The notes beneath the pieces were generated by a model. It ran no database searches. It was not told the origin of the DNA and saw only the letters and a program-made list of their open reading frames with translations. The position numbers and the translations under genes were made by a program. Shown here piece by piece: positions 1 to 64,000 of a DNA stretch of 64,000 nt. Position 1 is the first letter of the stretch. Every line of letters begins with the position of its first letter. This DNA comes from Kribbella qitaiheensis (GTDB taxonomy: Bacteria > Actinomycetota > Actinomycetes > Propionibacteriales > Kribbellaceae), in NCBI RefSeq assembly GCF_014217565.1, contig NZ_CP043661.1, positions 4,774,001 to 4,838,000 of the forward strand. The letters run 5' to 3'.

Positions 1-729
1 CGTTACCTGCTGGCGGAGGAGACCGATATCAGGGACACCGCGATGTACCACTCGGTCCTGGCCGCCGTTGCGGAAGGCAACGCCACACGGGGCGGTATCG
101 CGAACTACATCGGCCGCAAATCGGTCGATATCTCGCACCCCCTGACGGTTCTCGAGGACAGTCACCTGCTGGAGCGGGGAGAGGATCTGTTCAGGTCGGG
201 ACGAGCGCGGTACCGGATCTCCGAGCCGCTGATCAACTTCTACGAGGCGGTGATGCGCCCGGCTTGGGCGCTGCTCGAGAGTGGCCAGGCGACGCAGGTG
301 TGGTCACAATCGGCAGACCGCTTCGCATCCCAAGTAGCAGGTCCCCACTTCGAGGGCCTCTGCCGCGAGTACATGCTCACCTCGGGTCAGTTCCTGATCG
401 GGAGACCTATCGGCCAGGTTGGACGTGGTGTGGTCACCGATCCCGCCGCTCGCCGCCAGATCGAGATCGACGTCGCGGTCACGGAATCTCGAAGTCCGGG
501 CGCGAAGGCCGGCCTGGCTCTTCTAGGCGAAGCGAAGTGGGGCACTGTGATGGACCTCCACCACCTGAACCGTTTGAGCCACGCCCGAGAACTCCTCATC
601 GGGCGCGGAGCCGCCACCCCCGCCACCCTCCTCGCTTGCTTCAGTGCGAAGGGATTCGCCGCGGAGCTCCAAGCCGAGGCTGCGCGCTCCGATGTCGTGC
701 TCGTTTCCCTCGCCGATCTCTACCGCTGA
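1..729 (+). CDS. AAA-family ATPase, C-terminal part with DUF234-like nuclease domain (5' end outside window)
   Basis: The frame is open from base 1, so the ATP-binding N-terminal part lies upstream of the window. What is seen: a winged-helix segment (the RGGIANYIGR and ISHPLTVLE region, then YRISEPLINFYEAV), followed by a C-terminal domain with an EIDVAV strand and a GEAKW strand. The last two resemble a PD-(D/E)XK nuclease core. This order is that of archaeal-type AAA ATPases with a DUF234 tail, often linked to toxin-like or defence roles of unknown mechanism. The ATPase motifs themselves cannot be checked here. The nearest downstream gene on the same strand starts about 260 bp later, so an operon is unlikely. 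Confidence 0.7.
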   Translation, partial: RYLLAEETDIRDTAMYHSVLAAVAEGNATRGGIANYIGRKSVDISHPLTVLEDSHLLERGEDLFRSGRARYRISEPLINFYEAVMRPAWALLESGQATQVWSQSADRFASQVAGPHFEGLCREYMLTSGQFLIGRPIGQVGRGVVTDPAARRQIEIDVAVTESRSPGAKAGLALLGEAKWGTVMDLHHLNRLSHARELLIGRGAATPATLLACFSAKGFAAELQAEAARSDVVLVSLADLYR

Positions 730-882
730 TCCCGCCGCGGAATTCTCTGGGTTTGAACCGCGTGTGTTCTAAGATGCCCTTATGACTGCCGGGTCGGCCT
801 TGCGCCGTGAGTTCGTTTGGTTCCCGGCTGCGCGCTGAGCGCCGGTTGGGCCGCTAGGGGCCCACCCCTTCTTCTTACCCTG

Positions 883-903
883 AACGCCTTTTGGGCGTTT
901 CTT
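883..903 (+). terminator. short hairpin plus T-rich tail in the leader of the 987 gene
   Basis: AACGCC (883-888) pairs with GGCGTT (894-899) and is followed by TTTCTTC. It may end transcription from the upstream gene or act as a leader attenuator of the gene at 987. A short open frame of 18 codons starts at 782, just upstream; no regulatory role can be shown. Confidence 0.35.
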
Positions 904-986
904 CATGCTGCCCTGAACTCTGCCCGCCTTCCATCGCGGGTACTTCGTCATGCCTTTTGCAGAACACCTCGACCAGAAAGTAGCGA

Positions 987-1807
987 ATGCCGACCACCTT
1001 TACCGAACAGCTCATCACCGAATTCCGCGCCAATGCAGGTCAGGTCAGTGGCCCCTTCGAGGGTGCTCGCCTGCTCCTGCTCACCACCACCGGCGCCCGC
1101 TCCGGTAAGCCGCACACGACCGTCCTCGGCTACTACCCCGACACGGCGCCGCGCGTCTTCGTCGTGGGGTCTGCCGGGGGCGGTCCCAAGCACCCGGACT
1201 GGTACCACAACGCCCTCGCCAACCCGCGTGTCACAGTCGAGACGGGTCTGTTCACCTACGAAGCCGACGCCGTCGTACTCCGCGGTGCCGAGCGCGACGA
1301 GATCTTCGAGCGTTTCGTCGAGGCGGACCCGGGCTGGGGCGAGTACCAGTCGAAGACGACCCGAACCATCCCGGTCGTCGCCCTGCAGCAGCTCTTCACC
1401 GGCCCACCCGGCAGCGGCGGCTCGTTCGCCGACACGCTCCGGTTGATCCACACCATCTTCCGCCGCGAACTCGCCCTGATCCGCAAGGAGTTCGCAGCCT
1501 CCGGACCATCACTCGGCGCCCAGCTCCGGATCAACTGCCTGACCCTCTGCCAGGGCCTCCACAACCACCACGCCGGCGAATCCACCGCCCTGTTCCCGTC
1601 CCTCCTCAAGACCTACCCCGAACTGGCACCCACCATCAAGCAACTAGACGCCGACCACGCCAGGATCGCCGACCTCCTCGCCGACCTCCAAGCCCTCATC
1701 ACCACGACCACCGCGCCGGCCGACGCCCTCGCCATCTCGACCACCTGATCGACGACCTAACCGCCCACCTGGACCACGAGGAAGCCCAACTCCTCCCCCT
1801 CCTCTAA
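987..1807 (+). pseudogene. F420H2-dependent nitroreductase-family / hemerythrin-like fusion, frameshifted
   Basis: The N-terminal half (about residues 1-135) matches the deazaflavin-dependent nitroreductase (DDN) family: TTTGARSGKPHTTVLGY, a PDWYHNALANPRV segment and the split-barrel pattern. The C-terminal half looks like a hemerythrin HHE helix bundle (a LHNHHAGE segment, then KQLDADHARI). The frame as written stops at 1748. Reading one base earlier from 1730 gives RHLDHLIDDLTAHLDHEEAQL and a natural stop at 1807, which restores the last metal-binding helix (HLDHEE). A single missing C in the CC pair near 1731-1732 would explain this. It is either a sequencing deletion or a recent frameshift that removes an iron ligand helix. 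Confidence 0.7.
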
Positions 1808-1905
1808 CAAATTGCCGCCTCAGCGGGGCGAGGAGATATCGGCAAGCTTTTGCAGATACTGGCAATGTTGCTTGGTCTGAGACCTGCTCCATCTAGGGTC
1901 GTTGA

Positions 1906-2436
1906 GTGAGCGATGAATCGTGGGGGGACCTCAGGGCGCGCTGTGTGGTGCCGTTCTATCAGCACATGATGGGCATCAATGCGCTGGAAGCGGCTCCGTC
2001 GGTTCTGGCCGAGGTTGCTGCGCTGGTCGACACCGTGGAGCCCGATCAGGTCGTCTACTTGCTCAGGTCCGGGTGGCGAGAGCAGGTGATCGGCGCCTGG
2101 CTTTCGTTGGCACACCCGTACGACGAATCGGTGCTCGCCGCGGTCAGGCACGCCCTCGAAACCAGCAACGGCAGCCTCACCGCGCCTTGTCTCCTTGCCG
2201 TCTTGGTTGCCTCGGACGCACCCACCGCTATCTCGCTGATCCAGGGCTACTACGAAGCCGACGTCGCCCGCAGCTGGGGCTCTGCCGGCCTGGCCCAGGC
2301 TGCCGCGGCGACCCTTCCTGATTCGCCGCTACCCGCCCCGGCAGCCGACGACACCGAAACCTTCATGGCGCTGTCGATGATCGCGAACTGCCTGAAACCG
2401 GCCACGGACCAGACCGCGGCCAACAGCGACTCGTAG
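1906..2436 (+). CDS. DUF6000-like hypothetical protein
   Basis: A 176-residue protein with a VVPFYQHMMG segment, a central WREQVIGAWLSL motif and a helical repeat-like C-terminal part. This resembles the actinobacterial DUF6000 family, which has no known function; the match is from memory of the motif and is moderate. The GTG start is supported by a TAGGGT box at 1894-1899, six bases upstream, which suggests a leaderless transcript. There is no signal peptide and no membrane segment, so it is probably cytosolic. The tail is Ala/Thr-rich and probably disordered. Confidence 0.5.
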   Translation: MSDESWGDLRARCVVPFYQHMMGINALEAAPSVLAEVAALVDTVEPDQVVYLLRSGWREQVIGAWLSLAHPYDESVLAAVRHALETSNGSLTAPCLLAVLVASDAPTAISLIQGYYEADVARSWGSAGLAQAAAATLPDSPLPAPAADDTETFMALSMIANCLKPATDQTAANSDS

Positions 2437-2491
2437 TACGGCAGGGGTGGTGGTGCCAGCCGGCCGGGTTGCCGCCGTCAATGCGGCGATA

Positions 2492-2677
2492 TCAGCCGCG
2501 TTGGTCGTCACCGGGAACAGGAACGTGGACGATCACGGCGACCCACCAGACGACCACGAGAATCTCGGACCACGGCCGGGCAACCGCCACCGGGACTGAC
2601 ACCAGTACGACGGAGACGAGCGCGGAGAAGACGGCGAGTCTGCGCCGACCCAGCAGCCAATAGCCGATCCCGGGCAA
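2492..2677 (-). CDS. small two-helix membrane protein
   Basis: A 61-residue ORF beginning MPGIGYWLLGRRRLA, followed by two hydrophobic stretches (FSALVSVVLVSVPVAV and EILVVVWWVAVIVHVPV). The composition fits a short inner-membrane protein. It lies nine bases downstream of the DUF6069-like gene on the same strand, so the two could be co-transcribed. Antisense frames are also open, so the call rests on the hydrophobic pattern alone. Confidence 0.4.
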   Translation of the reverse strand: MPGIGYWLLGRRRLAVFSALVSVVLVSVPVAVARPWSEILVVVWWVAVIVHVPVPGDDQRG

Positions 2678-2686
2678 GCGCTCGGG

Positions 2687-3088
2687 TCAGGAGCGCAGAC
2701 GGCGCGCGACGGCGGGAATCACGATCGCGGCGGCGACGACGTGGGCGAACATCAGCAGCGCCTTCGTGGCCGGGGCGGTGTCCGACAGCAGATCGGGAAC
2801 GAAGCTGAGGAAGGTCAGGGCGATCGTCGTACGGACGAATGCGCGCCGCGGGCTGCGCGCCTTGCGAGCCAGTACCGCGGCCGGCGCCAGCCCGACCAAG
2901 GAGAAGAGCGCGGTCAAGGTGGCGAACCCGGCGACCGGAATCGGCTCGCCGGCCTTGTCGAGGCTGATTCCGGCGGCGTGGCCGACAGCGGCGACGACGG
3001 ACGTGGCGACGGTCGCGATCGCTGCTGCGGCGAAACCGGTCTTGGCCAGGGAGCCGCTGCGCGGGGTGGCGGTACGAGTCATGGTCAT
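2687..3088 (-). CDS. DUF6069-like four-helix membrane protein
   Basis: Starting at the ATG at 3088 (MTMTRT...) gives 133 residues; AGGAG lies nine bases upstream of it, while the longer upstream frame adds a polar stretch unlike the family. Four hydrophobic segments follow: ATVATSVVAAVGHAAG, FATLTALFSLVGLAPAAVLA, TTIALTFLSFVPDLL, and ALLMFAHVVAAAIVIPAVA. This is the pattern of DUF6069, a common actinobacterial integral membrane family of unknown function. It sits between two unrelated minus-strand genes, and the gap to the helR 3' end shows no terminator I can see. Confidence 0.6.
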   Translation of the reverse strand: MTMTRTATPRSGSLAKTGFAAAAIATVATSVVAAVGHAAGISLDKAGEPIPVAGFATLTALFSLVGLAPAAVLARKARSPRRAFVRTTIALTFLSFVPDLLSDTAPATKALLMFAHVVAAAIVIPAVARRLRS

Positions 3089-3223
3089 CGGGCTGCTCCT
3101 GACAACCTCCGATGTGTCTGCGGACCGGCTCCTTGCCGGCCTCTCATCAATACGTCGAACGGAACCGACGCATCTCGACACGTCCGTCAAAACTCTTTCG
3201 TACCCCGCGCAGCGGCCCCGACG

Positions 3224-5389
3224 TCAGGCGCTGGTGAGGATGACGAGCCGCTGGGTCGCTCTGGTCATCGCGACGTAGCGATCGACCGCTCCCTCGATGC
3301 CGTCGCCGAACGAATCCGGGTCGATGAGGACGACCAGGTCGAACTCGAGCCCCTTCGACAGTTCCGGCGTCAGCGAGCGCACGCGGGACGTAGTACGGAA
3401 GGTGTCCTCTCCGCCGGCGCTGATGACACAGGCGATCCCGTCCGCGTTCTCGGCGAGCCAGGTCTTGAGAATCGAGTCGAGGTCTCCGGCGGATCCGTGC
3501 AGGACCGGGACACCGCTGCTGCGGATGGAGGTCGGCACGTTGGCCTCCGGGAGCGCGGCGCGGATGACAGGCTCGGCTTCGGCCATCACCTCTTCGGGCG
3601 TCCGGTAGTTGATGCTCAGCGAGGCCAGGTTGACCCGGTCGAGCCCGGCCCGCTCGAGCCGTTCCTGCCACGACTCGGTGAATCCGTGCCTGGCCTGGGC
3701 GCGGTCACCGACGATGGTGAAGCTCCGGGACGGGCAGCGGAGCAGCAACATCTGCCATTCCGCGTCGGTCAGTTCCTGCGCCTCGTCCACGACGATGTGC
3801 GCGAATGGTCCGGCCAGCAGATCCGGGTCGGCGGTGGGCAGCCCGCTCACGTCGATGAGGCTGTCCTGGATGTCGCGCCCGCGCAGCATCGGCACCCAGC
3901 CTTCGTTGTCGTCGTCGGCCTGGATGATGTTGTCGATCACATCGGCCATCCGCTCGCGTTCGACCGCGGCCGCAGCCTTCTGCCGGCGTTTCCGCCGGGA
4001 GGCTTCCGGGTCGCCGAGTCGCTGCCGCGCCGCGTCCAGAAGCGGGAGGTCGGACGTCGTCCAGGCCTGAACGTCCTTGCGCTGCAGCAACTTGACCTCA
4101 TCGGGGCTCAGCCAAGGAGCGCACATCCGCAGGTAGGCGGGCACCGACCAGAGGTCCCCGACGAGATCGGTCGGCTCGATCAGCGGCCAGGCTTTGCTGA
4201 AGGCATCGATCAGATCTTCGTTCTGCTCAAGGGATTTGCGCACCAGGTCGATCGAGAGGTCCTCGTCCTCGTACGCCTCCTCGTGCTTGTCCAGCAGGAT
4301 CGTGAGCAACTCCTCCCAGACCTGGTCGCGCGCCTCGTTGTGCGGAGTACTCGGGTCTGCCGATCCGAACGCTTCGGACCAATCGGCCGCACTGAGCCAG
4401 ATGTCGGACCAGTGCGTCTCGACCGTCATCGGCTTGGTGGGCGGCTCTTCGTACAGCTTCACCGCTGGTTCGATCGCCTTCACCATGTCCGCGGTGGCCT
4501 TCAGACGGGCGATTTCCGGGTCTCGTTCGTCGGATGCCGTGGCGCCCTCCGGGAGGAGGTCCCGCAGGGTGCAGGTCTGCACACCTTCCTCGCCGAGGCT
4601 GGGCAGGACATCGCCGACGTACGCCAGGTAGGGCTGGTGCGGGCCGATGAACAGTACGCCGCCGTGCCGGTGGCCGAGCCGCGGATCGGAGTACAGGAGG
4701 TACGCCGTACGGTGCAGCGCGACGACCGTCTTCCCCGTACCAGGGCCGCCGTCGACGACGAGCGCGCCACGGGAACTCGCCCGGATGATGGCGTCCTGGT
4801 CGGCCTGGATGGTGCCGAGGACGTCGCGCATCCGGGGCGAGCGGTTGCTGCCCAGGCTGGCGATGAAGGCGGACTGGTCGTCGAGCGACGCGGCGTGTCC
4901 TTCGAGGCCGTCGTCGGTGAAGATCTCGTCCCAGTAGTCGCTGATCCGGCCGCGGGTCCAGCGGTACCGGCGTCGGCTGACCAGGCCCATCGGGTTGGCA
5001 TGGGTCGCGCCGAAGAACGGCTCGGCCGCGGAGGAGCGCCAGTCGATCAGGAGTAGGCGGCCGCTGCTGTCGGTGAGGCCGAGGCGCCCGACGTACAGGG
5101 TCTCGTTGTTCTCCGCGTCGACCATGTGCCCGAGGCAGAGGTCGAGCCCGAAGCGTCGCAGGGATCGCAACCTGGTGGTCAGCCGGTGGATCTCCAGGTC
5201 GCGATCCAAGGCCGCCTGGCCTTCACCACCAGGGGCTTTGCGGGTTTCGTCGAGACGGTCGGACAGCTCGGCGATGGTCTGCTCGAGGCTCTCCGCGATC
5301 GCCGCGAAGTGCGACTCGTCGCCGGCGATCAGGGTCGGGTCGGCCTTGGCGGCCAGGTTCTCGGGGAGGTCGAACGCACTGGTGGTCAT
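3224..5389 (-). CDS. helR: HelR-type RNA polymerase recycling motor ATPase (UvrD/HelD-like superfamily 1)
   Basis: A 721-residue superfamily-1 protein. Visible parts: an N-terminal coiled arm (about 20-95), Walker A GGPGTGKT (about 214-221), Walker B IVVDEAQELTD, motif III-like FTIVGDRAQARHG, motif IV-like INYRTPEEV, and a C-terminal SKGLEFDLVVLIDPD / YVAMTRATQRL pair. The arm plus split helicase core is the HelD/HelR layout. Known HelR proteins (Streptomyces) dislodge rifamycin from RNA polymerase and give tolerance. The start at 5389 has GGGAG upstream and lies one base after the rgt stop. The pairing with rgt and the palindrome at 6648 supports HelR over a general HelD; a plain HelD role remains possible. 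Confidence 0.8.
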   Translation of the reverse strand: MTTSAFDLPENLAAKADPTLIAGDESHFAAIAESLEQTIAELSDRLDETRKAPGGEGQAALDRDLEIHRLTTRLRSLRRFGLDLCLGHMVDAENNETLYVGRLGLTDSSGRLLLIDWRSSAAEPFFGATHANPMGLVSRRRYRWTRGRISDYWDEIFTDDGLEGHAASLDDQSAFIASLGSNRSPRMRDVLGTIQADQDAIIRASSRGALVVDGGPGTGKTVVALHRTAYLLYSDPRLGHRHGGVLFIGPHQPYLAYVGDVLPSLGEEGVQTCTLRDLLPEGATASDERDPEIARLKATADMVKAIEPAVKLYEEPPTKPMTVETHWSDIWLSAADWSEAFGSADPSTPHNEARDQVWEELLTILLDKHEEAYEDEDLSIDLVRKSLEQNEDLIDAFSKAWPLIEPTDLVGDLWSVPAYLRMCAPWLSPDEVKLLQRKDVQAWTTSDLPLLDAARQRLGDPEASRRKRRQKAAAAVERERMADVIDNIIQADDDNEGWVPMLRGRDIQDSLIDVSGLPTADPDLLAGPFAHIVVDEAQELTDAEWQMLLLRCPSRSFTIVGDRAQARHGFTESWQERLERAGLDRVNLASLSINYRTPEEVMAEAEPVIRAALPEANVPTSIRSSGVPVLHGSAGDLDSILKTWLAENADGIACVISAGGEDTFRTTSRVRSLTPELSKGLEFDLVVLIDPDSFGDGIEGAVDRYVAMTRATQRLVILTSA

Positions 5390-5390
5390 C

Positions 5391-6587
5391 TCAGTGGCTC
5401 CCTTCAAGCAGCAGCTTCGCGGCAACCGCTGCGCCGTCTGTTCGGATCTCGTTCTTCAAAGAGGCGGCCCGTACTGCGGTGTCGGGGGCCAGCGCGGCCT
5501 CGAGCGCGGCCGACAGCGACTCGACGGTCGGAATCGCGCCGTCGTGCGCCACACCGATTCCGAGCTCGGCCACTCGACCGGCCCAGTAGGGCTGGTCCGC
5601 CAGTTGCGGCACAACCACCTGAGGCCTGCCGGCCCGGGTCGCTGTCGTCGTCGTACCAGCGCCGCCGTGGTGCACGATGGCGGCCACTCGCCCGAACAGT
5701 TTCTGCTGGTTGACCTCGTCCACGGCGATGCAGTCGTCCTGGTCGTCGACCAGGGCCAGATCGGCCCAGCCGCTCTTGAGGATCGCGCGCCGGCCCTGAG
5801 CGCGGATCGCCGCGATGGCGACCTGGGCCGCGTCCGTCTGGCGCACGGGCATGCTGCCGAAGCCGACGTAGACCGGCGGCTCACCGGCTTTGAGGAAGGC
5901 CTCCAGGTCGTCCTGGAGCGGGCGGTCGTCGGGCAGGATCCACGCGCCGGTCTGTACGACGTCTAGCTCCGTGGGGTCCAAGGTGGGATCCGTCGCAAGC
6001 CACGGCCGGTTGCCGATGACGTAGTTGCGGACGTCGTCCACCGGCGGCAGACCGATCGTTTCCCTGTTGGTGTCGAGCACCTGCCGGAACAGCTCATTGT
6101 TGCTCTGGGCATCCAGCTTCCGCAGCTCCTGGTTGTTCGTCACCTCCGGCGGGAACGGCCTGCCTTGATAGGCCAGTGGCGGGTGGTTCGGCGCCGGCAG
6201 GGTCAGCTGCTGGAACGTCACCGAGACGGACCGGATTCCGAGCTTCTCGGCCACGGACAGCGCGCCCGCGGCGGCCGGCATCATGCCGGTCACGACCATC
6301 GCGTCACAGCCCTTGGCCGCCTCCGGGATCACCTCTAGCTGGCCGGCGATCAGGTACGCGGCCCGCTGGGACATGGTCGACGACGGCGGAGCGGCCTTCG
6401 TCCAGGCCCGCGCTGACGGCCCTACCGGCACCAGCTCTACGCCGACGGCGGCCAACCGGCGTACGAAGTCGTCATCCGGCGGCGCGCACACGGCCACCTC
6501 CGCCCCGGCTTTCCGCAACTCCACCGCCAGCCCCGCCAGCGGCTCGACGTCTCCCCTTGACCCGTACGTCGACAACAAAACACGCAC
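5391..6587 (-). CDS. rgt: rifamycin glycosyltransferase-like (GT1 family)
   Basis: A 398-residue GT1 glycosyltransferase. It opens VRVLLSTYGSRGDVEPL, the N-terminal loop typical of the MGT/Rgt group, has a middle YVGFGSMPV, and the C-terminal nucleotide-sugar site VHHGGAGTTTTA followed by PQLADQPYWAGRV. Rgt enzymes glucosylate the ansa chain of rifamycins and inactivate them in the cytosol. The GTG at 6587 has GGGGAG eight bases upstream; the longer upstream frame runs through the palindrome and is not plausible. It is the first gene of a two-gene operon with helR (one base between them). It could act on another macrolactam, but the context favours rifamycin. Confidence 0.78.
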   Translation of the reverse strand: MRVLLSTYGSRGDVEPLAGLAVELRKAGAEVAVCAPPDDDFVRRLAAVGVELVPVGPSARAWTKAAPPSSTMSQRAAYLIAGQLEVIPEAAKGCDAMVVTGMMPAAAGALSVAEKLGIRSVSVTFQQLTLPAPNHPPLAYQGRPFPPEVTNNQELRKLDAQSNNELFRQVLDTNRETIGLPPVDDVRNYVIGNRPWLATDPTLDPTELDVVQTGAWILPDDRPLQDDLEAFLKAGEPPVYVGFGSMPVRQTDAAQVAIAAIRAQGRRAILKSGWADLALVDDQDDCIAVDEVNQQKLFGRVAAIVHHGGAGTTTTATRAGRPQVVVPQLADQPYWAGRVAELGIGVAHDGAIPTVESLSAALEAALAPDTAVRAASLKNEIRTDGAAVAAKLLLEGSH

Positions 6588-6647
6588 TCTGCGACTCCCC
6601 AGTGTCCGGCAGATTTCAGCTACAGCCGATGATTGTGCGCCCGGAAC

Positions 6648-6668
6648 GGGGCCTTGCGGCAAGTCCCC
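6648..6668. promoter_or_regulatory. rifamycin-associated element (RAE)-like inverted repeat
   Basis: GGGG (6648-6651) ... CTTGCGGCAAG core (6653-6663) ... CCCC (6665-6668). It closely matches the published RAE palindrome found upstream of rifamycin-inactivating genes in actinomycetes (match recalled, not searched). It lies 61 bases upstream of the rgt start and between divergent transcription units, so it probably controls the rgt-helR operon. Confidence 0.75.
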
Positions 6669-6682
6669 CTGTGCGTTATAAC
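6654..6682 (+). promoter_or_regulatory. plus-strand sigma-70-like promoter with its -35 inside the RAE
   Basis: TTGCGG (6654-6659), 17-base spacer, TATAAC (6677-6682). This is the best sigma-70-like promoter in the window and reads away from rgt. The symmetrical -35 on the minus strand is present too, but its -10 (CACAAT at 6632-6637, 19-base spacer) is weaker. Confidence 0.5.
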
Positions 6683-6690
6683 TTAGACAT

Positions 6691-6720
6691 GGCAGGGAGA
6701 GCTTTCTCCTTGCCTTTTCG
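6691..6720 (+). terminator. hairpin plus T-tract just downstream of the RAE promoter
   Basis: GGCAGGGAGA (6691-6700) pairs with TCTCCTTGCC (6705-6714), one mismatch, and is followed by TTTTCGTTT. Read on the plus strand this is an intrinsic terminator that begins at or near the start of the transcript from the promoter above. Confidence 0.55.
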
Positions 6721-6791
6721 TTTGGGTGCACCCGGCAACCAACTCACGTCGGTCGCGATTTCTGGCCGCGCCCGGCGCGTAGGGTGCGCGA

Positions 6792-7709
6792 ATGGTCGGC
6801 ATACCAGAGGCGTTTGCGCGGAGCACGGTCGAGCGTGAAGGTGAGTCCGGCGCGGCCTGGCTCGCTGAGCTGCCGGGGATCGTCGACGAATTGCTCGAGC
6901 GCTGGGGCTGCGTGCAGGACGGCTCGGTGATGCACGGGGGTGTCGGGGTCATCGTGCCGGTAGGCCGCGGCGCGCTGAAGGTGTCCTTCCCGCATCCTGG
7001 CAACGTTCATGAACCGGACGCCTTCGCCGCGTGGAACGGGCGTGGAGCGGTCCGGCTGTACGAGCGCGACGACTCGCAGTACGCGATGCTGCTGGAGCGG
7101 GCCGAGGCGTCGACGCTGGCCGGGGTCGAGGATCACGATGAGGTCGCGACGGTCGCGGGCCGTATCAGCCGCCGACTGGCGATACCCGCTCCGCCCGACC
7201 TGCCCCGGTTGCGGGACGAGTCCGAGGCCTGGGAGGACCAGTTGCTCCGCGATGCCGCCGAGCTGGACCACCAACTTCCGCAGTACGTCGTGGACGCAGC
7301 CCTCGCGACCATCCGCGAACTAGGTCCGACCCAGCCGGACACCCTGATCCACGGCGACTTCCACGCAAGAAACATCCTGCGCGCCAGCCGCGAGCCGTGG
7401 CTGGCCGTCGACCCGAAGGGGTACGCGGGAGACCCGGCCTACGACGGCGGCACCCTCCTCAGGGTCCGCGCACTGAGCTTCTTCGAATCGGACGACCTGG
7501 CCAAAGGCGTACACCGCTTCCTGGACGCCTTCACCGAAGCAGCCGAACTTGACCGTGACCGCACCCAACGCTGGTCCCAACTCCACGCCGTCCAAGCCGC
7601 CTTCTGGGGCCGCCGCCACGGCTTCCGCATCGCCCGCACCGGCCCCCACCTGGACCCCCTCGTCAACTACGCAGACCACCTGTCAACGCTCCTAACCGGT
7701 GAGGCATAG
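6792..7709 (+). CDS. APH(6)/hydroxyurea-type small-molecule phosphotransferase
   Basis: A 305-residue kinase-fold protein. Key sites: HGDFHARN (about 187-194) holding the catalytic Asp, and VDPKG (about 206-210) with the metal-binding Asp. The length, and the DxKG rather than DxE pattern, fit the APH(6) streptomycin / hydroxyurea phosphotransferase group, which transfers phosphate from ATP to a hydroxyl of the drug in the cytosol. The ATG at 6792 follows a TAGGGT box at 6779-6784 by seven bases, so it may have its own leaderless promoter independent of the RAE-side promoter. The true substrate cannot be told from sequence. Confidence 0.75.
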   Translation: MVGIPEAFARSTVEREGESGAAWLAELPGIVDELLERWGCVQDGSVMHGGVGVIVPVGRGALKVSFPHPGNVHEPDAFAAWNGRGAVRLYERDDSQYAMLLERAEASTLAGVEDHDEVATVAGRISRRLAIPAPPDLPRLRDESEAWEDQLLRDAAELDHQLPQYVVDAALATIRELGPTQPDTLIHGDFHARNILRASREPWLAVDPKGYAGDPAYDGGTLLRVRALSFFESDDLAKGVHRFLDAFTEAAELDRDRTQRWSQLHAVQAAFWGRRHGFRIARTGPHLDPLVNYADHLSTLLTGEA

Positions 7710-8109
7710 GGCTGTGTATCAGCCGGCACGTTCTACGTACGCTCGCCCCGAGCACCTCACGCTCAGCCGTGACACCTTCTCCAACGACCTACCAGGCAGC
7801 CTGCGCAGCGCAGGAGTCGACCTGGCGACCTCACAAAACCAGTCGGGACCTCGGCCCCGCGACTTCCGTGGCCGGCCCGCACGCCAGGTCTGCGTCTTGC
7901 GGGGCAGCCAGCCAGGGGAACCTGGCTCGCACCAGCGTGCGAGCCGATGCCCGGCTCACACCAGCGGCTCACACGGCGGCCCAGACGCCCTGACCTGCGC
8001 AAACCTCGACCCGGCGTGCTGCTCACACGCGGAACCGGAAGGAGCCCGACGCGCAGGCGCGCGCCCGCGCGTGGGCCGCGACGCCGTAGTGGCGTTAGAG
8101 TCGCTGGCC
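7710..8109. other. 400-bp intergenic stretch without a supported gene
   Basis: No frame here has a family-like sequence. There is a short palindrome-rich part at about 7905-7980 built from CTGGCTCGCACCAGCG-like and CGGCTCACAC repeats. A TAGAGT box at 8095-8100 is well placed as a -10 for the gene at 8110. Nothing else is visible. Confidence 0.5.
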
Positions 8110-8667
8110 ATGGGACTCCTCACCTTCAGCCTCAACCTCACCCTGGACGGTTGCGTCGACCACCAGGAGGGGATCGCCGACGACGAGACGCACGCCTTCT
8201 TCACCCGTCTCATGGACGAGGGCGGGGCAATGCTGTGGGGTCGCGTCACCTACGAGATGATGGAGAGCTACTGGCCGGCCGTCGCCCGCGGCGACGAGGA
8301 GGCGCCGCCGGCCCTGCGCGAGTGGGCGGTCAAGCTGGAGGCCAAACCCAAGTACGTGGTGTCGTCGACGCGCACGGACTTCCCGTGGACCAACAGCCAC
8401 CACATCGCCGGCGATCTGCGCGAGGGCGTGCAGAAGCTCAAGGACGCGACCCCGGCCGGTGTCCTCCTCGGAAGCGGCAAGCTCGCGACCGAGCTCGACC
8501 GGCTGGACCTGATCGACGAGTACAAGCTGCTCGTCCATCCCAGGATCGCCGGCCACGGCCCGACGCTGTACCAGGGCGGGCTGCCCGGCACGCGCCAGCT
8601 CGAGCTGCTCTCGGCGGAGCCGCTCCGCAACGGCGCGGTGGCCATGCACTACCGCCGCGCGCGCTGA
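8110..8667 (+). CDS. RibD C-terminal / dihydrofolate-reductase-fold protein
   Basis: The ATG at 8110 gives 185 residues: MGLLTFSLNLTLDGCVDH at the N-terminus, MLWGRVTYEMME, VVSSTRTDFPW, LLGSGKLATEL and KLLVHPRIAGHGPTL. This is the RibD_C/DHFR-like fold common as stand-alone proteins in actinobacteria, presumed NADPH-dependent reductases with unknown substrates. The longer upstream frame is proline/arginine-rich and without family likeness. It ends 30 bases before a tRNA-type terminator copy, so it is the last gene left of the integrated array. Confidence 0.72.
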   Translation: MGLLTFSLNLTLDGCVDHQEGIADDETHAFFTRLMDEGGAMLWGRVTYEMMESYWPAVARGDEEAPPALREWAVKLEAKPKYVVSSTRTDFPWTNSHHIAGDLREGVQKLKDATPAGVLLGSGKLATELDRLDLIDEYKLLVHPRIAGHGPTLYQGGLPGTRQLELLSAEPLRNGAVAMHYRRAR

Positions 8668-8696
8668 ATCACAGGAGCCATCGCCTGATCGGGCCA

Positions 8697-8822
8697 ATTG
8701 AGATTACCTACGGAACCGGCCCAGTCGCTGATGCGACTGGGCCGGTTTACGATTTGTGCTCTGTGAGGTGATGAACCACGCTCTGACCTGCGGAAACGTG
8801 GTTCTCTGTGCCTCTGGAAAGC
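8697..8822 (-). repeat. int-side arm copy 1 with tRNA-type terminator
   Basis: This segment is similar to 12671-12779 and 29566-29699. It has a hairpin AACCGGCCCAGTCGC (8714-8728) / GCGACTGGGCCGGTT (8733-8747), then a CTCTGACCTGCGGAAAC block like the CTCTGACCAGCGGAAAC block next to the tRNA. Read on the minus strand the hairpin would terminate tRNA-Ser transcription. It is either the ancestral flank of the tRNA gene or the end of a further element lost to the left. Confidence 0.65.
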
Positions 8823-8878
8823 TGGCGGAGGATACGAGATTCGAACTCGTGAGGGGTTGCCCCCAACACGCTTTCCAA
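8823..8878 (-). repeat. attachment-site copy 1: 3' half of tRNA-Ser(GGA)
   Basis: Fifty-six bases identical to the 3' half of the tRNA-Ser gene at 29700-29755, from the encoded CCA end to the anticodon loop. It has no matching 5' half, so it is not a working tRNA. It is the outermost att site of the tandem array. Confidence 0.9.
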
Positions 8879-9203
8879 TTCCTTCGACCTGTGTTCGGCA
8901 AGGTTCAGGGGATGGCTTTACGGCTGCCCGGCGCGTCGGCGAAGCGGTGGTGAACTGTCCCGAACGCCTGCGAATGAGCCACAAATGAGACGGTGGTGGG
9001 CGGGATGTGCGCGGTACCAAGCACGACAGGAACGCGATCATGATCTACGGCTGTAGTACTAATGCGGCACGAGTGACTGATGTTTGAACTAGCAGTTCCA
9101 TGTCTGCTGGATCGTGCCAGTACGCATCGTCATCCGGCGGGGCATACAGCATCGCTCCCGATATGAATTTCAGGCACAGATGGCCGAGTCGGATTAGCGC
9201 GCC
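8879..9203. other. distal attachment arm remnant and gene-poor stretch
   Basis: The first 120 bases (GTTCGGCAAGGTTCAGGG, then CGAATGAGCCACAAATGAGACGG) resemble the distal arms at 12836 and 16092. On the minus strand the frame of the MFS gene stays open for 52 codons after its stop (to 9045) and encodes a protein-like sequence containing AMLYAPPDDDAYWHDPADME. This could be a tiny gene or a remnant; no start with a ribosome site is evident. Confidence 0.4.
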
Positions 9204-10595
9204 CTACAGCGGGTCCGGATGCTGGCGCAACCTCAACAATCCGGGCGATGCGATCAGCAGGCCGAGGCCGGCAGCCACGAGCGGAACGAGCAACGCGGAT
9301 CTGAAGCCCTCCACTGTCAGTTCGTCCGCCGTGGCGAGAACGGCGGCGACCACGGCGAGTCCCAGCGCCGAACCGAACTGGAACGAAGTCGTCAGTACTC
9401 CGCCCGCCAATCCCTGCTCCTGTTCGGGAATCCCGTCGGTAGCGGCAATGGTCAGCGGCCCATAGGCAAGCGAGAACGCCAGCCCCAGCAGGATGAACGA
9501 CGGGAGCATCGCCGGGTAGCTCCATTGTGCGCTGAGCGGCAGGAAGGCTGCATAGCCCAATGCGGCGAAGGTGAATCCACCGAAGATCACCCGGCCGTTG
9601 CCGAAGCGATTCACCAGCCAGGGCGTCAACGTCGGGGCGAGGACGGAGTCGATCCCGATCACCGTCAGCGCGAGTCCGGTCTGGAGTTCTGTCCAGGACC
9701 GCAACTCCTGCAGATAGAGCACCGCGATGAACTGGAAGCCGACGAAGGAGCCGACCAGGAGTACCGCGCCGAGGTTGGCCCGGACCAGAGAACCGTTGCG
9801 CAGAATGCCCAGCCGGATCAACGGCGCCGCCACCCGTCGCTCGATCCCGATGAACGCGGCCAGTAGCGGCAAGCCGGCGATTGCCGTGATCGCCGTCTGC
9901 GTCACTGGTACGTCGGGCGCGCGGACCAGCGTGGTCACCAGCAGGAGCATCGCCGCGGTCAAGCTGACCGCGCCGCCGAGATCGAAGCCGCTCTCCTGCT
10001 TGCCCGGGGCAACTTCCCGGGGGAGGAGGGTGAGCGCGCCGGCCAGGATCAGTGCGGCCAGCACGACCGGCGCGAAGAAGACCCAGCGCCAGTCGATCGC
10101 CGTGAGCAGCCCACCAGCCACCATGCCGAGCGAGAAGCCGGCGGCCCCAGTACCGGCGTACACGAGCAGGGCTTTGTTGCGTTGTGGTCCTTCGGGATAG
10201 GTGGTGGTGATGATCGACAGGCCGGCCGGGGTCATGAAAGCGGCGGCGATACCGGTGACGAAGCGGGCCAGGATCAGTACCCAGCCTTCGGTCGCGAAGC
10301 CGCCGAGGCCGGAGAAGGCAAGGAAGATGATCAGCCAGGTGATGAACATCCGGCGCCGGCCGAGCAGGTCCGCGGCCCGGCCGCCGAGCAGGACGAACCT
10401 GCCGTAGCTGAGCACGTAGGCGCTGACGACCCACTGCAGTTCGCTGGTGGACAGGCCGAGTTCGGCCCGGATGGAGGGCAGCGCGACGCCCATCATCGAG
10501 ACGTCGATGCCCTCCAGAAAGATCGCGCCGCAGAGGACGAAGAGAACAGCCCAGGCCCGGCCGGTCAGCCGGTTCTGAGTGGTGGTTGATGACAC
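9204..10595 (-). CDS. MFS drug:H+ antiporter, DHA2 (14-helix) type
   Basis: A 463-residue membrane protein. It has the DHA2 hallmarks: an N-terminal LDxSMMGVALPSI-like segment (GIDVSMMGVALPSI), LQWVVSAYVLSYGRFVLLGGRAADLLGRRRMF (loop 2-3 motif A) and a GAAGFSLGMVAGGLL motif C-like antiporter segment; about 14 hydrophobic helices. It would export a hydrophobic compound at the cell membrane using the proton gradient. The GTG start at 10595 faces the divergent HxlR regulator, with an inverted repeat in between. That arrangement points to local repression. It lies inside the first remnant of the tRNA-Ser array, so it is probably acquired cargo. Confidence 0.85.
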   Translation of the reverse strand: MSSTTTQNRLTGRAWAVLFVLCGAIFLEGIDVSMMGVALPSIRAELGLSTSELQWVVSAYVLSYGRFVLLGGRAADLLGRRRMFITWLIIFLAFSGLGGFATEGWVLILARFVTGIAAAFMTPAGLSIITTTYPEGPQRNKALLVYAGTGAAGFSLGMVAGGLLTAIDWRWVFFAPVVLAALILAGALTLLPREVAPGKQESGFDLGGAVSLTAAMLLLVTTLVRAPDVPVTQTAITAIAGLPLLAAFIGIERRVAAPLIRLGILRNGSLVRANLGAVLLVGSFVGFQFIAVLYLQELRSWTELQTGLALTVIGIDSVLAPTLTPWLVNRFGNGRVIFGGFTFAALGYAAFLPLSAQWSYPAMLPSFILLGLAFSLAYGPLTIAATDGIPEQEQGLAGGVLTTSFQFGSALGLAVVAAVLATADELTVEGFRSALLVPLVAAGLGLLIASPGLLRLRQHPDPL

Positions 10596-10627
10596 GGAAT
10601 TGCTCCGGTTCCTCGAAGTGGGGGTCG

Positions 10628-10642
10628 GTTACCTCTTGTAAC
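10628..10642. promoter_or_regulatory. candidate HxlR operator
   Basis: GTTAC (10628-10632), five-base spacer, GTAAC (10638-10642) in the 77-bp divergent gap between the MFS gene and the HxlR gene. HxlR proteins bind GTAC/GTAAC-type inverted repeats in such positions. Confidence 0.5.
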
Positions 10643-10672
10643 TGATCTCATCCTCAGGAACCATCGGGGATT

Positions 10673-11104
10673 ATGGAAGAAGGCACTTCAAAGGAACCGA
10701 GTCACTCCTGCTGCACCGAGGATGCATTCCAGTGGGACACCCGCGAGGACTGCGAGGTCCGGCAGATCCTGGATCGGATCGGCGACAAGTGGTCCCTGCT
10801 GGTGATCGCCTTGCTCGACAACCGCAAGCTGCGCTTCACCGAGTTGAAGAAAACGATCGACGGCATCAGCCAGCGCATGCTCACCGTGACGCTCCGCCAA
10901 CTGGAACGCGACGGCCTGGTGCGCCGTACGGTCTACCCGGTCGTCCCGCCACGCGTCGACTATGAGCTCACCCCGCTGGGCGTCACGCTCCACGCCACCA
11001 TTCAGTCCCTGGTCACCTGGACCGAGACTCACCAGCAGGAAGTAGCCGCCGCCCGCGCGAACTACGACACCCGCGCAGCCCTCACGGAGACTTCAGCCGG
11101 CTGA
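10673..11104 (+). CDS. HxlR-family redox or ligand-responsive regulator
   Basis: A 143-residue winged-helix protein: CEVRQILDRIGDKWSLLVIALL, RFTELKKTIDGISQRMLT (recognition helix region), LRQLERDGLVRRTVYP, then VDYELTPLGVTL. These are the full HxlR signature, including the conserved N-terminal Cys that senses electrophiles in some members; two more Cys (CC at residues 13-14) precede it. It binds DNA as a dimer in the cytosol and probably represses the divergent MFS exporter. The start is the first ATG after the inverted repeat. Confidence 0.88.
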   Translation: MEEGTSKEPSHSCCTEDAFQWDTREDCEVRQILDRIGDKWSLLVIALLDNRKLRFTELKKTIDGISQRMLTVTLRQLERDGLVRRTVYPVVPPRVDYELTPLGVTLHATIQSLVTWTETHQQEVAAARANYDTRAALTETSAG

Positions 11105-11411
11105 GCTTCGCCAGCTGAGGCAGTACTGCTAACAGCGTCACGAGCGCAGCCAGTCCTGCGAAGAGTGCGACTCGACCGCGAATGGGACGAGCAGAGCCGT
11201 CACCCCTACTCTGCCGGCGCTGCGGGCAGTAGCCCGGCTGGTGCCCACAGCAACCATCGCGACCCGGCTCGTACCGGTGCGTCGCCTCGGGCGAGGATGC
11301 CTCCCGCGTCCCGACGGGCAGGGTGCCCAGGCCCTGGGCACCGTGCGTACCTCGTCATCGGCCGAGACCAGCCTCCCCCTGCGTGCTCTCCGGATCCCAT
11401 CCCGACATTCC
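11105..11411. other. gene remnant stretch, probably decayed MFS 3' end
   Basis: No intact gene. On the minus strand, 11107-11190 reads ALFAGLAALVTLLAVLPQL, a hydrophobic helix like the last segment of a transporter, but the frame is broken upstream. I read this as a decayed transporter gene; evidence is weak. Confidence 0.3.
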
Positions 11412-11427
11412 ATCAATTCAAGTTGAT
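11412..11427. promoter_or_regulatory. ArsR-type operator candidate
   Basis: ATCAA (11412-11416), six bases, TTGAT (11423-11427), 25-40 bases upstream of the truncated ArsR-like gene. ATCAA-N6-TTGAT is the usual core of ArsR/SmtB operators. Confidence 0.5.
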
Positions 11428-11451
11428 CCATTCATCCGAGTTGATGCGTAG

Positions 11452-11661
11452 TTGGTGATCGTGAACGTTCCACACACAGGTCCGGACGACCCGCCGCCGA
11501 CGTTCCTGCGGTTGGCGGAGCATGACGTGCGATGGCGGCTGCTGAGAGAACTGTCACGCAGCGACGGCCGCGTTCGTGAGTTGACCCTTCTGCTCGGTCA
11601 GCCGCAAAGCCTGGTGTCCTACCACCTCAACAAACTGCAAGCCGACCGATCCATGTATTGA
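11452..11661 (+). pseudogene. truncated ArsR-type winged-helix gene
   Basis: The 69-residue frame holds TFLRLAEHDVRWRLLRELS, GRVRELTLLLGQPQ and SLVSYHLNKLQ, the first three helices of an ArsR-like domain. The wing, and whatever follows (in relatives often a low-molecular-weight phosphatase domain), are missing: the frame leaves the family after HLNKLQ and stops at 11661, directly at a 47-bp inverted repeat. It has the operator above but is unlikely to fold. Truncation probably happened when the remnant element shrank. Confidence 0.6.
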
Positions 11662-11701
11662 ATCGCACCACTTGATGGCGGTAAGGGGTGCGCTTCGATA
11701 C
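11655..11701. repeat. 47-bp inverted repeat, copy A
   Basis: GTATTGAATCGCACC (11655-11669) faces GGTGCGCTTCGATAC (11687-11701) and is followed by ACAG. A second copy of the same length and sequence type is at 19333-19379, right after the XRE gene, so it may be a terminator shared by related elements. Confidence 0.6.
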
Positions 11702-11743
11702 ACAGACGTGCTGAGACTGCTGGCGGGTCCCTTGTGTCTGCAC

Positions 11744-11833
11744 TGGGGACATCTGGGACAGGCCCGATCTACTATGTCTCAGACATCCGCGCTGGTCAGA
11801 GGCATGTCTGTGACATTGGGACACCTGGGACAG
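11744..11833. repeat. two direct repeats and a palindrome
   Basis: TGGGGACATCTGGGACAG (11744-11761) and TTGGGACACCTGGGACAG (11816-11833) are imperfect direct repeats. Between them ATGTCT-C-AGACAT (11774-11786) is a perfect palindrome. This could be an operator region or the terminal remains of an insertion sequence. Confidence 0.4.
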
Positions 11834-11856
11834 CGCGACTCCAGGACAGGTGCCGA

Positions 11857-12528
11857 CTAAGTAGGCGGGAGGTCCCAGCCCGTCGGTAGCTCCGGCAGCG
11901 ACCAGGTGGGATCGGGGACGAAGTCGCAGTAGGTCCCGTCGAAGGGGAATCTGCCTTCCTCGGCCAGTGCGATGACACTCCGCCCCTCAGCGCGGGCGGC
12001 AACTGCCTGTGCGGCGGTCCAGTAGCCCGGGGCGTCGGTGAAAGCCGCGAAGTCGTCTTCGTCCTTCCAGCACCAAGTCCGGTCGGGATCGACGACGACG
12101 TCGAGGCCCATATCGGCGACATCTATGCCGCAGCGCTGACCGTCGCTCCAGCGCGGTCCGCGAATCTCCAGGTTGACGTACCAGCCGGTGAAACGCTTCG
12201 CATGGAAGAACCACCACAACGAGTGCGCGGCACCGGCCGGATTCCAGATCAGCACGCTGTTGTCCTTCCACTCGCCTGCTACAAGCGGACGTGCCACGAC
12301 GACGTCGATCGGCTCCTCGCGTGTCGCCTGTCCTTGATCATCAGCGCGGCACCCGAATCCCGAGCCCACCGGTAGCCACAACAGCAGGCCGTACTCGTCA
12401 TCGCGTACGACTCGTGTGGCTTGTACCCACGTAACGGCGAGACCGCGGCGCGACCGTCGCAGTACGACGTCGCCGTGGTTGTAGTGACCGACTCCACTGT
12501 TCTTGCGGGCCCACGCGTCAGTGATCAC
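11857..12528 (-). CDS. DUF402-domain protein (Ntdp/FomD-like phosphatase fold)
   Basis: The GTG at 12528 gives 223 residues (VITDAWARK...), with GGCAGGA upstream; the longer upstream frame runs through a terminator hairpin. The C-terminal half shows the DUF402 signature: WYVNLEIRGPRW, GIDVADMGLDVVVDPD, WCWKDEDDFAAF. Characterised DUF402 proteins are metal-dependent nucleoside di/triphosphate phosphatases or FomD-like hydrolases. The Asp pairs needed for metal binding are kept. The substrate is unknown. It lies in the first remnant of the array, directly inside the att copy at 12780, and may be cargo. Confidence 0.65.
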   Translation of the reverse strand: MITDAWARKNSGVGHYNHGDVVLRRSRRGLAVTWVQATRVVRDDEYGLLLWLPVGSGFGCRADDQGQATREEPIDVVVARPLVAGEWKDNSVLIWNPAGAAHSLWWFFHAKRFTGWYVNLEIRGPRWSDGQRCGIDVADMGLDVVVDPDRTWCWKDEDDFAAFTDAPGYWTAAQAVAARAEGRSVIALAEEGRFPFDGTYCDFVPDPTWSLPELPTGWDLPPT

Positions 12529-12670
12529 TCGATCGATCCTGCCAGGGTGAATGGATTGGACATTCGGCCGCCCGCTGCGGTTCCACGACCGGGCCGGCGT
12601 GCTGGATCCGTGGCCAGTCGTGCGGGGTTTCGAGCTTGAAGCGCCGCTTGAGATCGAGACCCTGACGAAA

Positions 12671-12779
12671 AAGGTGGGCCGGTCGCATCGCGACCGGCCC
12701 ACCTTGTGTTCGTCCCCTGTAAGTGACCACATCATGCGCTGACCAGCGGAAACACCGATCGGGTGGCCACTCAGCAGAG
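12671..12779 (-). repeat. int-side arm copy 2 with tRNA-type terminator
   Basis: Hairpin AAGGTGGGCCGGTCGC (12671-12686) / GCGACCGGCCCACCTT (12690-12705), then GTCCCCTGTAAGTGACC and GCTGACCAGCGGAAACACCG, the same blocks as next to the tRNA at 29631-29678. The integrase gene that should lie to its left is absent, so the outer element is a deletion remnant. Confidence 0.75.
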
Positions 12780-12835
12780 TGGCGGAGGATACGAGATTCG
12801 AACTCGTGAGGGGTTGCCCCCAACACGCTTTCCAA
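12780..12835 (-). repeat. attachment-site copy 2: 3' half of tRNA-Ser(GGA)
   Basis: Fifty-six bases identical to 29700-29755 and to 8823-8878. It separates the outer remnant (8.8-12.8 kb) from the next one. Confidence 0.9.
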
Positions 12836-12955
12836 TCCCCCGATTCGGCATTCGGTGAGGTTCTGCAACGGCCGCCTGAGCGTGGATGAGGGGGCCCAGA
12901 ATCTCTCTGAACCGCTCTGAACGTAGGCGGATGAGACTAGCTTTGAGACTGGCCC
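12836..12955. repeat. distal attachment arm, copy B
   Basis: Shares CAATCCCCCGATTCGG, GAGGTTCTGCAA, GAGCGTGGATGA and GGCGGATGAGAC....CTTTGAGACT blocks in the same order with 16087-16210. The GATGAGAC/TTGAGACT pairs look like arm-type integrase binding sites. Confidence 0.6.
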
Positions 12956-13176
12956 TCCTGGTCCCGAAGTGGTGCCCACGATGGGCAGCGCGGCGACAGC
13001 GAAGTGCGTGCAGTTGCGAGCGATTCGAGGCAAGATCTACGTCTATGGAAGAAGAAGGCATTAAGGCTGCGCGCGAACTATTCCAAGGGCGGTTGGCCGG
13101 GGCTATCAGCGAACTTGCAGCGTTCGCGCCGTCAAACGATGAGATGGATGCGCGCCCTGGCCATCGTAGGCTGCTA

Positions 13177-14311
13177 GTGGGGCGTGTCATTAATTAGGTA
13201 ACGGTTGGTGGTGGGTCAGAATGGGGTATGGCGAACCGTCCTGCTGCCGCGTTGGTGCTTCGTGAGGGTGATCGGGAGCGGTTGGTGTCGTTGACGCGGT
13301 CGACGACGGTTCGTGCTGGGTTGGCGTTGCGGGCGCGGGTGGTGTTGCTGGCTGCGGGTGGGGTATCGAATACGGCGATCGCGGAGCAGGTGGGGTTGTC
13401 TCGTCCGAAGGTGATCGGGTGGCGGCAGCGCTACGTGCGCAGCGGGATCAAGGGTCTGGATGATGCCGAACGGGTGGGCCGGCCGCGCGAGATCGATCAC
13501 GCGATGATCGTGGCCGAGACGTTGAAGCCGCCGCCGAAGCGGCTGGGGGTGACGCACTGGTCGTCTCGGCTGCTGGCCGTGCGGCTCAAGGTCGGCAACG
13601 CGACGGTCGCGCGGGCGTGGCGTGACTATGGGGTGCAGCCGTGGCGCAGTGAGACGTTCAAGTTCTCCACCGATCCGGAGTTGGTCGCCAAGGTCACTGA
13701 TGTGGTCGGGCTGTATCTGGCGCCACCGGACAACGCGATCGTGTTGTGTGTCGACGAAAAGTCGCAGATCCAGGCTTTGGACCGGACTCAGAAGATGCTG
13801 CCGATGCAGCCTGGTTTTCCCGAGCGCCGCACCCATGACTACGTCCGGCACGGCACCAGCACGTTGTTCGCGGCACTGGAGATCGCCACCGGCACGGTGA
13901 CCGCGGGCCTGCAAACCCAGGCACCGCCACCAGGAGTTCCTTGCGTTCCTCAAGCAGATCGACCGCGCCTACCCCGACGACGGCACCGGTCAGGAACTGC
14001 ACCTGGTGATGGACAACTACGCCACACACAAACGGGCCGAGGTCCGTGACTGGCTGGCCGCGCACTCCCGGTTCAAGGTCCACTTCACCCCGACCTCCGG
14101 GTCATGGCTCAACCTGGTCGAGGTCTGGTTCGGCATCATCGAACGACAAGCCATCCACCGCGGGACCTTCACCTCGGTCAAAGACCTCAACACAAAGATC
14201 CGAGCCTTCATCACCGGCTGGAACGACCGCTGCCACCCCTTCGTCTGGACCAAGACCCCAGACCAGATCCTCAAGAAAGCCAACCGTCACCGAACTTCAG
14301 AAACGCTCCAC
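13177..14311 (+). mobile_element. IS630-family insertion sequence
   Basis: Length 1135 bp, flanked by TA at 13175-13176 and 14312-14313, the IS630/Tc1 target duplication. The left end GTGGGGCGTGTC and right end (complement) GTGGAGCGTTTC start inverted repeats that stay similar for about 31 bases and end in GACGGTTG-type sequence. It carries one transposase gene in two frames. Confidence 0.9.
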
Positions 14312-14314
14312 TAG
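13228..14314 (+). pseudogene. IS630-family transposase, two frames
   Basis: Frame 1 (13228 to about 13912) encodes the helix-turn-helix (NTAIAEQVGLSRPKVIGWRQRY) and the first catalytic Asp (LCVDEKSQIQ). Frame 2 (about 13913-14314) encodes the second Asp (LVMDNYATHK) and the catalytic Glu (NLVEVWFGIIE). The crossing point is a run CAAACCC at 13912-13918, where leaving out one base gives the continuous family sequence RHRHQEFLAFLKQ. It may be a +1 programmed shift, a real mutation or a sequencing insertion. The stop codon TAG uses the TA target copy. Confidence 0.8.
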
Positions 14315-15422
14315 ATGCACTACAGAGGCTCAACGGAGCCTTTGACCTGCGTACCGAAGCGGGGGAATCGCTCTTCAGCGTCTTCGATCAGGGGGTTGTG
14401 TACGCCTTCTTGGAATCGGCGCGAGCTATCCCAAATTCGGAAGAGTGGCCCATAGATGCAGCTTATGACTTGGCGGTCCAGGTTGACGAGTATCTATCAG
14501 AGCATCTAGTTAACTTGTTACCCTTGGCTGACCGACGCGGCTGGGATAAAACTGACCTGAACAGCCTCTACTCTGCCGCAAAATCCTCCATGAATGGAAC
14601 TCGCCTAGAGCAAGAAATCGTTGCATCGAGGACGAAGGTAAATCTAATTGTTGAAGATGTTCAACAGGCGGCGGGCGTCGTGGCCGATGGTGAGTTGGCG
14701 TCAGCTTTCAATGATTATCAGAAAACTGAGATCAAATCTGCAAACTATTTCCGAGGAGCAGCGATTGGGCTGCTTGTTGCAGTCATGGCGTTCTCCATTT
14801 ATAGTGCAACCAAATTGCCTCCGAGTCTCGGTTCTTCGTTAGCCCACCTCGGTATAGCGGTATCCGGACTCGCAGCATTTGCCTATCTTGCCCGGGAGTC
14901 GGCGCAGCATCGGAACGCAGGACGGTGGGCCGCGATCATGTCGGTTCAACTAAAAACCCTCAGTGCATATTCAGCAGACATGACTGTCGCTGAGCGAGAG
15001 GAGTTGCGGGGAGTCTTCGGCAGACGGGTCTTCTCTGAGCTTCCGTCATCATCTAAGGAACCCCAGCAAGGACTGACAGACATTGCTCCGACGCTCCAGG
15101 CGCTGATTGACGTCATCAAGTCCGTTCGCGGTGGAGGCTGAAGCGGCTTGTGACCCCCGGAAAGAGTCAAGGAGTAGGCAAAGAGGTGCGGGCTGACACC
15201 TGGGTCTGTGGCGTGCAAAAACAGCACTGCGGCCGCTCGGTGGGTCGTCATACCGCCGTCCGACGGTATCCGAGAGTGCCTGCGGAGCTCTTCGACTGGC
15301 TGAGGTGAACCTCAGTTAACGGGCCTGCACTGGGACGGATGAGACCCACTTTGAGACCCCTGTCTGCGCCTCTAGCCTTCGATCGGGTCGAGGCGGATCC
15401 GCCTACGCTCTAGCCTTAGCCG

Positions 15423-15939
15423 ATGAGCATCGCCGTCGATCTGGTGAAAGAGGCTGGCCCCTACGTGCTAGGGCCTGGCTGGCATGTACGCGACCTATCG
15501 CAGCGGTTCGCGACAAGACCGCAATTCTCGGCACAACGCCCGAGTAGAAACGCTCTACCTGGAAATGCTCAATGCCTACAATTTCCAACTGCGCGCGTAC
15601 TACAGCTATCTGACTAGTGGAGAAGTGCGCGCAATCGAGGGAATCAGCCCAGCGGGACTTGCCGATCGGGTCGAACTCTTCGCGCATCCGCAAGTTCAGA
15701 CTGCGTGGAACAGTGCGCTCGACCGGTTAGGTGAGCGCGCAGATGCCGCGAGTGACATGCCTGAAGCCAATGAAAGTCTCCATCGCTCCGACCTTTGGCT
15801 CATCTATAAAGAGTGCCTTGAGTCGCTCACAATGGAGATGCGAACAGATCTTGGGATTCCCCAGCATAGAGCTCGCCGCCAACGTCTAAAACGTCAGGCT
15901 CGGCGGGAGGAGTGGAAGATCCTTCACAAATGGAGTTGA
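15423..15939 (+). pseudogene. small hypothetical protein with N-terminal helix, frameshifted
   Basis: The frame from 15423 (MSIAVDLVKEAGPYVLG) and the frame from 15484 (MYATYRSGSRQDR...) join if one G of GGG at 15471-15473 is left out, giving ...YVLGLAGMYATYRSGS. The whole product would be about 171 residues: one N-terminal hydrophobic segment, then a basic and helical cytosolic domain ending in an Arg/Lys-rich tail. Without this repair the second frame has an in-frame TAG just upstream and no ribosome site. No family is recognised. It is cargo of the second remnant. Confidence 0.5.
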
Positions 15940-16060
15940 TAGCTACACGTCAGCGGGATCCGAGAAATGCTTGCTGTGCCTGACGACCGGGTCAGGCGGA
16001 CCCCAGCGAACGGGCCTGTACTGGGATGGATGAGATCCTCGCTCGCGTCGCAGCACTTGC

Positions 16061-16210
16061 TTGAGTCAAGAGACTCAACACGCTGTTCAATCCCCCAATT
16101 CGGAATTCAGGGAGGTTTTGCAAAGGTCGCGGGAGCGTGGATGACAGGACTCGCAACCTCGCTGAACGTCCTCAAACGTGGGCGGATGAGACCAACTTTG
16201 AGACTGCGCT
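16061..16210. repeat. decayed attachment site and distal arm, copy C
   Basis: CAACACGCTGTTCAATCCCCC (16077 onward) is a damaged version of the tRNA-Ser anticodon-loop core seen at 12815-12840. The 120 bases after it match the arm at 12836-12955. Just before it TTGAGTC (16061-16067) and GACTCAA (16072-16078) form an inverted repeat. It probably marks the left end of the intact element. Confidence 0.6.
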
Positions 16211-16389
16211 CGGCCGGTTCCTGGCTGCCGTCAGGGGTCGCCTAGGGTGTTTGTGACATGTGCTGGTATCGCGCTAGGGCTGTCCTCACGAGCGCATGAC
16301 TCAGTTTTGTCATGCGTGTCACGACATCCTCATTCCCAGTAATCTGCAGCTCGGCGATCCCCGCGCCGGCATCTTTTAGGCCGCGCAGT

Positions 16390-17025
16390 TCATACCCGTG
16401 CATGACAGTCCAGTGCCTGCCGTGTGCAAGGGCCTGAAGAGAGATGCCACAGCCTCAGCCCGTCCGCGCCGACGGCACCCACGGCGGTGCACGCTCCCCC
16501 GATGACTGCAGTAGCGCTCAGGTTTGCAGCTACCTTGCTCTTATCAATCCCAAGGCCGACCGCGAGATCGCGAATCTCTTCACAGCGCTGCAATGCGGTC
16601 TTTCCTTTGGGTCCGGGATTCGACGGTTTGATGGTCTCGTATCCGACCCGGTCCCGCATGTCGCGGTGGTGGGCTCTGAGTGCGCGGTACAAGCGCTCTT
16701 GCTGGTTGCTGGGATGGGTCAGCCAAAGGGCCAATCCAGCTTCTTCTAGAGCTGCACGGAGCAGAGTGATCGGCGCTGCGGCGTGAAGGGCCTGAGCCTT
16801 CATAATCAACTGGCGAAACGCGTCAAGGTGGTCTATAGCGCCACTGATGCCAGCCAAAATTAGGTGGGAACCTGGGTACACGCCCAGTAACTTATTGTCA
16901 CTACCCAACGCTGATCGTGGCGTAGGTTGCCCGAGTGATCGTTGCTCCGCCGCATTCATCCAACTTTCGATATCGGAAAATAGTGGGATGAGATGATCAA
17001 AGTTGGCGGATCCTCCACTTGGCAT
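16390..17025 (-). CDS. hypothetical protein, DUF5677-like helical fold
   Basis: Starting at the ATG at 17025 gives 211 residues and avoids overlap with the upstream gene; a longer start at 17136 exists. The LLRAALEEAGLALWLTHP segment and the spacing of helices resemble DUF5677-type proteins, whose function is unknown. A Cys near the C-terminus and a His/Arg-rich middle (RALRAHHRDMRDR) are notable, but no catalytic site is clear. It lies downstream of the 17079-17765 gene on the same strand (53-base gap), which suggests a two-gene cargo unit. GC is below that of the chromosome. Confidence 0.45.
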   Translation of the reverse strand: MPSGGSANFDHLIPLFSDIESWMNAAEQRSLGQPTPRSALGSDNKLLGVYPGSHLILAGISGAIDHLDAFRQLIMKAQALHAAAPITLLRAALEEAGLALWLTHPSNQQERLYRALRAHHRDMRDRVGYETIKPSNPGPKGKTALQRCEEIRDLAVGLGIDKSKVAANLSATAVIGGACTAVGAVGADGLRLWHLSSGPCTRQALDCHARV

Positions 17026-17078
17026 GATGCGATCTTGGCTAACTGGCGCAAGTATCGCAACCCCGTTTGCGATGAGAC

Positions 17079-17765
17079 CTAAGACGCGGACGGTCGGCCG
17101 AGTTCGTAGGACATCTGCTTCGCGGTTGGTCCGCACACCCCCTGTACCCAGGCGCGGTGGTAGAGATTGCGCCAGGTCCGGGCGGCCTCTCGGCTTTCTC
17201 CGTACATCTCGCTTCTTGCCTCTTCGTATTCAGATTGAGTACCTCCGATCTTTGCGAGGATTGCAGGATTGTGGGCAAGTATTTTCTGTTGAGTAACCTC
17301 CCAAAGGTCCGCGGGTGAGTCCTCAATTTGAGGCGAGTCGGCAAGATGGTCGAGGTTGTAGAAACGTCCGCTTTTCGCGTATCTGGTTAGCGTTTGCATG
17401 AGGCCATTGATCAATGGGTTGGTTTCTGTCTCAGTTAAGCAGTCTTCAATAATCCCTGGAGAGGTGGCCAGGCTGAGTCTCTCGCGAAATAGGCCACGAC
17501 AGCGATCATCCAGTCTTGCGATGTCATGTCCGTAGTCGTTTACCATCTCAGACTTTGATGGCCACGTCTGGTGGGTTTCCGTGTGGATGAATCCCGCCGT
17601 CAATTTCAGCAATTTCTCCGCGCCTATCGACCAGACTGTGAGTAGGGGTTCCAGACTCCTTGCGGCGAATTCGAAGTCTCCCAGAACGGTATCTGCGTGG
17701 TTCAGCAGTGACATTGCAGCGGATATTTCTCTGACTTGAAAAGACCACTTTGGTGCATTGTTCAT
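17079..17765 (-). CDS. hypothetical HEPN-like helical protein
   Basis: The product from the ATG at 17765 (MNNAPKWSFQ...) is 228 residues; a GTG at 17801 is an alternative. It is all-helical in outlook. The AEKLLKLTAGFI helix followed by DYGHDIARL resembles the two core helices of HEPN-type proteins. The R-X4-6-H ribonuclease motif is not evident. No membrane segment or signal peptide. With its downstream neighbour it forms a low-GC cargo pair of the integrated element; a defence or toxin role is a guess only. Confidence 0.4.
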   Translation of the reverse strand: MNNAPKWSFQVREISAAMSLLNHADTVLGDFEFAARSLEPLLTVWSIGAEKLLKLTAGFIHTETHQTWPSKSEMVNDYGHDIARLDDRCRGLFRERLSLATSPGIIEDCLTETETNPLINGLMQTLTRYAKSGRFYNLDHLADSPQIEDSPADLWEVTQQKILAHNPAILAKIGGTQSEYEEARSEMYGESREAARTWRNLYHRAWVQGVCGPTAKQMSYELGRPSAS

Positions 17766-17902
17766 GCGCCAAAGATAGGGGCTCCTGGGCGTCGGTGTCA
17801 CTGGCTGGTGGTCCCAGCACCTTCAGGCCAGGTGCATCCGCTCGAGGAGTGGAAGGCGAGACGCACGCGGTTCTCAGGGCTTCACACGCGCGCCTCGCCG
17901 GT

Positions 17903-18061
17903 CTAGTCGTCCAGCCACTCCGCGCCATCGGCCGTCCGGTGAAATCCCTTGTGCTCCCCGAGGACGCACGGCCTGCTGGTGACGGGGTGGAGGCCATCGC
18001 AAAGGTCGGTCCTGGTCCACTCCACCCCGTCTAGTTCGCGCCCCGCACGTGTCCCGTTCAT
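17903..18061 (-). CDS. small Cys/His-containing protein divergent from the XRE gene
   Basis: A 52-residue ORF: MNGTRAGRELDGVEW, then CDGLHPVTSRPC and GEHKGFHRTADGAEW. The Cys-Cys-His-His spacing resembles small zinc-binding proteins often coded beside XRE regulators in actinomycetes. No good ribosome site is seen; a short or leaderless transcript from the shared 80-bp gap is possible. The longer upstream frame overlaps the XRE gene and is not believed. Confidence 0.4.
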   Translation of the reverse strand: MNGTRAGRELDGVEWTRTDLCDGLHPVTSRPCVLGEHKGFHRTADGAEWLDD

Positions 18062-18142
18062 GCGTTCAGTTTGGCAAACACGCAGCGTGAGATCACCAGT
18101 TCCCGCGTATCCCTCGTGCTCAGGATGCAGGGATACAAACCC

Positions 18143-19322
18143 ATGAGGGACACTTGCAAGGTGACCTTCGGACACCGGCTGAGGGAGTACCGGCAACACC
18201 GAGGTTGGTCCCTGGCCGATCTCTCCAAAGCCACGCATTACCACCGGTCGTATCTCTCGAATCTGGAGAATGGCCGCAAGCTCCCGAACGAGGATCTAGC
18301 CCGCGTCTGCGACGAGGTACTACGCGCCAAGGGCGAGCTGATCTCGGCCGCCCGAGGTGACACGGTCTCCAAGCTCGACCAGACCCCGTGGCAAACCGCG
18401 GAGCTCCTCCAGCGCATACAGGCCAGCGACACAACAGCGGGAACTCTGGAGAGCTTGCACTCAACCGTCGAAGAGCTGTGTTGCCAGTACAACCACCGCG
18501 ACGCCCTTGAGTTGCGCCAAGAGGCGCATAGCTGGCTTCAACACGTGGCAGGTCTCCTACGTCGCCCTGTCGGCCTGAAAGCGCACGCGGAGCTCCTGGT
18601 GGCTGGTGGATGGCTTGCCCTGCTGGCTGGATGCGTCGAGTACGACCTAGGGATGCGCACGGCCGCCGAGTCCACTCGGACCGCAGCCATGCAACTTGGC
18701 CTAGAGGCCGGCCACCCAGAGATCGCCGGGTGGGGCCACGAAATGACCGCCTGGTTCGCTCTCACCCAAGGCCGCTTCCGCCAGGCCGTCGACGCCGCCC
18801 AGAAGGGCCAGGGCCGTCGCGCAGCACAGCAGCGTGCATGTCCAGCTCATCGCCCAGGAAGCGAAGGCCAAAGCGCGTCTCGGAGAGACCGGCCTGCACC
18901 CATTGCTAGAGAGCGGCAAAGAGGTTCTCGAACACCTGCCATACCCTGACCGGCCGGACAACCATTTCAAGGTCGATCCTGCGAAGTGGGACTACTACGC
19001 GATGGACGTCCACCGCATCGCCGGAGACGACGAGCTGGCCACCCAGTACGCCCGCACCGTCATCAACGACAACATCACCCCAGACGGCCACGAACTAAGC
19101 CCAATGCGAGTCTCCGAATGCCGCATCACCCTCGGCATCGTCGCAGGCCGTGAAGGTGACCTAGAGCAAGCCGTGGGCCTCGGCATATCTGGCCTCAAGG
19201 ACGGACGCCAAAGCAAAGTCCATCTTCAGATGATCGCCGGGGAGTTGGATCAGGAGCTTCGCCGACGCTTCCCCAGCGAAGGTCTCGTCACAGAGTTTGA
19301 AGAGGCTCTACGTGGGATCTAA
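18143..19322 (+). pseudogene. XRE-family regulator with C-terminal helical repeat domain, frameshifted
   Basis: The helix-turn-helix is clear: FGHRLREYRQHRGWSLADLS and YHRSYLSNLENGRKLP. The rest is a TPR-like helical domain, as in regulators of actinomycete cell-signalling and mobile elements. The frame from 18143 leaves the family after AAQKGQ at about 18811; skipping one G of GGG (18811-18813) continues it as AVAQHSSVHVQLIAQEAKAK to the stop at 19322. It is either a sequencing insertion or a truncating mutation. The ATG at 18143 has CAGGGA ten bases upstream; 18125 is an alternative. The 47-bp inverted repeat at 19333 directly follows the stop. Confidence 0.6.
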
Positions 19323-19332
19323 ATCTGCGCAC

Positions 19333-19379
19333 GTATCGAATCGCACCCCATGAGCCTAGCGAGGGTTCGGATTCGATAC
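19333..19379. repeat. 47-bp inverted repeat, copy B
   Basis: GTATCGAAT (19333-19341) faces ATTCGATAC (19371-19379), extended inwards by CGCACCC against GGGTTCG with mismatches. Same length and sequence type as the repeat at 11655-11701. Its place 11 bases after a stop codon suits a terminator. Confidence 0.6.
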
Positions 19380-19409
19380 ACAGCACGGCACAGCAGAGCA
19401 GAGCAGAGA

Positions 19410-20144
19410 TCAGAGGACAAGCTTCCCGACTCCGAGTAGTGGCTTCGTCTCCAGTTCGCGCGAATTTTCATCGATCAATTGCTGCATTGGTTGCGCTCGG
19501 GTCATGCAGTTGAAAGCCGAGTTGGTCCAAAGGAGGCTAATCGCGATGGTGCCTGCAAGCTGATTGAACTGTGTCGGGTCTGTGGAGGGCTCAACTCGGA
19601 AGGCTAGGCCGGGCGGGTCTAAGACCTCTGCGATCCATCTTTCGATGAGAGGTATACCCGAATGTGATCCACTGCTAAGCGATCTGTAGATTATGTATAG
19701 CGATGAGTCGCCGTCATTTACTGCCTCGCAGACATCTCTAATGTTCTTGGGAGCAACTTTCTCGTACTCGGTGACATCGATATGCTCGGCTTCGAGCAGG
19801 TGCTTGAAGGACTGCGAGACTCGGAGGGTCTTGGTGAGCCTCTCTCGGTGGAGTTCGTTGTCTGTTAAAAGGGAGGAGTGTGCCGTGGGGTTCATTACTA
19901 GCCATTGACAGTGCATTGCGCATTCAAAGATCAGTCGAGTCAGAGGTGTCGCAGAAGCGAAGCGCTTTCGCTTGGTCAAGTCGATTGCGTCGATCGCTAG
20001 ATCGTTGGCATGCGCGGCTAAGTCGTATGCGGCAACATAGCGCTGTGGGGCAACGTCTACCTCGCCGGTTAGGCTCTGCTGTTCCTGTATCGCCTTGAAT
20101 GCCTCCATTTGGCCATCGGCAATTTTGAGTAGATCCGGGATCAT
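19410..20144 (-). CDS. hypothetical protein, DUF5677-like
   Basis: A 244-residue helical protein starting MIPDLLKIADGQ, with AGGAAAG seven bases upstream. The PLTRLIFECAMHCQWLVMNP helix is the same kind of motif as LLRAALEEAGLALWL in the gene at 16390, so the two may be distant relatives. GSHSGIPLIERW and a C-terminal helix follow. The function of this group is unknown. It is low-GC cargo of the element, convergent with the XRE gene and separated from it by the inverted repeat at 19333. Confidence 0.5.
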   Translation of the reverse strand: MIPDLLKIADGQMEAFKAIQEQQSLTGEVDVAPQRYVAAYDLAAHANDLAIDAIDLTKRKRFASATPLTRLIFECAMHCQWLVMNPTAHSSLLTDNELHRERLTKTLRVSQSFKHLLEAEHIDVTEYEKVAPKNIRDVCEAVNDGDSSLYIIYRSLSSGSHSGIPLIERWIAEVLDPPGLAFRVEPSTDPTQFNQLAGTIAISLLWTNSAFNCMTRAQPMQQLIDENSRELETKPLLGVGKLVL

Positions 20145-20185
20145 AGTTTTCCTTTCCTGTCTGATATCACACGCACACTGCGCGA

Positions 20186-20677
20186 CTAGCGAGTCCTTCG
20201 TTGGAACAGTGCGCCACTCATGCGGCCAGCAATATTGCAGGTCCGAACGTGTTCGAAGCTGTGTGCGATGTAGTAGTCATGCAATCTGGTATTGGTGCTC
20301 CAACAGTTCAGGCGGACCCAGTCCTTACGGTCGCGGGCTGCGATATCTACGACTGCTTCGAGCAGAGCTGAGCCGTAACCGTGGCCGTGTTCTACGACGA
20401 AGAAGCGGCTGATGTAGGTCTGAGGCTCTGCGAGTTCTTCGGGTGTCCAGAAGTCGGCTTCTGGGTCGATGATCGCCATCATCGCCACTACGCGGCCGTC
20501 GACCTCCCAGCCGACGAAAGGGAAGTTGTCAAAGTCGTCGTCGATGTTGGCGTGGACCTGAGCCATGTCGAGGCCGCCTCGGTATTGGTCGGTGCCTTTG
20601 GTTGCGAGCCATTCGCCTGCCTCGTCGCGGACCTGGTGGACGAGCTGGCGGTGCGATTCGTCCAGAGTGATCAACAT
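20186..20677 (-). CDS. GNAT-family N-acetyltransferase
   Basis: A 163-residue protein with the GNAT core: WEVDGRVVAMMAI, TYISRFFVVEHGHGYGSALLEAVV (acetyl-CoA pyrophosphate loop HGHGYGS) and LNCWSTNTRLHDYYIAHSFEHV. It would transfer acetyl from acetyl-CoA to an amine on a small molecule or protein. Its ATG overlaps the GntR stop by one base (TGATG), so it is translationally coupled to the repressor. This GntR-GNAT pair is frequent at this position in actinomycete integrative elements; its role there is not known. Confidence 0.8.
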   Translation of the reverse strand: MLITLDESHRQLVHQVRDEAGEWLATKGTDQYRGGLDMAQVHANIDDDFDNFPFVGWEVDGRVVAMMAIIDPEADFWTPEELAEPQTYISRFFVVEHGHGYGSALLEAVVDIAARDRKDWVRLNCWSTNTRLHDYYIAHSFEHVRTCNIAGRMSGALFQRRTR

Positions 20678-21408
20678 CAGTCGTCCGGGTTCAGGTCGTA
20701 GGAGACTTCTACGCGGTCGGCTGCCATGCGGGAGACCATGTAGCGCACGGGACGCCCTTCGGCGTCGTAGCCGATTCGGCTGTGGATCAGGAGTGGGGTG
20801 CCCGGGGCCATCATGAGGCGCTGCGCTTCGTCGGCGCTGGGCATGCGGGCTGTGAGGAGATCGTGCCAGCGAGCCTGCTTGTGGCCGGTGGCGGCGAGTA
20901 GGCCGCCCTGGACTCCGAGGTCACTGGGATTCCAGAACAGCTCGTTTCCGTCTGTGACGAACGGCGGGAAGTAGGAGTCGCTGAGCTGGTGGGGTTCGTC
21001 GTTAACCCAGCGGAGGCGGTTTCGCGCCTGGATCGCCGTACCTACAGGGATCTTGAGCGCTTCGGCGACATCGGCCGGCGCCTGGATACTGAGGATCTGC
21101 AAGTCGTTTTTGGGGATCCCGCCTTGGGCCCTGATGGTGTTGGACCAAGCGTCCCCGTCGTTGTTGTGGGCCTTCTCCCACTCGGTCATCTTCCATTCCC
21201 AGCGATGAATTTTGCGGACTTGCCGAGTCCGGCCTTGGCTACTGGTGATGAGCCCTTCCGCCTCCAGCGCGGACAGCGCGGCACGAACCGTGTTCCGGCT
21301 CGCGCCGTAGCGCTCCACCAACTCGGCCTCGCTGGGCAGGGCTGAGCCCGGCTCACCGAGTGAGTCGCGGATCAGGCGCGCAACCCGCTCTTGCAACGTC
21401 TCTGGCAT
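20677..21408 (-). CDS. GntR-family (HutC/KorSA-like) repressor of the element
   Basis: The ATG at 21408 with GAGAGGAA upstream gives 243 residues; the longer frame runs into the operator. N-terminal winged helix: ERVARLIRDSLGEPGSALPSEAELVERYGASRNTVRAALSALEAEGL. C-terminal UTRA/HutC-like ligand domain: ALKIPVGTAIQARNRLRWV, HQLSDSYFPP, and IGYDAEGRPVRYMVSRMAADRVEVSYDL. By position it is the counterpart of KorSA-type repressors that control transfer and excision genes of AICEs, binding the twin operators between itself and the DUF6284-like gene. Confidence 0.85.
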   Translation of the reverse strand: MPETLQERVARLIRDSLGEPGSALPSEAELVERYGASRNTVRAALSALEAEGLITSSQGRTRQVRKIHRWEWKMTEWEKAHNNDGDAWSNTIRAQGGIPKNDLQILSIQAPADVAEALKIPVGTAIQARNRLRWVNDEPHQLSDSYFPPFVTDGNELFWNPSDLGVQGGLLAATGHKQARWHDLLTARMPSADEAQRLMMAPGTPLLIHSRIGYDAEGRPVRYMVSRMAADRVEVSYDLNPDD

Positions 21409-21444
21409 CCCAATTCCTCTCGTCTGCTTGACAAGCTTATCCAG

Positions 21445-21484
21445 CTTGTTCCAACATGTCACTCACGTAACTTGTTCCAACAAG
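21445..21484. promoter_or_regulatory. twin GntR operators
   Basis: CTTGTTCCAACATG (21445-21458) and CTTGTTCCAACAAG (21471-21484), the second a perfect palindrome, start 26 bases apart; a half-like CTTGACAAG is at 21428-21436. They fill the divergent gap between the GntR gene and the transfer operon. Confidence 0.75.
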
Positions 21485-21597
21485 CCACATAAGCAGACCA
21501 AGGCCGATAGGACCCGACGTAGCGACGCCCCGGCGGTTGCACCCACCGAGGCGTCAGGGGTCGCACCCATCCGTTTCACCAGAGGAGCACGCAACCC

Positions 21598-21849
21598 ATG
21601 AACATCATCGCCCTTCAGGCCATCGCCAGCGAAGGACCAAGTGCTGCCGACCTGGCCGAGATCGAGCAGGAATGGCCGCTCATTGCGGCCGAGCTGGACT
21701 TGCTGGACGCCCAGATCGCGTACATCAACGCGGGTCGGGCCCCGTCCGTTCTGGACCGGCGCAGGGTGCGCCGGGCTGAGCGTCGCGTCTTGGACGTCAA
21801 GCACCAGTTGGCGACCACCGAGGACATCAATGGAGACGAGGTCGCGTGA
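21598..21849 (+). CDS. DUF6284-like small element protein
   Basis: An 83-residue helical protein (LAEIEQEWPLIAAELDLLDAQI, RRVRRAERRVL), first gene of the plus-strand transfer/replication operon and well placed after AGAGGAGC. The LDRRRVRRAERRVL pattern is that of DUF6284, a family seen almost only in actinomycete integrative elements; function unknown. Its stop overlaps the start of the Spd-like gene (TGATG), which suggests coupling. Confidence 0.6.
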   Translation: MNIIALQAIASEGPSAADLAEIEQEWPLIAAELDLLDAQIAYINAGRAPSVLDRRRVRRAERRVLDVKHQLATTEDINGDEVA

Positions 21850-22700
21850 TGAGCACTCCGCTTCGTACGACGTATCCGGTGCCGGTTGAGGATCTGATCC
21901 CGGCCGCCCGCAAGCTCGCTGCCGAGCTGGGCACCGTGCCGTCACAGAACCGAATCAAGAGCGAGTTCAGGATCGGCGCTGACAAGGCCCGTGTCATCCT
22001 CACCGCACTCACTGAGCCCACCTCGGCGGCCACTGAGCCTCACCTGCACGCGGTGCCGGACCAGTCTGACCCTGAGTCCAGTGTTGGTGACGACGAGATG
22101 CCCCCCGCGCCAGGGGAGGAGGCATCTCCGCAGGTCGCAGCACCCGTAGAACCGGGAATCGTTGCCGGAACCGCTGAGTCTGAGGGTGTTCCCGCGGCTG
22201 TCCCCGAGGACGCTAGCCCGGTCCGTTCCTGGCCGGTTCTGTTGCTCGCCTTGCCTGCGTTCGTCGCGGTCTGGTCCGGCTGGGTCGGGCTGGGCACGCT
22301 CACCGGTTTCGGGGTGATCCACCCGCTGCCCGGGATCGCGGACGGTTTCACGATCAACTCCGCCATCACGTTGCCAATCGGGGTTGAGACCTATGCCGCG
22401 TTCGCGCTGCGGATCTGGCTGTCCGGCCGTGTCCCGGCATCAGCTCGCCGGTTCGCGAAGTGGTCCGCACTGGCCGCCCTGGTCCTCGGTGCGCTCGGTC
22501 AGGTCGCCTACCACCTGCTAGAGGCAGCCGGGGTCACCCGAGCGCCGTGGCAGATCACCACCGTCGTCGCCTGCCTGCCCGTCGCCGTGCTCGGCATGGG
22601 TGCCGCCCTTGCCCACCTGGTCCACGCCGGACCGCAACCAGTCCGCCAGTCGAGCTGGTTCCGCCCGCTTCGCGCCCGCCTGATGAACGGAGCCAACTGA
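21849..22700 (+). CDS. Spd-like DUF2637 membrane protein
   Basis: A 283-residue protein from the ATG at 21849 (one base overlap with the upstream stop). The N-terminal 50 residues look like a small helical DNA-binding segment (AARKLAAELGTVPSQNRIKSEFRIGADKARVIL), then a Pro/Glu-rich linker, then four hydrophobic helices (about 128-255: VLLLALPAFVAVWSGWVGLG, ITLPIGVETYAAFALRIWLS, ALAALVLGALGQVAYHLLEA, TVVACLPVAVLGMGAALAHLV). This is the DUF2637 type, related to the plasmid spread proteins (Spd) that help intramycelial plasmid movement. Confidence 0.7.
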   Translation: MSTPLRTTYPVPVEDLIPAARKLAAELGTVPSQNRIKSEFRIGADKARVILTALTEPTSAATEPHLHAVPDQSDPESSVGDDEMPPAPGEEASPQVAAPVEPGIVAGTAESEGVPAAVPEDASPVRSWPVLLLALPAFVAVWSGWVGLGTLTGFGVIHPLPGIADGFTINSAITLPIGVETYAAFALRIWLSGRVPASARRFAKWSALAALVLGALGQVAYHLLEAAGVTRAPWQITTVVACLPVAVLGMGAALAHLVHAGPQPVRQSSWFRPLRARLMNGAN

Positions 22701-22702
22701 CC

Positions 22703-22960
22703 ATGACCGCCCTCAGCATCTCCGCGCCGGTCCCTACGTTCAGCCTCTGCGAAATCGCCAACCTGATCGGCGCGCTCACATCAATACAGCCCGCCGTCCT
22801 GGCCGCAATGCCGGAGTGGACCACGCACTATCGCGAGGCCGTCACCAAGGCCCTGGAACTGGTCTCGGTCAGCAGCCTGGACGAAGTCAACCTGACCTAC
22901 ATCTACGTCAACGAGTTCCGAGTGAGTACGCAGACCGCTTGCAACTGTGAGGGGCACTAG
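22703..22960 (+). CDS. small conserved element protein
   Basis: An 85-residue protein (MTALSISAPVPTF...), three bases after the upstream stop and three bases before the translocase start, so clearly part of the operon. It has a hydrophobic middle helix (IANLIGALTSIQPAVLAAMPEW) and a C-terminal CNC. I do not recognise the family. The tight packing is the main evidence that it is real; it may assist the translocase. Confidence 0.55.
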   Translation: MTALSISAPVPTFSLCEIANLIGALTSIQPAVLAAMPEWTTHYREAVTKALELVSVSSLDEVNLTYIYVNEFRVSTQTACNCEGH

Positions 22961-22962
22961 CC

Positions 22963-25161
22963 ATGACTGAGCTTCCGAACAACGTCCCTGAGCCGATCGA
23001 CTTGGACGCGCGCCGTGCTCGCCGTGACGAGGCCCCGAAGGATCCGGCTGAGATTGCCGGCAAAACGGTCCCTCTGTCTGCGGGCGAGGTCGAGCGGATG
23101 GATACCGCGTACGAAGTCGCCCTGGACGACGACACTGACACGTCGCCTGGCGCGAGCAAGGTGCTCGTGCCGGTCGACCAGCCGGGCACGCCGGTTGCTG
23201 TCGCGCCGGGGGAGCGGCTGCCGATCATCCCGGTTCACCTGCGCCCCCAGAACCTGCCCGCCACCGCACGGCGTGCACTGGCCCGGTCCACCCACGTCGC
23301 CGCGTATCACGGTGTCCGCTCGCCCTGGTACGGAGTCAAGCTGTCCTGGTTCGCCGGACGTGGCCTGTTTCGCCTTGTAGGCAAGCAGATCGCCTGGTGG
23401 TGGGTCCCCAACTCCGTCGCGCTGGAACAGGCAGCGGCCGATGACCGGGAGCTGAAGGAGTGGGAGAAGATCCACCGCCAACTCAAGGCAACCCGTCTAT
23501 GGCGTGGCTGCGTTCTGACGGCCCAGAACCTCGGGCTAATGATCAGTGCACCGATCGCCTGGAACGCCGCTCCCGCAGGGCTTCTAGCCGCAGCCGGGGC
23601 GGGTGTGGTCGCTGCACTGGCGCACTACGGCCGCCCGGCCGGTCAGACCTTGGTCGGCACAGCGGTTGTCGCGCCGAGGTTCCGGAAGCTGAACTCTGAC
23701 ATCGTGCTGCGCGCCTACTACGCGGCCGGACTCGGCAAGCCGGACAAGACCGATCAGGAGATCCGGTTCGGTTCGCAGATGTCCAGGGATGCCCGCAACA
23801 CCGGGTCTCAGGTGCTGGTGGATCTCCCGTACGGCAAGGGCTGGTCCGACGTCCAAGGCTCCCGCGAGAAGATCGCGTCCGGCCTGGATGTGCACATGAA
23901 CCAGGTGTTCTTGTCCCCGGACAAGTCCAGCTCGCGCCGCCACACTCTGTTCGTTGCCGACAGCGACCCGCTCGCCGTCCCGGTCGGCCGTACGGACATG
24001 CTGGACTGCAAGCCGCGCTCGATTTGGCGTCCGGCGAAGTTCGGCAAGGACGAGCGCGACGCGCCGGTGTCGCTGTTGCTGATGTGGATCTCGCTGCTAG
24101 TCGGTGCGCAGCCGCGCAAGGGCAAGACGTTCGCCGCACGACTCATCGCGCTACATGCCGCGCTGGACCCGTATGTGAAGCTGATCGTGGTCGACGGCAA
24201 GAACTCCCCGGACTGGCTGAAGTTCAAGCTGGTTGCCCACCGCATCGTCTTCGGCACCCACCCCAGCCCGAACGACCCGGACCCGATCGCCAACCTGATG
24301 GCCATCCTGGACGAAGTCCTCGCACACATCGACCGCGTCAACACCCAGCTCGCCGCGCTGCCGGTCAGCGTGTGTCCGGAAGGCAAGCTCACCGAAGAAC
24401 TCGCGAGGGATGCGCGGTACCCGGATCTGCGGGTGCTGGTGATGGTGATGGAGGAGTTCCAGGTCTACTTCGAGACCGAGGACCAGGAGGTCAACAAACA
24501 GATCGCCGCCAAGCTCTCCCGCATCCAAGCCGTCGGGCCATCGGCCGGTGTGGTGATCGTGTCGTGCTCGCAGAAGCCCTCGGGTGTCGGTGCGGGTGAT
24601 GTGGCCCGTTTGTTCAACCGGTACAGGGATAACCACGCGGTCCGGTTCGCGCTGAAGTGCGGCAACCGCGTTGTCTCCGAAGCCGTCCTCGGTGGTGACG
24701 CGTACGCCGAAGGGTTCGACGCCGCGACCCTCCCGGTCGGCGACGAGTACCGAGGCGTCGGCTACCTGTACGGCGCAGCGGATGCGACACCGACCGTGCG
24801 GACGTTCCTAGCCGACCACAGCGACGCCGAGAAGATCCTCACCGCCGCCCGAGCCCACCGTGAACGAATGGGCCTGCTAACCGGGATGGCGGCCGGGGAA
24901 GAAGTCGAGCGGTCCACCAGGGATGTGCTGGCCGACATCCTCACCGTTCTCGGTGCCGACACGGCCGCGCACTGGGAGGCGATCGCCGGACGGCTCTCGG
25001 AGCAGATGCCCGAGCAGTACGACGGCACCACAGCCGAAGCGATCAGCGCTCAGGCAAGGGCGCTGCGGGTCCCGAGCGTCAACATCAAACGCGACGGCGC
25101 GACCCGCAAGGGTGCCCGCGCCGACGACATCCGGCAAGCGATCGGCCGCCGCGACACCTGA
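22963..25161 (+). CDS. FtsK/SpoIIIE-type conjugative DNA translocase (TraB/TraSA-like)
   Basis: A 732-residue protein. N-terminal cytosolic part, hydrophobic segments at about 180-225 (LMISAPIAWNAAPAGLLAAAGAGVVAAL), Walker A-like GAQPRKGKT at about 383-391, Walker B-like LVMVMEEF at about 491-498, then SAGVVIVSCSQKP and RDNHAVRFALKCGN. The C-terminal 90 residues look like a winged-helix DNA-reading domain. In AICEs one such hexameric pump moves double-stranded DNA between mycelial cells after binding short repeats (TRS) in the clt locus. A repeat cluster starts 54 bases after the stop. Confidence 0.85.
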   Translation: MTELPNNVPEPIDLDARRARRDEAPKDPAEIAGKTVPLSAGEVERMDTAYEVALDDDTDTSPGASKVLVPVDQPGTPVAVAPGERLPIIPVHLRPQNLPATARRALARSTHVAAYHGVRSPWYGVKLSWFAGRGLFRLVGKQIAWWWVPNSVALEQAAADDRELKEWEKIHRQLKATRLWRGCVLTAQNLGLMISAPIAWNAAPAGLLAAAGAGVVAALAHYGRPAGQTLVGTAVVAPRFRKLNSDIVLRAYYAAGLGKPDKTDQEIRFGSQMSRDARNTGSQVLVDLPYGKGWSDVQGSREKIASGLDVHMNQVFLSPDKSSSRRHTLFVADSDPLAVPVGRTDMLDCKPRSIWRPAKFGKDERDAPVSLLLMWISLLVGAQPRKGKTFAARLIALHAALDPYVKLIVVDGKNSPDWLKFKLVAHRIVFGTHPSPNDPDPIANLMAILDEVLAHIDRVNTQLAALPVSVCPEGKLTEELARDARYPDLRVLVMVMEEFQVYFETEDQEVNKQIAAKLSRIQAVGPSAGVVIVSCSQKPSGVGAGDVARLFNRYRDNHAVRFALKCGNRVVSEAVLGGDAYAEGFDAATLPVGDEYRGVGYLYGAADATPTVRTFLADHSDAEKILTAARAHRERMGLLTGMAAGEEVERSTRDVLADILTVLGADTAAHWEAIAGRLSEQMPEQYDGTTAEAISAQARALRVPSVNIKRDGATRKGARADDIRQAIGRRDT

Positions 25162-25214
25162 ACCGCGGCTGCACAGAGAGTTACCAACTCGATAGGGGTT
25201 GCGGGGCGGTCTAG

Positions 25215-25410
25215 GTAGCGGCCGGACCGCTACCGGTAGCGGCTGCGCTACCCGTCCCGCTACCCCGAAACCCGAACCTGACCAGGCCGTTCATTCCCGC
25301 GTAGCGGGTAGCGGCTACGGCTCCTCACGCCCAAAAACAGCCTTTCGGAGGCATCCCATGCCCATCGTCGCCGCTACCACCCTCCTGACGGGCGCTACCC
25401 ACGGTAGCGG
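25215..25410. repeat. cluster of eight GTAGCGG heptamers, candidate clt/TRS or origin
   Basis: GTAGCGG occurs exactly at 25215, 25236, 25301, 25308 and 25404, and as its complement CCGCTAC at 25227, 25257 and 25371. The copies sit directly behind the translocase gene and continue into the start of the next gene. Short repeats at this place are the transfer recognition sites of TraB-type pumps; iterons of an origin are the alternative. Confidence 0.65.
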
Positions 25411-25690
25411 GCTCACCGCCAGTGTTCACACCCTCGCTCAGGCCGCCACTGTGGCGCTCATTGTCACCGTGAGCATCGCCTTCTACCTCCTCACCTGCCT
25501 TGTCTGGCCGTTCGGGAAGTGCCGTCGCTGCAAGGGCGCGGGCAAGTTCAAGTCCCCGCTCGGCAAGGCCTACCGCCACTGCGGCAAGTGCCATGGCTCC
25601 GGGCTTCGGATCCGGATCGGGCGTCACGTCATCAACCACATCCGCGCCACCAGGGGCGCTGGAACCAACTCCACCAGCAAGAGCAAGTGA
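25358..25690 (+). CDS. membrane-anchored zinc-ribbon-like small protein
   Basis: The ATG at 25358 (GGAGG upstream) gives 110 residues. One transmembrane helix (ATVALIVTVSIAFYLLTCLVWPF) is followed by CRRCKGAGKFKSPLGKAYRHCGKCHGSG, a DnaJ-like pair of CxxCxGxG motifs likely to hold zinc. A basic tail ends the protein. Such proteins are frequent between tra and rep genes of actinomycete integrative elements, with no defined role. The repeat cluster overlaps its 5' end. Confidence 0.65.
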   Translation: MPIVAATTLLTGATHGSGLTASVHTLAQAATVALIVTVSIAFYLLTCLVWPFGKCRRCKGAGKFKSPLGKAYRHCGKCHGSGLRIRIGRHVINHIRATRGAGTNSTSKSK

Positions 25691-25742
25691 CCACCGCTCA
25701 CCGTCTGACCGTTGCCTGAAATCCCTCGAGGGAGATCCACCG

Positions 25743-26621
25743 ATGAACGACTTCCTGACTGCTGCACTCGCCGCTGCCGAGCGGGGCTGGCCGGTGTTCA
25801 TGCTCGGCCGTTCTAAGCGCCCGGTAGCCAACTGCGACGCCTGCCGTACCGCGACCGATCACGACCCGGCGACCTGCGGACACCTGACCTGCCACGGCTT
25901 CTACGCCGCGACCACCGACCCGGCCCGCCTCACCGCGATCGTCGCCGCTGTCCCGCGCGGACAACTCGCCGTCCGAACCGGCGCAGTCTCCGGGCTCCTG
26001 GTGGTCGACGTCGACCCCGCGCACGGCGGCATGACCAGCCTGACCCAACTCGTGTCTGAAGGACTCCTCCCGCGAACCTTGCGGGTCATCACCGGCTCCG
26101 GGGGACAGCACCTCTACTACCGCCACCCCGGCCACCCGGTGCCCTCACGACCGATGCCCGGCCGTCGAGGGATCGACATCAAAGCCGACGGCGGATATGT
26201 CGTCCTTCCGCCGTCGATCCACCACCGCACCGGCCTGCCTTACCGGTGGGCAACGACCACCGGACCTGGAACGGCAGAGATGCCCCCCGCTCTCGTTACA
26301 GCGTGCCTGCCTCCTATGCCGGCCGATTCCTCCACCCCGCCGACCGCCCCAGCCACGACACAACCGGGCGGGGGCATCTCCCACCCCGACATGCTCCTCG
26401 ACAGCCTCCTAGACGCCATCCGCCAAGCACCCCAAGGCAAGCGACGCACAACCCTCTACGGCGCTGCGAGAGGTGCTGCGCGGATGGTCGCGGCCGGAGC
26501 CATCGACCGCGCCGCCGCACTCGCTGCCCTCACCTACGCAGGACACCAAGCAGCCCAGACCGACCGAGACATCAGAGCTGCCATCGCTGGCGGTTTCCGC
26601 GACGAAGGGATTGCCGCATGA
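25743..26621 (+). CDS. bifunctional DNA primase/polymerase (prim-pol) domain protein
   Basis: A 292-residue protein. It has the prim-pol N-terminal features: AAERGWPVFMLG, LAVRTGAVSGLLVVDVDPAHGG (catalytic DxD), TGSGGQHLYYRHP (the sGxGxHxYf-like motif), and GIDIKADGGYVVLPPSIH. These proteins make primers and extend DNA and serve plasmid or element replication. The C-terminal helical tail lacks a helicase, but the next gene supplies an ATPase and overlaps it by four bases (ATGA), so the two probably act together as the replication module of the element. Confidence 0.85.
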   Translation: MNDFLTAALAAAERGWPVFMLGRSKRPVANCDACRTATDHDPATCGHLTCHGFYAATTDPARLTAIVAAVPRGQLAVRTGAVSGLLVVDVDPAHGGMTSLTQLVSEGLLPRTLRVITGSGGQHLYYRHPGHPVPSRPMPGRRGIDIKADGGYVVLPPSIHHRTGLPYRWATTTGPGTAEMPPALVTACLPPMPADSSTPPTAPATTQPGGGISHPDMLLDSLLDAIRQAPQGKRRTTLYGAARGAARMVAAGAIDRAAALAALTYAGHQAAQTDRDIRAAIAGGFRDEGIAA

Positions 26622-27934
26622 CGAACGACAACCACGACCAGGGCGACGCTATCGATGGTGCGGAACTGCTGGACGATGTCGCCGCGACCATCACCCGGTA
26701 CGTGATCCTGCCCAACACGTCAGCGCTGATCGCCGTCGTGCTGTGGGTTGCGGCCACCCACGCCGTACCGGCCTGGAACTGTGCGCCCCGGTTGGTAATC
26801 CGGGCACCTGAACGGCGCTGTGGAAAGTCGCGGCTGTTGGACATGGTCGAGGGCATGTCACACCGGCCGTTGATGACCGTCAACGCCTCGCCGTCTGCGG
26901 TTTACCGATCCATCGGTGTCGCGCCATCCGATCCGCCGACCCTGCTGATCGATGAGGCCGACACGATCTTCGGGCCGAAGGCAGGCGACAACGAAGATCT
27001 TCGCGGCCTGCTCAATGCCGGTCACCAGCGAGGTCGTCCGGCCTTGCGCTATGACGCCGGTTCGCGATCAGTGGAGAAGATCGCCACGTTCGCCATGGCC
27101 GCACTCGCTGGAATCGGTGCGATGCCGGACACGATCGAGGATCGGGCAGCTGTGATTCGGATGCGTCGTCGTGGGCCGTTTGAGAAGGTCGCGCCGTACC
27201 GCGTCGGCCGCGACGGTCCCGAGCTGGACGAGCTGCGGCAACGCCTCAACCAGTGGCTCACCGGCCACGTAAAGGCGCTGCGGAATGCGACCCCGGACAT
27301 GCCGCTAGAAGACCGTGCCGCCGACACCTGGGAGCCGATGATTGCCATTGCCGACCTGGCAGGCGGTCAGTGGCCACGGGCTGCCCGCAAAGCCGCTCTA
27401 GCGCTCACCAGCGACCGCGACGCAGGTGATGAGGCATCGATCCCGACCCGGCTGCTTGCCGACTGCCGGACAGCTTTTCAGGACGCCGACGCACTGCCGA
27501 CTCAGATCCTCTTGGATCGCCTGCGCAGCGATCCTGAAGGGCCATGGGCCTCAATGGGCGCGGCCGGACTAACCGCGATGCGGATGGGCAACCTGCTGCG
27601 CGACTTCGAAATCCGCAGCGTCACGACCCGATTCCCCACCGGGCAAGCCAAGGGGTACCACCGCAACGATTTCGCCGACGCGTGGAGCCGCTACTGCCCC
27701 GAGCCGAAGCCAGCCGTTGAGGAAGCCGTACCAGCCGTACCAGCCTCAACATCGCAGGTCAGCCCCGAGGAGGCTTCCGCTTCTGGTACGGCTCAAGCCG
27801 TACCAGCGAACCAAGCCTCCTTGACCCTGACCTGCGAAAACGAGGCTGGTACGGCTGGTACGCCTTGGGGACCCAGGCCTGTGCCGCCACTCGCCGAAGA
27901 CGGCGAAAGCCAGCCAGCGCGCGAGACCGCATGA
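26618..27934 (+). CDS. DUF3631 replication-associated ATPase
   Basis: A 438-residue protein starting at the ATGA overlap. It has Walker A-like RAPERRCGKSRLL, Walker B TLLIDEADTIF, a sensor-like FAMAALAGIG, and an arginine-finger-like VIRMRRRGPFE: the DUF3631 layout. The C-terminal third is a helical domain followed by a repetitive Ala/Val/Pro tail (about 375-425) with several VPA units. DUF3631 proteins accompany prim-pol genes in actinomycete elements and phages and probably act as a replicative helicase or loader. No RepSA/RepAM-type initiator is visible, so this pair is the likely replication system. Confidence 0.8.
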   Translation: MTNDNHDQGDAIDGAELLDDVAATITRYVILPNTSALIAVVLWVAATHAVPAWNCAPRLVIRAPERRCGKSRLLDMVEGMSHRPLMTVNASPSAVYRSIGVAPSDPPTLLIDEADTIFGPKAGDNEDLRGLLNAGHQRGRPALRYDAGSRSVEKIATFAMAALAGIGAMPDTIEDRAAVIRMRRRGPFEKVAPYRVGRDGPELDELRQRLNQWLTGHVKALRNATPDMPLEDRAADTWEPMIAIADLAGGQWPRAARKAALALTSDRDAGDEASIPTRLLADCRTAFQDADALPTQILLDRLRSDPEGPWASMGAAGLTAMRMGNLLRDFEIRSVTTRFPTGQAKGYHRNDFADAWSRYCPEPKPAVEEAVPAVPASTSQVSPEEASASGTAQAVPANQASLTLTCENEAGTAGTPWGPRPVPPLAEDGESQPARETA

Positions 27935-27987
27935 GTAGCCATCGCATCGACAGCTTGCCCACACGGACCGAAGGAGATCACGTCCCG

Positions 27988-28215
27988 ATGAGCATCAACG
28001 AAGGTTCGAAGGTTGCCACTGGGCCTCTGCTACTGACGGTGGAGGAGGCCGCGCGGTTGCTCGGCATCGGACGGACAACCGCCTTTGCGCTGGTGAAGTC
28101 CGGCGAACTCGAATCGATCCCGCTCGGACGACTCCGGCGCATTCCCGCCGAGTGCATCACCGACTACATCAACCGGCTTCGGACGCTTGCCCGCGTCAAC
28201 AACCAGGCTGCCTGA
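27988..28215 (+). CDS. xis: excisionase (MerR-like helix-turn-helix)
   Basis: A 75-residue protein (AAGGAG at 27970-27975, ATG at 27988). LTVEEAARLLGIGRTTAFALVKSGELESIPLGRLRRIP is the typical Xis/excisionase winged-helix with the wing Gly-Arg. It binds the attachment arms and steers the integrase towards excision. It lies ten bases before the integrase start, the usual xis-int arrangement. Confidence 0.88.
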   Translation: MSINEGSKVATGPLLLTVEEAARLLGIGRTTAFALVKSGELESIPLGRLRRIPAECITDYINRLRTLARVNNQAA

Positions 28216-28225
28216 AGGGAGCGAC

Positions 28226-29554
28226 ATGGACAACCAGGACAAGCGGTCGAAGAATCCGGACGGCCGGTCGTCGATCTACAAAGGCACTGACGGCTACTGG
28301 CATGGTCGGGTCACGATGGGCGTCAAGGATGACGGCAAGGCAGACCGACGGCACATCATGCGGAAAGACAAGGACGAAGTCGCCGACCGAGTCTCGGAGC
28401 TGGAGAAGGAGCGAGACAAAGGAAGGGTCCGCCCGGCCGGTAAGAAGAAATGGACCGTGGCGGATTGGCTGACTCACTGGCTGACAATCGCCCGGCCGAA
28501 TCTGCGGGATGGCTCGTACGACGCCTATGAGGTCGCGGTGCGGGTGCATCTCATCCCAGGGCTTGGCGCGCACAAGCTGAACAAGTTGGAGCCTGAGCAC
28601 CTGGAGCGCTTCTACACGAAGATGCAGAACAACGGCGCGAGTGCCGGTACCGCTCACCAGGCACACAGGACCATTCGGACGGCGCTGGGAGAGGCCGAGA
28701 GGCGTGGTGCCTTGACTGTCCCGAATCCTGCGGAGAAGGCCATTCCGCCGCGCCTCGACCTGGAGGAAGAAGAAGAGATCGATCCCTACTCGGTGGTTGA
28801 GATCAGAGCGATCTTGGATGAGGCGAACAAGCGTCGGAACAGTGCCCGTTGGGCAATTGCGCTGTCGCTCGGATTGAGACAAGGGGAGGCGCTGGGGCTC
28901 AAGTGGACGGACATCGATCTGAAGTCCGGAGTCCTGAAGGTGCGCCGCAGCCTGAACCGTCCGAAGTACAAGCACGGGTGCGACGGCGAGCCCTGCGGGC
29001 GGAAGCCGGGGTTCTGCCCGAAGAAGCAGAAAGCGCGGCCGGACACAGCGCCGACGAAGTCGCGCGCCGGGCGTCGGACGATCGGTTTGCCGCCAGAGCT
29101 GACGGCGATCCTGCAAGAACACTGGAAGATTCAGGCCGCTGAAAGGGTGCTCGCTCGTCAGCTCTGGAAAGACGAGGGGTGGGTTTTCGCTAAGCGGACG
29201 GGGGAGGTGCTCAGCCCGAACATGGATTACCGGGAGTGGAAAGACATCCTGGCGACCGCAGGAGTTCGGGAGGGGCGGCTACACGATGCCCGGCACACCG
29301 CAGCGACGGTTCTGTTGCTGCTCGGTGTGCCCGAGCGGGCGGTGATGGATCTGATGGGCTGGTCCTCGTCGTCGATGGTGAAGCGGTACCAGCACATCAC
29401 TCAGCAGATCCGTATGGACATCGCTGTGAGGGTCGGTGGCTTGCTGTGGGAGGCGGCCCCCAAGGCCAAGAAGAGGAAGAAGTCCAAGAAGGGTAAGAAG
29501 GACAAGCCGGGGCGGCCGGACGAGGGGCCTACGGCCGCTCAATTGTCCGCCTGA
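28226..29554 (+). CDS. int: tyrosine recombinase integrase
   Basis: The ATG at 28226 with GAAGGGAG upstream gives 442 residues. N-terminal arm-binding domain with GYWHGRVTMG; core-binding SAM-like domain (WTVADWLTHWLTIARPNL...); catalytic domain with the first Arg in LRQGEALGLKW (about 217), the HDARHT box (about 353-358) and the nucleophile Tyr in VKRYQHI (about 388). A Cys-rich insert (CDGEPCGRKPGFC) is common in actinomycete AICE integrases. The C-terminal tail is very lysine-rich. It recombines attP with the 3' half of tRNA-Ser; the stop lies 146 bases from the tRNA. Confidence 0.93.
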   Translation: MDNQDKRSKNPDGRSSIYKGTDGYWHGRVTMGVKDDGKADRRHIMRKDKDEVADRVSELEKERDKGRVRPAGKKKWTVADWLTHWLTIARPNLRDGSYDAYEVAVRVHLIPGLGAHKLNKLEPEHLERFYTKMQNNGASAGTAHQAHRTIRTALGEAERRGALTVPNPAEKAIPPRLDLEEEEEIDPYSVVEIRAILDEANKRRNSARWAIALSLGLRQGEALGLKWTDIDLKSGVLKVRRSLNRPKYKHGCDGEPCGRKPGFCPKKQKARPDTAPTKSRAGRRTIGLPPELTAILQEHWKIQAAERVLARQLWKDEGWVFAKRTGEVLSPNMDYREWKDILATAGVREGRLHDARHTAATVLLLLGVPERAVMDLMGWSSSSMVKRYQHITQQIRMDIAVRVGGLLWEAAPKAKKRKKSKKGKKDKPGRPDEGPTAAQLSA

Positions 29555-29562
29555 GCTGGCCT

Positions 29563-29699
29563 GTTGAGACTGCCGTTGAGACTAAGACGGGAAACGGCCC
29601 GGTCGCTGATGCGACCGGGCCGTTCCTGTGCTGTCCCCTGCGAGTGACCGGATGTCGCTCTGACCAGCGGAAACACCGGTCAATCGGCCGCTCGGAGAG
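29563..29699 (-). repeat. int-side attachment arm, copy 3, with tRNA-Ser terminator
   Basis: Two direct TTGAGACT/TTGAGACT copies (from 29563 and 29576), then the hairpin AACGGCCCGGTCGC (29593-29606) / GCGACCGGGCCGTT (29611-29624), then the CTGACCAGCGGAAACACCGG block. On the minus strand the hairpin with its T-rich tail is the terminator of tRNA-Ser; on the plus strand it closes the int operon. Confidence 0.75.
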
Positions 29700-29787
29700 T
29701 GGCGGAGGATACGAGATTCGAACTCGTGAGGGGTTGCCCCCAACACGCTTTCCAAGCGTGCGCCCTAGGCCACTAGGCGAATCCTCC
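29700..29787 (-). tRNA. tRNA-Ser(GGA)
   Basis: Read on the minus strand it starts GGAGGATTCGCC and ends with the acceptor ATCCTCC, discriminator G and an encoded CCA at 29700-29702. The anticodon GGA is the complement of 29751-29753 in a CTTGGAAAG loop. A long variable arm (TGTTGGGGGCAACCCC) marks serine. The 56 bases 29700-29755 are the attachment core, so the tRNA is kept intact by the integrated element. Confidence 0.97.
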
Positions 29788-30143
29788 AAGGCGAGAGAAT
29801 ACGCGAGGGTGGGGCTGGAGCTGAAATCGGGGTGTGGGGTGGATCGCCAGGCCGTCAATCGAGGCCGACGGGAGCCTCGAGCGACGGCTGTGCGGTGGCG
29901 TGACAGTGGGCATGAACGGGCTAGGAGCGCGGGGGCACCGAGAGGGGAGGCGCGGCGTGGCCGGTGTTCAGGTTGGTGGTGGGTCGGGCGGGGGTGGGTG
30001 CCAGTGGTGGAGGGGTTGCGGCGAGCGGGGCTGCGCTCGGGCGAGGCGAGGGTGTGACGGGCGCGGTGGTGCTGCGGCGGGCGGGATGGGTGCAGCAGAG
30101 AAATGGTGTGGAGGGCGTGGGGCGGGGGTTTTAGGGTCGGGGG
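29788..30143. other. intergenic stretch upstream of tRNA-Ser and Vat-like gene
   Basis: Very G-rich on the plus strand, with no supported gene. The promoter of tRNA-Ser should lie at about 29790-29830 on the minus strand; no clear boxes are seen. TAGGGT at 30132-30137 is the probable -10 of the next gene. Confidence 0.5.
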
Positions 30144-30779
30144 ATGGATGAGATTGGGCCTGATGCTGGGGTGGTGGGCCGGTGGTGGGGGTTGAGCGGG
30201 TGGTGTTGTTGAAGCCGCTCGTGAGGTCGCCGTTGGTGGAGGTGGGGGAGTTCACGTACTACGACGATCCGGTGGATCCGGAGGCGTTCGAGACGAAGAA
30301 TGTGCTCTATCACTACGGGGCCGGAGCGGTTGGTGACCGGGCGGTACTGCGCGTTGGGGGAGGGGACCACGTTCGTGATGAACGGGGCCAATCACCGGAT
30401 GGACGGGCCGTCGACGTTTCCGTTTCCGATCATGGGTGGGGGCTGGGCGAAGCACTTCGATCTGATTACTGGGTTGCCTGGGCGCGGGGACACCGTGGTG
30501 GGGAATGACGTGTGGTTCGGGTATGGCGCGACGGTGATGCCGGGGGTGCGGATCGGGGACGGGGCGATCGTGGCGGCGCGGTCGGTGGTGGTGGACGACG
30601 TACCGGCGTACGGGATTGTGGGTGGGAATCCGGCCAAGTTGATCCGGAAGCGGTTCGGCGAGGAGGAGATCGCTCGGTTGCTGGCGGTTGCGTGGTGGGA
30701 CTGGCCGGTGGAGAAGGTCACGGCGAATGTGCGCGCGATCATGGCCGGCAGCCTCGACGAATTGGAGGCGGCCGAATGA
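30144..30779 (+). pseudogene. Vat/CatB-type hexapeptide-repeat acetyltransferase, two indels
   Basis: The family sequence is spread over three stretches. The ATG at 30144 (leaderless, six bases after TAGGGT) reads MDEIGPDAGVV; inserting one G at 30176-30178 continues into VERVVLLKPLV...[23 protein letters not shown]; dropping one G of GGGG at 30317-30320 continues into [15 protein letters not shown] to the stop. The rest shows [18 protein letters not shown], the catalytic His in [32 protein letters not shown] (left-handed beta helix) and [12 protein letters not shown]. This group includes streptogramin and chloramphenicol acetyltransferases. The two opposite G-run indels suggest sequencing errors, so the gene may be intact. 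Confidence 0.75.
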
Positions 30780-31756
30780 AGTTGGCCGAGATGTCCGTCG
30801 GTGACGTGGATGCTGTGCAGGAATTGATCGAGTCCGATCCGGGGTATACCGAGCGGATCACCGGGTATCCGCCGGGGTCTGCGGATGCGCGGAGTTTGTT
30901 GGTGATGCGGCCGGAGAGTGTCGCCGAGGACGCCAAGGTCGTGCTGGGGGTTTGGGACGGGGATCAGCTGGTCGCGGTGGTGGATCTGCTGAGGGGTTAT
31001 CCGAACGGGCATACCGGATTCATCGGATTGCTTCAGGTGCATGGCGGCCGTCAAGGCAAGAGGATCGGCCACGCGGCGTACGAGCTGGTGGAGAAATATG
31101 TCGCCGGGAATTGGCGGGAGATTCGGGTACTTCGGCTGGCCGTCGTTGATACGAATGCGGAGCGGGCTGCGGGGTTTTGGGCGCGTCAAGGGTTCGAGGC
31201 GACGGGCGAGGCCAAGCCGTATCGGTATGACAAGGTCGAATCTGTCGCGCGGCTGTATGAGAAGCGGCTGCTCTGGGGGCATCCGGAGCTTGTGGTGAAG
31301 GGTTCCGGAATCGAGGGGCACGGCCTATTCGCGGCTGGGTCGATCGCCAAAGGCTCGGTGGTTTCGCAGTTGGCTGGGCGCAGGGTGACGACTGCGGAGT
31401 TGACAGAATTGTTGAAGAATCCGCCGGTCGACACGATCACGGTCGATGACGATGAGCATGTGGTGTTGCCCGCCGAGCCGCGGCCTGTGATTGCCTATGG
31501 CAACCACAGTTGTGATCCGAACCTCTGGTGGGCCGACGCGGTGACGCTCGAGGCGCGTCGCGACATCGCGGTGGGCGAAGAGGTGACGAGCGACTACGGG
31601 ACCAGCACGGGGGTTCCGTACGAGCTGGAGTGCGGGTGTGGGTCGTCACTGTGTCGTGGTGTGGTCACCGGTGACGACTGGAGGCGGCCGGAGTTGCAGG
31701 AGCGCTATGGCGACCACTGGATCCCAGCGCTGCTCAAGCGCCAGCAGCACAGCTAG
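30776..31756 (+). CDS. GNAT acetyltransferase-SET domain fusion protein
   Basis: A 326-residue protein whose ATG overlaps the previous stop (ATGA). Residues 1-165: GNAT domain, with [42 protein letters not shown] (acetyl-CoA loop) and [23 protein letters not shown]. Residues about 170-325: SET domain, with [31 protein letters not shown] (the NHSxxPN pocket), GEEVTSDYG (catalytic Tyr region) and a post-SET-like [10 protein letters not shown] Cys cluster. This would join acetyl-CoA and S-adenosylmethionine chemistry, both lysine-directed in known relatives, in one cytosolic protein. Substrates are unknown. Confidence 0.85.
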
Positions 31757-31778
31757 TACGGCAGCGCAGCCGTACTAG
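31753..31778 (+). terminator. strong hairpin after the GNAT-SET gene
   Basis: CTAGTACGGC (31753-31762) and GCCGTACTAG (31769-31778), a perfect 10-bp stem with a six-base loop that begins inside the stop codon region. No T-tract follows, as is common in high-GC actinobacteria. Confidence 0.65.
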
Positions 31779-31897
31779 GGCGCCAACACCACGGTGGCTA
31801 GAGCTAGCGCCCGGAGCCGAGGCGACGGCCCTCGCGGTACGGGCGCCGGATCATGCCTGCGGCGTACCGCTGGAGCTAGTGCGATGTAGTACGGCCC

Positions 31898-32719
31898 TTA
31901 GAGGGCGAGGAGAGTTGGGGCGAGGGTTTGCCATTCGGCTATCGGCTGGGGGCCCGTGACGCCGGTGATGACGTTGATGGCTACGTGGTCGACGCCGGCT
32001 GCGTGGTGCTCCTGCAGTTTGGCGGCGATCGCGTCTGGCGCACCCCAGGCGGCCAGTGTGTCCACCATCGCGTCCGGTAAGTCGGCAAGGTCACTGTCGC
32101 TGAACCCCTGGCGTTTCAGCGACGCCGCATAGCTGGGGATCGTGGTGAAGAAGCTGATCGTGTTGCGGGCAATCGAGCGCGCCCGGGCGGGGTCTGTCTC
32201 CAGTACGACGAGGTGGTTGACCGCGAGGAGCTTGTCGGGCCCCAGGAGCTGCCGCGCTTCGGCTGCGTACGACGGTGTGATCAGGAACGGGTAGACGCCT
32301 TCGCTGCGGTCGCGGGCGAGTTCCAGCATGCGGGGGCCGAGTGCGGCGAGTAGGCGCCGCTCTGTCGGTACTGCGGTCAGCTGGTCGAGGTACGCGTTCA
32401 GGGTGGCAAGCGGCTTCGGGCCGTGGGCGCCGCCGAGCCCTACGGTGAAGCGGCCGGGGTCGGATGCTTCCAGTTGCTCGTATGTCGCCGCGACGTCGTC
32501 GGCGGTATAGGTATCCACCGCGAGGATCCCGCTGATGAACTGGATCGAGTTGGTGGCGCCGACCAGGTCGACGATCGTCTGCAGACCGGGGAGCGGGCCA
32601 CCCGAGAGCCAGATGGCGGGATACCCGAGGTCTTCGGCGGCCGCTGCCGCTGCGAGGGACTCTGGCGAGCTGTTGAGGCCGGTAGCGATCCCGATCGGGC
32701 CGAGCGCGAGATTGGTCAC
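31898..32719 (-). CDS. LLM-class F420-dependent oxidoreductase (TIGR03620-like)
   Basis: A 273-residue luciferase-like barrel: AAAAAEDLGYPAIWLSGGPLPG, FISGILAVDTYTADDVAATYEQLEASDPGRFTVGLGGAHGP, then RMLELARDRSEGVYPFLITPSY and HHAAGVDHVAINV. Such enzymes use reduced F420 (or FMN) to reduce or oxidise small organic substrates in the cytosol. The GTG start at 32719 follows a TAGGCT box by six bases on the minus strand, so it is probably leaderless. Its product length and the GGxHGP motif favour the short TIGR03620 group. Substrate unknown. Confidence 0.82.
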   Translation of the reverse strand: MTNLALGPIGIATGLNSSPESLAAAAAAEDLGYPAIWLSGGPLPGLQTIVDLVGATNSIQFISGILAVDTYTADDVAATYEQLEASDPGRFTVGLGGAHGPKPLATLNAYLDQLTAVPTERRLLAALGPRMLELARDRSEGVYPFLITPSYAAEARQLLGPDKLLAVNHLVVLETDPARARSIARNTISFFTTIPSYAASLKRQGFSDSDLADLPDAMVDTLAAWGAPDAIAAKLQEHHAAGVDHVAINVITGVTGPQPIAEWQTLAPTLLAL

Positions 32720-32742
32720 GTCGCCAGCCTAGGAACCCGAGC

Positions 32743-32925
32743 CAAAGTGGTCGGTGGGGTGAGGGAAGGCGGGCTGGACGCCAGGGTGGTCGGTTGTGGG
32801 GTGGGGAAGGCGTGGTGTTCGGTGGGGTGAGGAAGGTGTGGTGGACGTCAAGGTGGTCGGCGGAGTGAAGGAGGGCGCGGTGGAGGTCAAGGTGGTCGGT
32901 GGGGGAAAGACGCGGTGGGGGATCT
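32743..32925. repeat. imperfect ~39-bp tandem repeats
   Basis: The unit AAGGTGGTCGGTGGGGTGA-GGAAGG-CG-GGTGGACGTC returns at about 32744, 32782, 32850 and 32889, with variation. No coding sense. It lies between the LLM gene promoter and the SRP RNA promoter. Confidence 0.55.
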
Positions 32926-32992
32926 GTTGTATCGAGATGCAGTGCGGAGAGGTCGATTCCCGGTCGGGGGGATGGATCCCGTACACTCTTGG

Positions 32993-33086
32993 CTGGTTCC
33001 CCGCGTGGCGGTATCTCGCCCAACTCCCCCAGGGCCGGAAGGCAGCAAGGGTAAGTGAGCTCTTCCGGGTGCGCGGGGAATCCTTA
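32993..33086 (+). ncRNA. ffs: signal recognition particle RNA, small (4.5S) type
   Basis: The conserved SRP loop is present: CCAGGGCCGGAAGGCAGCA with the GGAA tetraloop, and the flanking asymmetrical loop (CTCGCCC / GGTAAGTGAGC). The ends GGTTCCCCGCG (32995-33005) and CGCGGGGAATCC (33072-33083) close the hairpin. TACACT at 32982-32987 is the likely -10. The RNA binds Ffh and targets nascent membrane and secreted proteins. Confidence 0.95.
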
Positions 33087-33277
33087 TGTCCGGACCCTGT
33101 CGCTCTGACCGGAACTCCGCACTACCCGCCGCTCCTGGCCGGCCCGAAGTTCGCCGCCGCCGTCCCACCTTTCCGCCTCGAGGCGACCGCGGATCCCGCG
33201 AGCCAGACCGGCCTCGCCCGGGCCTCCGGCCGGCGAAATATGCTGGCGCCGAACAGTCGCGTCGACGAGGGAGCCTG

Positions 33278-34093
33278 ATGAGCGAGGACCGCCGGTATCT
33301 GCAGGAGCTGATCATCGACGAGCTCGGGGTGACCCCGTCTTTCGACGTCGATGTGGAGATCGAGCGCCGCCTCAACTTCCTGGCCGACCGGCTCAGGGTC
33401 TCCGGCGCCTCGACGTACGTGCTGGGGATCAGCGGCGGCGTCGATTCCAGTACTGCGGGTCGCCTCTGCCAGCTCGCGGTCGAGCGGGTCCGCGCGGCCG
33501 GCGGGAACGCGAGCTTCGTCGCGATGCGGCTGCCGTACGGCGTACAGGCTGATGAGGTGGATGCTCAGCGGGCACTCGAGTTCATCCAGCCGGACGAGAC
33601 GCTCACGGTCGACGTGAAGCCGGCGACGGACGCAATGGTTGACTCGGTCAAGCATTCTGATCTCGGTGCGCGGGCCGACTTCCACACCGGGAACATCAAG
33701 GCGCGGCAGCGGATGATCGCCCAGTACGTCGTCGCCGGTGCGCGCGGCGGGCTCGTGGTCGGGACGGATCACGCGGCCGAGGCGGTGATGGGGTTCTTCA
33801 CGAAGTACGGCGATGGTGCGTGCGATCTGACACCGCTGTCGGGGCTGACCAAGCGGCGCGTTCGGGCGGTCGGTGAGCGGCTCGGCGCGTCCGCCCAGAT
33901 CACCGGCAAGGTGCCGACCGCTGACCTGGAGACGAACAACCCGGGCCTGCCCGACGAGCAGGCCCTCGGCGTCACCTACGACCAGATCGACGACTTCCTC
34001 GAAGGCCACCAGATCGACGACAAGGCCGCCGAGATCATCATCGCCACCCACCGCCGCACCACCCACAAACGAGCAGTTCCGTACGCCGTCTGA
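33278..34093 (+). CDS. nadE: NH3-dependent NAD+ synthetase
   Basis: A 271-residue enzyme, the length of the ammonia-dependent form. LGISGGVDSSTAGRL is the ATP-pyrophosphatase P-loop (about 48-62); RLPYGVQADEVDAQRAL, GNIKARQRMIAQY, GTDHAAEAVMGFFTKYGDGACDLTPLSGL and the C-terminal THRRTTHKRAVP (substrate loop) are all present. It adenylates nicotinate adenine dinucleotide and amidates it with ammonia to give NAD+. The ATG at 33278 has GAGGGAG upstream. A single gene, not in an operon. Confidence 0.96.
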   Translation: MSEDRRYLQELIIDELGVTPSFDVDVEIERRLNFLADRLRVSGASTYVLGISGGVDSSTAGRLCQLAVERVRAAGGNASFVAMRLPYGVQADEVDAQRALEFIQPDETLTVDVKPATDAMVDSVKHSDLGARADFHTGNIKARQRMIAQYVVAGARGGLVVGTDHAAEAVMGFFTKYGDGACDLTPLSGLTKRRVRAVGERLGASAQITGKVPTADLETNNPGLPDEQALGVTYDQIDDFLEGHQIDDKAAEIIIATHRRTTHKRAVPYAV

Positions 34094-34106
34094 TCCCGTA
34101 CGCCGG

Positions 34107-34684
34107 TTAGCTGATTCGGGCGGCGATGGTGTCGGCGCAGGTCAGTGCGTCTGTGGTGGTGGTGTCGACCTCGAAGTCGTAGGTGACTCCCTTGTGGACG
34201 ATCTCCGCCTGCAGGGCAGCCATGCCGGCCGTTCGGTCGCCTCGGGCGAGTTCGCGGGCGGCTGCGGTTTCGGGGTCGCAGCGCACGCCCACCCACAGCA
34301 CGTCGAGGCCGTCCAGTTGTGCGCGAGTGCGCTGCTGGGACTCGGCGCCGCCGAGGAATACGTCGTCGAAGATGATCCGGGCGCCCGCGCGGGCCATGCG
34401 GCGATGCCGGTCATCCAGGCGGCCTCGAGCTCGCGGAAGCCCGCGCCCACCTCGACCTCACCACGCTCACCGAACGCGATGCCGGAGCCGACCTCCGATC
34501 CGTCACCGGAGTCGACAGCCGAGTCGGTGCCGGGGTCGGACAGCAAGGTTGGGGGTAGCGCGTCGACGAGGTCGTCGACGCCCAGGCTGAGCCACGGCTG
34601 CGGCAGGATCGCCTGCAGAGCTCGGCTGATCCCCGTCTTGCCGGAGCTGGAGCCGCCGTTCAGCACGATTACCTGGGTTGCCAC
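34107..34684 (-). pseudogene. chloramphenicol phosphotransferase-like (CPT) kinase, frameshifted
   Basis: The GTG at 34684 (GGAGGG upstream) opens VATQVIVLNGGSSSGKTGISRALQ, the Walker A of the CPT family, then LGVDDLVDALP. At about 34394-34402 the family sequence moves to another frame: GIAA then [17 protein letters not shown], and on to [29 protein letters not shown] and the stop at 34107. One missing C near GCCGC would explain it. CPT proteins phosphorylate the primary hydroxyl of chloramphenicol or act on unknown small molecules. It is either a sequencing deletion or a recent loss. Confidence 0.7.
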
Positions 34685-34751
34685 TGGTAAGAGCCCTCCG
34701 CCATTGATCCGTTGCCGAATTGTCCCAACCAACCGCGCCGCCCGCAGGTGA

Positions 34752-35622
34752 TTAATCAACGATGAAGGACGTCACGAGTTCGGCGTACTCCGCCGGACGC
34801 TCCGCGTGGACGAAATGGCCCGCCCCCTCGTAGTACTGGTAGACGCCCCCAGCGACGGTGGACCGGAAAAGCGCGATCTCCTCCGGGCTGGTGACCGGGT
34901 CGAATCCGCCCTTGATCAGCAGCGCCGGCTGCGTCAGCCGCTCCAAGTAGGGCAACAGCGACTCGGAGAATCCCGGCGTCTTGGTGATCTCCGTCGCGAA
35001 GCGCCCGGCCCGGCTCTGGATCTCGTCCGGCAGGCTGTCCGCAGGCAGCACCAGGTCGCGCGACGCGGGGCCGAGGTACATCTCCATCCGGCGGTCGCCG
35101 AGCCGGTGCAGAATGCCGGTTCGCTGCTCCCACATCTCGGCCGTCGCCGGCCCCTCGTACGCCAGCAGCTCGTCCACCCCGTCGTCCAGCCCGAGCTCCC
35201 GCAGCAGCGGAAGTCCGCCCAGGACCAGCGTCTTGGTGGCCAGAACCATGTCCCACGGCGGATTCTCGAAGATCACCTTGCTGACGGTCTCGGGATGCGT
35301 CGCGGCATACCGGAGCGCCAGCCGGGCCGCCGTACGAGTGACCCAGGATCGACCACTCACTGATGCCGAGCGCGGAGCGAAGGGCCTCCAAGTCCTCGAT
35401 CAGTGAGTCCTCGGTGACCGGTCCGTCGAGCGGATCCGAGTGCTGGACCCCGCGCTGGTCCAGCCCGATCAGGTCGAGCTGAGCAGACAACCGATCGCCC
35501 TGGAAGGACATGAAGTCGTACGAACCGGAGCCCGGGCCGCCGTGGAGATAGAGCAACGGCGGCGCACCAGCGGCGCCGCGACGATCGACGTACAGGCGGG
35601 TCCCGCGAATCTCCATCAACAT
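34752..35622 (-). pseudogene. alpha/beta hydrolase, prolyl-aminopeptidase type, frameshifted
   Basis: From the ATG at 35622: PLLYLHGGPGSGSYDF (oxyanion-hole HGGPG), LDLIGLDQRGVQHSDP, SEWSILGHSYGG (nucleophile elbow GHSYGG with the catalytic Ser). The frame then changes at a GGG/CCC run at 35324-35326; leaving out one base continues as RLALRYAATHPETV down to the stop at 34752. The late part has LLIKGGFDPVTSPEEI (Asp region) and GAGHFVHAE (catalytic His). HGGPG marks the proline iminopeptidase S33 group. With the indel repaired the triad is complete, so a sequencing error is likely. Confidence 0.75.
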
Positions 35623-35677
35623 GTACCGAAGAGTAAATCGGCCTAGGGTGACTGGACACCAAACATTTGGAGCGCTG

Positions 35678-36850
35678 ATGGTCGACTTCTCGCTCAGTGA
35701 GGAACAGCAGGCGATCCGGGAGACGACGCGCGAGTTCGTCCGCCGGGAACTGATGCCACTGGAGAACGAAGTACTGCGGCGGGAACGCGAAGGCCTTCCG
35801 GGCGTCGAGCCGGAGCAGATCCGGGACCTGCGATTGAAGGCGAAGTCGTTCGGGTTCTGGGGTCTGAGTACGCCGGAGGAGTACGGCGGGATGGATCTGT
35901 CGGCCGTCGACCAGGCGCTGATCACGAGCGAGCTCGGCCGGACTTTCGTACCGTTCTCGTTCGGAGGCGAGGCCGACAACATCCTCTTCGAGAGCAACGA
36001 GGAGCAGCGCAAGGAGTACCTGCTCCCGACCATCTCCGGCGAGCGCAAGTCCTGCTTCGCGATCACGGAACCGGGCGCCGGCTCGGACACCCGCGCCATC
36101 CGTACGACGGCCCGCCGCGACGGCGACGACTGGGTGATCCGCGGCGAGAAGACCTTCATCACCGGCGGGAACGAGGCCGATTTCGCGATCGTCATCGCGG
36201 TCACCGACGCCGACAAGGGCTCGAAGGGCGGCTTCACCGCGTTCCTGGTCGATCGGGATCGCGGCTGGACCTCGGACCCGATCGTCACGATGGGCCAGGC
36301 AGTTCCCGCGACGCTGAACTTCGACGACGTACGGGTGCCCGGCGACCATGTGCTCGGCGAGATCGGCCAGGGCTACGAGCTGGCGATGCGATGGATCATG
36401 AAGGGCCGGTTCATCATCCCGGCGCGCGGGATCGGCGCCTGTGAACGCCTGCTGCAGTTGGCGATCGAGCATGCGACGACGCGGCGTACCTTCGGCAACG
36501 CGATCGGCGACAACCAGGCGATCCAGTGGATGATCGCGGACTCCGAGGTCGAACTGGAAGCGGCTCGCTGGCTCGTCCTGTACGCCGCGTGGACGGTGGA
36601 TCAGGGTCGGCATCCCCAGCACGACAGTGCGATCGCCAAGCTCTACGGCACCAACACCGTGAACCGGGTGGCGGACCGGGTGCTGCAGATCCATGGCGGC
36701 ATGGGCTACACCAAGGAGTTGCCGATCGAGCGCTGGTTCCGTGAGGTCAGGCTCTGGCGCATCTTCGAGGGCACCGACGAGATGCAGCGGTTGATCATCT
36801 CCCGCGACCTGCTCCGCGGTTACCGGAAGCCGGGCGCTCACTTCAGCTGA
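35678..36850 (+). CDS. acyl-CoA dehydrogenase
   Basis: A 390-residue flavoenzyme of the ACAD family. FSLSEEQQAIRETTREFVRRE opens the helical domain; CFAITEPGAGSDTRAIRT binds FAD and substrate in the beta domain; QIHGGMGYTKELPIERWFREVRLWRIFEGTDEMQRLIISRDLL carries the catalytic Glu in the EGTDE loop. It oxidises acyl-CoA to enoyl-CoA and passes electrons to ETF. TAGGGT at 35643-35648 is a likely -10, and the ATG at 35678 has GGAG seven bases upstream. Its divergent neighbour is the hydrolase gene. Chain-length preference cannot be told. Confidence 0.92.
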   Translation: MVDFSLSEEQQAIRETTREFVRRELMPLENEVLRREREGLPGVEPEQIRDLRLKAKSFGFWGLSTPEEYGGMDLSAVDQALITSELGRTFVPFSFGGEADNILFESNEEQRKEYLLPTISGERKSCFAITEPGAGSDTRAIRTTARRDGDDWVIRGEKTFITGGNEADFAIVIAVTDADKGSKGGFTAFLVDRDRGWTSDPIVTMGQAVPATLNFDDVRVPGDHVLGEIGQGYELAMRWIMKGRFIIPARGIGACERLLQLAIEHATTRRTFGNAIGDNQAIQWMIADSEVELEAARWLVLYAAWTVDQGRHPQHDSAIAKLYGTNTVNRVADRVLQIHGGMGYTKELPIERWFREVRLWRIFEGTDEMQRLIISRDLLRGYRKPGAHFS

Positions 36851-36963
36851 TGTACTGCGGACCGCCGGCACTCACCATCCGAGCCCCGGCCCCACTTCTG
36901 TCGGTCGGAGGTCGACAGAGGTCAGGCCGAACGGGCGGTTGGTGAGTGCCGGCGGTCCGGGTC

Positions 36964-37362
36964 TCAGGCGGCTCGGCTGAGTTGCGCGATCCTGTTGGCC
37001 AACCGGTCCAGCCGTACTGCGGCGATGCCTCGGTAGGCGGGACGCAGTACGGCGGACAGCGGGCCGGAGTGCTCGAAGGAATGCGTGACCGAGTTGCCCG
37101 GGCCGAGGATCCAGCTGCCCGTCTCGTGGAAGCCCGGGACCTGCCAGCTCACGTCGATCCGGTCGGTCTCGATCGCTGTGTACTCGAGATGCCCGGTCAA
37201 CCCCGGCCGGACCCGGAGTACGTAGCGCACCCCGACGGTCGCATCGGCCGGACCGTCGACGGAGAGGAATGCCTCGTTCCACTCCGGCAGCGAGAGTGCG
37301 TCCAGCAACGCGTGACGGATCGCGGCCGGGTCGGCGGGGATGTGCGAAACGGCTTGTTCCAT
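36964..37362 (-). CDS. SRPBCC-family lipid-binding-like protein
   Basis: A 132-residue protein starting MEQAVSHIPADPAAIRHAL at 37362 with AGGAG upstream. The pattern helix-strand-strand, PEWNEAFLSVDGP, VGVRYVLRVRPGLTGHLEYTAIE, DVSWQVPGFHETGSWIL and a long C-terminal helix fits the START/Bet v1 (SRPBCC) fold: a hydrophobic cup for ligands. It begins two bases after the MarR stop, so it is co-expressed with that regulator and may bind or sequester its ligand. Confidence 0.75.
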   Translation of the reverse strand: MEQAVSHIPADPAAIRHALLDALSLPEWNEAFLSVDGPADATVGVRYVLRVRPGLTGHLEYTAIETDRIDVSWQVPGFHETGSWILGPGNSVTHSFEHSGPLSAVLRPAYRGIAAVRLDRLANRIAQLSRAA

Positions 37363-37364
37363 GG

Positions 37365-37832
37365 CTACTTCTCCTGTTCGGTAGCGCGCCGGCGAGCCAG
37401 TGCTTCGCCGGCGGGAAAGCCCCCGGCGACAGCTCGCAGCGTGTGGAGGGTCGCGTCGGCGCGTTGGCCGGCGACGAGTCGGTCGATCGTCTTGTGCAGG
37501 ACCTCTTCGGCAGCCACGATGCGGCGGCACAGCGCCCTGCCCTGCTTGGTGAGGCTCAGGGCGAGGTAGCGGCGGTCGTCCTTGTCGATGTCGCGGTGGA
37601 TCAGCCCCTGCGCGACCAGGCGGTCCACGAGGCGGCTGGGACTGTTGCCGGTCTCGCACACCAGCAGTCCGCCGAGGGCGTTCAGCGTGAGCGGGCCGTG
37701 GTCGCGGAGGACGCGCAGCACTTCGCCTTGTGACGGGGTGATCCCGAGCGGCTTGAGCTCGGCGGCGAGCAGGCGGTTGCCCTCGCGCTGGATCGCCAGC
37801 ACCAAGTACCGCAGCTCTTCCGCGACCTTCAT
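37365..37832 (-). CDS. MarR-family regulator
   Basis: A 155-residue winged-helix protein from the ATG at 37832. ELRYLVLAIQREGNRLLAAELKPLGITPSQGEVLRVLRDHGPLTLNALG, GNSPSRLVDRLVAQGLIHRDIDKDDRRYLALSLTKQG are the MarR helices and DxRxxxxxLT wing. It binds DNA as a dimer and probably represses itself and the SRPBCC gene from the perfect inverted repeat 13 bases before its start. The divergent plus-strand neighbour, about 250 bases away, is fadD, which may share control. Confidence 0.88.
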   Translation of the reverse strand: MKVAEELRYLVLAIQREGNRLLAAELKPLGITPSQGEVLRVLRDHGPLTLNALGGLLVCETGNSPSRLVDRLVAQGLIHRDIDKDDRRYLALSLTKQGRALCRRIVAAEEVLHKTIDRLVAGQRADATLHTLRAVAGGFPAGEALARRRATEQEK

Positions 37833-37844
37833 GGCAGATAGATT

Positions 37845-37864
37845 ACACGACACGTATGTCGTGT
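37845..37864. promoter_or_regulatory. MarR operator candidate
   Basis: ACACGACA (37845-37852), four bases, TGTCGTGT (37857-37864): a perfect 8-bp inverted repeat 13 bases upstream of the marR-type start, covering its promoter. Confidence 0.7.
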
Positions 37865-38118
37865 CAACTATTGCTGAACCAGCAGAGATCGGTTCGGGAC
37901 GAGGTCTTCTTCGGGGCGCTGAGGACCGGGATGACCGTGCGCCGGTACGGGTACGCTTGCCGGCCCGAGGTCGAGCAGTTGGCTGCGAAAGTCTCCGGAA
38001 AGTGGCGAGATGAGGCAACGACTGCCGGTCGGGTTCAGGGTGAGTGCAGACACGGTGCAGTACGAGGTCATGGCCAACATGACACCGGTGCTGGCATTGT
38101 GGCTGCATGAAGGGTCTG

Positions 38119-39732
38119 ATGCAGGACTTCCAGCTGTCCCTTGACACCATCTTCCGTCGCGCCGAGCAGTACTACTCGGACAAGACGGTCTACACGGGCG
38201 GGCCGGCGCCCACCCTGACGACGTACGGCGAGTGGGCGGAGCGGACCAGACGCCTGGGCGGGGTGCTCGACACGCTGGGTGTCAGCTCGGACGGACGGGT
38301 CGGCACGTTCGCCTGGAACTCCGGCCGCCACCTCGAGCTGTACTTCGCGGCGCCGTGCACCGGGCGGGTCCTGCACACCCTGAACATCAGGCTCTTCCCC
38401 GACCAGGTCGTCTACATCGCGAACCACGCCGAGGACGAGGTGGTGTTCGTCGACCGCTCGCTGCTCGGGTTGTTCCTGCCGCTGCTCGACCGGCTCCCGC
38501 TGGTCCGGTATGTCGTGGTGATGGACGACCTGCCGGCCGGGGCTCCCGGGGTGGAGATCCCTGTGGACGACCGGTTCCACGACTACGAGGAACTCCTGGC
38601 GGCCGCCTCGCCGGTCGAATTCCACGTCCAGGACGAGAACCAGGCCGCGGCCATGTGCTACACGAGCGGTACGACGGGGAATCCGAAGGGCGTCGTCTAC
38701 TCCCACCGATCCACCTGGCTGCATTCGATCGGCGTGCTCACCAACGCGGCGATCGGGCTGGCCGAGACCGACACGGTGATGCCGGTGGTGCCGATGTTCC
38801 ATGCGAACGCCTGGGGACTGGCCCATGCGGCGCCGATGGCCGGCGCGAGCCTGGTGTTCCCTGGTCCGGACATGTCTCCCAAGGGCATTCTCAAGCTGCT
38901 GCAGGAGCGCGAAGTCACGCTGACCGCGGGTGTGCCGACCATCTGGCAGGGGCTGCTCCCGCTGCTGGACGGAGTCGACCTGCCGAAGCTGCGGCGAATC
39001 CCGTGCGGAGGTTCCGCGGTGCCGAAGGCGCTGTCCGAGGCGTTCCGGGCGAAGCTGGGCATTCCGATCCTGCAGGCGTGGGGCATGACCGAGACGAGCC
39101 CGGTCGCCACGGCATCGCACGTCCCCGCTCGGTACGCCGATATCCCGGAGGACGAGCAAGCCGACCTTCGGGCACGGCAGGGCCTTCCGCTGCCTGGCGT
39201 GGAGGTCCGGATCGTCGAGCCTGGTTCGATCACACCGCTGCCCTGGAACGACGAGGCCACCGGCGAGCTGCAGGTGCGCGGACCGTGGATCGCCGCCGAG
39301 TACTACCGGCCCGATGACGGTGCCGAGCTGAACACCGAGGACGGCTGGATGAAGACCGGCGACGTGGCCGCGATCGACCAGTTCGGGTCCGTCCGGCTGG
39401 TCGACCGGACGAAGGATCTGGTCAAGTCCGGCGGCGAATGGATCAGCTCGGTGGAGTTGGAGAACCTGCTGATGGGTCACCCCGCTATCAAGGAGGCGGC
39501 CGTCATCGGCGTACCGCATCCCAAGTGGGACGAGCGGCCGCTGGCGTGCGTAGTGCTGGAGGAAGGGTCGACGGTCACCGGCGAGGAGATCCTGGCCTAC
39601 CTCGAGCCGCTCGTCGCGAAGTGGTGGCTGCCAGATGCGGTCGAGTTCATCGAGGAGGTGCCGAAGACTTCGGTGGGCAAGTTCTCGAAAAAGGACCTTC
39701 GAACGCGGTTCGCGGACTACCACCTGGGCTGA
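38119..39732 (+). CDS. fadD: long-chain fatty-acid-CoA ligase-like (adenylate-forming)
   Basis: A 537-residue ANL-superfamily enzyme. Motifs: [18 protein letters not shown] (P-loop-like A3), [21 protein letters not shown] (A5), [13 protein letters not shown] (A7), [21 protein letters not shown] (hinge A8) and [13 protein letters not shown] with the catalytic Lys (A10). It makes acyl-AMP, then acyl-CoA. The ATG at 38119 is preferred over 38107 because GAAGGG lies five bases upstream. The length and NAWG motif suit medium/long-chain acyl-CoA synthetases. It may feed the acyl-CoA dehydrogenase coded nearby. Confidence 0.9.
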
Positions 39733-39770
39733 TGTGGCCTGGACACCGATCATCGGTAGGGTGCGGTCAC

Positions 39771-40649
39771 ATGCGAGGCATCATCCTGGCCGGCGGTTCC
39801 GGCACGCGACTGCATCCACTCACCATGGCTGCCAGCAAGCAGTTGCTGCCGGTGTACGACAAGCCGATGATCTACTACCCGCTGTCCACGTTGATGCTGG
39901 CGAACATCCGCGAGGTGCTCGTCATCACCACCCCGGACGACGCCGCTCAGTTCCAGCGGCTGCTCGGCGACGGGTCGCAGTTCGGGATGGACATCACGTA
40001 CGCCGTGCAGCCGAGCCCGGACGGACTCGCCCAGGCCTTCCTGATCGGTGAGTCCTTCATCGGCTCCGAGCCGGTCGCGCTGGCACTCGGCGACAACATC
40101 TTCTACGGCCCGGGTCTCGGGATCCGGCTGCAGACGTTCAACGAGGTCGACGGCGGGGTCGTGTTCGCCTACCGCGTGGCCGATCCGAGCGCGTACGGTG
40201 TGGTCGAGTTCGATGCGGAAGGGCGCGCGCTCAGCATCGAGGAGAAGCCCGCCGAGCCGAAGAGCAACTACGCCGTACCGGGGCTGTACTTCTACTCCAG
40301 CGACGTGATCGAGATCGCCAAGGAGATCAAGCCTTCCGCCCGGGGTGAGTTGGAGATCTCGTCGATCAACGACGCCTATCTGCAGGCGAACAGGCTCCAG
40401 GTCGAGGTGCTGCCGCGCGGTACGGCGTGGCTGGACACGGGCACGTTCGACTCGTTGATGTCGGCCGGCGAGTTCGTCCGCGCGGTCGAAGTACGGCAGG
40501 GCCAGAAGATCAGCTGCCCGGAGGAAATCGCCTGGCGCCGCGGCTTCATCGACGACGCCGGCCTGCAGGAACGCGCCGACTCGCTGGCCAAGTCCGGCTA
40601 CGGCAACTATCTCCGCGGCCTGCTCGAAGAAGCCGGCAAACTCTCCTAG
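39771..40649 (+). CDS. rmlA: glucose-1-phosphate thymidylyltransferase
   Basis: A 292-residue nucleotidyltransferase: [18 protein letters not shown] (signature GGxGTRLxPLT), [25 protein letters not shown] (metal-binding Asp), [27 protein letters not shown] and [14 protein letters not shown]. It makes dTDP-glucose, the first step to dTDP-rhamnose for cell wall or glycosylated products. The other rml genes are not adjacent. TAGGGT at 39757-39762 lies eight bases before the ATG, which suggests a leaderless transcript. Confidence 0.95.
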
Positions 40650-40765
40650 CCTGAACCACCGCGCGTCCGGCCCCGCCCCACCTCTTTTCGGATGTAACTG
40701 TTCCGGTGGCTGGTGGTAGCAGGCCTGGGCGGGTTTTGTCCGCGGGCGGCGCTAGGGTTGCGGTC

Positions 40766-43700
40766 GTGGAAGCACCCCTTGCGTTGTACCGCCGATATCG
40801 CCCGGAGACGTTCTCCGAGGTGATCGGGCAGGACCATGTCACCGTTCCGCTGCGGAACGCGCTGAGCAACAACCGGGTGAACCACGCCTACCTGTTCTCC
40901 GGCCCGCGCGGCTGTGGCAAGACCACCAGCGCCCGGATCCTGGCCCGCGCGATCAACTGCGAGAAGGGCCCGATCGCCGAGCCGTGCGGGGTCTGCAAGT
41001 CCTGCACGGACCTGGCCCGCGGCGGCCCCGGCAGCCTCGACGTGATCGAGATCGACGCCGCCTCGCACGGTGGTGTCGACGACGCGCGCGACCTGCGCGA
41101 GCGGGCGTTCTTCGCGCCGGTCGAGAGCCGCTACAAGATCTACATCATCGACGAGGCGCACATGGTGACCACGCAGGGCTTCAACGCTCTGCTGAAGCTG
41201 GTCGAGGAGCCACCGCCGCACCTCAAGTTCATCTTCGCCACCACCGAGCCGGACAAGGTGATCGGGACGATCCGGTCCCGGACCCACCACTACCCGTTCC
41301 GCTTGGTCCCGCCGAAGGCACTGGCCGAGTACATGTCGACCCTGTGCACCGCCGAGGGCGTCACGATCGAGCCGGCCGCGCTGCCGCTGGTGGTGCGCGC
41401 CGGTGCCGGGTCCGTGCGTGACTCGCTGAGCGTGCTCGACCAGCTGATCGGTGGTGCCGACGCGGAGGGTGTCACCTATCGGCTGGCGGTCCAACTGCTC
41501 GGGTTCACCCCGGATTCGCTGCTGGACGCCTGCGTGGATGGGTTCGCGGCGCATGACAGCAGGGCCGTTTTCGAGACCGTCGAGAAGGTGATCGAAACCG
41601 GCCAGGATCCGAAGCGCTTCGCCGAGGACCTGCTCCGCCGGCTGCGTGACCTGGTAGTTCTGTCAGCGGTACCGAACGCGGTGGCCTCCGGCCTGATCGA
41701 AGCAGCCGAGGACCAGGGCGAGCGCCTGCAGACCCAGGCTGCCGGCATAGGCCCAGCGGAGCTGACGCGCGCTGCCGACATCGTCGCGGCCGGATTGCTG
41801 GAGATGCGTGGCGCCACGGCACCACGACTCCAACTCGAACTGATCTGCGCCAAGGTCCTGCTCCCAGGCGCCGACGACTCCACCAACGGCATCCAGGCCC
41901 GTCTGGACCGAATGGAACGCCGCCTCACCATCGGAGTCCCAGCCGGTACTGCGAGCGCCCCCGCGCAGATGGCCCAGGCCGCCCCCGCGCCTGCGGCTCC
42001 CGCCCACGCCACCGGACCCGCAGCTCCGCAGGGCGGTCAGGCGAACCCGGCACCGCAAAACGCGCCGGGCGGTCAGGCAGCTGGCGCCGCGCACGGGACA
42101 GCCGACGGTCAGAACGCGCCCAACAGTCAAACTGCCCCCGGCGGCCAATCCGCGCCGGGCGGTCAATCCGCGCCCGGTAGTCAGATGTCGGGTGGTCAGG
42201 CTGGGCCTGGTGAACAGACGTTGGGTCAGGCTGGGCCTGGTGGTCAGACGTTGGGTGGTCAGATTGCGCCCGGTAGTCAGACGTCGGGTGGTCAGACTGG
42301 GCTCGGTGGACAGGCTGCGCCTGGCGGTCAGGTGCCGGGTGGGCAGTCAGCAGCCGGGCAGGGGGCTTCCGGCTCCGGCGATTCGGGTGCGACGCTGGCT
42401 TCGCCGGCTGGTGTTTCGGCTGGCTCGACTCGTGACGGTTCCACCGCGGGTGGCTCCGCTGGTGCAGGCGGATCAGTTGGCTCCGGCGTGTCTGGTGCCG
42501 GCGGACCTGGTGCTGGCGGATCTGGTGCTGGCGGGTCGGCTGGGGCGGATGGTGGTCGGTCGGGTGCTTGGCCGGACGAGTCAGCGGCTGCTCAGCAGGC
42601 CACGGGTCATTCCGCCGCGGCAGCCTCGACCATTCCTGCTGCGCCGGCAGCTTCGTCTGTTCCGGCGCCTCCCGCGCCTAGTGCTCAGGCTCCCGCAGCC
42701 GCGGCGCCTGCTGCCGTGCCTGCATCCTCCGGCTCGGTCGGCCTTGCTGATGTCCGGCGGTTGTGGCCGGAGATTCTCGAAGCGGTGAAGAGCAAGCGCC
42801 GTTTCGCCTGGATCATGCTCAGCCAGAACGCCCAGGTCATCGCGATCGACGAACAGATCCTGACTCTGGGTCTGGTCAACGCCGGCGCCCGGGAGAGCTT
42901 CGCCCGCTCCGGCAGCGACGAGATCCTCCGGCAGGCGATGATCGACACCATCGGCCTCACCCGCCGGGTAGAAGCTGTCGTCGACCCGTCCGCCGACCCC
43001 GGCGCAGGCTCCTCAGCCTCCCCGCCCGGCCCGCCGAGCGCGCCGTCGTCCTCCTGGGATTCCCCACCAGCCTCCAGCGGCCAGTACCAGCAGCCCCGCA
43101 CCACCCCAACCGGCGGCGGCTACACAGCACCCGGCCACGACGCTCAGTCCTCCGCCCCGGCCGACCAATCGTCGGCCACCCCCCAGAACCACGCTTCCGG
43201 CGGATCCCATCCCGGGGGCCCCGCAGACCAGCAGAACCCCGCCTTCGCCGCAGACCAGAACGGTGCCCCAGACACATCCAGCAACGCCCCAGGCACATCC
43301 CCAAGTAACGCCCCCGGTTCATCCCAGAGCAACCCCGCGGGCACGTCGCAGAGCAGCCCCTCGGGCATGCAGAGCAGCGCCCCGGGCACGCAGAGCAACG
43401 GCCCAGGCATGGAGAACAACTCCCCGGGCGCATCTCAGGGCAATGGTGCCGGTGGCTCCGGAGGCGCGTTCGGTGTGTCCGCGGACAACGCTCTCGGTGC
43501 CTCCGGGCAACCGCAGCACAACGCGGGCGGATCTCCTCAGAACAACTCAGCCAGCGGATCTGCTCAGGACAACTCACCCGGCGGATCTGCTGGGGACAAC
43601 TCATCCGGCGGATCTGCTGGGGACAACTCATCCGGCGGAGCTGCTCGGGACAACTCACCCGGCGGGCTCCAGAATCACTCGTCCGCTGACCAGCGTCCGT

Positions 43701-44110
43701 CCGCAGACCTCGCGAACCAATCAGTTGCCGCCGCGTCCGACCAGCACTCCGACGCCCCGCGCGCCGGAGTCGCAGTACAGGACAGACCTGTAGGCGTTCC
43801 CGATGTACCGGCTGCTCCCCAAGCCGGCCAGCAGGCGGGCGGACCGCCTGCGCCATCCGCAACCCCCGACCGCCCGGCTGCGGGTCGCGAACAAACCGCC
43901 AGCAAGCGCCGGGCCGCCGAAGCAGCCGTAGCCGCGGAACAGGCCAGCCGCGCCGCGCTCGCCCCGGTCAACGAAGCCCCGCTGACCCCCGAGGAAGAAG
44001 CCGAAGCGATCGGCGAGGACGACGTCGTCCTCGAAGAGGACTCCCGCAGCCACACCGACCTCCTCCGCGACACCCTCGGCGCCCAGATAATCACCGAAGA
44101 AACCAACTAA
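40766..44110 (+). CDS. dnaX: DNA polymerase III subunit gamma/tau, unusually long
   Basis: 1114 residues from the GTG at 40766, which follows a TAGGGT box by seven bases (leaderless). Residues 1-370: AAA+ clamp-loader ATPase with FSGPRGCGKTTSARILARAINC (Walker A), a four-Cys zinc module (C..CGVCKSC), YKIYIIDEAHMVT (Walker B), FIFATTEPDKVIGTIRSRT (sensor 1, arginine finger) and GAGSVRDSLSVLDQL. About 660-740: tau-like domain (RRLWPEILEAVKSKRRFAW). Between and after are two low-complexity stretches rich in Gly, Gln, Ser, Pro and Asn, with tandem repeats. The usual actinobacterial length is roughly 650-850 residues, so the linkers are expanded. It loads the sliding clamp in the replisome. Confidence 0.95.
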   Translation: MEAPLALYRRYRPETFSEVIGQDHVTVPLRNALSNNRVNHAYLFSGPRGCGKTTSARILARAINCEKGPIAEPCGVCKSCTDLARGGPGSLDVIEIDAASHGGVDDARDLRERAFFAPVESRYKIYIIDEAHMVTTQGFNALLKLVEEPPPHLKFIFATTEPDKVIGTIRSRTHHYPFRLVPPKALAEYMSTLCTAEGVTIEPAALPLVVRAGAGSVRDSLSVLDQLIGGADAEGVTYRLAVQLLGFTPDSLLDACVDGFAAHDSRAVFETVEKVIETGQDPKRFAEDLLRRLRDLVVLSAVPNAVASGLIEAAEDQGERLQTQAAGIGPAELTRAADIVAAGLLEMRGATAPRLQLELICAKVLLPGADDSTNGIQARLDRMERRLTIGVPAGTASAPAQMAQAAPAPAAPAHATGPAAPQGGQANPAPQNAPGGQAAGAAHGTADGQNAPNSQTAPGGQSAPGGQSAPGSQMSGGQAGPGEQTLGQAGPGGQTLGGQIAPGSQTSGGQTGLGGQAAPGGQVPGGQSAAGQGASGSGDSGATLASPAGVSAGSTRDGSTAGGSAGAGGSVGSGVSGAGGPGAGGSGAGGSAGADGGRSGAWPDESAAAQQATGHSAAAASTIPAAPAASSVPAPPAPSAQAPAAAAPAAVPASSGSVGLADVRRLWPEILEAVKSKRRFAWIMLSQNAQVIAIDEQILTLGLVNAGARESFARSGSDEILRQAMIDTIGLTRRVEAVVDPSADPGAGSSASPPGPPSAPSSSWDSPPASSGQYQQPRTTPTGGGYTAPGHDAQSSAPADQSSATPQNHASGGSHPGGPADQQNPAFAADQNGAPDTSSNAPGTSPSNAPGSSQSNPAGTSQSSPSGMQSSAPGTQSNGPGMENNSPGASQGNGAGGSGGAFGVSADNALGASGQPQHNAGGSPQNNSASGSAQDNSPGGSAGDNSSGGSAGDNSSGGAARDNSPGGLQNHSSADQRPSADLANQSVAAASDQHSDAPRAGVAVQDRPVGVPDVPAAPQAGQQAGGPPAPSATPDRPAAGREQTASKRRAAEAAVAAEQASRAALAPVNEAPLTPEEEAEAIGEDDVVLEEDSRSHTDLLRDTLGAQIITEETN
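43527..43676 (+). repeat. 30-bp coding tandem repeat in dnaX
   Basis: Five units of GCGGATCTGCT-GGGACAACTCA-CCG, each coding a GGSAGDNSSG-like decapeptide. The middle units are nearly identical, which suggests recent slippage expansion. A looser repeat of GGQ(T/A)-type units lies at about 42180-42345. Confidence 0.75.
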
Positions 44111-44280
44111 CCCCCACCAGCACCTCGAAGGGCATGCCGGACCGGCGCTGAGGTACTAGGAGGGGTGCAGGGCAGCGCCGGGCACTCATCACCCAGCGGT
44201 CCGCGGCTGCCTAACGGGTGCGTCCGGCGCCCATGCGCTGGGAGCGCGGCGCTCCGAGCACCCGCCACCCGATGGCCCGT

Positions 44281-44485
44281 GCTGTCTCGCGGCGTGGCCG
44301 ACCGGCGCTGAGGTGCTGGGAGCGGGCGGCGCTCCCGAGCGCCCGCCACCCGATGGCCCGTGCTGTCTCGCGGCGTGGCCGACCGGCGCTGAGGTGCTGG
44401 GAGCGGGCGGCGCTCCCGAGCGCCCGCCACCCGATGGCCCGTGCTGCTTCGCGGCGTGGTCGACCGGCGCTGAGGTGCTGGGAGG
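44281..44485. repeat. 81-bp tandem repeat
   Basis: Units 44281-44361 and 44362-44442 are identical, and 44443-44485 is a partial third unit with a few changes. Weaker copies of unit parts lie at 44230-44280 and about 44139-44160. The unit contains the self-complementary piece GGGCGGCGCTCCCGAGCGCCCGCC, so each can fold. Confidence 0.85.
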
Positions 44486-44695
44486 GCGCCGGCAACTTCT
44501 GCGCCCATCGCCCCGTTGCCGCGCAGCACCGGTCGAGGCGGTCACCTCGCCCAGGCACCCGCGGCCGGACGCGGGCGTACCGGGCCGCCCGCGGGCCAGC
44601 GGCCAGCGGCCCGCGGCTGTCTGACGGTAGTACCTCCCGGCGCGCGGTTGGGTGCGGAGGGCGCGTCCGACGGCCGGCCGGCCGGCCGCCGCTGG

Positions 44696-44770
44696 CGTGG
44701 CGTGGCGTGGCGTGGCGGTGGCGGTGGCGTGGCGTGGCTTGGCTTGGGGTGGGGTGGGGAGTTGGGGATA
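44696..44770 (+). repeat. G-rich simple repeat (GGCGT)n
   Basis: Runs of GGCGT, GGTGGC and GGGGT units with G-tracts, G-quadruplex-like on the plus strand. It sits about 60 bases before the DnaA-box-like cluster. Confidence 0.6.
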
Positions 44771-44825
44771 AGTGGTGTGGGTCTGGGGTGGCGGGAGCGC
44801 GGGGGTCGGGACGGTGTGTGGGGGG

Positions 44826-44935
44826 TCATCCACAGATGGTGGGGTGGGTTGTGGAGGGGTGGTCAGGGTGGGGCAGGCTCGGCGTGTGGGGATGTCCACA
44901 GGCTGTGGATAAAGGTGTCCACAAGGTGTGGAGAA
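44826..44935. promoter_or_regulatory. cluster of five DnaA-box-like 9-mers
   Basis: TCATCCACA (44826-44834), ATGTCCACA (44892-44900), TTATCCACA on the minus strand (44904-44912, perfect consensus), GTGTCCACA (44915-44923) and TTCTCCACA on the minus strand (44927-44935). The last four fall within 44 bases. Confidence 0.6.
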
Positions 44936-45035
44936 GGCTTGGGAGACTTATCGGTTTCCGGCGGTATGGTGGCTCGCGGTGGGGATGTCCGGGGGACCGG
45001 ATAGGCTCGGGTCAACCGAAAGCAGGGAGATCGCG

Positions 45036-45464
45036 GTGTTTGACGGTGGCGGGGCGGAGGGTGGCGGGGGCTTCGACATGTCCGAGCTGCTCGCGCAGGC
45101 GCAGGCGATGCAGAGCCAGCTGATGGAAGCTCAGGCCAACCTGGAGAACCAGGAGGTCGAGGGCACCGCCGGTGGCGGCCTGGTGACCGCGCTGGTTTCC
45201 GGCACCGGTGAGCTGCTCAGCCTGACGATCAAGCCGCAGGCGGTCGACAAGGACGACACCGAGACGCTGGCCGACCTCATCGTCGCCGCGGTCCGGGACG
45301 CTTCGGAGAACGCCAAGGAGGTCGCGGCCCGGGCAATGGGCCCGCTGGCCGGCGGTCTCGGCGGCGGCGGACTGCCCGGTCTGGGCGGCGGTCCGACCTC
45401 CGGTGGCAGCAGCGGCCCGCTGGGGTTCACCCGACCGGGCGAGCCCGGTCAGAACTCAGGCTGA
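45036..45464 (+). CDS. ybaB: YbaB/EbfC nucleoid-associated protein
   Basis: The GTG at 45036 with AGGGAGA upstream gives 142 residues. [53 protein letters not shown] is the EbfC/YbaB core, followed by helices and a Gly/Pro-rich C-terminal tail longer than in Proteobacteria. The protein binds DNA as a dimer and shapes the nucleoid. Its place between dnaX and recR is conserved across bacteria, and recR begins one base after its stop. Confidence 0.92.
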
Positions 45465-45465
45465 C

Positions 45466-46065
45466 GTGTACGAAGGGGCCGTCCAGGACCTGATCGACGA
45501 GCTCGGCCGGCTCCCCGGGGTCGGTCCGAAGTCCGCGCAACGCATCGCCTTTCATCTGCTGTCCGCCGACGAGACCGACGTACGCCGGCTCGCGCACGTG
45601 CTGGTGCAGGTGAAGGAGAAGGTCAAGTTCTGTGAGATCTGCGGCAACGTCTCGGAGGAGACGCTGTGCCGGATCTGCCGCGACCCGCGTCGCGACCTCG
45701 CCTTGATCTGCGTGGTCGAGGAAGCCAAGGACGTCGTGGCGGTCGAGCGGACCCGCGAGTTCCGCGGCCGCTATCACGTCCTCGGCGGCGCGATCTCGCC
45801 GATCGAGGGGATCGGTCCGGACGAGTTGCGGATCAGGGAACTGATGCAGCGGCTCGCCAGCGGTGAGGTGACCGAGATCATCCTGGCCACCGATCCGAAC
45901 TTGGAAGGTGAGGCGACAGCCACCTACCTGAGCCGGTTGCTCAGGCCCATGGGGTTGCGCGTCACCCGTTTGGCTAGTGGACTTCCAGTAGGCGGTGACC
46001 TCGAGTACGCCGACGAGGTCACACTCGGACGGGCGTTTGAAGGGCGACGATCGATCGATGACTGA
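45466..46065 (+). CDS. recR: recombination mediator RecR
   Basis: A 199-residue protein from the GTG at 45466. It has the helix-hairpin-helix [21 protein letters not shown], the C4 zinc finger [16 protein letters not shown], and the Toprim domain [17 protein letters not shown] ... [17 protein letters not shown]. With RecF/RecO it loads RecA on gapped DNA. The end [15 protein letters not shown] matches the family C-terminus. Eight bases overlap with the next gene suggest translational coupling. Confidence 0.97.
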
Positions 46066-46702
46066 TTCAACCGATATTGCGGAACGTGCATTGACCACCG
46101 ATTCCGAAGACCTGACCGAGTTCGCGGAACAGATCGCGGACCAGGTCCAGAGCTTCCTGATCTCGGTGCGCGACATCGCCGCGCAGCCCGATGAGGACGG
46201 CGTCGACGAGGGTCTGGCATCGCTGCCGTACCTGCTGCTCGAGGTGAGCCAGTTGCTGCTCGCGGGCGGCCGATTGGGCGCGTTCGAGGACTTCGTGCCG
46301 GAGGAGCGCTTCGAGAGCGACGCTGGTCCGGATCCGGATCTGGACGCGATGCGCGACCGGCTGGCGATCCTGTTCGAGGGCCTCGACGAGTACGCCGAGG
46401 TCTTCGACCCGTACGCCGCGCCGCCGGAGATCACCGTCAACCGGCTCTCCGACGACCTCACCGCGATCGCCACGGACCTGGTCCACGGCCTCGCCCACTA
46501 CGAAGAAGGCCGCGTCATCGAGGCACTCTGGTGGTGGCAGTTCTCCTACGTCTCCACCTGGGGCGCGGCGGCGAGCGCGGTATTGCGCGCCATCCAGTCC
46601 CTGATCGCGCACGACCGCCTCGAGCCGGCCCACGACGCAGAGACCGAGGCCACGGACCGCGAGCTGGTAGAGGTAGCCGAAGAAGCAGTCCAGCGCCGCT
46701 GA
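46058..46702 (+). CDS. DUF5063-like protein coupled to recR
   Basis: A 214-residue acidic protein. [54 protein letters not shown] and [37 protein letters not shown] are the marks of DUF5063, an actinobacterial family found next to recR. All-helical, no membrane segment. Function unknown; the conserved place suggests a DNA repair or replication link. It starts inside the recR 3' end. Confidence 0.75.
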
Positions 46703-46710
46703 CGAGCAGA

Positions 46711-47379
46711 GTGAACGGGCTGGTGTCTGTTCATGAGGTGGTCCGGCAACTACCGGACATCAGTACGGTTCGGCGGGTGAGCCGGGCGTTGGCTGTGCTG
46801 GATCTGGTGTTGTGTGCGGAGCCGGAGAGCCGGTACTACGTGTTCGATGCACGCTGGTCGGACACGGAGGAAGCGGCTCTGATGGACAACGGGTCGGGGG
46901 ACGCGTATTCCATCGTGTTCTCGCCCGCCGGGGTCTACGCGCGCGGGTTCAGTCATGAGTCGCCGATGTCGCCGTACGGCAACGAGTTCGGGCATACCTG
47001 GCCGGGGCTGTTCGACGGGTTGCCGGCGGAGTTCGAAGAGACGATGGACGAGCCGGCCTTTGCCGACGAGGACGGGCGGCGGCTCGTGACGACGTGCTTC
47101 TGGCGGCGTACCGAGGACGCGGAATGGTCCTGCGGGCCGGTCGAGAACGTGATCGACGACGGGGCAGGCAAGTTGTTCGAGCTTCTCACGGACCCGCGTC
47201 CCGAGGCTTACCTGACCTTCGCCGAGGACCACTACGAACGAGCCCTCGATCTCGAGGCAGTCCGCCACGTCTACGCCCTCATGCCGCTGAGCGAATACGT
47301 CGTCACCTCACTGAACCGCGAACGCCAACTCGGCGACCTCACCGAGGAGATCGCCGAGATCGGCTATCCGAGGTCCTGA
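46711..47379 (+). CDS. hypothetical protein
   Basis: 222 residues from the GTG at 46711; the later GTG at 46723 is an alternative. Two parts: an N-terminal strand-rich half (SRYYVFDARWSDTEEAALMDNGSGDAYSIVF) and a helical C-terminal half (LLTDPRPEAYLTFAEDHYERALDLEAVRHVYALMPLSEYVV). It resembles SMI1/KNR4-like or immunity-type proteins in overall style, but no signature is certain. It lies eight bases after the DUF5063 gene and may be the last gene of the recR transcript. Confidence 0.5.
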   Translation: MNGLVSVHEVVRQLPDISTVRRVSRALAVLDLVLCAEPESRYYVFDARWSDTEEAALMDNGSGDAYSIVFSPAGVYARGFSHESPMSPYGNEFGHTWPGLFDGLPAEFEETMDEPAFADEDGRRLVTTCFWRRTEDAEWSCGPVENVIDDGAGKLFELLTDPRPEAYLTFAEDHYERALDLEAVRHVYALMPLSEYVVTSLNRERQLGDLTEEIAEIGYPRS

Positions 47380-47528
47380 AGCGTCAGGCCTGCCGGCGTT
47401 GGGGGATCACAGGAGGATCGAGCGGACTCCGATCCAGCCGATCCACAAGGTACGACGGCAATCGCAAAGACAAATGACCGATTGGCTGTCAACAAGCGTC
47501 AGGACGCCAGCGGAAACCCGCTCGATAG

Positions 47529-48530
47529 TCACCCGCGCGGCTGGAGCCAGCTCTCTACACCGGCAAGGCCGGTCGCGATCAACTCGGCGGGCGCGTCACT
47601 GGTCTCGAGCGAGGTCCGCGCGATGTCGGCCAACTGCTCGTCCGACAGCCCCATCTCGGTCCGCGCCCGCGAGTACTCGTCGTACAGGCCGACGCCGAAC
47701 ATCAACGGATCGTCGGAGCCGAGCGAGCACCGGACACCGGCGGCCAGCAAGGCCGGCAGCGGGTGCTCGGCCAGCGACGGCACGATGCCGAGCAACAGGT
47801 TCGAGGTCGGGCAGACGTCGAGTGAGACCCCGCGAGCGGCCAGAAACTCCAGTACTGCGGGGTCCTCGGCGGCGCGGACGCCATGCGCGATCCGGGTGGC
47901 GCCGAGGTCCTCCGCGGCGGAGCGGACGTCGTCCGGACCGGAGAGTTCACCGGCATGGGGAGCCGCCGTCAGGCCGGCCTCGCGGGCAATCGCGAACGCC
48001 TTGGCATAGGCGGCGGCCGGCGCGACGGTGTCGTTCCCGGTCATCCCGAGGGCGTGCACGCCGCGGCCCGCATAGCGCGCCGCGTACCGCGCAAGGTCCT
48101 CAGCCGCTTCCGGCGTGCCGTGCCGGGAAGCCGCCATCGTCAGCCCGAAGCCCACCCCGTACTCCGAACCAGCGGCGAACCCCTCGGACAGCACGAGCTC
48201 CATCACCTCGTCGGGTTCGCCGAGCGGACTGAAGACATGCGGATTGAAATGCCCTTGGACCCAGACACCTCCATCAGCGGCAACGTCCGCGACGATCTCC
48301 CGCACCATCCGACGCATGTTCTCCGGTCGCGCGGTACACAGGTCGAAGGCGGCCTGAAAGAGCCGTTGGAACTCGGTGAAGCTCCCGAAAACGCGGGGAT
48401 CCGGAGTCTCGATCCCTTCGGCGACGGCCAGCTCCGCCATCGTCGTCTGCCGCATCGCTCCGAGTAGATGGATATGCAGTTCGGCCTTCGGCAACAGCCG
48501 AAGATCCCGGTCCCCAGTATGCCTCATCAA
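47529..48530 (-). CDS. adenosine deaminase family protein
   Basis: A 333-residue metallohydrolase. Zinc ligands HIHL near residue 18, TAAPHAGELSGPDDV (His and catalytic Glu), RIAHGVRAAEDP (His), and CSLGSDDPLMFGVGL (Asp). This is the adenosine/AMP deaminase pattern; the first motif reads HIHLLGAM where HxHLdG is usual. It turns adenosine (or an adenine derivative) to inosine in purine salvage. It lies 54 bases downstream of dinB on the same strand and could share its SOS transcript. Confidence 0.88.
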   Translation of the reverse strand: MMRHTGDRDLRLLPKAELHIHLLGAMRQTTMAELAVAEGIETPDPRVFGSFTEFQRLFQAAFDLCTARPENMRRMVREIVADVAADGGVWVQGHFNPHVFSPLGEPDEVMELVLSEGFAAGSEYGVGFGLTMAASRHGTPEAAEDLARYAARYAGRGVHALGMTGNDTVAPAAAYAKAFAIAREAGLTAAPHAGELSGPDDVRSAAEDLGATRIAHGVRAAEDPAVLEFLAARGVSLDVCPTSNLLLGIVPSLAEHPLPALLAAGVRCSLGSDDPLMFGVGLYDEYSRARTEMGLSDEQLADIARTSLETSDAPAELIATGLAGVESWLQPRG

Positions 48531-48584
48531 GTCACTCTAGTCGACCCTCCGGAAACGCCAAACTCTTTATCCACAAGGGAAAAT

Positions 48585-49781
48585 TCAGTCCGGAAGCATC
48601 GGGACAGTCAGCCCCTGATCGCGGCCGAGAAGGGTCCCGCGAGTGACGGCGTTGGAGCCGAATCTGTCCCGGAGTTGGTCCAATGCGCTGTCCAACTCGT
48701 CGTTGGCTGCCTTGTCGTACGGGAGCGCCAGTTGCAAGGTCGCCTCGTTCTCCAGGTTGCCGACCGAGATGCCGACCATCGTGATGCCCTGCTTCTCGAT
48801 CATCGGCCGGGCCGCCGCCATCAACGATCGCGCGGTGATCAGGATCGCCCGTGTCTGACCGGTTGCCTGCGGCAATGTATGTGACCGGGTGGCCCGGCTG
48901 AAGTCGTCGAACCGCAACCGCAGGGTGACCGTCCGGCCGGCTCGTTCCGCCGACCGCATCCGCCGGGTGACCCGATCCACCAATCCGGCCAGCACGGCGT
49001 CCAGTGTCTCCGCGGACTTGGGCGACCTCCCGAGTGCACGCTGGGAGCCGATCGACCGACGCCGCTTGCCGACCTCGATCGGGCGCGGATCGCGGTTGTG
49101 AGCCAGCGCGTGCAGATGCCGCCCCGATGCCCGGCCGAGCATCGCGATCAACGCCGCCTCCGGCAGGATCGCCACATCCCCGACGGTGGTCAGCCCGCGG
49201 TTGCGCAGCTTCTCCGCGGTCACCTCGCCGACGCCCCAAAGCCGCTCGACCGCCAACGGATGCAGGAATTCCAGCTCCCCGTCCGGTGGCACCACCAGCA
49301 ACCCGTCCGGCTTCGCGACCCCGCTGGCCACCTTCGCCAGGAACTTCGTCCGGGCCACGCCGACCGTGATCGGCAGGCCGACGCGAGCCAGCACCTCGGC
49401 CCGCAGCCGCCGCGCGATGTCGATCGGTGGGCCGGCGATCTTGCGCAGCCCGCCGACATCGAGGAACGCCTCGTCGATCGACAAGCCCTCGACCAGTGGC
49501 GTGGTGTCCTCGAACACCTTGAAGACCGCCTTGCTGGCTTCGGAGTACGCCGACATTCGTGGCTGGACGATGATCGCGCCCGGGCAACGGCGGAGCGCCT
49601 GGCCGCCGTTCATCGCAGTACGGACGCCGTAGGCCTTCGCTTCGTAGCTGCAGGCGAGCACGACGCCGGCACCGACGATCACCGGGCGGCCGCGCAGGCG
49701 CGGGTCGTCGCGCTGCTCGACCGACGCGTAGAACGCGTCCAGATCGGCATGCAGGATCTCCGCCTCCAAACCTGATGACAC
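48585..49781 (-). CDS. dinB: DNA polymerase IV (Y family)
   Basis: 398 residues from the GTG at 49781; a start at the ATG 49787 is equally in frame. Y-family motifs: ILHADLDAFYASVEQRDDP (metal Asp), VLACSYEAKAYGVRTAM, LSIDEAFLDV (catalytic SxDE), VGVARTKFLAKVAS, the helix-hairpin-helix WGVGEVTAEKLRNRGLTTVGDV, and the little-finger RRSIGSQRALG and LRLRFDDFSRATRSHTL. It copies past damaged bases. The LexA box overlaps its start region, so it is SOS-induced. The C-terminal clamp-binding peptide is not obvious. Confidence 0.94.
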   Translation of the reverse strand: MSSGLEAEILHADLDAFYASVEQRDDPRLRGRPVIVGAGVVLACSYEAKAYGVRTAMNGGQALRRCPGAIIVQPRMSAYSEASKAVFKVFEDTTPLVEGLSIDEAFLDVGGLRKIAGPPIDIARRLRAEVLARVGLPITVGVARTKFLAKVASGVAKPDGLLVVPPDGELEFLHPLAVERLWGVGEVTAEKLRNRGLTTVGDVAILPEAALIAMLGRASGRHLHALAHNRDPRPIEVGKRRRSIGSQRALGRSPKSAETLDAVLAGLVDRVTRRMRSAERAGRTVTLRLRFDDFSRATRSHTLPQATGQTRAILITARSLMAAARPMIEKQGITMVGISVGNLENEATLQLALPYDKAANDELDSALDQLRDRFGSNAVTRGTLLGRDQGLTVPMLPD

Positions 49782-49794
49782 GAACATATGTTCG
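49781..49794. promoter_or_regulatory. LexA (SOS) box of dinB
   Basis: CGAAC-ATAT-GTTCG is a perfect palindrome that matches the actinobacterial/Bacillus SOS consensus (CGAAC-N4-GTTCG). It covers the possible ATG start and ends at the GTG start, so it overlaps the start of translation itself. Confidence 0.9.
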
Positions 49795-49880
49795 CATAAT
49801 CATCACCGAATCCACTAGTGATCGCGGCCGGGCCGACTAGGGAGAAATGCTGAGGCGAACTGTCGGTGCGACAGGACAGA

Positions 49881-51101
49881 ATGCAAGTTATGGACCTGTC
49901 GAGCTATCGCCTGCTGTGGAAGAACCGGCCGGTCATGACCCTGATGGGAGCGGCCCTGCTGGCGCGACTCCCGGTGATGGCGGCGCTGGTCCCGGTGTCC
50001 TTCCTGGCCAAGGACGCCGCCGGCAACTTCGGCTGGGCCGGTGTCGTCGCCGGTGCCTATTCAGTCGGTATGGCGATAGGCGGGCCCATCTGGTCCAGGC
50101 TTGCCGACCGGCGAGGCGGCCGGTGGGTCGTCATCGGCACCGGAGTCGCCTGGGGTGTGGGGATGGCAGTGCTCGCCCTGCTGCCGAGCGACTGGTACAG
50201 GTTGATGCCGGTCATCACAGCGCTCACCGGGATCGTCGTAGCGCCTGTCACCGCGACCTGTCGAGCTGCGTGGCCGCGACTGGTCCAGGGGACTCAGTTG
50301 CGCACGGTGTACGCGCTGGACGCGACTGCGCAGGAGGTGGTCTTCTCTGTCGGCCCGATGCTGGGCGCTCTTGCCGTCAGCTTCGCCAACCCGCGCGCCG
50401 GCGTGCTGGCTGCTGCCGTGCTGGCCGGTGGATCGATCTGGTGGTTCGGGTTGCGGCAGCCGCCGGCACTCGCACATGACGAGTCCGCGGGTGCTCGGCT
50501 GACCGCGCCACAGTTGCTCTGGCATCGGCACAGGTTGCCGCTGATCCTCTCCTTCGGCTTGTGCGTGACCGCATTCGCATCAGTCTCGCTGGGCATCGTG
50601 GCCTTCGCTGACGACCACGGCAACAGATTGATCGCAGGTGTACTCGAGACCGTCTGGGCGATCGGCAGTCTGCTCGGCGGGCTGGTGATGGGTGCACTCC
50701 CCGGCAAGCGCGACTCGTACGTCTGGCGCCGGGCTCTGCTGGTCTCGCTCGGGATGCTGTGTTGCGTCTTCGCTACCCGGTCGACGGTGTCGCTCGCTAT
50801 CGGCCTGCTGCTGGCCGGCTGCGTGCTGGCGCCGACAGTCGGTGCCATGTACGAGCGCCTCGGTGCGCTGACTCCCGACTCGGTCCGGACCGAGGTCTTC
50901 GGCTGGATGACGAGTATCGGGATGGTCGGCGGTGCGGTCGGCTCCTCGGTCGCGGGCCAGGTGGTCGAGTCGCTCGGCGTCGAGTACGTCTGGGTTCTCG
51001 CCGCCGTCCTGACCTTCCTGGCGGCGGCCACCATGTTCCGGATCCCGCCCCACCACCCCGCCTCGGAGGAGCTGATCCCCGAGGCGGCGGTGGCGATCTG
51101 A
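49881..51101 (+). CDS. MFS transporter, 12-helix
   Basis: About 406 residues from the ATG at 49881 (AGGA five bases upstream; 49890 is an alternative). About 12 hydrophobic helices: LMGAALLARLPVMAALVPVSFLA, AGAYSVGMAIGGPIWSRLADRRGGRW (motif A), and so on. The MAVAPVTATCRAAWPRL-like region (VVAPVTATCRAAWPRLV) is characteristic of a group of actinobacterial MFS proteins with no known substrate. Location: cell membrane. It ends at a perfect hairpin shared with the convergent gene. Confidence 0.85.
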   Translation: MQVMDLSSYRLLWKNRPVMTLMGAALLARLPVMAALVPVSFLAKDAAGNFGWAGVVAGAYSVGMAIGGPIWSRLADRRGGRWVVIGTGVAWGVGMAVLALLPSDWYRLMPVITALTGIVVAPVTATCRAAWPRLVQGTQLRTVYALDATAQEVVFSVGPMLGALAVSFANPRAGVLAAAVLAGGSIWWFGLRQPPALAHDESAGARLTAPQLLWHRHRLPLILSFGLCVTAFASVSLGIVAFADDHGNRLIAGVLETVWAIGSLLGGLVMGALPGKRDSYVWRRALLVSLGMLCCVFATRSTVSLAIGLLLAGCVLAPTVGAMYERLGALTPDSVRTEVFGWMTSIGMVGGAVGSSVAGQVVESLGVEYVWVLAAVLTFLAAATMFRIPPHHPASEELIPEAAVAI

Positions 51102-51104
51102 GCG

Positions 51105-51123
51105 GTTCAGGTTTGACCTGAAC
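51105..51123. terminator. bidirectional terminator
   Basis: GTTCAGGT (51105-51112), TTG, ACCTGAAC (51116-51123): perfect 8-bp stem between two convergent genes. Confidence 0.7.
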
Positions 51124-51125
51124 GT

Positions 51126-51668
51126 TCAGGCCGGGCGGTAGACGGTGTGCAGTACGCCGGTGGTGAACGTGGTGCTCGAGACCAATTCGAGCGGCTGGGT
51201 CTCGCCCTCGTCGAACAACCGCTGGCCGTGCCCGACGGCGATCGGGTGAACGAGCAGGTGCAGCTCGTCCAGCACCTTCGCCCGAAGCAGTGAGCGCACC
51301 AAGGTGACGCTGCCGACCGTGTTGATGTCACGGCCCGGCTGGCTCTTCATCTCAGTCAGAGTCTCGAGCGGATCGCCCGTCAGCAGCGTCGAGTTCTGCC
51401 ACTCGTCGACGCTGTCCAGCGTGCTGGACACGACCAGCTTCTGGGTGTCGTTCATCTGGGCGGCCATCTCTTCGTCGGGGCCGACGTTCGGCCAGTAGCC
51501 GGCGAACATCTGGTACGTGTTGCGGCCCAGCAGCATCGTGTCCGCGGCCTCGGACAGCGAGCCGACGACGGCGCCCATCTCGTCGTTGAAGTACGGGAAG
51601 TGCCAGGTCTCGGGTGCTTCGACGACTCCGTCGAGCGAGATGAACAGCCCGGCGACGATCTTCCTCAT
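51126..51668 (-). CDS. RibD C-terminal / dihydrofolate-reductase-fold protein
   Basis: A 180-residue protein: MRKIVAGLFISLDGVVEAPE, MLLGRNTYQMFAGYWP, KLVVSSTLDSVDEWQNSTLL, INTVGSVTLVRSLL and LHLLVHPIAVGHGQRLFDEG. Same fold class as the gene at 8110 but only distantly similar. Members are NADPH-dependent reductases of unknown substrates. It follows the ArsR gene on the same strand (78-base gap), so it is probably under that repressor. Confidence 0.82.
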   Translation of the reverse strand: MRKIVAGLFISLDGVVEAPETWHFPYFNDEMGAVVGSLSEAADTMLLGRNTYQMFAGYWPNVGPDEEMAAQMNDTQKLVVSSTLDSVDEWQNSTLLTGDPLETLTEMKSQPGRDINTVGSVTLVRSLLRAKVLDELHLLVHPIAVGHGQRLFDEGETQPLELVSSTTFTTGVLHTVYRPA

Positions 51669-51746
51669 TGTGATCTCCTCATCGGTGTCGGCTGGTTTGC
51701 CTTCACCGCTGCGTCGATCGGGTGCTCAGCAGATCGACATTTGAGG

Positions 51747-52070
51747 TCAAAAGTTTTTTCGGCCGCGGCGGAGTTCCGTGTCGAGGGCGTCCAGGCGGTT
51801 CGTCCAGAACTTGCGATAGCGGTCCAGCCAGGCGTCGATCTCCTGCAACGGGCCCGGGTCGACCGCGTAGAGGCGGCGGGTGCCGTCGACGGTCACGGTG
51901 GCGAAGCCGTTGTCGCGCAGTACCCGAAGATGCTGCGAAACGGCGGGCTGGCTGATCCCGAACTCGGCGCCGATCGTGCTCGCGATGCTGCCGGCCGGGA
52001 GCTCCCCGTCGGCGAGCAGATCCAGGATCCGGCGCCGGACCGGATCACCGAGAATGTCGAAGGCGTGCAT
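51747..52070 (-). CDS. ArsR-family regulator
   Basis: A 107-residue winged-helix protein: FDILGDPVRRRILDLLADGELPAGSIASTIGAEFGISQPAVSQHLRVLRDNGFATVTVDGTRRLYAVDPGPLQEIDAWLDRYRKFW. It has no Cys metal ligands (no ELCVCDL box), so it belongs to the non-metal group that often pairs with SRPBCC or RibD-like proteins. It likely represses itself and the downstream RibD-like gene through the palindrome 21 bases upstream. Confidence 0.88.
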   Translation of the reverse strand: MHAFDILGDPVRRRILDLLADGELPAGSIASTIGAEFGISQPAVSQHLRVLRDNGFATVTVDGTRRLYAVDPGPLQEIDAWLDRYRKFWTNRLDALDTELRRGRKNF

Positions 52071-52091
52071 GGTCTCACTATTTCAGTCACC

Positions 52092-52103
52092 GCTTATATA
52101 AGC
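52092..52103. promoter_or_regulatory. ArsR operator candidate
   Basis: GCTTATATAAGC, a perfect 12-bp palindrome upstream of the arsR-type start, in an unusually AT-rich patch that is probably its promoter. Confidence 0.7.
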
Positions 52104-52210
52104 AAGTGGTCTGTCTGCCGGAAGGTCTCCGGCCCGATTCGGGCCCGGCCGGGATATGTCCAGGTGGGCCGATGAGTGGCCGGACGGATCGACCAGGTGG
52201 TGGTCGGGCC

Positions 52211-52239
52211 TGAGACTTCCGGGCGTTCACGGCTAGAAT
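52211..52239 (+). promoter_or_regulatory. lysC-asd promoter candidate
   Basis: TGAGAC (52211-52216), 17-base spacer, TAGAAT (52234-52239). It would give a leader of about 80 bases before the lysC GTG. No lysine riboswitch fold is evident in it. Confidence 0.4.
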
Positions 52240-52328
52240 GAGCCCGAACGACTACGTCTTGTGCAGCGCGGCACGACGTACCGCAACCAGTGGTGCTGCT
52301 GGGGATTCAAGCTATGAGGAGCTGCTCT

Positions 52329-53597
52329 GTGGGACGCGTCGTGCACAAGTACGGCGGTTCTTCGGTCGCTGACGCCGATTGCATCAAGCGCGTGGCCCAA
52401 CGGATCGTCGCGACGAAGAAGGCCGGGAACGACGTGGTGGTGGTCATCTCCGCCATGGGGGACACCACCGACGAACTGATGGACCTGGCCAAACAGGTCT
52501 CTCCGCTGCCACCGCCGCGTGAGCTGGACATGCTGCTCACCTCGGGTGAGCGGATCTCCGCCGCGCTGCTGGCGATGGCGATCGCGAACCTCGGCTACGA
52601 GGCGCGTTCGTTCACCGGTTCGCAGGCCGGGGTGATCACCACCGCGGCGCACGGGAACGCGCGCATCATCGACATCACGCCGGGCCGGATCGAGGACGCG
52701 CTGGCCGAGGGCCATGTCGCGATCGTGGCCGGCTTCCAGGGGGTCGCGCAGGACACCAAGGACATCACCACGATGGGCCGTGGCGCGTCCGACACCACGG
52801 CGGTCGCTCTGGCCGCCGCGCTCGAGGCGGACTACTGCGAGATCTACACCGATGTGGACGGCATCTTCACCGCGGACCCGCGGATCGTGCCGGCCGCGAA
52901 GCAGATCCCGAGGATCTCCTACGAGGAGATGCTCGAGATGGCTGCCTGCGGTGCGAAAGTCCTGCACCTGCGTTGCGTCGAGTACGCGCGGCGCTACAAC
53001 GTCCCCGTCCATGTGCGCTCCTCCTTCTCGCAGAAGGAAGGCACCTGGGTCGTCGATGCGAAGGATATTCAGAACATGGAACAGGCGATCATCTCCGGCG
53101 TGGCCCACGATCGTGGCGAGGCCAAGATCACCGTTGTCGGCGTCCCAGACAAGCCGGGCTACGCGGCCCGCATCTTCGAGACGGTCGCCGGCGCCGAGAC
53201 CAACATCGACATGATCGTGCAGAACGTCTCCGCGGTCGCCACCAACCAGACCGACATCTCCTTCACCCTGCCGCGCTCCGACGGCTCCCGGGCGATGTCC
53301 GCGCTCGCCCGGATGAAGGACGAGGTCGGCTACGAGCAGTTGCTGTACGACGACCAGATCGGCAAGGTGTCGGTGATCGGCGTCGGGATGCGTTCGCACC
53401 CGGGCGTCTCGGCGAAGTTTTTCTCCGCCCTGGCCGACGCCGGCGTGAACATCGAGATGATCTCGACCTCGGAGATCCGGATCTCGGTGGTTGTGGACGA
53501 GAACCTGGTGGACGCCGCCGTGACCGCGGCGCACACCGCATTCGACCTGGACGACGAGCACACCCAAGCTGTCGTCTACGGAGGAACAGGACGGTGA
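52329..53597 (+). CDS. lysC: aspartate kinase, alpha/beta type
   Basis: 422 residues from the GTG at 52329 (GAGGAG upstream). [19 protein letters not shown] (KxGGSS), [56 protein letters not shown] form the kinase domain; two ACT domains follow from about residue 265 ([18 protein letters not shown]-like and [19 protein letters not shown]), binding lysine and threonine. It phosphorylates aspartate, first step to lysine, threonine, methionine and diaminopimelate. An internal start (ATG 53076, AAGGA upstream, residue 250) matches the place of the beta subunit start in Corynebacterium. It overlaps asd by four bases. Confidence 0.97.
53076..53597 (+). CDS. aspartate kinase beta subunit (internal in-frame start)
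   Basis: The in-frame ATG at 53076 ([11 protein letters not shown]...) preceded by AAGGA at 53061-53065 would give a 173-residue regulatory subunit containing only the ACT domains. In corynebacteria the same arrangement yields an alpha2-beta2 enzyme. This is by analogy; no direct proof in the sequence beyond start and ribosome site. Confidence 0.5.
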
Positions 53598-54697
53598 CAC
53601 CTGTGAGCGCAACGCTTGATCGGACCGAGGACCGCACGGGACTCCCAACGCTGGCGGTGGTCGGCGCTACCGGAGCCGTCGGGACGGTGATGCTCACCCT
53701 GCTCTCCACCCGGGAGAACGTCTGGGGTGAGATCCGTCTGATCGCGTCGGAGCGCTCGGCCGGTAAACGGCTGAAGGTGCGCGGCGAAGAGGTCGAGGTG
53801 GTCGCCATCAGCGCGGAGGCCTTCGACGGCGTCGACGTGGCGATGTTCGACGTACCGGACGAGGTGTCCCTGCACTGGGCGCCGATCGCGGCGTCCAAGG
53901 GCGCTGTCGTGGTGGACAACTCCGGTGCGTTCCGGATGGACCCGGAGGTGCCGCTGGTGGTGCCCGAGGTGAACGCCGAGGCGGCTCGCAACCGGCCCAA
54001 GGGGATCATCTCCAACCCGAACTGCACGACGCTGTCGATGATCGTCGCGATGGGCGCGCTGCACCACCGCTACGAGCTCGAGCAGCTCATCGTCGCGTCG
54101 TACCAGGCGGCCTCGGGTGCCGGGCAAGAAGGTATCGACGCGCTCTACGACCAGCTGATGAAGGTGGCCGGCAATCGCGAGCTGGGGACGACACCTGGCG
54201 ACGTACGCCGGGTGATCGGCAACGCGCTCGGCCCGTTCCCGGCGCCGCTGGCGATGAATGTCGTGCCGTGGGCGGGTTCGCTCAAGGAGGACGGCTGGTC
54301 GTCGGAGGAGCTGAAGGTCCGCAACGAGTCCCGCAAGATCCTGAACCTGCCGAATCTGAAGGTGTCCGCGACCTGCGTCCGGGTGCCGGTGATCACGACG
54401 CACTCGTTGTCGGTGCACGCCCGGTTCGGCCGCGAGGTCGGTGTGGAGGAGGCTCGCGAAGTACTGCGGGACGCTCCCGGCGTACTCGTCTTCGACAATC
54501 CGGCCGAGGCGGAGTTCCCGACGCCGGCGGATGTCGTCGGCACCGACCCCACCTGGGTCGGCCGGATCCGTAAGTCGCTGGACGACCCGCAGGCGCTGGA
54601 GCTCTTCGTCTGCGGCGACAACCTGCGCAAGGGGGCCGCTCTGAACACGGCCCAGATCGCCGAGGTCGTCGCGAAGGAATTCACCGCCGCGAAGTAG
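53594..54697 (+). CDS. asd: aspartate-semialdehyde dehydrogenase
   Basis: 367 residues from the GTG that overlaps the lysC stop (GTGA). NADP site [13 protein letters not shown]; catalytic Cys in [24 protein letters not shown]; the substrate Arg and His in [15 protein letters not shown]; the end [23 protein letters not shown]. It reduces aspartyl phosphate to the semialdehyde, the branch point for lysine/DAP and threonine/methionine. Translationally coupled to lysC and closed by a strong terminator. Confidence 0.97.
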
Positions 54698-54727
54698 GCC
54701 GGGCGGGTTCTCGGGAGTTCGGACAAG

Positions 54728-54773
54728 AAAGCGGGACCTCGGACAGAAAATAACCTGTCCGAAGTCCCGCTTT
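54728..54773. terminator. terminator of lysC-asd
   Basis: AAAGCGGGAC (54728-54737) faces GTCCCGCTTT (54764-54773), and TCGGACAG / CTGTCCGA extend the stem inwards, with a loop of about eight bases. It may also serve the convergent regulator gene. Confidence 0.9.
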
Positions 54774-54792
54774 AATGTCTGAGGTTCTTTGT

Positions 54793-55785
54793 TTACAACC
54801 AGTTCTCGCGGGCTGCGTGGAGTGCCAGCTGGAATCGCGTACTCGCGCCGGTGCGATTCATCAGGCGTTCCAGATAGCGGAAGAAAGTACGGCGGCTGAT
54901 CCCCAGCGTGCGGGCGATCGTGTCGTCTGCTGCGCCTGTCGCCAGGAGGGCCAGTAGCCGGCGTTCGATCGGTTCCAGCCGGTCGTCCTCGGCGCCGACG
55001 GACGCGTGCAGGGGCAGCGCGTTTCGCCAGCAGAGCTCGAACATGCCGATCAATGCGGTCAGCAGGCTGCTCGGCCGGATGATCAGCAGGGACCGGTTCA
55101 CATCGGTGTCGCGCACCGACATCGACACGAACGCGATCGAGCCGTCGATGATGGTCAGCTTGGCCGGTACGTCGGGAAGTACTCGCGCCTGCTCACCGGC
55201 TTCCACGCAGGGCAGGATGTTCTCGGTCAGATATCCCGGCACCTCGACGGACTCCGGCGAGTAGACCACTCGGTACGCGACGGCCCGGTTGAGCTGCTCG
55301 ATCTCCATCTGGTTCGGACCCGCGCCGAGGTAGTACGGCGGGGAGTCGATGGCCAGGATCTCGCGTTGCGCGCTGCCTTTGATCTGGTTGATCCGCTCGA
55401 CGATCGCCGTCCCGCTGACCACCTCGATCAGGTGCGTGGTGGACTCGTTGTGCACGGTCCGGCGGAACTCGTCGTACGCGTTCAGGACCTCGATCCGGGC
55501 CTGCTTCAGCTCGGACTCGCGGCGCAGGGTGAGCGCCTCCAGGCCGGCATCGGGAGGCACCGGCAAGAATCTCGAGTGGTCTGTTCCGGACCGCCGGGCC
55601 AGACCTGCATGGACCAGTCCGCCCAGGGTGCTCTCGATCCCGGCGGCCTGATCGGGCACGGCCTGATCCAGTTCGGTGACCGAGGACGGCCCGGCGCGCA
55701 GCAGATGCTGATAGACCCGGATCTCGTCGGTGCTGAGGCCGAGCACCTGTAAGTGTTCGGCACGCTCCGTGTCGGTCGAGCTCAT
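54793..55785 (-). CDS. TrmB-like regulator with C-terminal LuxR helix-turn-helix
   Basis: 330 residues from the ATG at 55785 (AAGGAGGGGAG upstream). N-terminal TrmB-type winged helix (LGLSTDEIRVYQHLLRAGPSSVTELDQ), middle PLD-like ligand domain (REILAIDSPPYYLG, AYRVVYSPESVEVPGYLTE), C-terminal LuxR HTH (LEPIERRLLALLATGAADDTIARTLGISRRTFFRYLERLMNRTGASTRFQLAL). This combination is common in actinobacteria and often sits near secreted peptidases. It probably binds the palindrome upstream of its own start and may control the divergent protease gene. Confidence 0.82.
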   Translation of the reverse strand: MSSTDTERAEHLQVLGLSTDEIRVYQHLLRAGPSSVTELDQAVPDQAAGIESTLGGLVHAGLARRSGTDHSRFLPVPPDAGLEALTLRRESELKQARIEVLNAYDEFRRTVHNESTTHLIEVVSGTAIVERINQIKGSAQREILAIDSPPYYLGAGPNQMEIEQLNRAVAYRVVYSPESVEVPGYLTENILPCVEAGEQARVLPDVPAKLTIIDGSIAFVSMSVRDTDVNRSLLIIRPSSLLTALIGMFELCWRNALPLHASVGAEDDRLEPIERRLLALLATGAADDTIARTLGISRRTFFRYLERLMNRTGASTRFQLALHAARENWL

Positions 55786-55814
55786 CGCTCTCCCCTCCTT
55801 ACCCGCTGCGGTCA

Positions 55815-55831
55815 CTGGCGGCTACCGCCAG
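55815..55831. promoter_or_regulatory. operator candidate in the regulator-protease gap
   Basis: CTGGCGG, CTA, CCGCCAG: a perfect 7-bp inverted repeat 30 bases upstream of the regulator start. Confidence 0.55.
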
Positions 55832-57377
<1,546 letters not shown>

Positions 57378-57413
57378 CCAATCCCCTCGGTCGACGTCCC
57401 CCATCGCGACCAA

Positions 57414-57451
57414 CAAAGCCCTGACCGCCCAAGAGCGCGGTCAGGGCTTTG
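57414..57451 (+). terminator. terminator of the protease gene
   Basis: CAAAGCCCTGACCGC (57414-57428) and GCGGTCAGGGCTTTG (57437-57451), a perfect 15-bp stem followed by TG and no long T-tract. Confidence 0.9.
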
Positions 57452-57542
57452 TGTACTGCGAGGAAGAACACCCGCGCGCGGTTCGGCCTATCGGTGAAGG
57501 CGAGTTGGGCCGGCGCGTTCTCGGCGGCGTTAGCATTCTTGG

Positions 57543-58024
57543 GTGGTTGGGGAGGCTGCGCTTGTGTTGCTGGGAGTGGCCAGGCGCTTGGTGCGTGCGA
57601 GCTTTGGTGAGCGGGCGGGCGGGCCGCGGGTGCTGGCGAGTGGTGCATGGTCTCAGGCGTTTGAGTTGAGCGTTGATGGTGCAGACGTGGTGCTGCGCAT
57701 CGGTCGGCACGGTGGGGACTTTGCCAAGGATGGGGTTGTTGCGCGGCTTGCTGGTTCGCAGTTGCCTGTTCCGGCGGTGCTGGCGGCGGGGGTTTTTGAG
57801 GGGTGGCATTATGCGATCTCTGGTCGTGCGCGGGGGATTGGGCTGGATGACTTGCAAGCTGCTGACGTGGCCTTGGTGTCGCCGAGTTTGCTGGGTGCGG
57901 TTGACGAGATCGGCCGGATCGACCTGGCTGGTACCAGTGGTTATGGCATTTGGAGTCCGGACGGGCGAGCGCCGTACGGGTCCTGGGCGGAAGCGTTGTT
58001 GACTATCGGTGCCGAGACGGCTCG
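57543..58024 (+). pseudogene. aminoglycoside-phosphotransferase-like gene, N-terminal fragment
   Basis: Leaderless GTG (TAGCAT six bases upstream). The kinase N-lobe is recognisable: VLASGAWSQAFELSVDGADVVLRIG, DFAKDGVVARLA, LPVPAVLAAGVFEGWHYAISGRARGIGLDDL, then GYGIWSPDGRAPYGSWAEALLTI. The C-lobe with the HGDxxxxN catalytic loop is missing: the family likeness ends at about 58010, where a fragment of another resistance-type gene begins on the other strand. The frame runs on to 58346 through foreign sequence. Not expected to be active. Confidence 0.7.
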
Positions 58025-58247
58025 TGTGCCTGGCGGTGCGGGGATGCCGGTGAGGTCCCAGGTGCCGGAGATCATCATCACCGTCCCGCAGGTTCGGGTC
58101 AGGGCGCGGCAGACGGCTTCAGTGCCGCCCTCGACCAGCCCGAACGGCCGCAAGGACGAATGCACGAGGACCGGCGCTCCAGAGCCCAGTCCGAGTCGCC
58201 AGGCCGTCGGTGATCTCAGCTTCGGTGACAGCTCGATCGTCAGTCAT
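58025..58247 (-). pseudogene. AAC(3)-like aminoglycoside acetyltransferase, N-terminal fragment
   Basis: From the ATG at 58247: MTDDRAVTEAEITDGLAT, one base shift near 58195, then LGSGAPVLVHSSLRPFGLVEGGTEAV and MMISGTWDLTGIPAPPGT. VHSSL...G.VEGG and the SGTWDLTG region are the start of the AAC(3)/Antibiotic_NAT family. The other 180 or so residues are missing; the end meets the APH-like fragment of the plus strand. It follows the Lnt gene by 11 bases, so it was once in that operon. Confidence 0.65.
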
Positions 58248-58257
58248 GGCACCGCGA

Positions 58258-59772
58258 TCAGATCACTCGTGGAGCTGACGAGTCCACCGCATTTCGGCGC
58301 AGTAGAGACCGCGAGCGTACGGCGCCGGCGAGGCCGGTCGCGGTGAGGAGGATGCAGAGGTAGGCGAACCAGTCGCCCCAGCGTGTGTACGGCGTCCGCG
58401 CGATCCCCGGTGTCAGTTCGCCGAGCATCGTGACGGAGTCATTGGACGGAGCCGACAGTTCGCTGGTGATGCGGCCGTGTTGGTCGGTGAGGGTCAGGCG
58501 GCCTTTGCTGCCGTTGCGGGCGATGGGGATGCCATTCTCGATGCCACGCAGGAGCGCCATCCGGCTGTGGAGCCAGCCGTCGTTGTCGAAGTCGAGCGCG
58601 GGGACGAGTAGCAGGTCGACGCCAGCCTTGCCGTACTGGCGGGACAGGGGTGGGAAGTCCAGGTCCTTGCAGATCAGCACGCCCCAACGCTCGCCGGCCG
58701 AACCGTCCATCAGACCGAGGTGATCGCCGACGGCGTACGGCTCCAGGCCAGGGATCAAGTGATGTTTGTCGTACTCCGTGGGTGCGCCACCGTCGGGCCG
58801 AAACACGATCGCGCGGTTGTAGTCGTTGCCCTGGTCCGCGAAAACAGTCAGGCCGACGGCGATCTCGACGTTGTTGCTGGTAGCAAGTTTCTGGAAAGAG
58901 TCCGACAAGCCGGCTAGAGCTGAGGCCTGGACGTCGATGATCTTCTCGGGCAGCAGCACTATTTCGGCGCCTTGCCGGGCTGCTTCGACGATCGCGCGAG
59001 AGTAGTTCGCCAGGATCGCGGGGCCGCCGGGTGTGGTCCAGTTCGAATCGTCCTCGGTGTTGGCCGAGACCACGGCGATCCGGACAGGTTGGTGCGCCGT
59101 CGGCGTGTCGCTCAGTCGCCAGGCGCCGTAGCCGAAGATGCCCAAGGCTACGACAGTGAAGACTGCCGAGAGTTGAAGTACCATGCGGCGCCGAACGCCC
59201 GGAGCGAGGAGGGCCGCCAGCACGGCGGCGGGAAGCATTAGCAGGAAGGAGATTCCCCAGGGCCCGGTCAGTGAGACGACCTGGATGACCGGGCGGACTT
59301 CGGCCTGCGTGTACGCAAGGCTGGTGAAGGCGCCGTGGGGTGAGACCGTGGCGATCAGGAAGTCGCAGGCGGCCCAGCAAGCCGGTGCTGCCAACGCGGC
59401 AAGGATGAATCGGCGGCGGATCACCAAAGCGCGGAACAGCAGGGCCGTCAGGGTGAAGACGCCGGCGAGTAGGAGCAGGAAGCTGAGCGCGGGCGGCGGT
59501 AGCTCGAGGTCTTTGAGGAGATAGTGCCACAGGTTCGCCAGACCGAGGGTCCAGCCGGCGAAGGCCGTCACGGCCGCCGATCGCGCGCTGATCCGCCCAG
59601 CTAGCAGGAAGACAGGCAGCGGCGCGAGCCAGGTCAGTGCGGGGATGGTGGCCAGCCCGGACCCGAAGTACAGGGCCGTGCCGGTGAGCAAGATCGCGAG
59701 TACGGCGTACCAGCGACGGCGCCCGTGGTGTGGGTCTCCCGGTCGGGTGAGGTGGTCAGCGGCGGAGTTCAT
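58258..59772 (-). CDS. lnt: apolipoprotein N-acyltransferase
   Basis: 504 residues, six to eight hydrophobic helices in the first 210 residues, then a nitrilase-type domain: IVLLPEKIIDVQA (catalytic Glu), YDKHHLIPGLEPYAVG (Lys), GVLICKDLDFPPLSRQYGKAGVDLLLVPALDFDND (Cys), and a last helix (FAYLCILLTATGLAGA). The E-K-C triad is complete. It adds a third acyl chain to lipoproteins at the membrane, or acts as a related Ppm2/Lnt variant. It overlaps the TetR gene by 17 bases, so the two are coupled. Confidence 0.88.
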   Translation of the reverse strand: MNSAADHLTRPGDPHHGRRRWYAVLAILLTGTALYFGSGLATIPALTWLAPLPVFLLAGRISARSAAVTAFAGWTLGLANLWHYLLKDLELPPPALSFLLLLAGVFTLTALLFRALVIRRRFILAALAAPACWAACDFLIATVSPHGAFTSLAYTQAEVRPVIQVVSLTGPWGISFLLMLPAAVLAALLAPGVRRRMVLQLSAVFTVVALGIFGYGAWRLSDTPTAHQPVRIAVVSANTEDDSNWTTPGGPAILANYSRAIVEAARQGAEIVLLPEKIIDVQASALAGLSDSFQKLATSNNVEIAVGLTVFADQGNDYNRAIVFRPDGGAPTEYDKHHLIPGLEPYAVGDHLGLMDGSAGERWGVLICKDLDFPPLSRQYGKAGVDLLLVPALDFDNDGWLHSRMALLRGIENGIPIARNGSKGRLTLTDQHGRITSELSAPSNDSVTMLGELTPGIARTPYTRWGDWFAYLCILLTATGLAGAVRSRSLLRRNAVDSSAPRVI

Positions 59773-60337
59773 CGATCATCCTTTCGCCCAGGCTCAGGCA
59801 CAGGGCGCGGAAATCGTTTGCGGTCATTCCGATCCGGTCGCCGTGGTAGAGCTGGATCAGGCCGTGCAGGAAGGCGGCGATCATCAGGCTGGACTCCCAG
59901 ATGTCGTCGTCGCGGAAGAGTTGCTGCTCGACGCCGGCCGCGATGGCGTCGGCGAGGAGGGTGAAGGTCGGCGACCTGCGCGCCTTGAAATCGGCCGGGA
60001 ACCGCCGGGCCTGGTCGCGCCTCTCGGTGAACATATAGGCATAGAGCCGGGGCTGCGCCAGCGCGAAATCGACGTGGTCGACGAGCATTTCCTTGAGCCG
60101 CACATCAGCCGCCGTACTGCGCTCCTCCGCGGCCCAGCGCGTCATCAACTCGGCGAACGCCGCGTCGGCAACCTCGTGCAGCAAGGCGTCCCGGTCCGGG
60201 AAGTACTGGTAGATCGCCATCGGCGTGATCCCGACCGCGGCGGCGACCCGGCGCATGCTGACACCGTCGGCGCCCTTTTCCGTGAGCAGCCAGCTCGCGG
60301 CCGCGATAATCCGGTCCTTCGTCGTCACATCGGTCAT
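59756..60337 (-). CDS. TetR-family regulator
   Basis: 193 residues from the ATG at 60337. HTH: KDRIIAAASWLLTEKGADGVSMRRVAAAVGITPMAIYQYFPDRDALLHEVADAAF, the typical TetR helix-turn-helix with IYQYFPDRDAL. The rest is a helical ligand domain (TetR_C-like; FALAQPRLYAYMFTERRDQ). It probably represses itself and lnt through the palindrome just upstream of its start. The ligand is unknown. Confidence 0.9.
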   Translation of the reverse strand: MTDVTTKDRIIAAASWLLTEKGADGVSMRRVAAAVGITPMAIYQYFPDRDALLHEVADAAFAELMTRWAAEERSTAADVRLKEMLVDHVDFALAQPRLYAYMFTERRDQARRFPADFKARRSPTFTLLADAIAAGVEQQLFRDDDIWESSLMIAAFLHGLIQLYHGDRIGMTANDFRALCLSLGERMIDELRR

Positions 60338-60359
60338 ACAGATCATTTAAGGGCAAATG

Positions 60360-60376
60360 CCTATACGGCGTATAGG
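60360..60376. promoter_or_regulatory. TetR operator candidate
   Basis: CCTATAC, GGC, GTATAGG: a perfect 7-bp inverted repeat 22 bases upstream of the TetR start, well placed over the promoter. Confidence 0.75.
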
Positions 60377-60568
60377 GGAATGTCCCTGACTCACCCCTGA
60401 ACGACGAGGACCCCCGATCCGGCCTTCGCGGCCGCTCCCGCAGGGGTGTAGCCGGGAACGCGGTTGTCCAGCCAGCTCCCAAAGACCTGCCGGGGGTGCC
60501 GGCCTGCCTGGGCAGGTTCCGGGGGAAATCGGCGGGCGCGACTCCGGGGGGCGTGACAGCATGGGGGG

Positions 60569-61198
60569 ATGGTTGACGGGCATCTGCTGGTGGCGTTCGT
60601 GGTGACGACCGCGGTGGCGATGATCGTGCCGGGGCCGGACATGCTCTTCGTACTGGGCTGCGGTATCCGCGGCGGACCCCGTGCCGGTCTGCTCGCGACT
60701 TGCGGTGTGGCTACCAGCGAGACGATCCACGTGGCCCTTGCCGCCGCAGGGTTGACCGCGCTCTTCGTCGCCGTGCCGACGGCGTTCACTGTCGTACGGA
60801 TTGTCGGTGCGGCCTACCTGATCTACCTGGGTGTCCAGGCGATCCGCGGCCGCGGCAAGTTCGATGTCGCGGAGGACGCCGGCCAGGTGGGCATCCAGGG
60901 CCGGCAGGCCTATGTCCGAGGCTGCATGACCAACCTGCTCAACCCGAAGATGGTCACCTTCACCATCGCGTTGCTCCCGCAGTTCATCAACCCGGCGCTC
61001 GGCCACGTCTGGGTCCAGTTCGCGATCCTCGGCGCGATCCTGGTCGCCTTCGAGTTCCTGGTCGACGGAACAGTCGGCGTACTGGCCGGCCGGATCGGCT
61101 CGGTCCTCCGTCGGCGCCGCGCGGTACGGCGTGGGCTCGACGTGACAGCCGGCGGAATCTTCATCGGCCTTGGCGTACGCCTCGCCGTCGATCAGTAG
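60569..61198 (+). CDS. LysE/RhtB-family exporter
   Basis: A 209-residue protein with six hydrophobic helices: LLVAFVVTTAVAMIVPGPDMLFVLGCGIRGGPRAGLLATCGVATSE (the N-terminal signature PGPDMLFV), then helices at 45-70, 75-95 and 125-205, with NLLNPKMVTFTIALLPQFI. These proteins export amino acids or other small polar compounds. Location: cell membrane. Two bases separate it from the tail of the convergent NAD-kinase-like gene. Confidence 0.9.
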   Translation: MVDGHLLVAFVVTTAVAMIVPGPDMLFVLGCGIRGGPRAGLLATCGVATSETIHVALAAAGLTALFVAVPTAFTVVRIVGAAYLIYLGVQAIRGRGKFDVAEDAGQVGIQGRQAYVRGCMTNLLNPKMVTFTIALLPQFINPALGHVWVQFAILGAILVAFEFLVDGTVGVLAGRIGSVLRRRRAVRRGLDVTAGGIFIGLGVRLAVDQ

Positions 61199-61202
61199 TC
61201 AC

Positions 61203-62078
61203 TCAACGCACGAGTCGCAAGTGGATGTCCGCGACGGTGATGTCCACCCGCTGGCCCCAGCCGATCGACAAGGTGTCGGATTCGATGCCGTCGCCGAAGA
61301 CGACGAGGTCCGATTCGGCGGTCAGCATCAAATGGTCCGAGGAGGCCAAGAGGCCTTCTGTGCAATCGGTTCCGGTCGCTGGTGAGGGCCACGCCTCGCG
61401 GACGAACCAGCAGAGGGCAGGGTCGGTTGCTGCTGGCAAGGACAAGGAGGAGCGGCGTTCCTGCCAGGCTGAGCGGCACCACCCCGTTGACCCCGTGCCG
61501 GTGCCGACCAGCAGACCCGAGGAGGATTGGCGTTCCTCCAGGCCCTCCGGTGAAGCGAGCCGGTAGCGCGCCGACTGGTGCGTCCGGTGCCCCACGTAGA
61601 CCTCGTTCAATGCCAGCAACTTCTGCCCGTCATCGGTGCTGGCGACAACCATCGTGCGTTCCTCGACGGAGAACCCGTGCAGCAGCTCGAGGACGGCGCC
61701 AGGCTCGTGCGGAACCAGTACGCCGGGGTTGCGGCCCGGCTCCGGGTTGACTCCGATCACCGGCTGCCCATCCAGGTACTTCGCCACATTGGCGACCAGC
61801 CCGTCCTGGCCGACCGCGATCACCAGATCCTCCGGACCGAACACGAACCGGTCCAGATCGTTGCGCTCGGCAACTGCTCGCCGCCAGTCCAGCGGGATCG
61901 CGGCCGACACGGTCGCCAGCGCCTCCTGCTGGGCCTGGTGCCGGGCGTCCAGCTCGGCGAGGTCACGGCCGCGCGAAGTCAGGAAGAAGCCGGCCTGCTG
62001 GCGGGTGCCGTGCCGGGCGACCAGCTCGGTGAGTTCGGTCGCCCGGTGCACCACCACCGCCCGGGGTGGCAGGCTCAT
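61203..62078 (-). CDS. diverged NAD/ATP-NAD-kinase-like protein
   Basis: 291 residues. An N-terminal helical stretch, then the NAD-kinase core: FGPEDLVIAVGQDGLVANVAKYLDGQPVIGVNPEPGR, where the usual GGDG is GQDG with the catalytic Asp kept, LALNEVYVGHRTHQSARYRL, GTGTGSTGW (the substrate/ATP loop GSTG) and the late ESDLVVFGDGIE. It may phosphorylate NAD, a related nucleotide or a lipid. The ATG overlaps the SPFH stop by four bases, so it is the second gene of a coupled pair under the divergent NrtR-like regulator. Confidence 0.75.
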   Translation of the reverse strand: MSLPPRAVVVHRATELTELVARHGTRQQAGFFLTSRGRDLAELDARHQAQQEALATVSAAIPLDWRRAVAERNDLDRFVFGPEDLVIAVGQDGLVANVAKYLDGQPVIGVNPEPGRNPGVLVPHEPGAVLELLHGFSVEERTMVVASTDDGQKLLALNEVYVGHRTHQSARYRLASPEGLEERQSSSGLLVGTGTGSTGWCRSAWQERRSSLSLPAATDPALCWFVREAWPSPATGTDCTEGLLASSDHLMLTAESDLVVFGDGIESDTLSIGWGQRVDITVADIHLRLVR

Positions 62079-63067
62079 TCCTGGCTCGCCAGCTTCGCGA
62101 GCAGCGGGGTGATCAGATCCGGCGTCAGGTTCAGCGTGCCGATCTCCGGCAACGCGCCCTGCTTGATCGCGAGAGCCAGGATCGTGCCCTGGCTCAGATC
62201 GGCGTACGCCTCGAGCAGCGCCTTCTCCGCGGCAGCCTCAGCCGCACCCAGTACTCGCTTCGCGTCGGCGTCCGCCTCGGCCAACTGTCGCCGCCGACTG
62301 GCCGCTGCCTCGGTCTCGATCCGCCCGGCCGCGGCCACCTCGGTGGCCCGCTGCCGCTCGTTCTGGCCCTTCTGGGTGACGAGTTGCTCCTCGCGCCGGG
62401 CCAGCTCGATCTGGTTCTGCAGCTCGTTCTCCGCGATCGACCGCTCCCGCTCGACGGCCATCGCGCGCCGCTCGTACGTCGCCTTGTCGGCCGCCTGCTG
62501 AACCATCTCCCGGGTCGGCGTCTGCAGAGCCCGCTCCACATCACTCTCAGCCCGTACTGCGACCACGCGGACGTCTTCCACGCCGATCCCAATTCCGGTC
62601 AGCCGCTGGTCCTCGCGCAAGCCGGTGCTCACCGCGAGCCGTAGCGATGCCATCCCTTCCGACAGCGCCTGGGTCAGTGTCATCCGGGCGAGCAGATCAA
62701 GCGCGGTCTGCTGAGCCAACTCGGTCAGCAGGCCGCCGAGCTGCTCCAGCGGGGTAGCCCGCCAGAAGCCGGTGTCCGGGTCGATCCCGAAGTCGAGCCG
62801 GGTCGAGGCCAGCGCCGGGTCGATCACCCGGTAGGTGACGGTGGCCTGCACGACCACGTCCTGGAAGTCGACCGTCCGGCCGTGGAACAGCAGCGGCTGC
62901 TCGCGGTCGTCGACCGGGATCTCGCTCAGCGACGAGTTCAGGGCCCGGAACCAGAACGCCTGGCCGGCGCCGTCGTGTGCGACCTTCCCGTTGCGCAGGT
63001 GCCGCACGTGGGTGGTCGGGTTGGCTCGCAGGTGGTTGATGAACCGGAACCGGGTGATGTCTGCCAT
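62075..63067 (-). CDS. SPFH/band-7 domain protein
   Basis: 330 residues from the ATG at 63067 (AGGAG upstream). An SPFH-like domain (DFQDVVVQATVTYRVIDPALASTRLDFGIDPDTG, LRLAVSTGLREDQRLTGIGIGVEDVRVVAVRAESDVERALQTPTRE) is followed by a long charged coiled coil (AADKATYERRAMAVERERSIAENELQNQIELARREEQL...). There is no N-terminal membrane helix, unlike most stomatins. It is thus probably a cytosolic or peripherally bound scaffold. It is the first gene of the SPFH/NAD-kinase-like pair, divergent from the NUDIX regulator. Confidence 0.85.
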   Translation of the reverse strand: MADITRFRFINHLRANPTTHVRHLRNGKVAHDGAGQAFWFRALNSSLSEIPVDDREQPLLFHGRTVDFQDVVVQATVTYRVIDPALASTRLDFGIDPDTGFWRATPLEQLGGLLTELAQQTALDLLARMTLTQALSEGMASLRLAVSTGLREDQRLTGIGIGVEDVRVVAVRAESDVERALQTPTREMVQQAADKATYERRAMAVERERSIAENELQNQIELARREEQLVTQKGQNERQRATEVAAAGRIETEAAASRRRQLAEADADAKRVLGAAEAAAEKALLEAYADLSQGTILALAIKQGALPEIGTLNLTPDLITPLLAKLASQE

Positions 63068-63086
63068 AACTCTGTCTCCTCGTTTG

Positions 63087-63134
63087 TCGTCACTTTGACG
63101 ATAAGGCGCTGATGGCTTTTCGTCAAGGTGACGA
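63087..63134. promoter_or_regulatory. twin NrtR-type operators
   Basis: TCGTCA-CTT-TGACGA (63087-63101) and TCGTCA-AGG-TGACGA (63120-63134), both perfect 6-bp inverted repeats, centres 33 bases apart, i.e. three helical turns. They lie 20 bases before the SPFH start and 15 bases before the NUDIX start. Confidence 0.9.
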
Positions 63135-63149
63135 TTAGAGTTGCCCGTC

Positions 63150-63833
63150 ATGGACTTCGAACCGCTGGGCGTCGCCGCCGATCTGGTCATCCTGACCGTT
63201 CGCGAGGGCTCTCTGGAGGTGCTGCTGATCCGCCGCGGGATCGAGCCGCACAAGGGACGCTGGGCGCTACCGGGTGGGTTCGTCCGGCCGAAGGAGGATC
63301 TGGAGGCGGCGGCCAGGCGTGAACTCGCCGAGGAGACCGGGCTGGTCTCCGACCGGATCCACCTGGAACAAGTAGCGACGTACGGGGAACCAGGTCGTGA
63401 TCCCCGTGGCCGGGTGGTGAGCGTGGCTTACCTGGCCCTGGTCCCGGATCTGCCGGCCCCGGTCGCCGGGACCGACGCCGCCTCGGCGAGCTGGGCGCCT
63501 GCGGACGAAGTACTGGCTGATCCGGAGCGGCTCGCGTTCGACCATCACCGGATCCTGGCCGACGGGGTGGAGCGCGCGCGGGCGAAGCTGGAGTACTCGC
63601 CGCTGGCGACCGCGTTCTGTGCGGGCGAGTTCACCATCGCGGAGCTGCGCGGGATCTACGAGGCGGTCTGGGGTACGCCGCTCGACCCGCGCAACTTCCA
63701 TCGCAAGGTCACCAAGACCGACGGCTTCGTCGTACCGCTAGGTGCCACCACCACCCGCGACGGCGGCCGTCCGGCTCAACTGTTCCAGCGCGGCCCGGCC
63801 ACCAACCTCCACCCGCCGCTCACTCGCGGTTGA
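63150..63833 (+). CDS. nrtR: NrtR-type regulator: NUDIX-like domain with C-terminal winged helix
   Basis: 227 residues from the ATG at 63150. N-terminal NUDIX domain: LVILTVREGSLEVLLIRRGIEPHKGRWALPGGFVRPKEDLEAAARRELAEETGL (NUDIX box GGFVRPKEDLEAAARRELAEETG), then a C-terminal winged helix: FTIAELRGIYEAVWGTPLDPRNFHRKVTKTDGFV. This is the build of NrtR, which senses ADP-ribose or related NAD products and represses NAD genes. Twin palindromes between this gene and the SPFH operon are its likely operators. No known NAD gene is next to it, apart from the NAD-kinase-like gene. Confidence 0.88.
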   Translation: MDFEPLGVAADLVILTVREGSLEVLLIRRGIEPHKGRWALPGGFVRPKEDLEAAARRELAEETGLVSDRIHLEQVATYGEPGRDPRGRVVSVAYLALVPDLPAPVAGTDAASASWAPADEVLADPERLAFDHHRILADGVERARAKLEYSPLATAFCAGEFTIAELRGIYEAVWGTPLDPRNFHRKVTKTDGFVVPLGATTTRDGGRPAQLFQRGPATNLHPPLTRG

Positions 63834-63890
63834 GCGGCGATCGGTCGCCCGCGACGGGTGTAGTACACGGGGCGTCAGGCGCGGCAGCGG

Positions 63891-64000
63891 TCAGTCGGTG
63901 GACAGCTCCTTGAGGATCAGGGTCATCAGCTGTTCGGCGGTGATCAGGTCGGTGTGGGTTCCGGGGGAGCCGCAGGCCCAGGCGCCGGCGATGGAACCTG
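63891..64000 (-). CDS. 3' end of an unrecognised gene (runs past the window end)
   Basis: On the minus strand the frame is open to 64000 and ends with a stop at 63891-63893: ...GSIAGAWACGSPGTHTD, then LITAEQLMTLILKELSTD. The rest of the gene lies outside the window. No family can be named from 35 residues. Confidence 0.55.
   Translation of the reverse strand, partial: GSIAGAWACGSPGTHTDLITAEQLMTLILKELSTD

What the first reader, a model, noticed from the sequence alone, without database searches (positions are those of the whole stretch)
61203..63833. NrtR-type locus linking an SPFH scaffold and a diverged NAD-kinase-like enzyme
A NUDIX/wHTH sensor of NAD products faces a coupled SPFH/NAD-kinase-like operon over two perfect 15-bp operators three helical turns apart. 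NrtR usually controls NAD synthesis genes. Here the targets are a coiled scaffold without a membrane anchor and a kinase-like protein with GQDG in place of GGDG. This looks like a small NAD-sensing system that I cannot match to a described pathway.
Basis: partly seen in the sequence, partly recalled or inferred. Interest (0 to 1): 0.7.

Follow-up and report, generated by a model that had tools for sequence, protein, structure and literature searches.

The report
NAD-linked SPFH and kinase gene trio
A compact three-gene unit, found in the same arrangement in very different bacteria, puts a soluble scaffold-type (SPFH) protein and an enzyme resembling the mitochondrial NAD kinase under a local switch of the NAD-sensing type, which suggests an undescribed way for bacteria to adjust their NAD/NADP supply.

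Summary
A Nudix/winged-helix NrtR-type gene (63150-63833,+) faces a coupled SPFH/kinase-like operon (62075-63067 and 61203-62078,-; 4-nt overlap) across two perfect-arm 15-bp operators, 33 bp start to start. The trio is real and conserved: among 80 relatives examined, SPFH precedes the kinase-like gene in 80 and a divergent NrtR is seen in 51; the same layout occurs on plasmids of Rhizobium, Moraxella, Providencia and Methylomonas. In 40 of 44 two-site promoters the sites are 33-34 bp apart, and bases outside the motif core complete a -35-like and a -10-like element 17-18 bp apart, so promoter geometry probably sets the spacing. The kinase-like protein has a predicted NAD-kinase fold; its closest solved relative is human mitochondrial NADK2, ahead of the bacterial enzymes. 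GQDG is invariant in members read; the motif Asp and NE/ND pair remain. The genome also has a canonical NAD kinase. In three genomes with a close NrtR but no pair, it adjoins NAD-salvage or ADP-ribosylglycohydrolase genes in two. Best reading: an ADP-ribose-relieved repressor controlling a scaffolded accessory NAD(H) kinase. Activity, ligand and assembly are untested. No description of the trio was found in the open papers searched.

The parts
61203..62078 (-). NADK2-like kinase gene (291 aa); GQDG (residues 90-93), NE (158-159), SSSG..GTGTGSTGW, DGIE
62075..63067 (-). SPFH/Band_7 gene (330 aa); SPFH domain about 1-173, then one predicted helix 175-289; no membrane segment by hydrophobicity scan
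63087..63101 (.). operator 1, TCGTCACTTTGACGA; overlaps the -10-like element (63098-63103) of the SPFH-kinase promoter
63120..63134 (.). operator 2, TCGTCAAGGTGACGA; contains the -35-like element (63121-63126)
63098..63126 (-). predicted promoter of the SPFH-kinase operon: TTGACG (63126-63121), 17 nt, TATCGT (63103-63098)
   Evidence: consensus match plus conservation; not measured
63150..63833 (+). NrtR-type Nudix + winged-helix regulator (227 aa from ATG 63150; in-frame TTG at 63141); intact Nudix box

Best explanation
A local NAD-responsive unit. The NrtR-type protein represses the divergent SPFH-kinase operon, and probably its own gene, by sitting on two operators that overlap the -35 and -10 elements. 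When an NAD breakdown product, most likely ADP-ribose, accumulates, the repressor lets go; with an intact Nudix box, the actinobacterial versions may also hydrolyse the ligand and so reset the switch. The operon then makes a soluble SPFH protein that oligomerises into a ring or cage, and an NADK2-type kinase that it scaffolds, which phosphorylates NAD(H) to NADP(H). The result would be an accessory, inducible, spatially organised NADP(H) supply alongside the housekeeping NAD kinase. Shown by sequence, model or comparison: gene linkage, conserved operators and their overlap with a promoter-like sequence, predicted kinase fold and NADK2 affinity, retained motif Asp and NE/ND pair. Inferred: repression, ligand identity, kinase activity despite GQDG, SPFH assembly, a physical SPFH-kinase complex, physiological role.
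For: Linkage: SPFH upstream on the same strand in 80 of 80 relatives, divergent NrtR seen in 51 of 80; 4-nt start/stop overlap in 65 of 88 SPFH-kinase pairs, five gaps above 30 nt; same layout in 4 of the 9 plasmid regions opened. Three same-genus genomes lacking the kinase also lack the SPFH gene and the close NrtR, 3 of 3. Protein distances of the three genes correlate, r 0.81-0.87 in 51 loci, permutation maximum 0.15. Regulation: of 40 promoters with 33-34-bp spacing, 40 have the T that completes TTGAC(G/A) in the upstream site (9 of 40 in the downstream site) and 40 have TA before the downstream site (10 of 40 before the upstream one). Ligand class: closest solved relatives of the sensor are AraR (5bs6) and the Nudix protein 3gz5 (that 3gz5 is the Shewanella NrtR is recalled); of three close NrtRs outside the module, one adjoins an ADP-ribosylglycohydrolase gene (L146) and one a NAPRTase-isochorismatase fusion (L148); five Streptomyces loci carry a short gene just after the kinase that forms one blastp cluster, NUDIX by Pfam in the three tested. 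Kinase: model pLDDT 93.2, best match human NADK2, Z 24.4 over 275 residues; profile 72.7 bits to NADK2 against 28.8 to the next NAD kinase. SPFH: fold of HflK/C, stomatin, erlin, flotillin and vault protein.
Against: GGDG is replaced by GQDG in 88 of 89 family sequences read, the 89th being a remnant without that part, which could mean a different donor or acceptor or no catalysis. Pfam NAD_kinase is below its cut-off. The NrtR match to NCBIfam's ADPR-responsive repressor is 131.7 bits against a cut-off of 400. NrtR is not seen beside the pair in 29 of 80 relatives, 23 of them Streptomyces (in one, L112, the contig ends 119 bp before the SPFH gene), so the pair does not need this regulator. 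In L147 a close NrtR adjoins a nucleoside-phosphorylase-family gene, not a known NAD gene. The four proteobacterial modules lack the Nudix-box pattern and the actinobacterial operator. No direct evidence for a kinase-SPFH complex. AraR shows that this regulator family can respond to a sugar (PMC4666351, passages).
Confidence: 0.48

Rival explanations
1. The kinase-like protein is a nucleotide-binding pseudo-enzyme or a kinase for another acceptor (for example ADP-ribose, a dinucleotide other than NAD, or a lipid-linked substrate), and its product or bound nucleotide tunes the SPFH assembly.
For: GQDGL in place of the canonical motif is invariant in the ten diverse members aligned and in 88 of 89 read, the kind of fixed change expected for a new specificity; Pfam NAD_kinase below cut-off; a canonical NAD kinase is present.
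Against: Motif Asp, NE/ND pair and the NADK2-like SSG..GxG..W stretch (88 of 89) are retained; predicted NAD-kinase fold with highest similarity to a solved NAD kinase, NADK2.
Confidence: 0.27
2. A membrane- or envelope-stress unit: the SPFH protein is the main actor, recruited to membranes as other bacterial SPFH proteins are, and the kinase only supplies NADPH locally for repair.
For: A Bacillus subtilis SPFH protein links the phage-shock protein to the membrane (PMC8581546, title and start of abstract in the listing); structural match to HflK/C, stomatin and flotillin.
Against: No hydrophobic membrane segment in the window protein or in the set; regulator type and two of three nearby regulatory contexts point to NAD products. 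Neighbour clusters were mostly not annotated, so shared envelope genes in a minority of loci are not excluded.
Confidence: 0.13
3. A mobile stress or anti-NADase defence unit that restores NADP(H) or senses ADP-ribose made by NAD-degrading immune effectors or toxins.
For: Patchy distribution: 12 clear matches among 396 actinobacterial genomes; on plasmids of several phyla; ADP-ribose is a product of NAD-cleaving immune enzymes (PMC13174449, passages).
Against: No PADLOC match for the kinase or SPFH proteins tested (window and Rhizobium); one match in the Nudix part of the window NrtR, PDC-S07, 24.4 bits, E 4.5e-6. No relative found in phage records with the window protein or in viral contigs with the family alignment. 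Near-universal in this genus, 34 of 37.
Confidence: 0.12

Closest known systems
NrtR family (Nudix-related repressors of NAD metabolism) and the related AraR
   Same: N-terminal Nudix plus C-terminal NrtR winged helix; palindromic operator beside its own gene; similar to solved 5bs6 (AraR) and 3gz5
   Different: Intact Nudix-box pattern in the actinobacterial type; neighbours are an SPFH-kinase operon, not NAD-synthesis genes; operator TCGTCAnnnTGACGA differs from the mycobacterial GTTTTCGA-N7-TCGAAAAC (PMC6800001, passages)
Mitochondrial NAD kinase NADK2 (human; 7r4j, 7n29)
   Same: Best sequence and fold match; shared N-terminal segment; an SSG..GxG..W stretch (88 of 89) and an N-P-x-R-xx-G-x-L-like stretch (67 of 89) that the two canonical enzymes of this genome lack
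   Different: GGDG is GQDG here; bacterial, in an SPFH operon; 24% identity in the structural alignment
Canonical bacterial NAD kinases
   Same: Fold, motif Asp, NE/ND pair
   Different: The two of this genome lack the NADK2-like stretches; the better one scores only 16.6 bits against NADK2
SPFH proteins (HflK/C, stomatin, erlin, flotillin; major vault protein)
   Same: SPFH domain followed by a long helix
   Different: No hydrophobic anchor found; no domain before SPFH, unlike the vault protein; sits in an operon with a NAD-kinase-like gene

Membership tests
NrtR family | Nudix domain followed by NrtR winged helix | tested here: met
   PF00293 86.9 bits, PF21906 50.6 bits, both over cut-off
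NrtR family | Palindromic operator at its own divergent promoter | tested here: met
   Sequence conservation only; binding not measured
NrtR family | Impaired Nudix box, as reported for NAD-metabolism NrtRs | tested here: not met
   Pattern intact in the window protein and 51 of 51 related module NrtRs (49 of 51 by the strict signature); absent in 4 of 4 proteobacterial ones
NrtR family | ADP-ribose or NAD as effector | not testable with these tools
   Needs a binding assay
NCBIfam NF050029 (ADPR-responsive repressor, equivalog) | Score over curated cut-off | tested here: not met
   131.7 bits against 400
NAD kinase superfamily | NAD-kinase fold | tested here: met
   Predicted model; Z 24.4 to 7r4j, 21.5 to 7qvs
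NAD kinase superfamily | GGDG motif | tested here: not met
   GQDG in 88 of 89 read, the other a remnant
NAD kinase superfamily | Motif Asp and NE/ND pair retained | tested here: met
   D92 and N158 invariant in 10 of 10 and 51 of 51; position 159 is E or D. Their catalytic role is recalled
NAD kinase superfamily | Pfam NAD_kinase over gathering score | tested here: not met
   18.6 against 25.5 bits
NAD kinase superfamily | NAD or NADH phosphorylation | not testable with these tools
   Needs an enzyme assay
SPFH/Band_7 | SPFH domain followed by long helix | tested here: met
   PF01145 43.3 bits over 23.6; model and fold matches
SPFH/Band_7 | N-terminal membrane anchor (typical, not universal) | tested here: not met
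   No hydrophobic segment by Kyte-Doolittle scan; lipidation or amphipathic binding not tested
SPFH/Band_7 | Ring or cage assembly | not testable with these tools
   Needs microscopy
Major vault protein | Vault repeat domains before SPFH | tested here: not met
   Only Band_7 listed by Pfam at E up to 1; first SPFH strand at residue 3

The most novel reading that the evidence does not exclude
A bacterial, anchor-free SPFH shell dedicated to NAD metabolism: it binds ADP-ribose or NAD at the SPFH layer, as the vault shoulder does, holds an NADK2-type kinase, and is switched on by an ADP-ribose-hydrolysing repressor. Its kinase family would be the bacterial sister, possibly the source, of mitochondrial NADK2, whose prokaryotic origin is unsettled.
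Probability: 0.12. Interest if true: 0.88.

Novelty: new variant of a known kind. Interest (0 to 1): 0.63.

Why it matters
If the reading is right, bacteria have a dedicated, inducible and scaffolded NADP(H)-making unit controlled by a product of NAD breakdown. It would add an NrtR target class not found in the papers I could search, and a role for anchor-free SPFH proteins. It also offers a candidate bacterial relative for the mitochondrial NAD kinase clade, for which a published survey found no consistent prokaryotic sister (PMC6675116, passages). The trio is compact and occurs in culturable soil bacteria, so each step is directly testable.

Tried and rejected
Other operator targets: the three further perfect sites in the genome lie inside long reading frames, so a wider perfect-site regulon was rejected; the one-mismatch sites (77 places at up to one mismatch, listing capped, reversed-pattern control 15) were not followed. 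Phage or viral carriage: no match in phage records; 36 viral stretches matched a pattern but none was a relative. Defence membership: see rival 3. E. coli: no DNA match to the Moraxella version. A further conserved neighbour: 589 neighbouring proteins, called by a GC-position heuristic, gave families in at most 9 of 80 loci; most clusters were not annotated, and ten neighbours were scanned with Pfam. Proteobacterial operators: 0 of 4 carry the actinobacterial motif; TGTC-N5-GACA occurs in Moraxella (3) and Providencia (2), Methylomonas matched only looser alternatives, Rhizobium none by that pattern but has a perfect TCAACTAAGTTAGTTGA palindrome; not pursued. Prevalence in Pseudomonadota was not sampled (one search failed). 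A kinase tree with eukaryotic NAD kinases was not built, so 'sister of NADK2' is not tested by phylogeny. My second note says 41 of the 44 spacings are 33-34 bp; the recount gives 40, and 40 is used. The -35/-10 hexamers share bases with the operator core, so the '40 of 40' is partly built in; the bases outside the core were therefore counted apart. Motif regexes for NE/ND, GxGxxW and DGI were too narrow and are not used. In one search one of 30 same-genus loci (window genome included) did not match my GQDG regex and was not examined further.
Full report
What is there. The window lies in an 8.16-Mb single-contig genome. Its genus is probably Kribbella: same-genus contigs have the same lengths as named Kribbella contigs, for example 2,432,495 and 204,058 bases. 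At the end of the window an NrtR-type gene (ATG 63150 to 63833, plus strand) diverges from an operon of an SPFH gene (62075-63067) and a kinase-like gene (61203-62078), which overlap by 4 nt. The 82-bp gap holds two 15-bp sites with perfect 6-bp arms, 33 bp start to start.

Is it kept? The kinase-like protein was found in 34 of 37 genomes of the genus, the window genome included, and in 37 of 58 genomes of that search. The three same-genus genomes without it, G001, G009 and G021, gave no SPFH match and only a distant NrtR at 44-46% identity; in G005 such a distant copy lies about 1 kb from a nadA gene (only this one was looked at). In all 80 the SPFH gene lies upstream on the same strand within 1 kb, and in 51 a divergent NrtR is seen beyond it. 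Of the 29 without, 23 are Streptomyces, and in one, L112, the contig ends 119 bp before the SPFH gene. Among 396 actinobacterial genomes drawn evenly (window genome included), 17 matched at E up to 1e-10: 12 clearly, 2 as fragments, and 3 at about 41 bits that are probably ordinary NAD kinases. In the plasmid collection 62 records matched, 57 over at least 80% of the query. Of 9 plasmid regions opened, 4 show the same divergent NrtR-SPFH-kinase layout: Rhizobium etli p42f, Moraxella osloensis, Providencia alcalifaciens and Methylomonas. Three have the pair without an adjacent NrtR: Treponema (a NUDIX gene about 4 kb away), Roseomonas and Kitasatospora. One has a shortened SPFH copy and no NrtR, and one only a kinase remnant. 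Distances of the three proteins correlate at r 0.81-0.87 over 51 loci; common descent alone would also give correlation.

The switch. Of 56 nrtR-SPFH intergenic regions scanned, 52 are of the actinobacterial type (window included; L055 is from a MAG labelled Acidobacteria). Of these, 44 have two sites at up to 2 mismatches and 8, all Lentzea, have one; the 4 proteobacterial ones have none of this motif. Spacing is 33 bp in 8 and 34 bp in 32 of the 44; the rest are 27, 27, 36 and 45. A promoter scan found one minus-strand match, TTGACG-17-TATCGT, lying across both operators. In the SPFH reading direction, all 40 promoters with 33-34-bp spacing have TTGACG (39) or TTGACA (1) in the upstream site and TATCGT at the downstream site, 17 or 18 bp apart. 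Part of these hexamers is the operator core itself, so the outside bases were counted apart: the T that begins TTGAC is present in 40 of 40 upstream but 9 of 40 downstream sites, and TA precedes 40 of 40 downstream but 10 of 40 upstream sites; the 8 single-site promoters also have TA before their site. The spacing is explained most simply by repressor sites laid over the -35 and -10 elements. In the genome the other three perfect sites are inside long reading frames, and the module NrtR is the only match to NrtR_WHD at E up to 0.01 and to the protein itself at E up to 1e-10. The regulator therefore looks local. Its Nudix-box pattern is intact in the window and in 51 of 51 related module NrtRs (49 of 51 by the strict signature) and absent in 4 of 4 proteobacterial ones. 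NrtRs of NAD metabolism are described as having an impaired box (PMC4666351, passages; PMC6800001, passages).

What it may sense. Nine genomes were searched for NrtR. Three that lack the kinase and SPFH genes hold a close NrtR at 60-67% identity, and their surroundings were read. One is followed by an ADP-ribosylglycohydrolase gene. One lies by a NAPRTase-isochorismatase fusion (NAD salvage), with a perfect TAGTCAATATGACTA palindrome 19 nt upstream of that frame. One lies by a nucleoside-phosphorylase-family gene, with a perfect TTGTCACTTTGACAA palindrome 19 nt before the NrtR frame. Two of three thus point to NAD or ADP-ribose. Among the 29 relatives without a seen NrtR, five, all Streptomyces, have a short gene 45-166 nt downstream of the kinase that forms one blastp cluster; NUDIX was confirmed by Pfam in the three tested, L097, L114 and L119.

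The kinase. Its predicted model is confident (pLDDT 93.2, pTM 0.89). The top Foldseek matches are human mitochondrial NADK2 (7r4l, E 1.6e-18), with bacterial NAD kinases close behind (7qvs, E 4.3e-17); VIA-align gives Z 24.4, 3.0 A over 275 residues for 7r4j, against 21.5 for the Pseudomonas enzyme. A profile of ten diverse members scores NADK2 at 72.7 bits and the next NAD kinase at 28.8; the 51-member profile gives 63.3 and 35.8. The genome's canonical NAD kinase scores NADK2 at 16.6 bits only. In a small local test, with database size set by hand, the NADK2 C-terminal piece hit 82 of 89 family sequences at E below 1e-3 and the canonical enzymes at 0.037 or worse; the N-terminal piece hit 44 of 89, canonical 0.0079 at best. 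GQDGL is in 88 of 89 sequences read (the 89th, L044, is a remnant without that part), and GQDG in 29 of 30 same-genus loci found without a motif pattern. D92 and N158 are invariant, with E or D at 159. Catalytic roles of these residues are recalled, not tested. A published survey found two NAD kinase genes in Kribbella and other mycelial actinobacteria and no consistent prokaryotic sister for the eukaryotic clades (PMC6675116, passages); this third family is not mentioned in the passages I saw.

The SPFH protein. The model (pLDDT 85.4, pTM 0.52) shows an SPFH domain over residues 1-173 and one helix 175-289, matching HflK/C, stomatin, erlin, flotillin and the vault protein. No hydrophobic membrane segment was found. 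The vault comparison matters because its shoulder is reported to bind ADP-ribose, NAD and ADP (PMC13174449, a preprint, passages and section 13); whether the bacterial protein shares that pocket was not tested. The genome has four other Band_7 genes.

Verdict. Papers searched: NrtR+SPFH (none), NrtR/band 7/NAD kinase, any two (four listed, none relevant by title), SPFH/Nudix/NAD kinase, any two (20 of 38 listed, none of those with both SPFH and NAD kinase), SPFH+NAD kinase (none), SPFH+bacteria+operon+nudix (four listed; one looked at by passages, without this trio), NAD kinase+NrtR+actinobacteria (none), NrtR+Nudix+regulon (20 of 21 listed, two looked at by passages). The library holds open-licence papers only, and the founding NrtR survey was not held, so 'undescribed' is limited to that. 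The mechanism beyond the conserved DNA sites and the predicted kinase fold is inference.

Noticed in passing
L037 5300-6924, L038 4961-6924, L044 428-877: On three tet(H) plasmids (uncultured-host pAST2, Moraxella osloensis, Actinobacillus pleuropneumoniae) the kinase gene, whole or as a C-terminal remnant, lies directly beside tetR(H); the shared pieces are 100% identical in protein, so the resistance element seems to have picked up part of the module.
   Followed up: partly
L149 (G005:C3:309000-319000): A second, distant NrtR (44%) lies about 1 kb from nadA, while the window's own genome shows no second NrtR at E up to 1e-10.
   Followed up: partly
L147 1651-5778: A close NrtR overlaps a phosphorylase-superfamily (PNP_UDP_1) gene followed by a 708-aa protein without a Pfam match at E up to 1e-5; it resembles a separate nucleotide-linked unit.
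   Followed up: no
L097 6952-7587, L114 7038-7592, L119 7063-7524: Streptomyces loci without a seen NrtR have a NUDIX gene in the same direction just after the kinase.
   Followed up: partly
L091 2840-4192 and seven loci of the same cluster: An arginine deiminase gene (Pfam-tested in L091 only) diverges from the SPFH-kinase pair in place of NrtR in Streptomyces.
   Followed up: no
window 56112-57377: A reading frame with the look of a secreted trypsin-like protease with a C-terminal extension; recognised by eye, not checked by any search.
   Followed up: no
L142 2722-4236 (around G000:C1:5294999): One perfect operator-like site lies in a frame that looks like an L,D-transpeptidase, next to one that looks like a macro-domain protein; names by eye, probably chance.
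   Followed up: no
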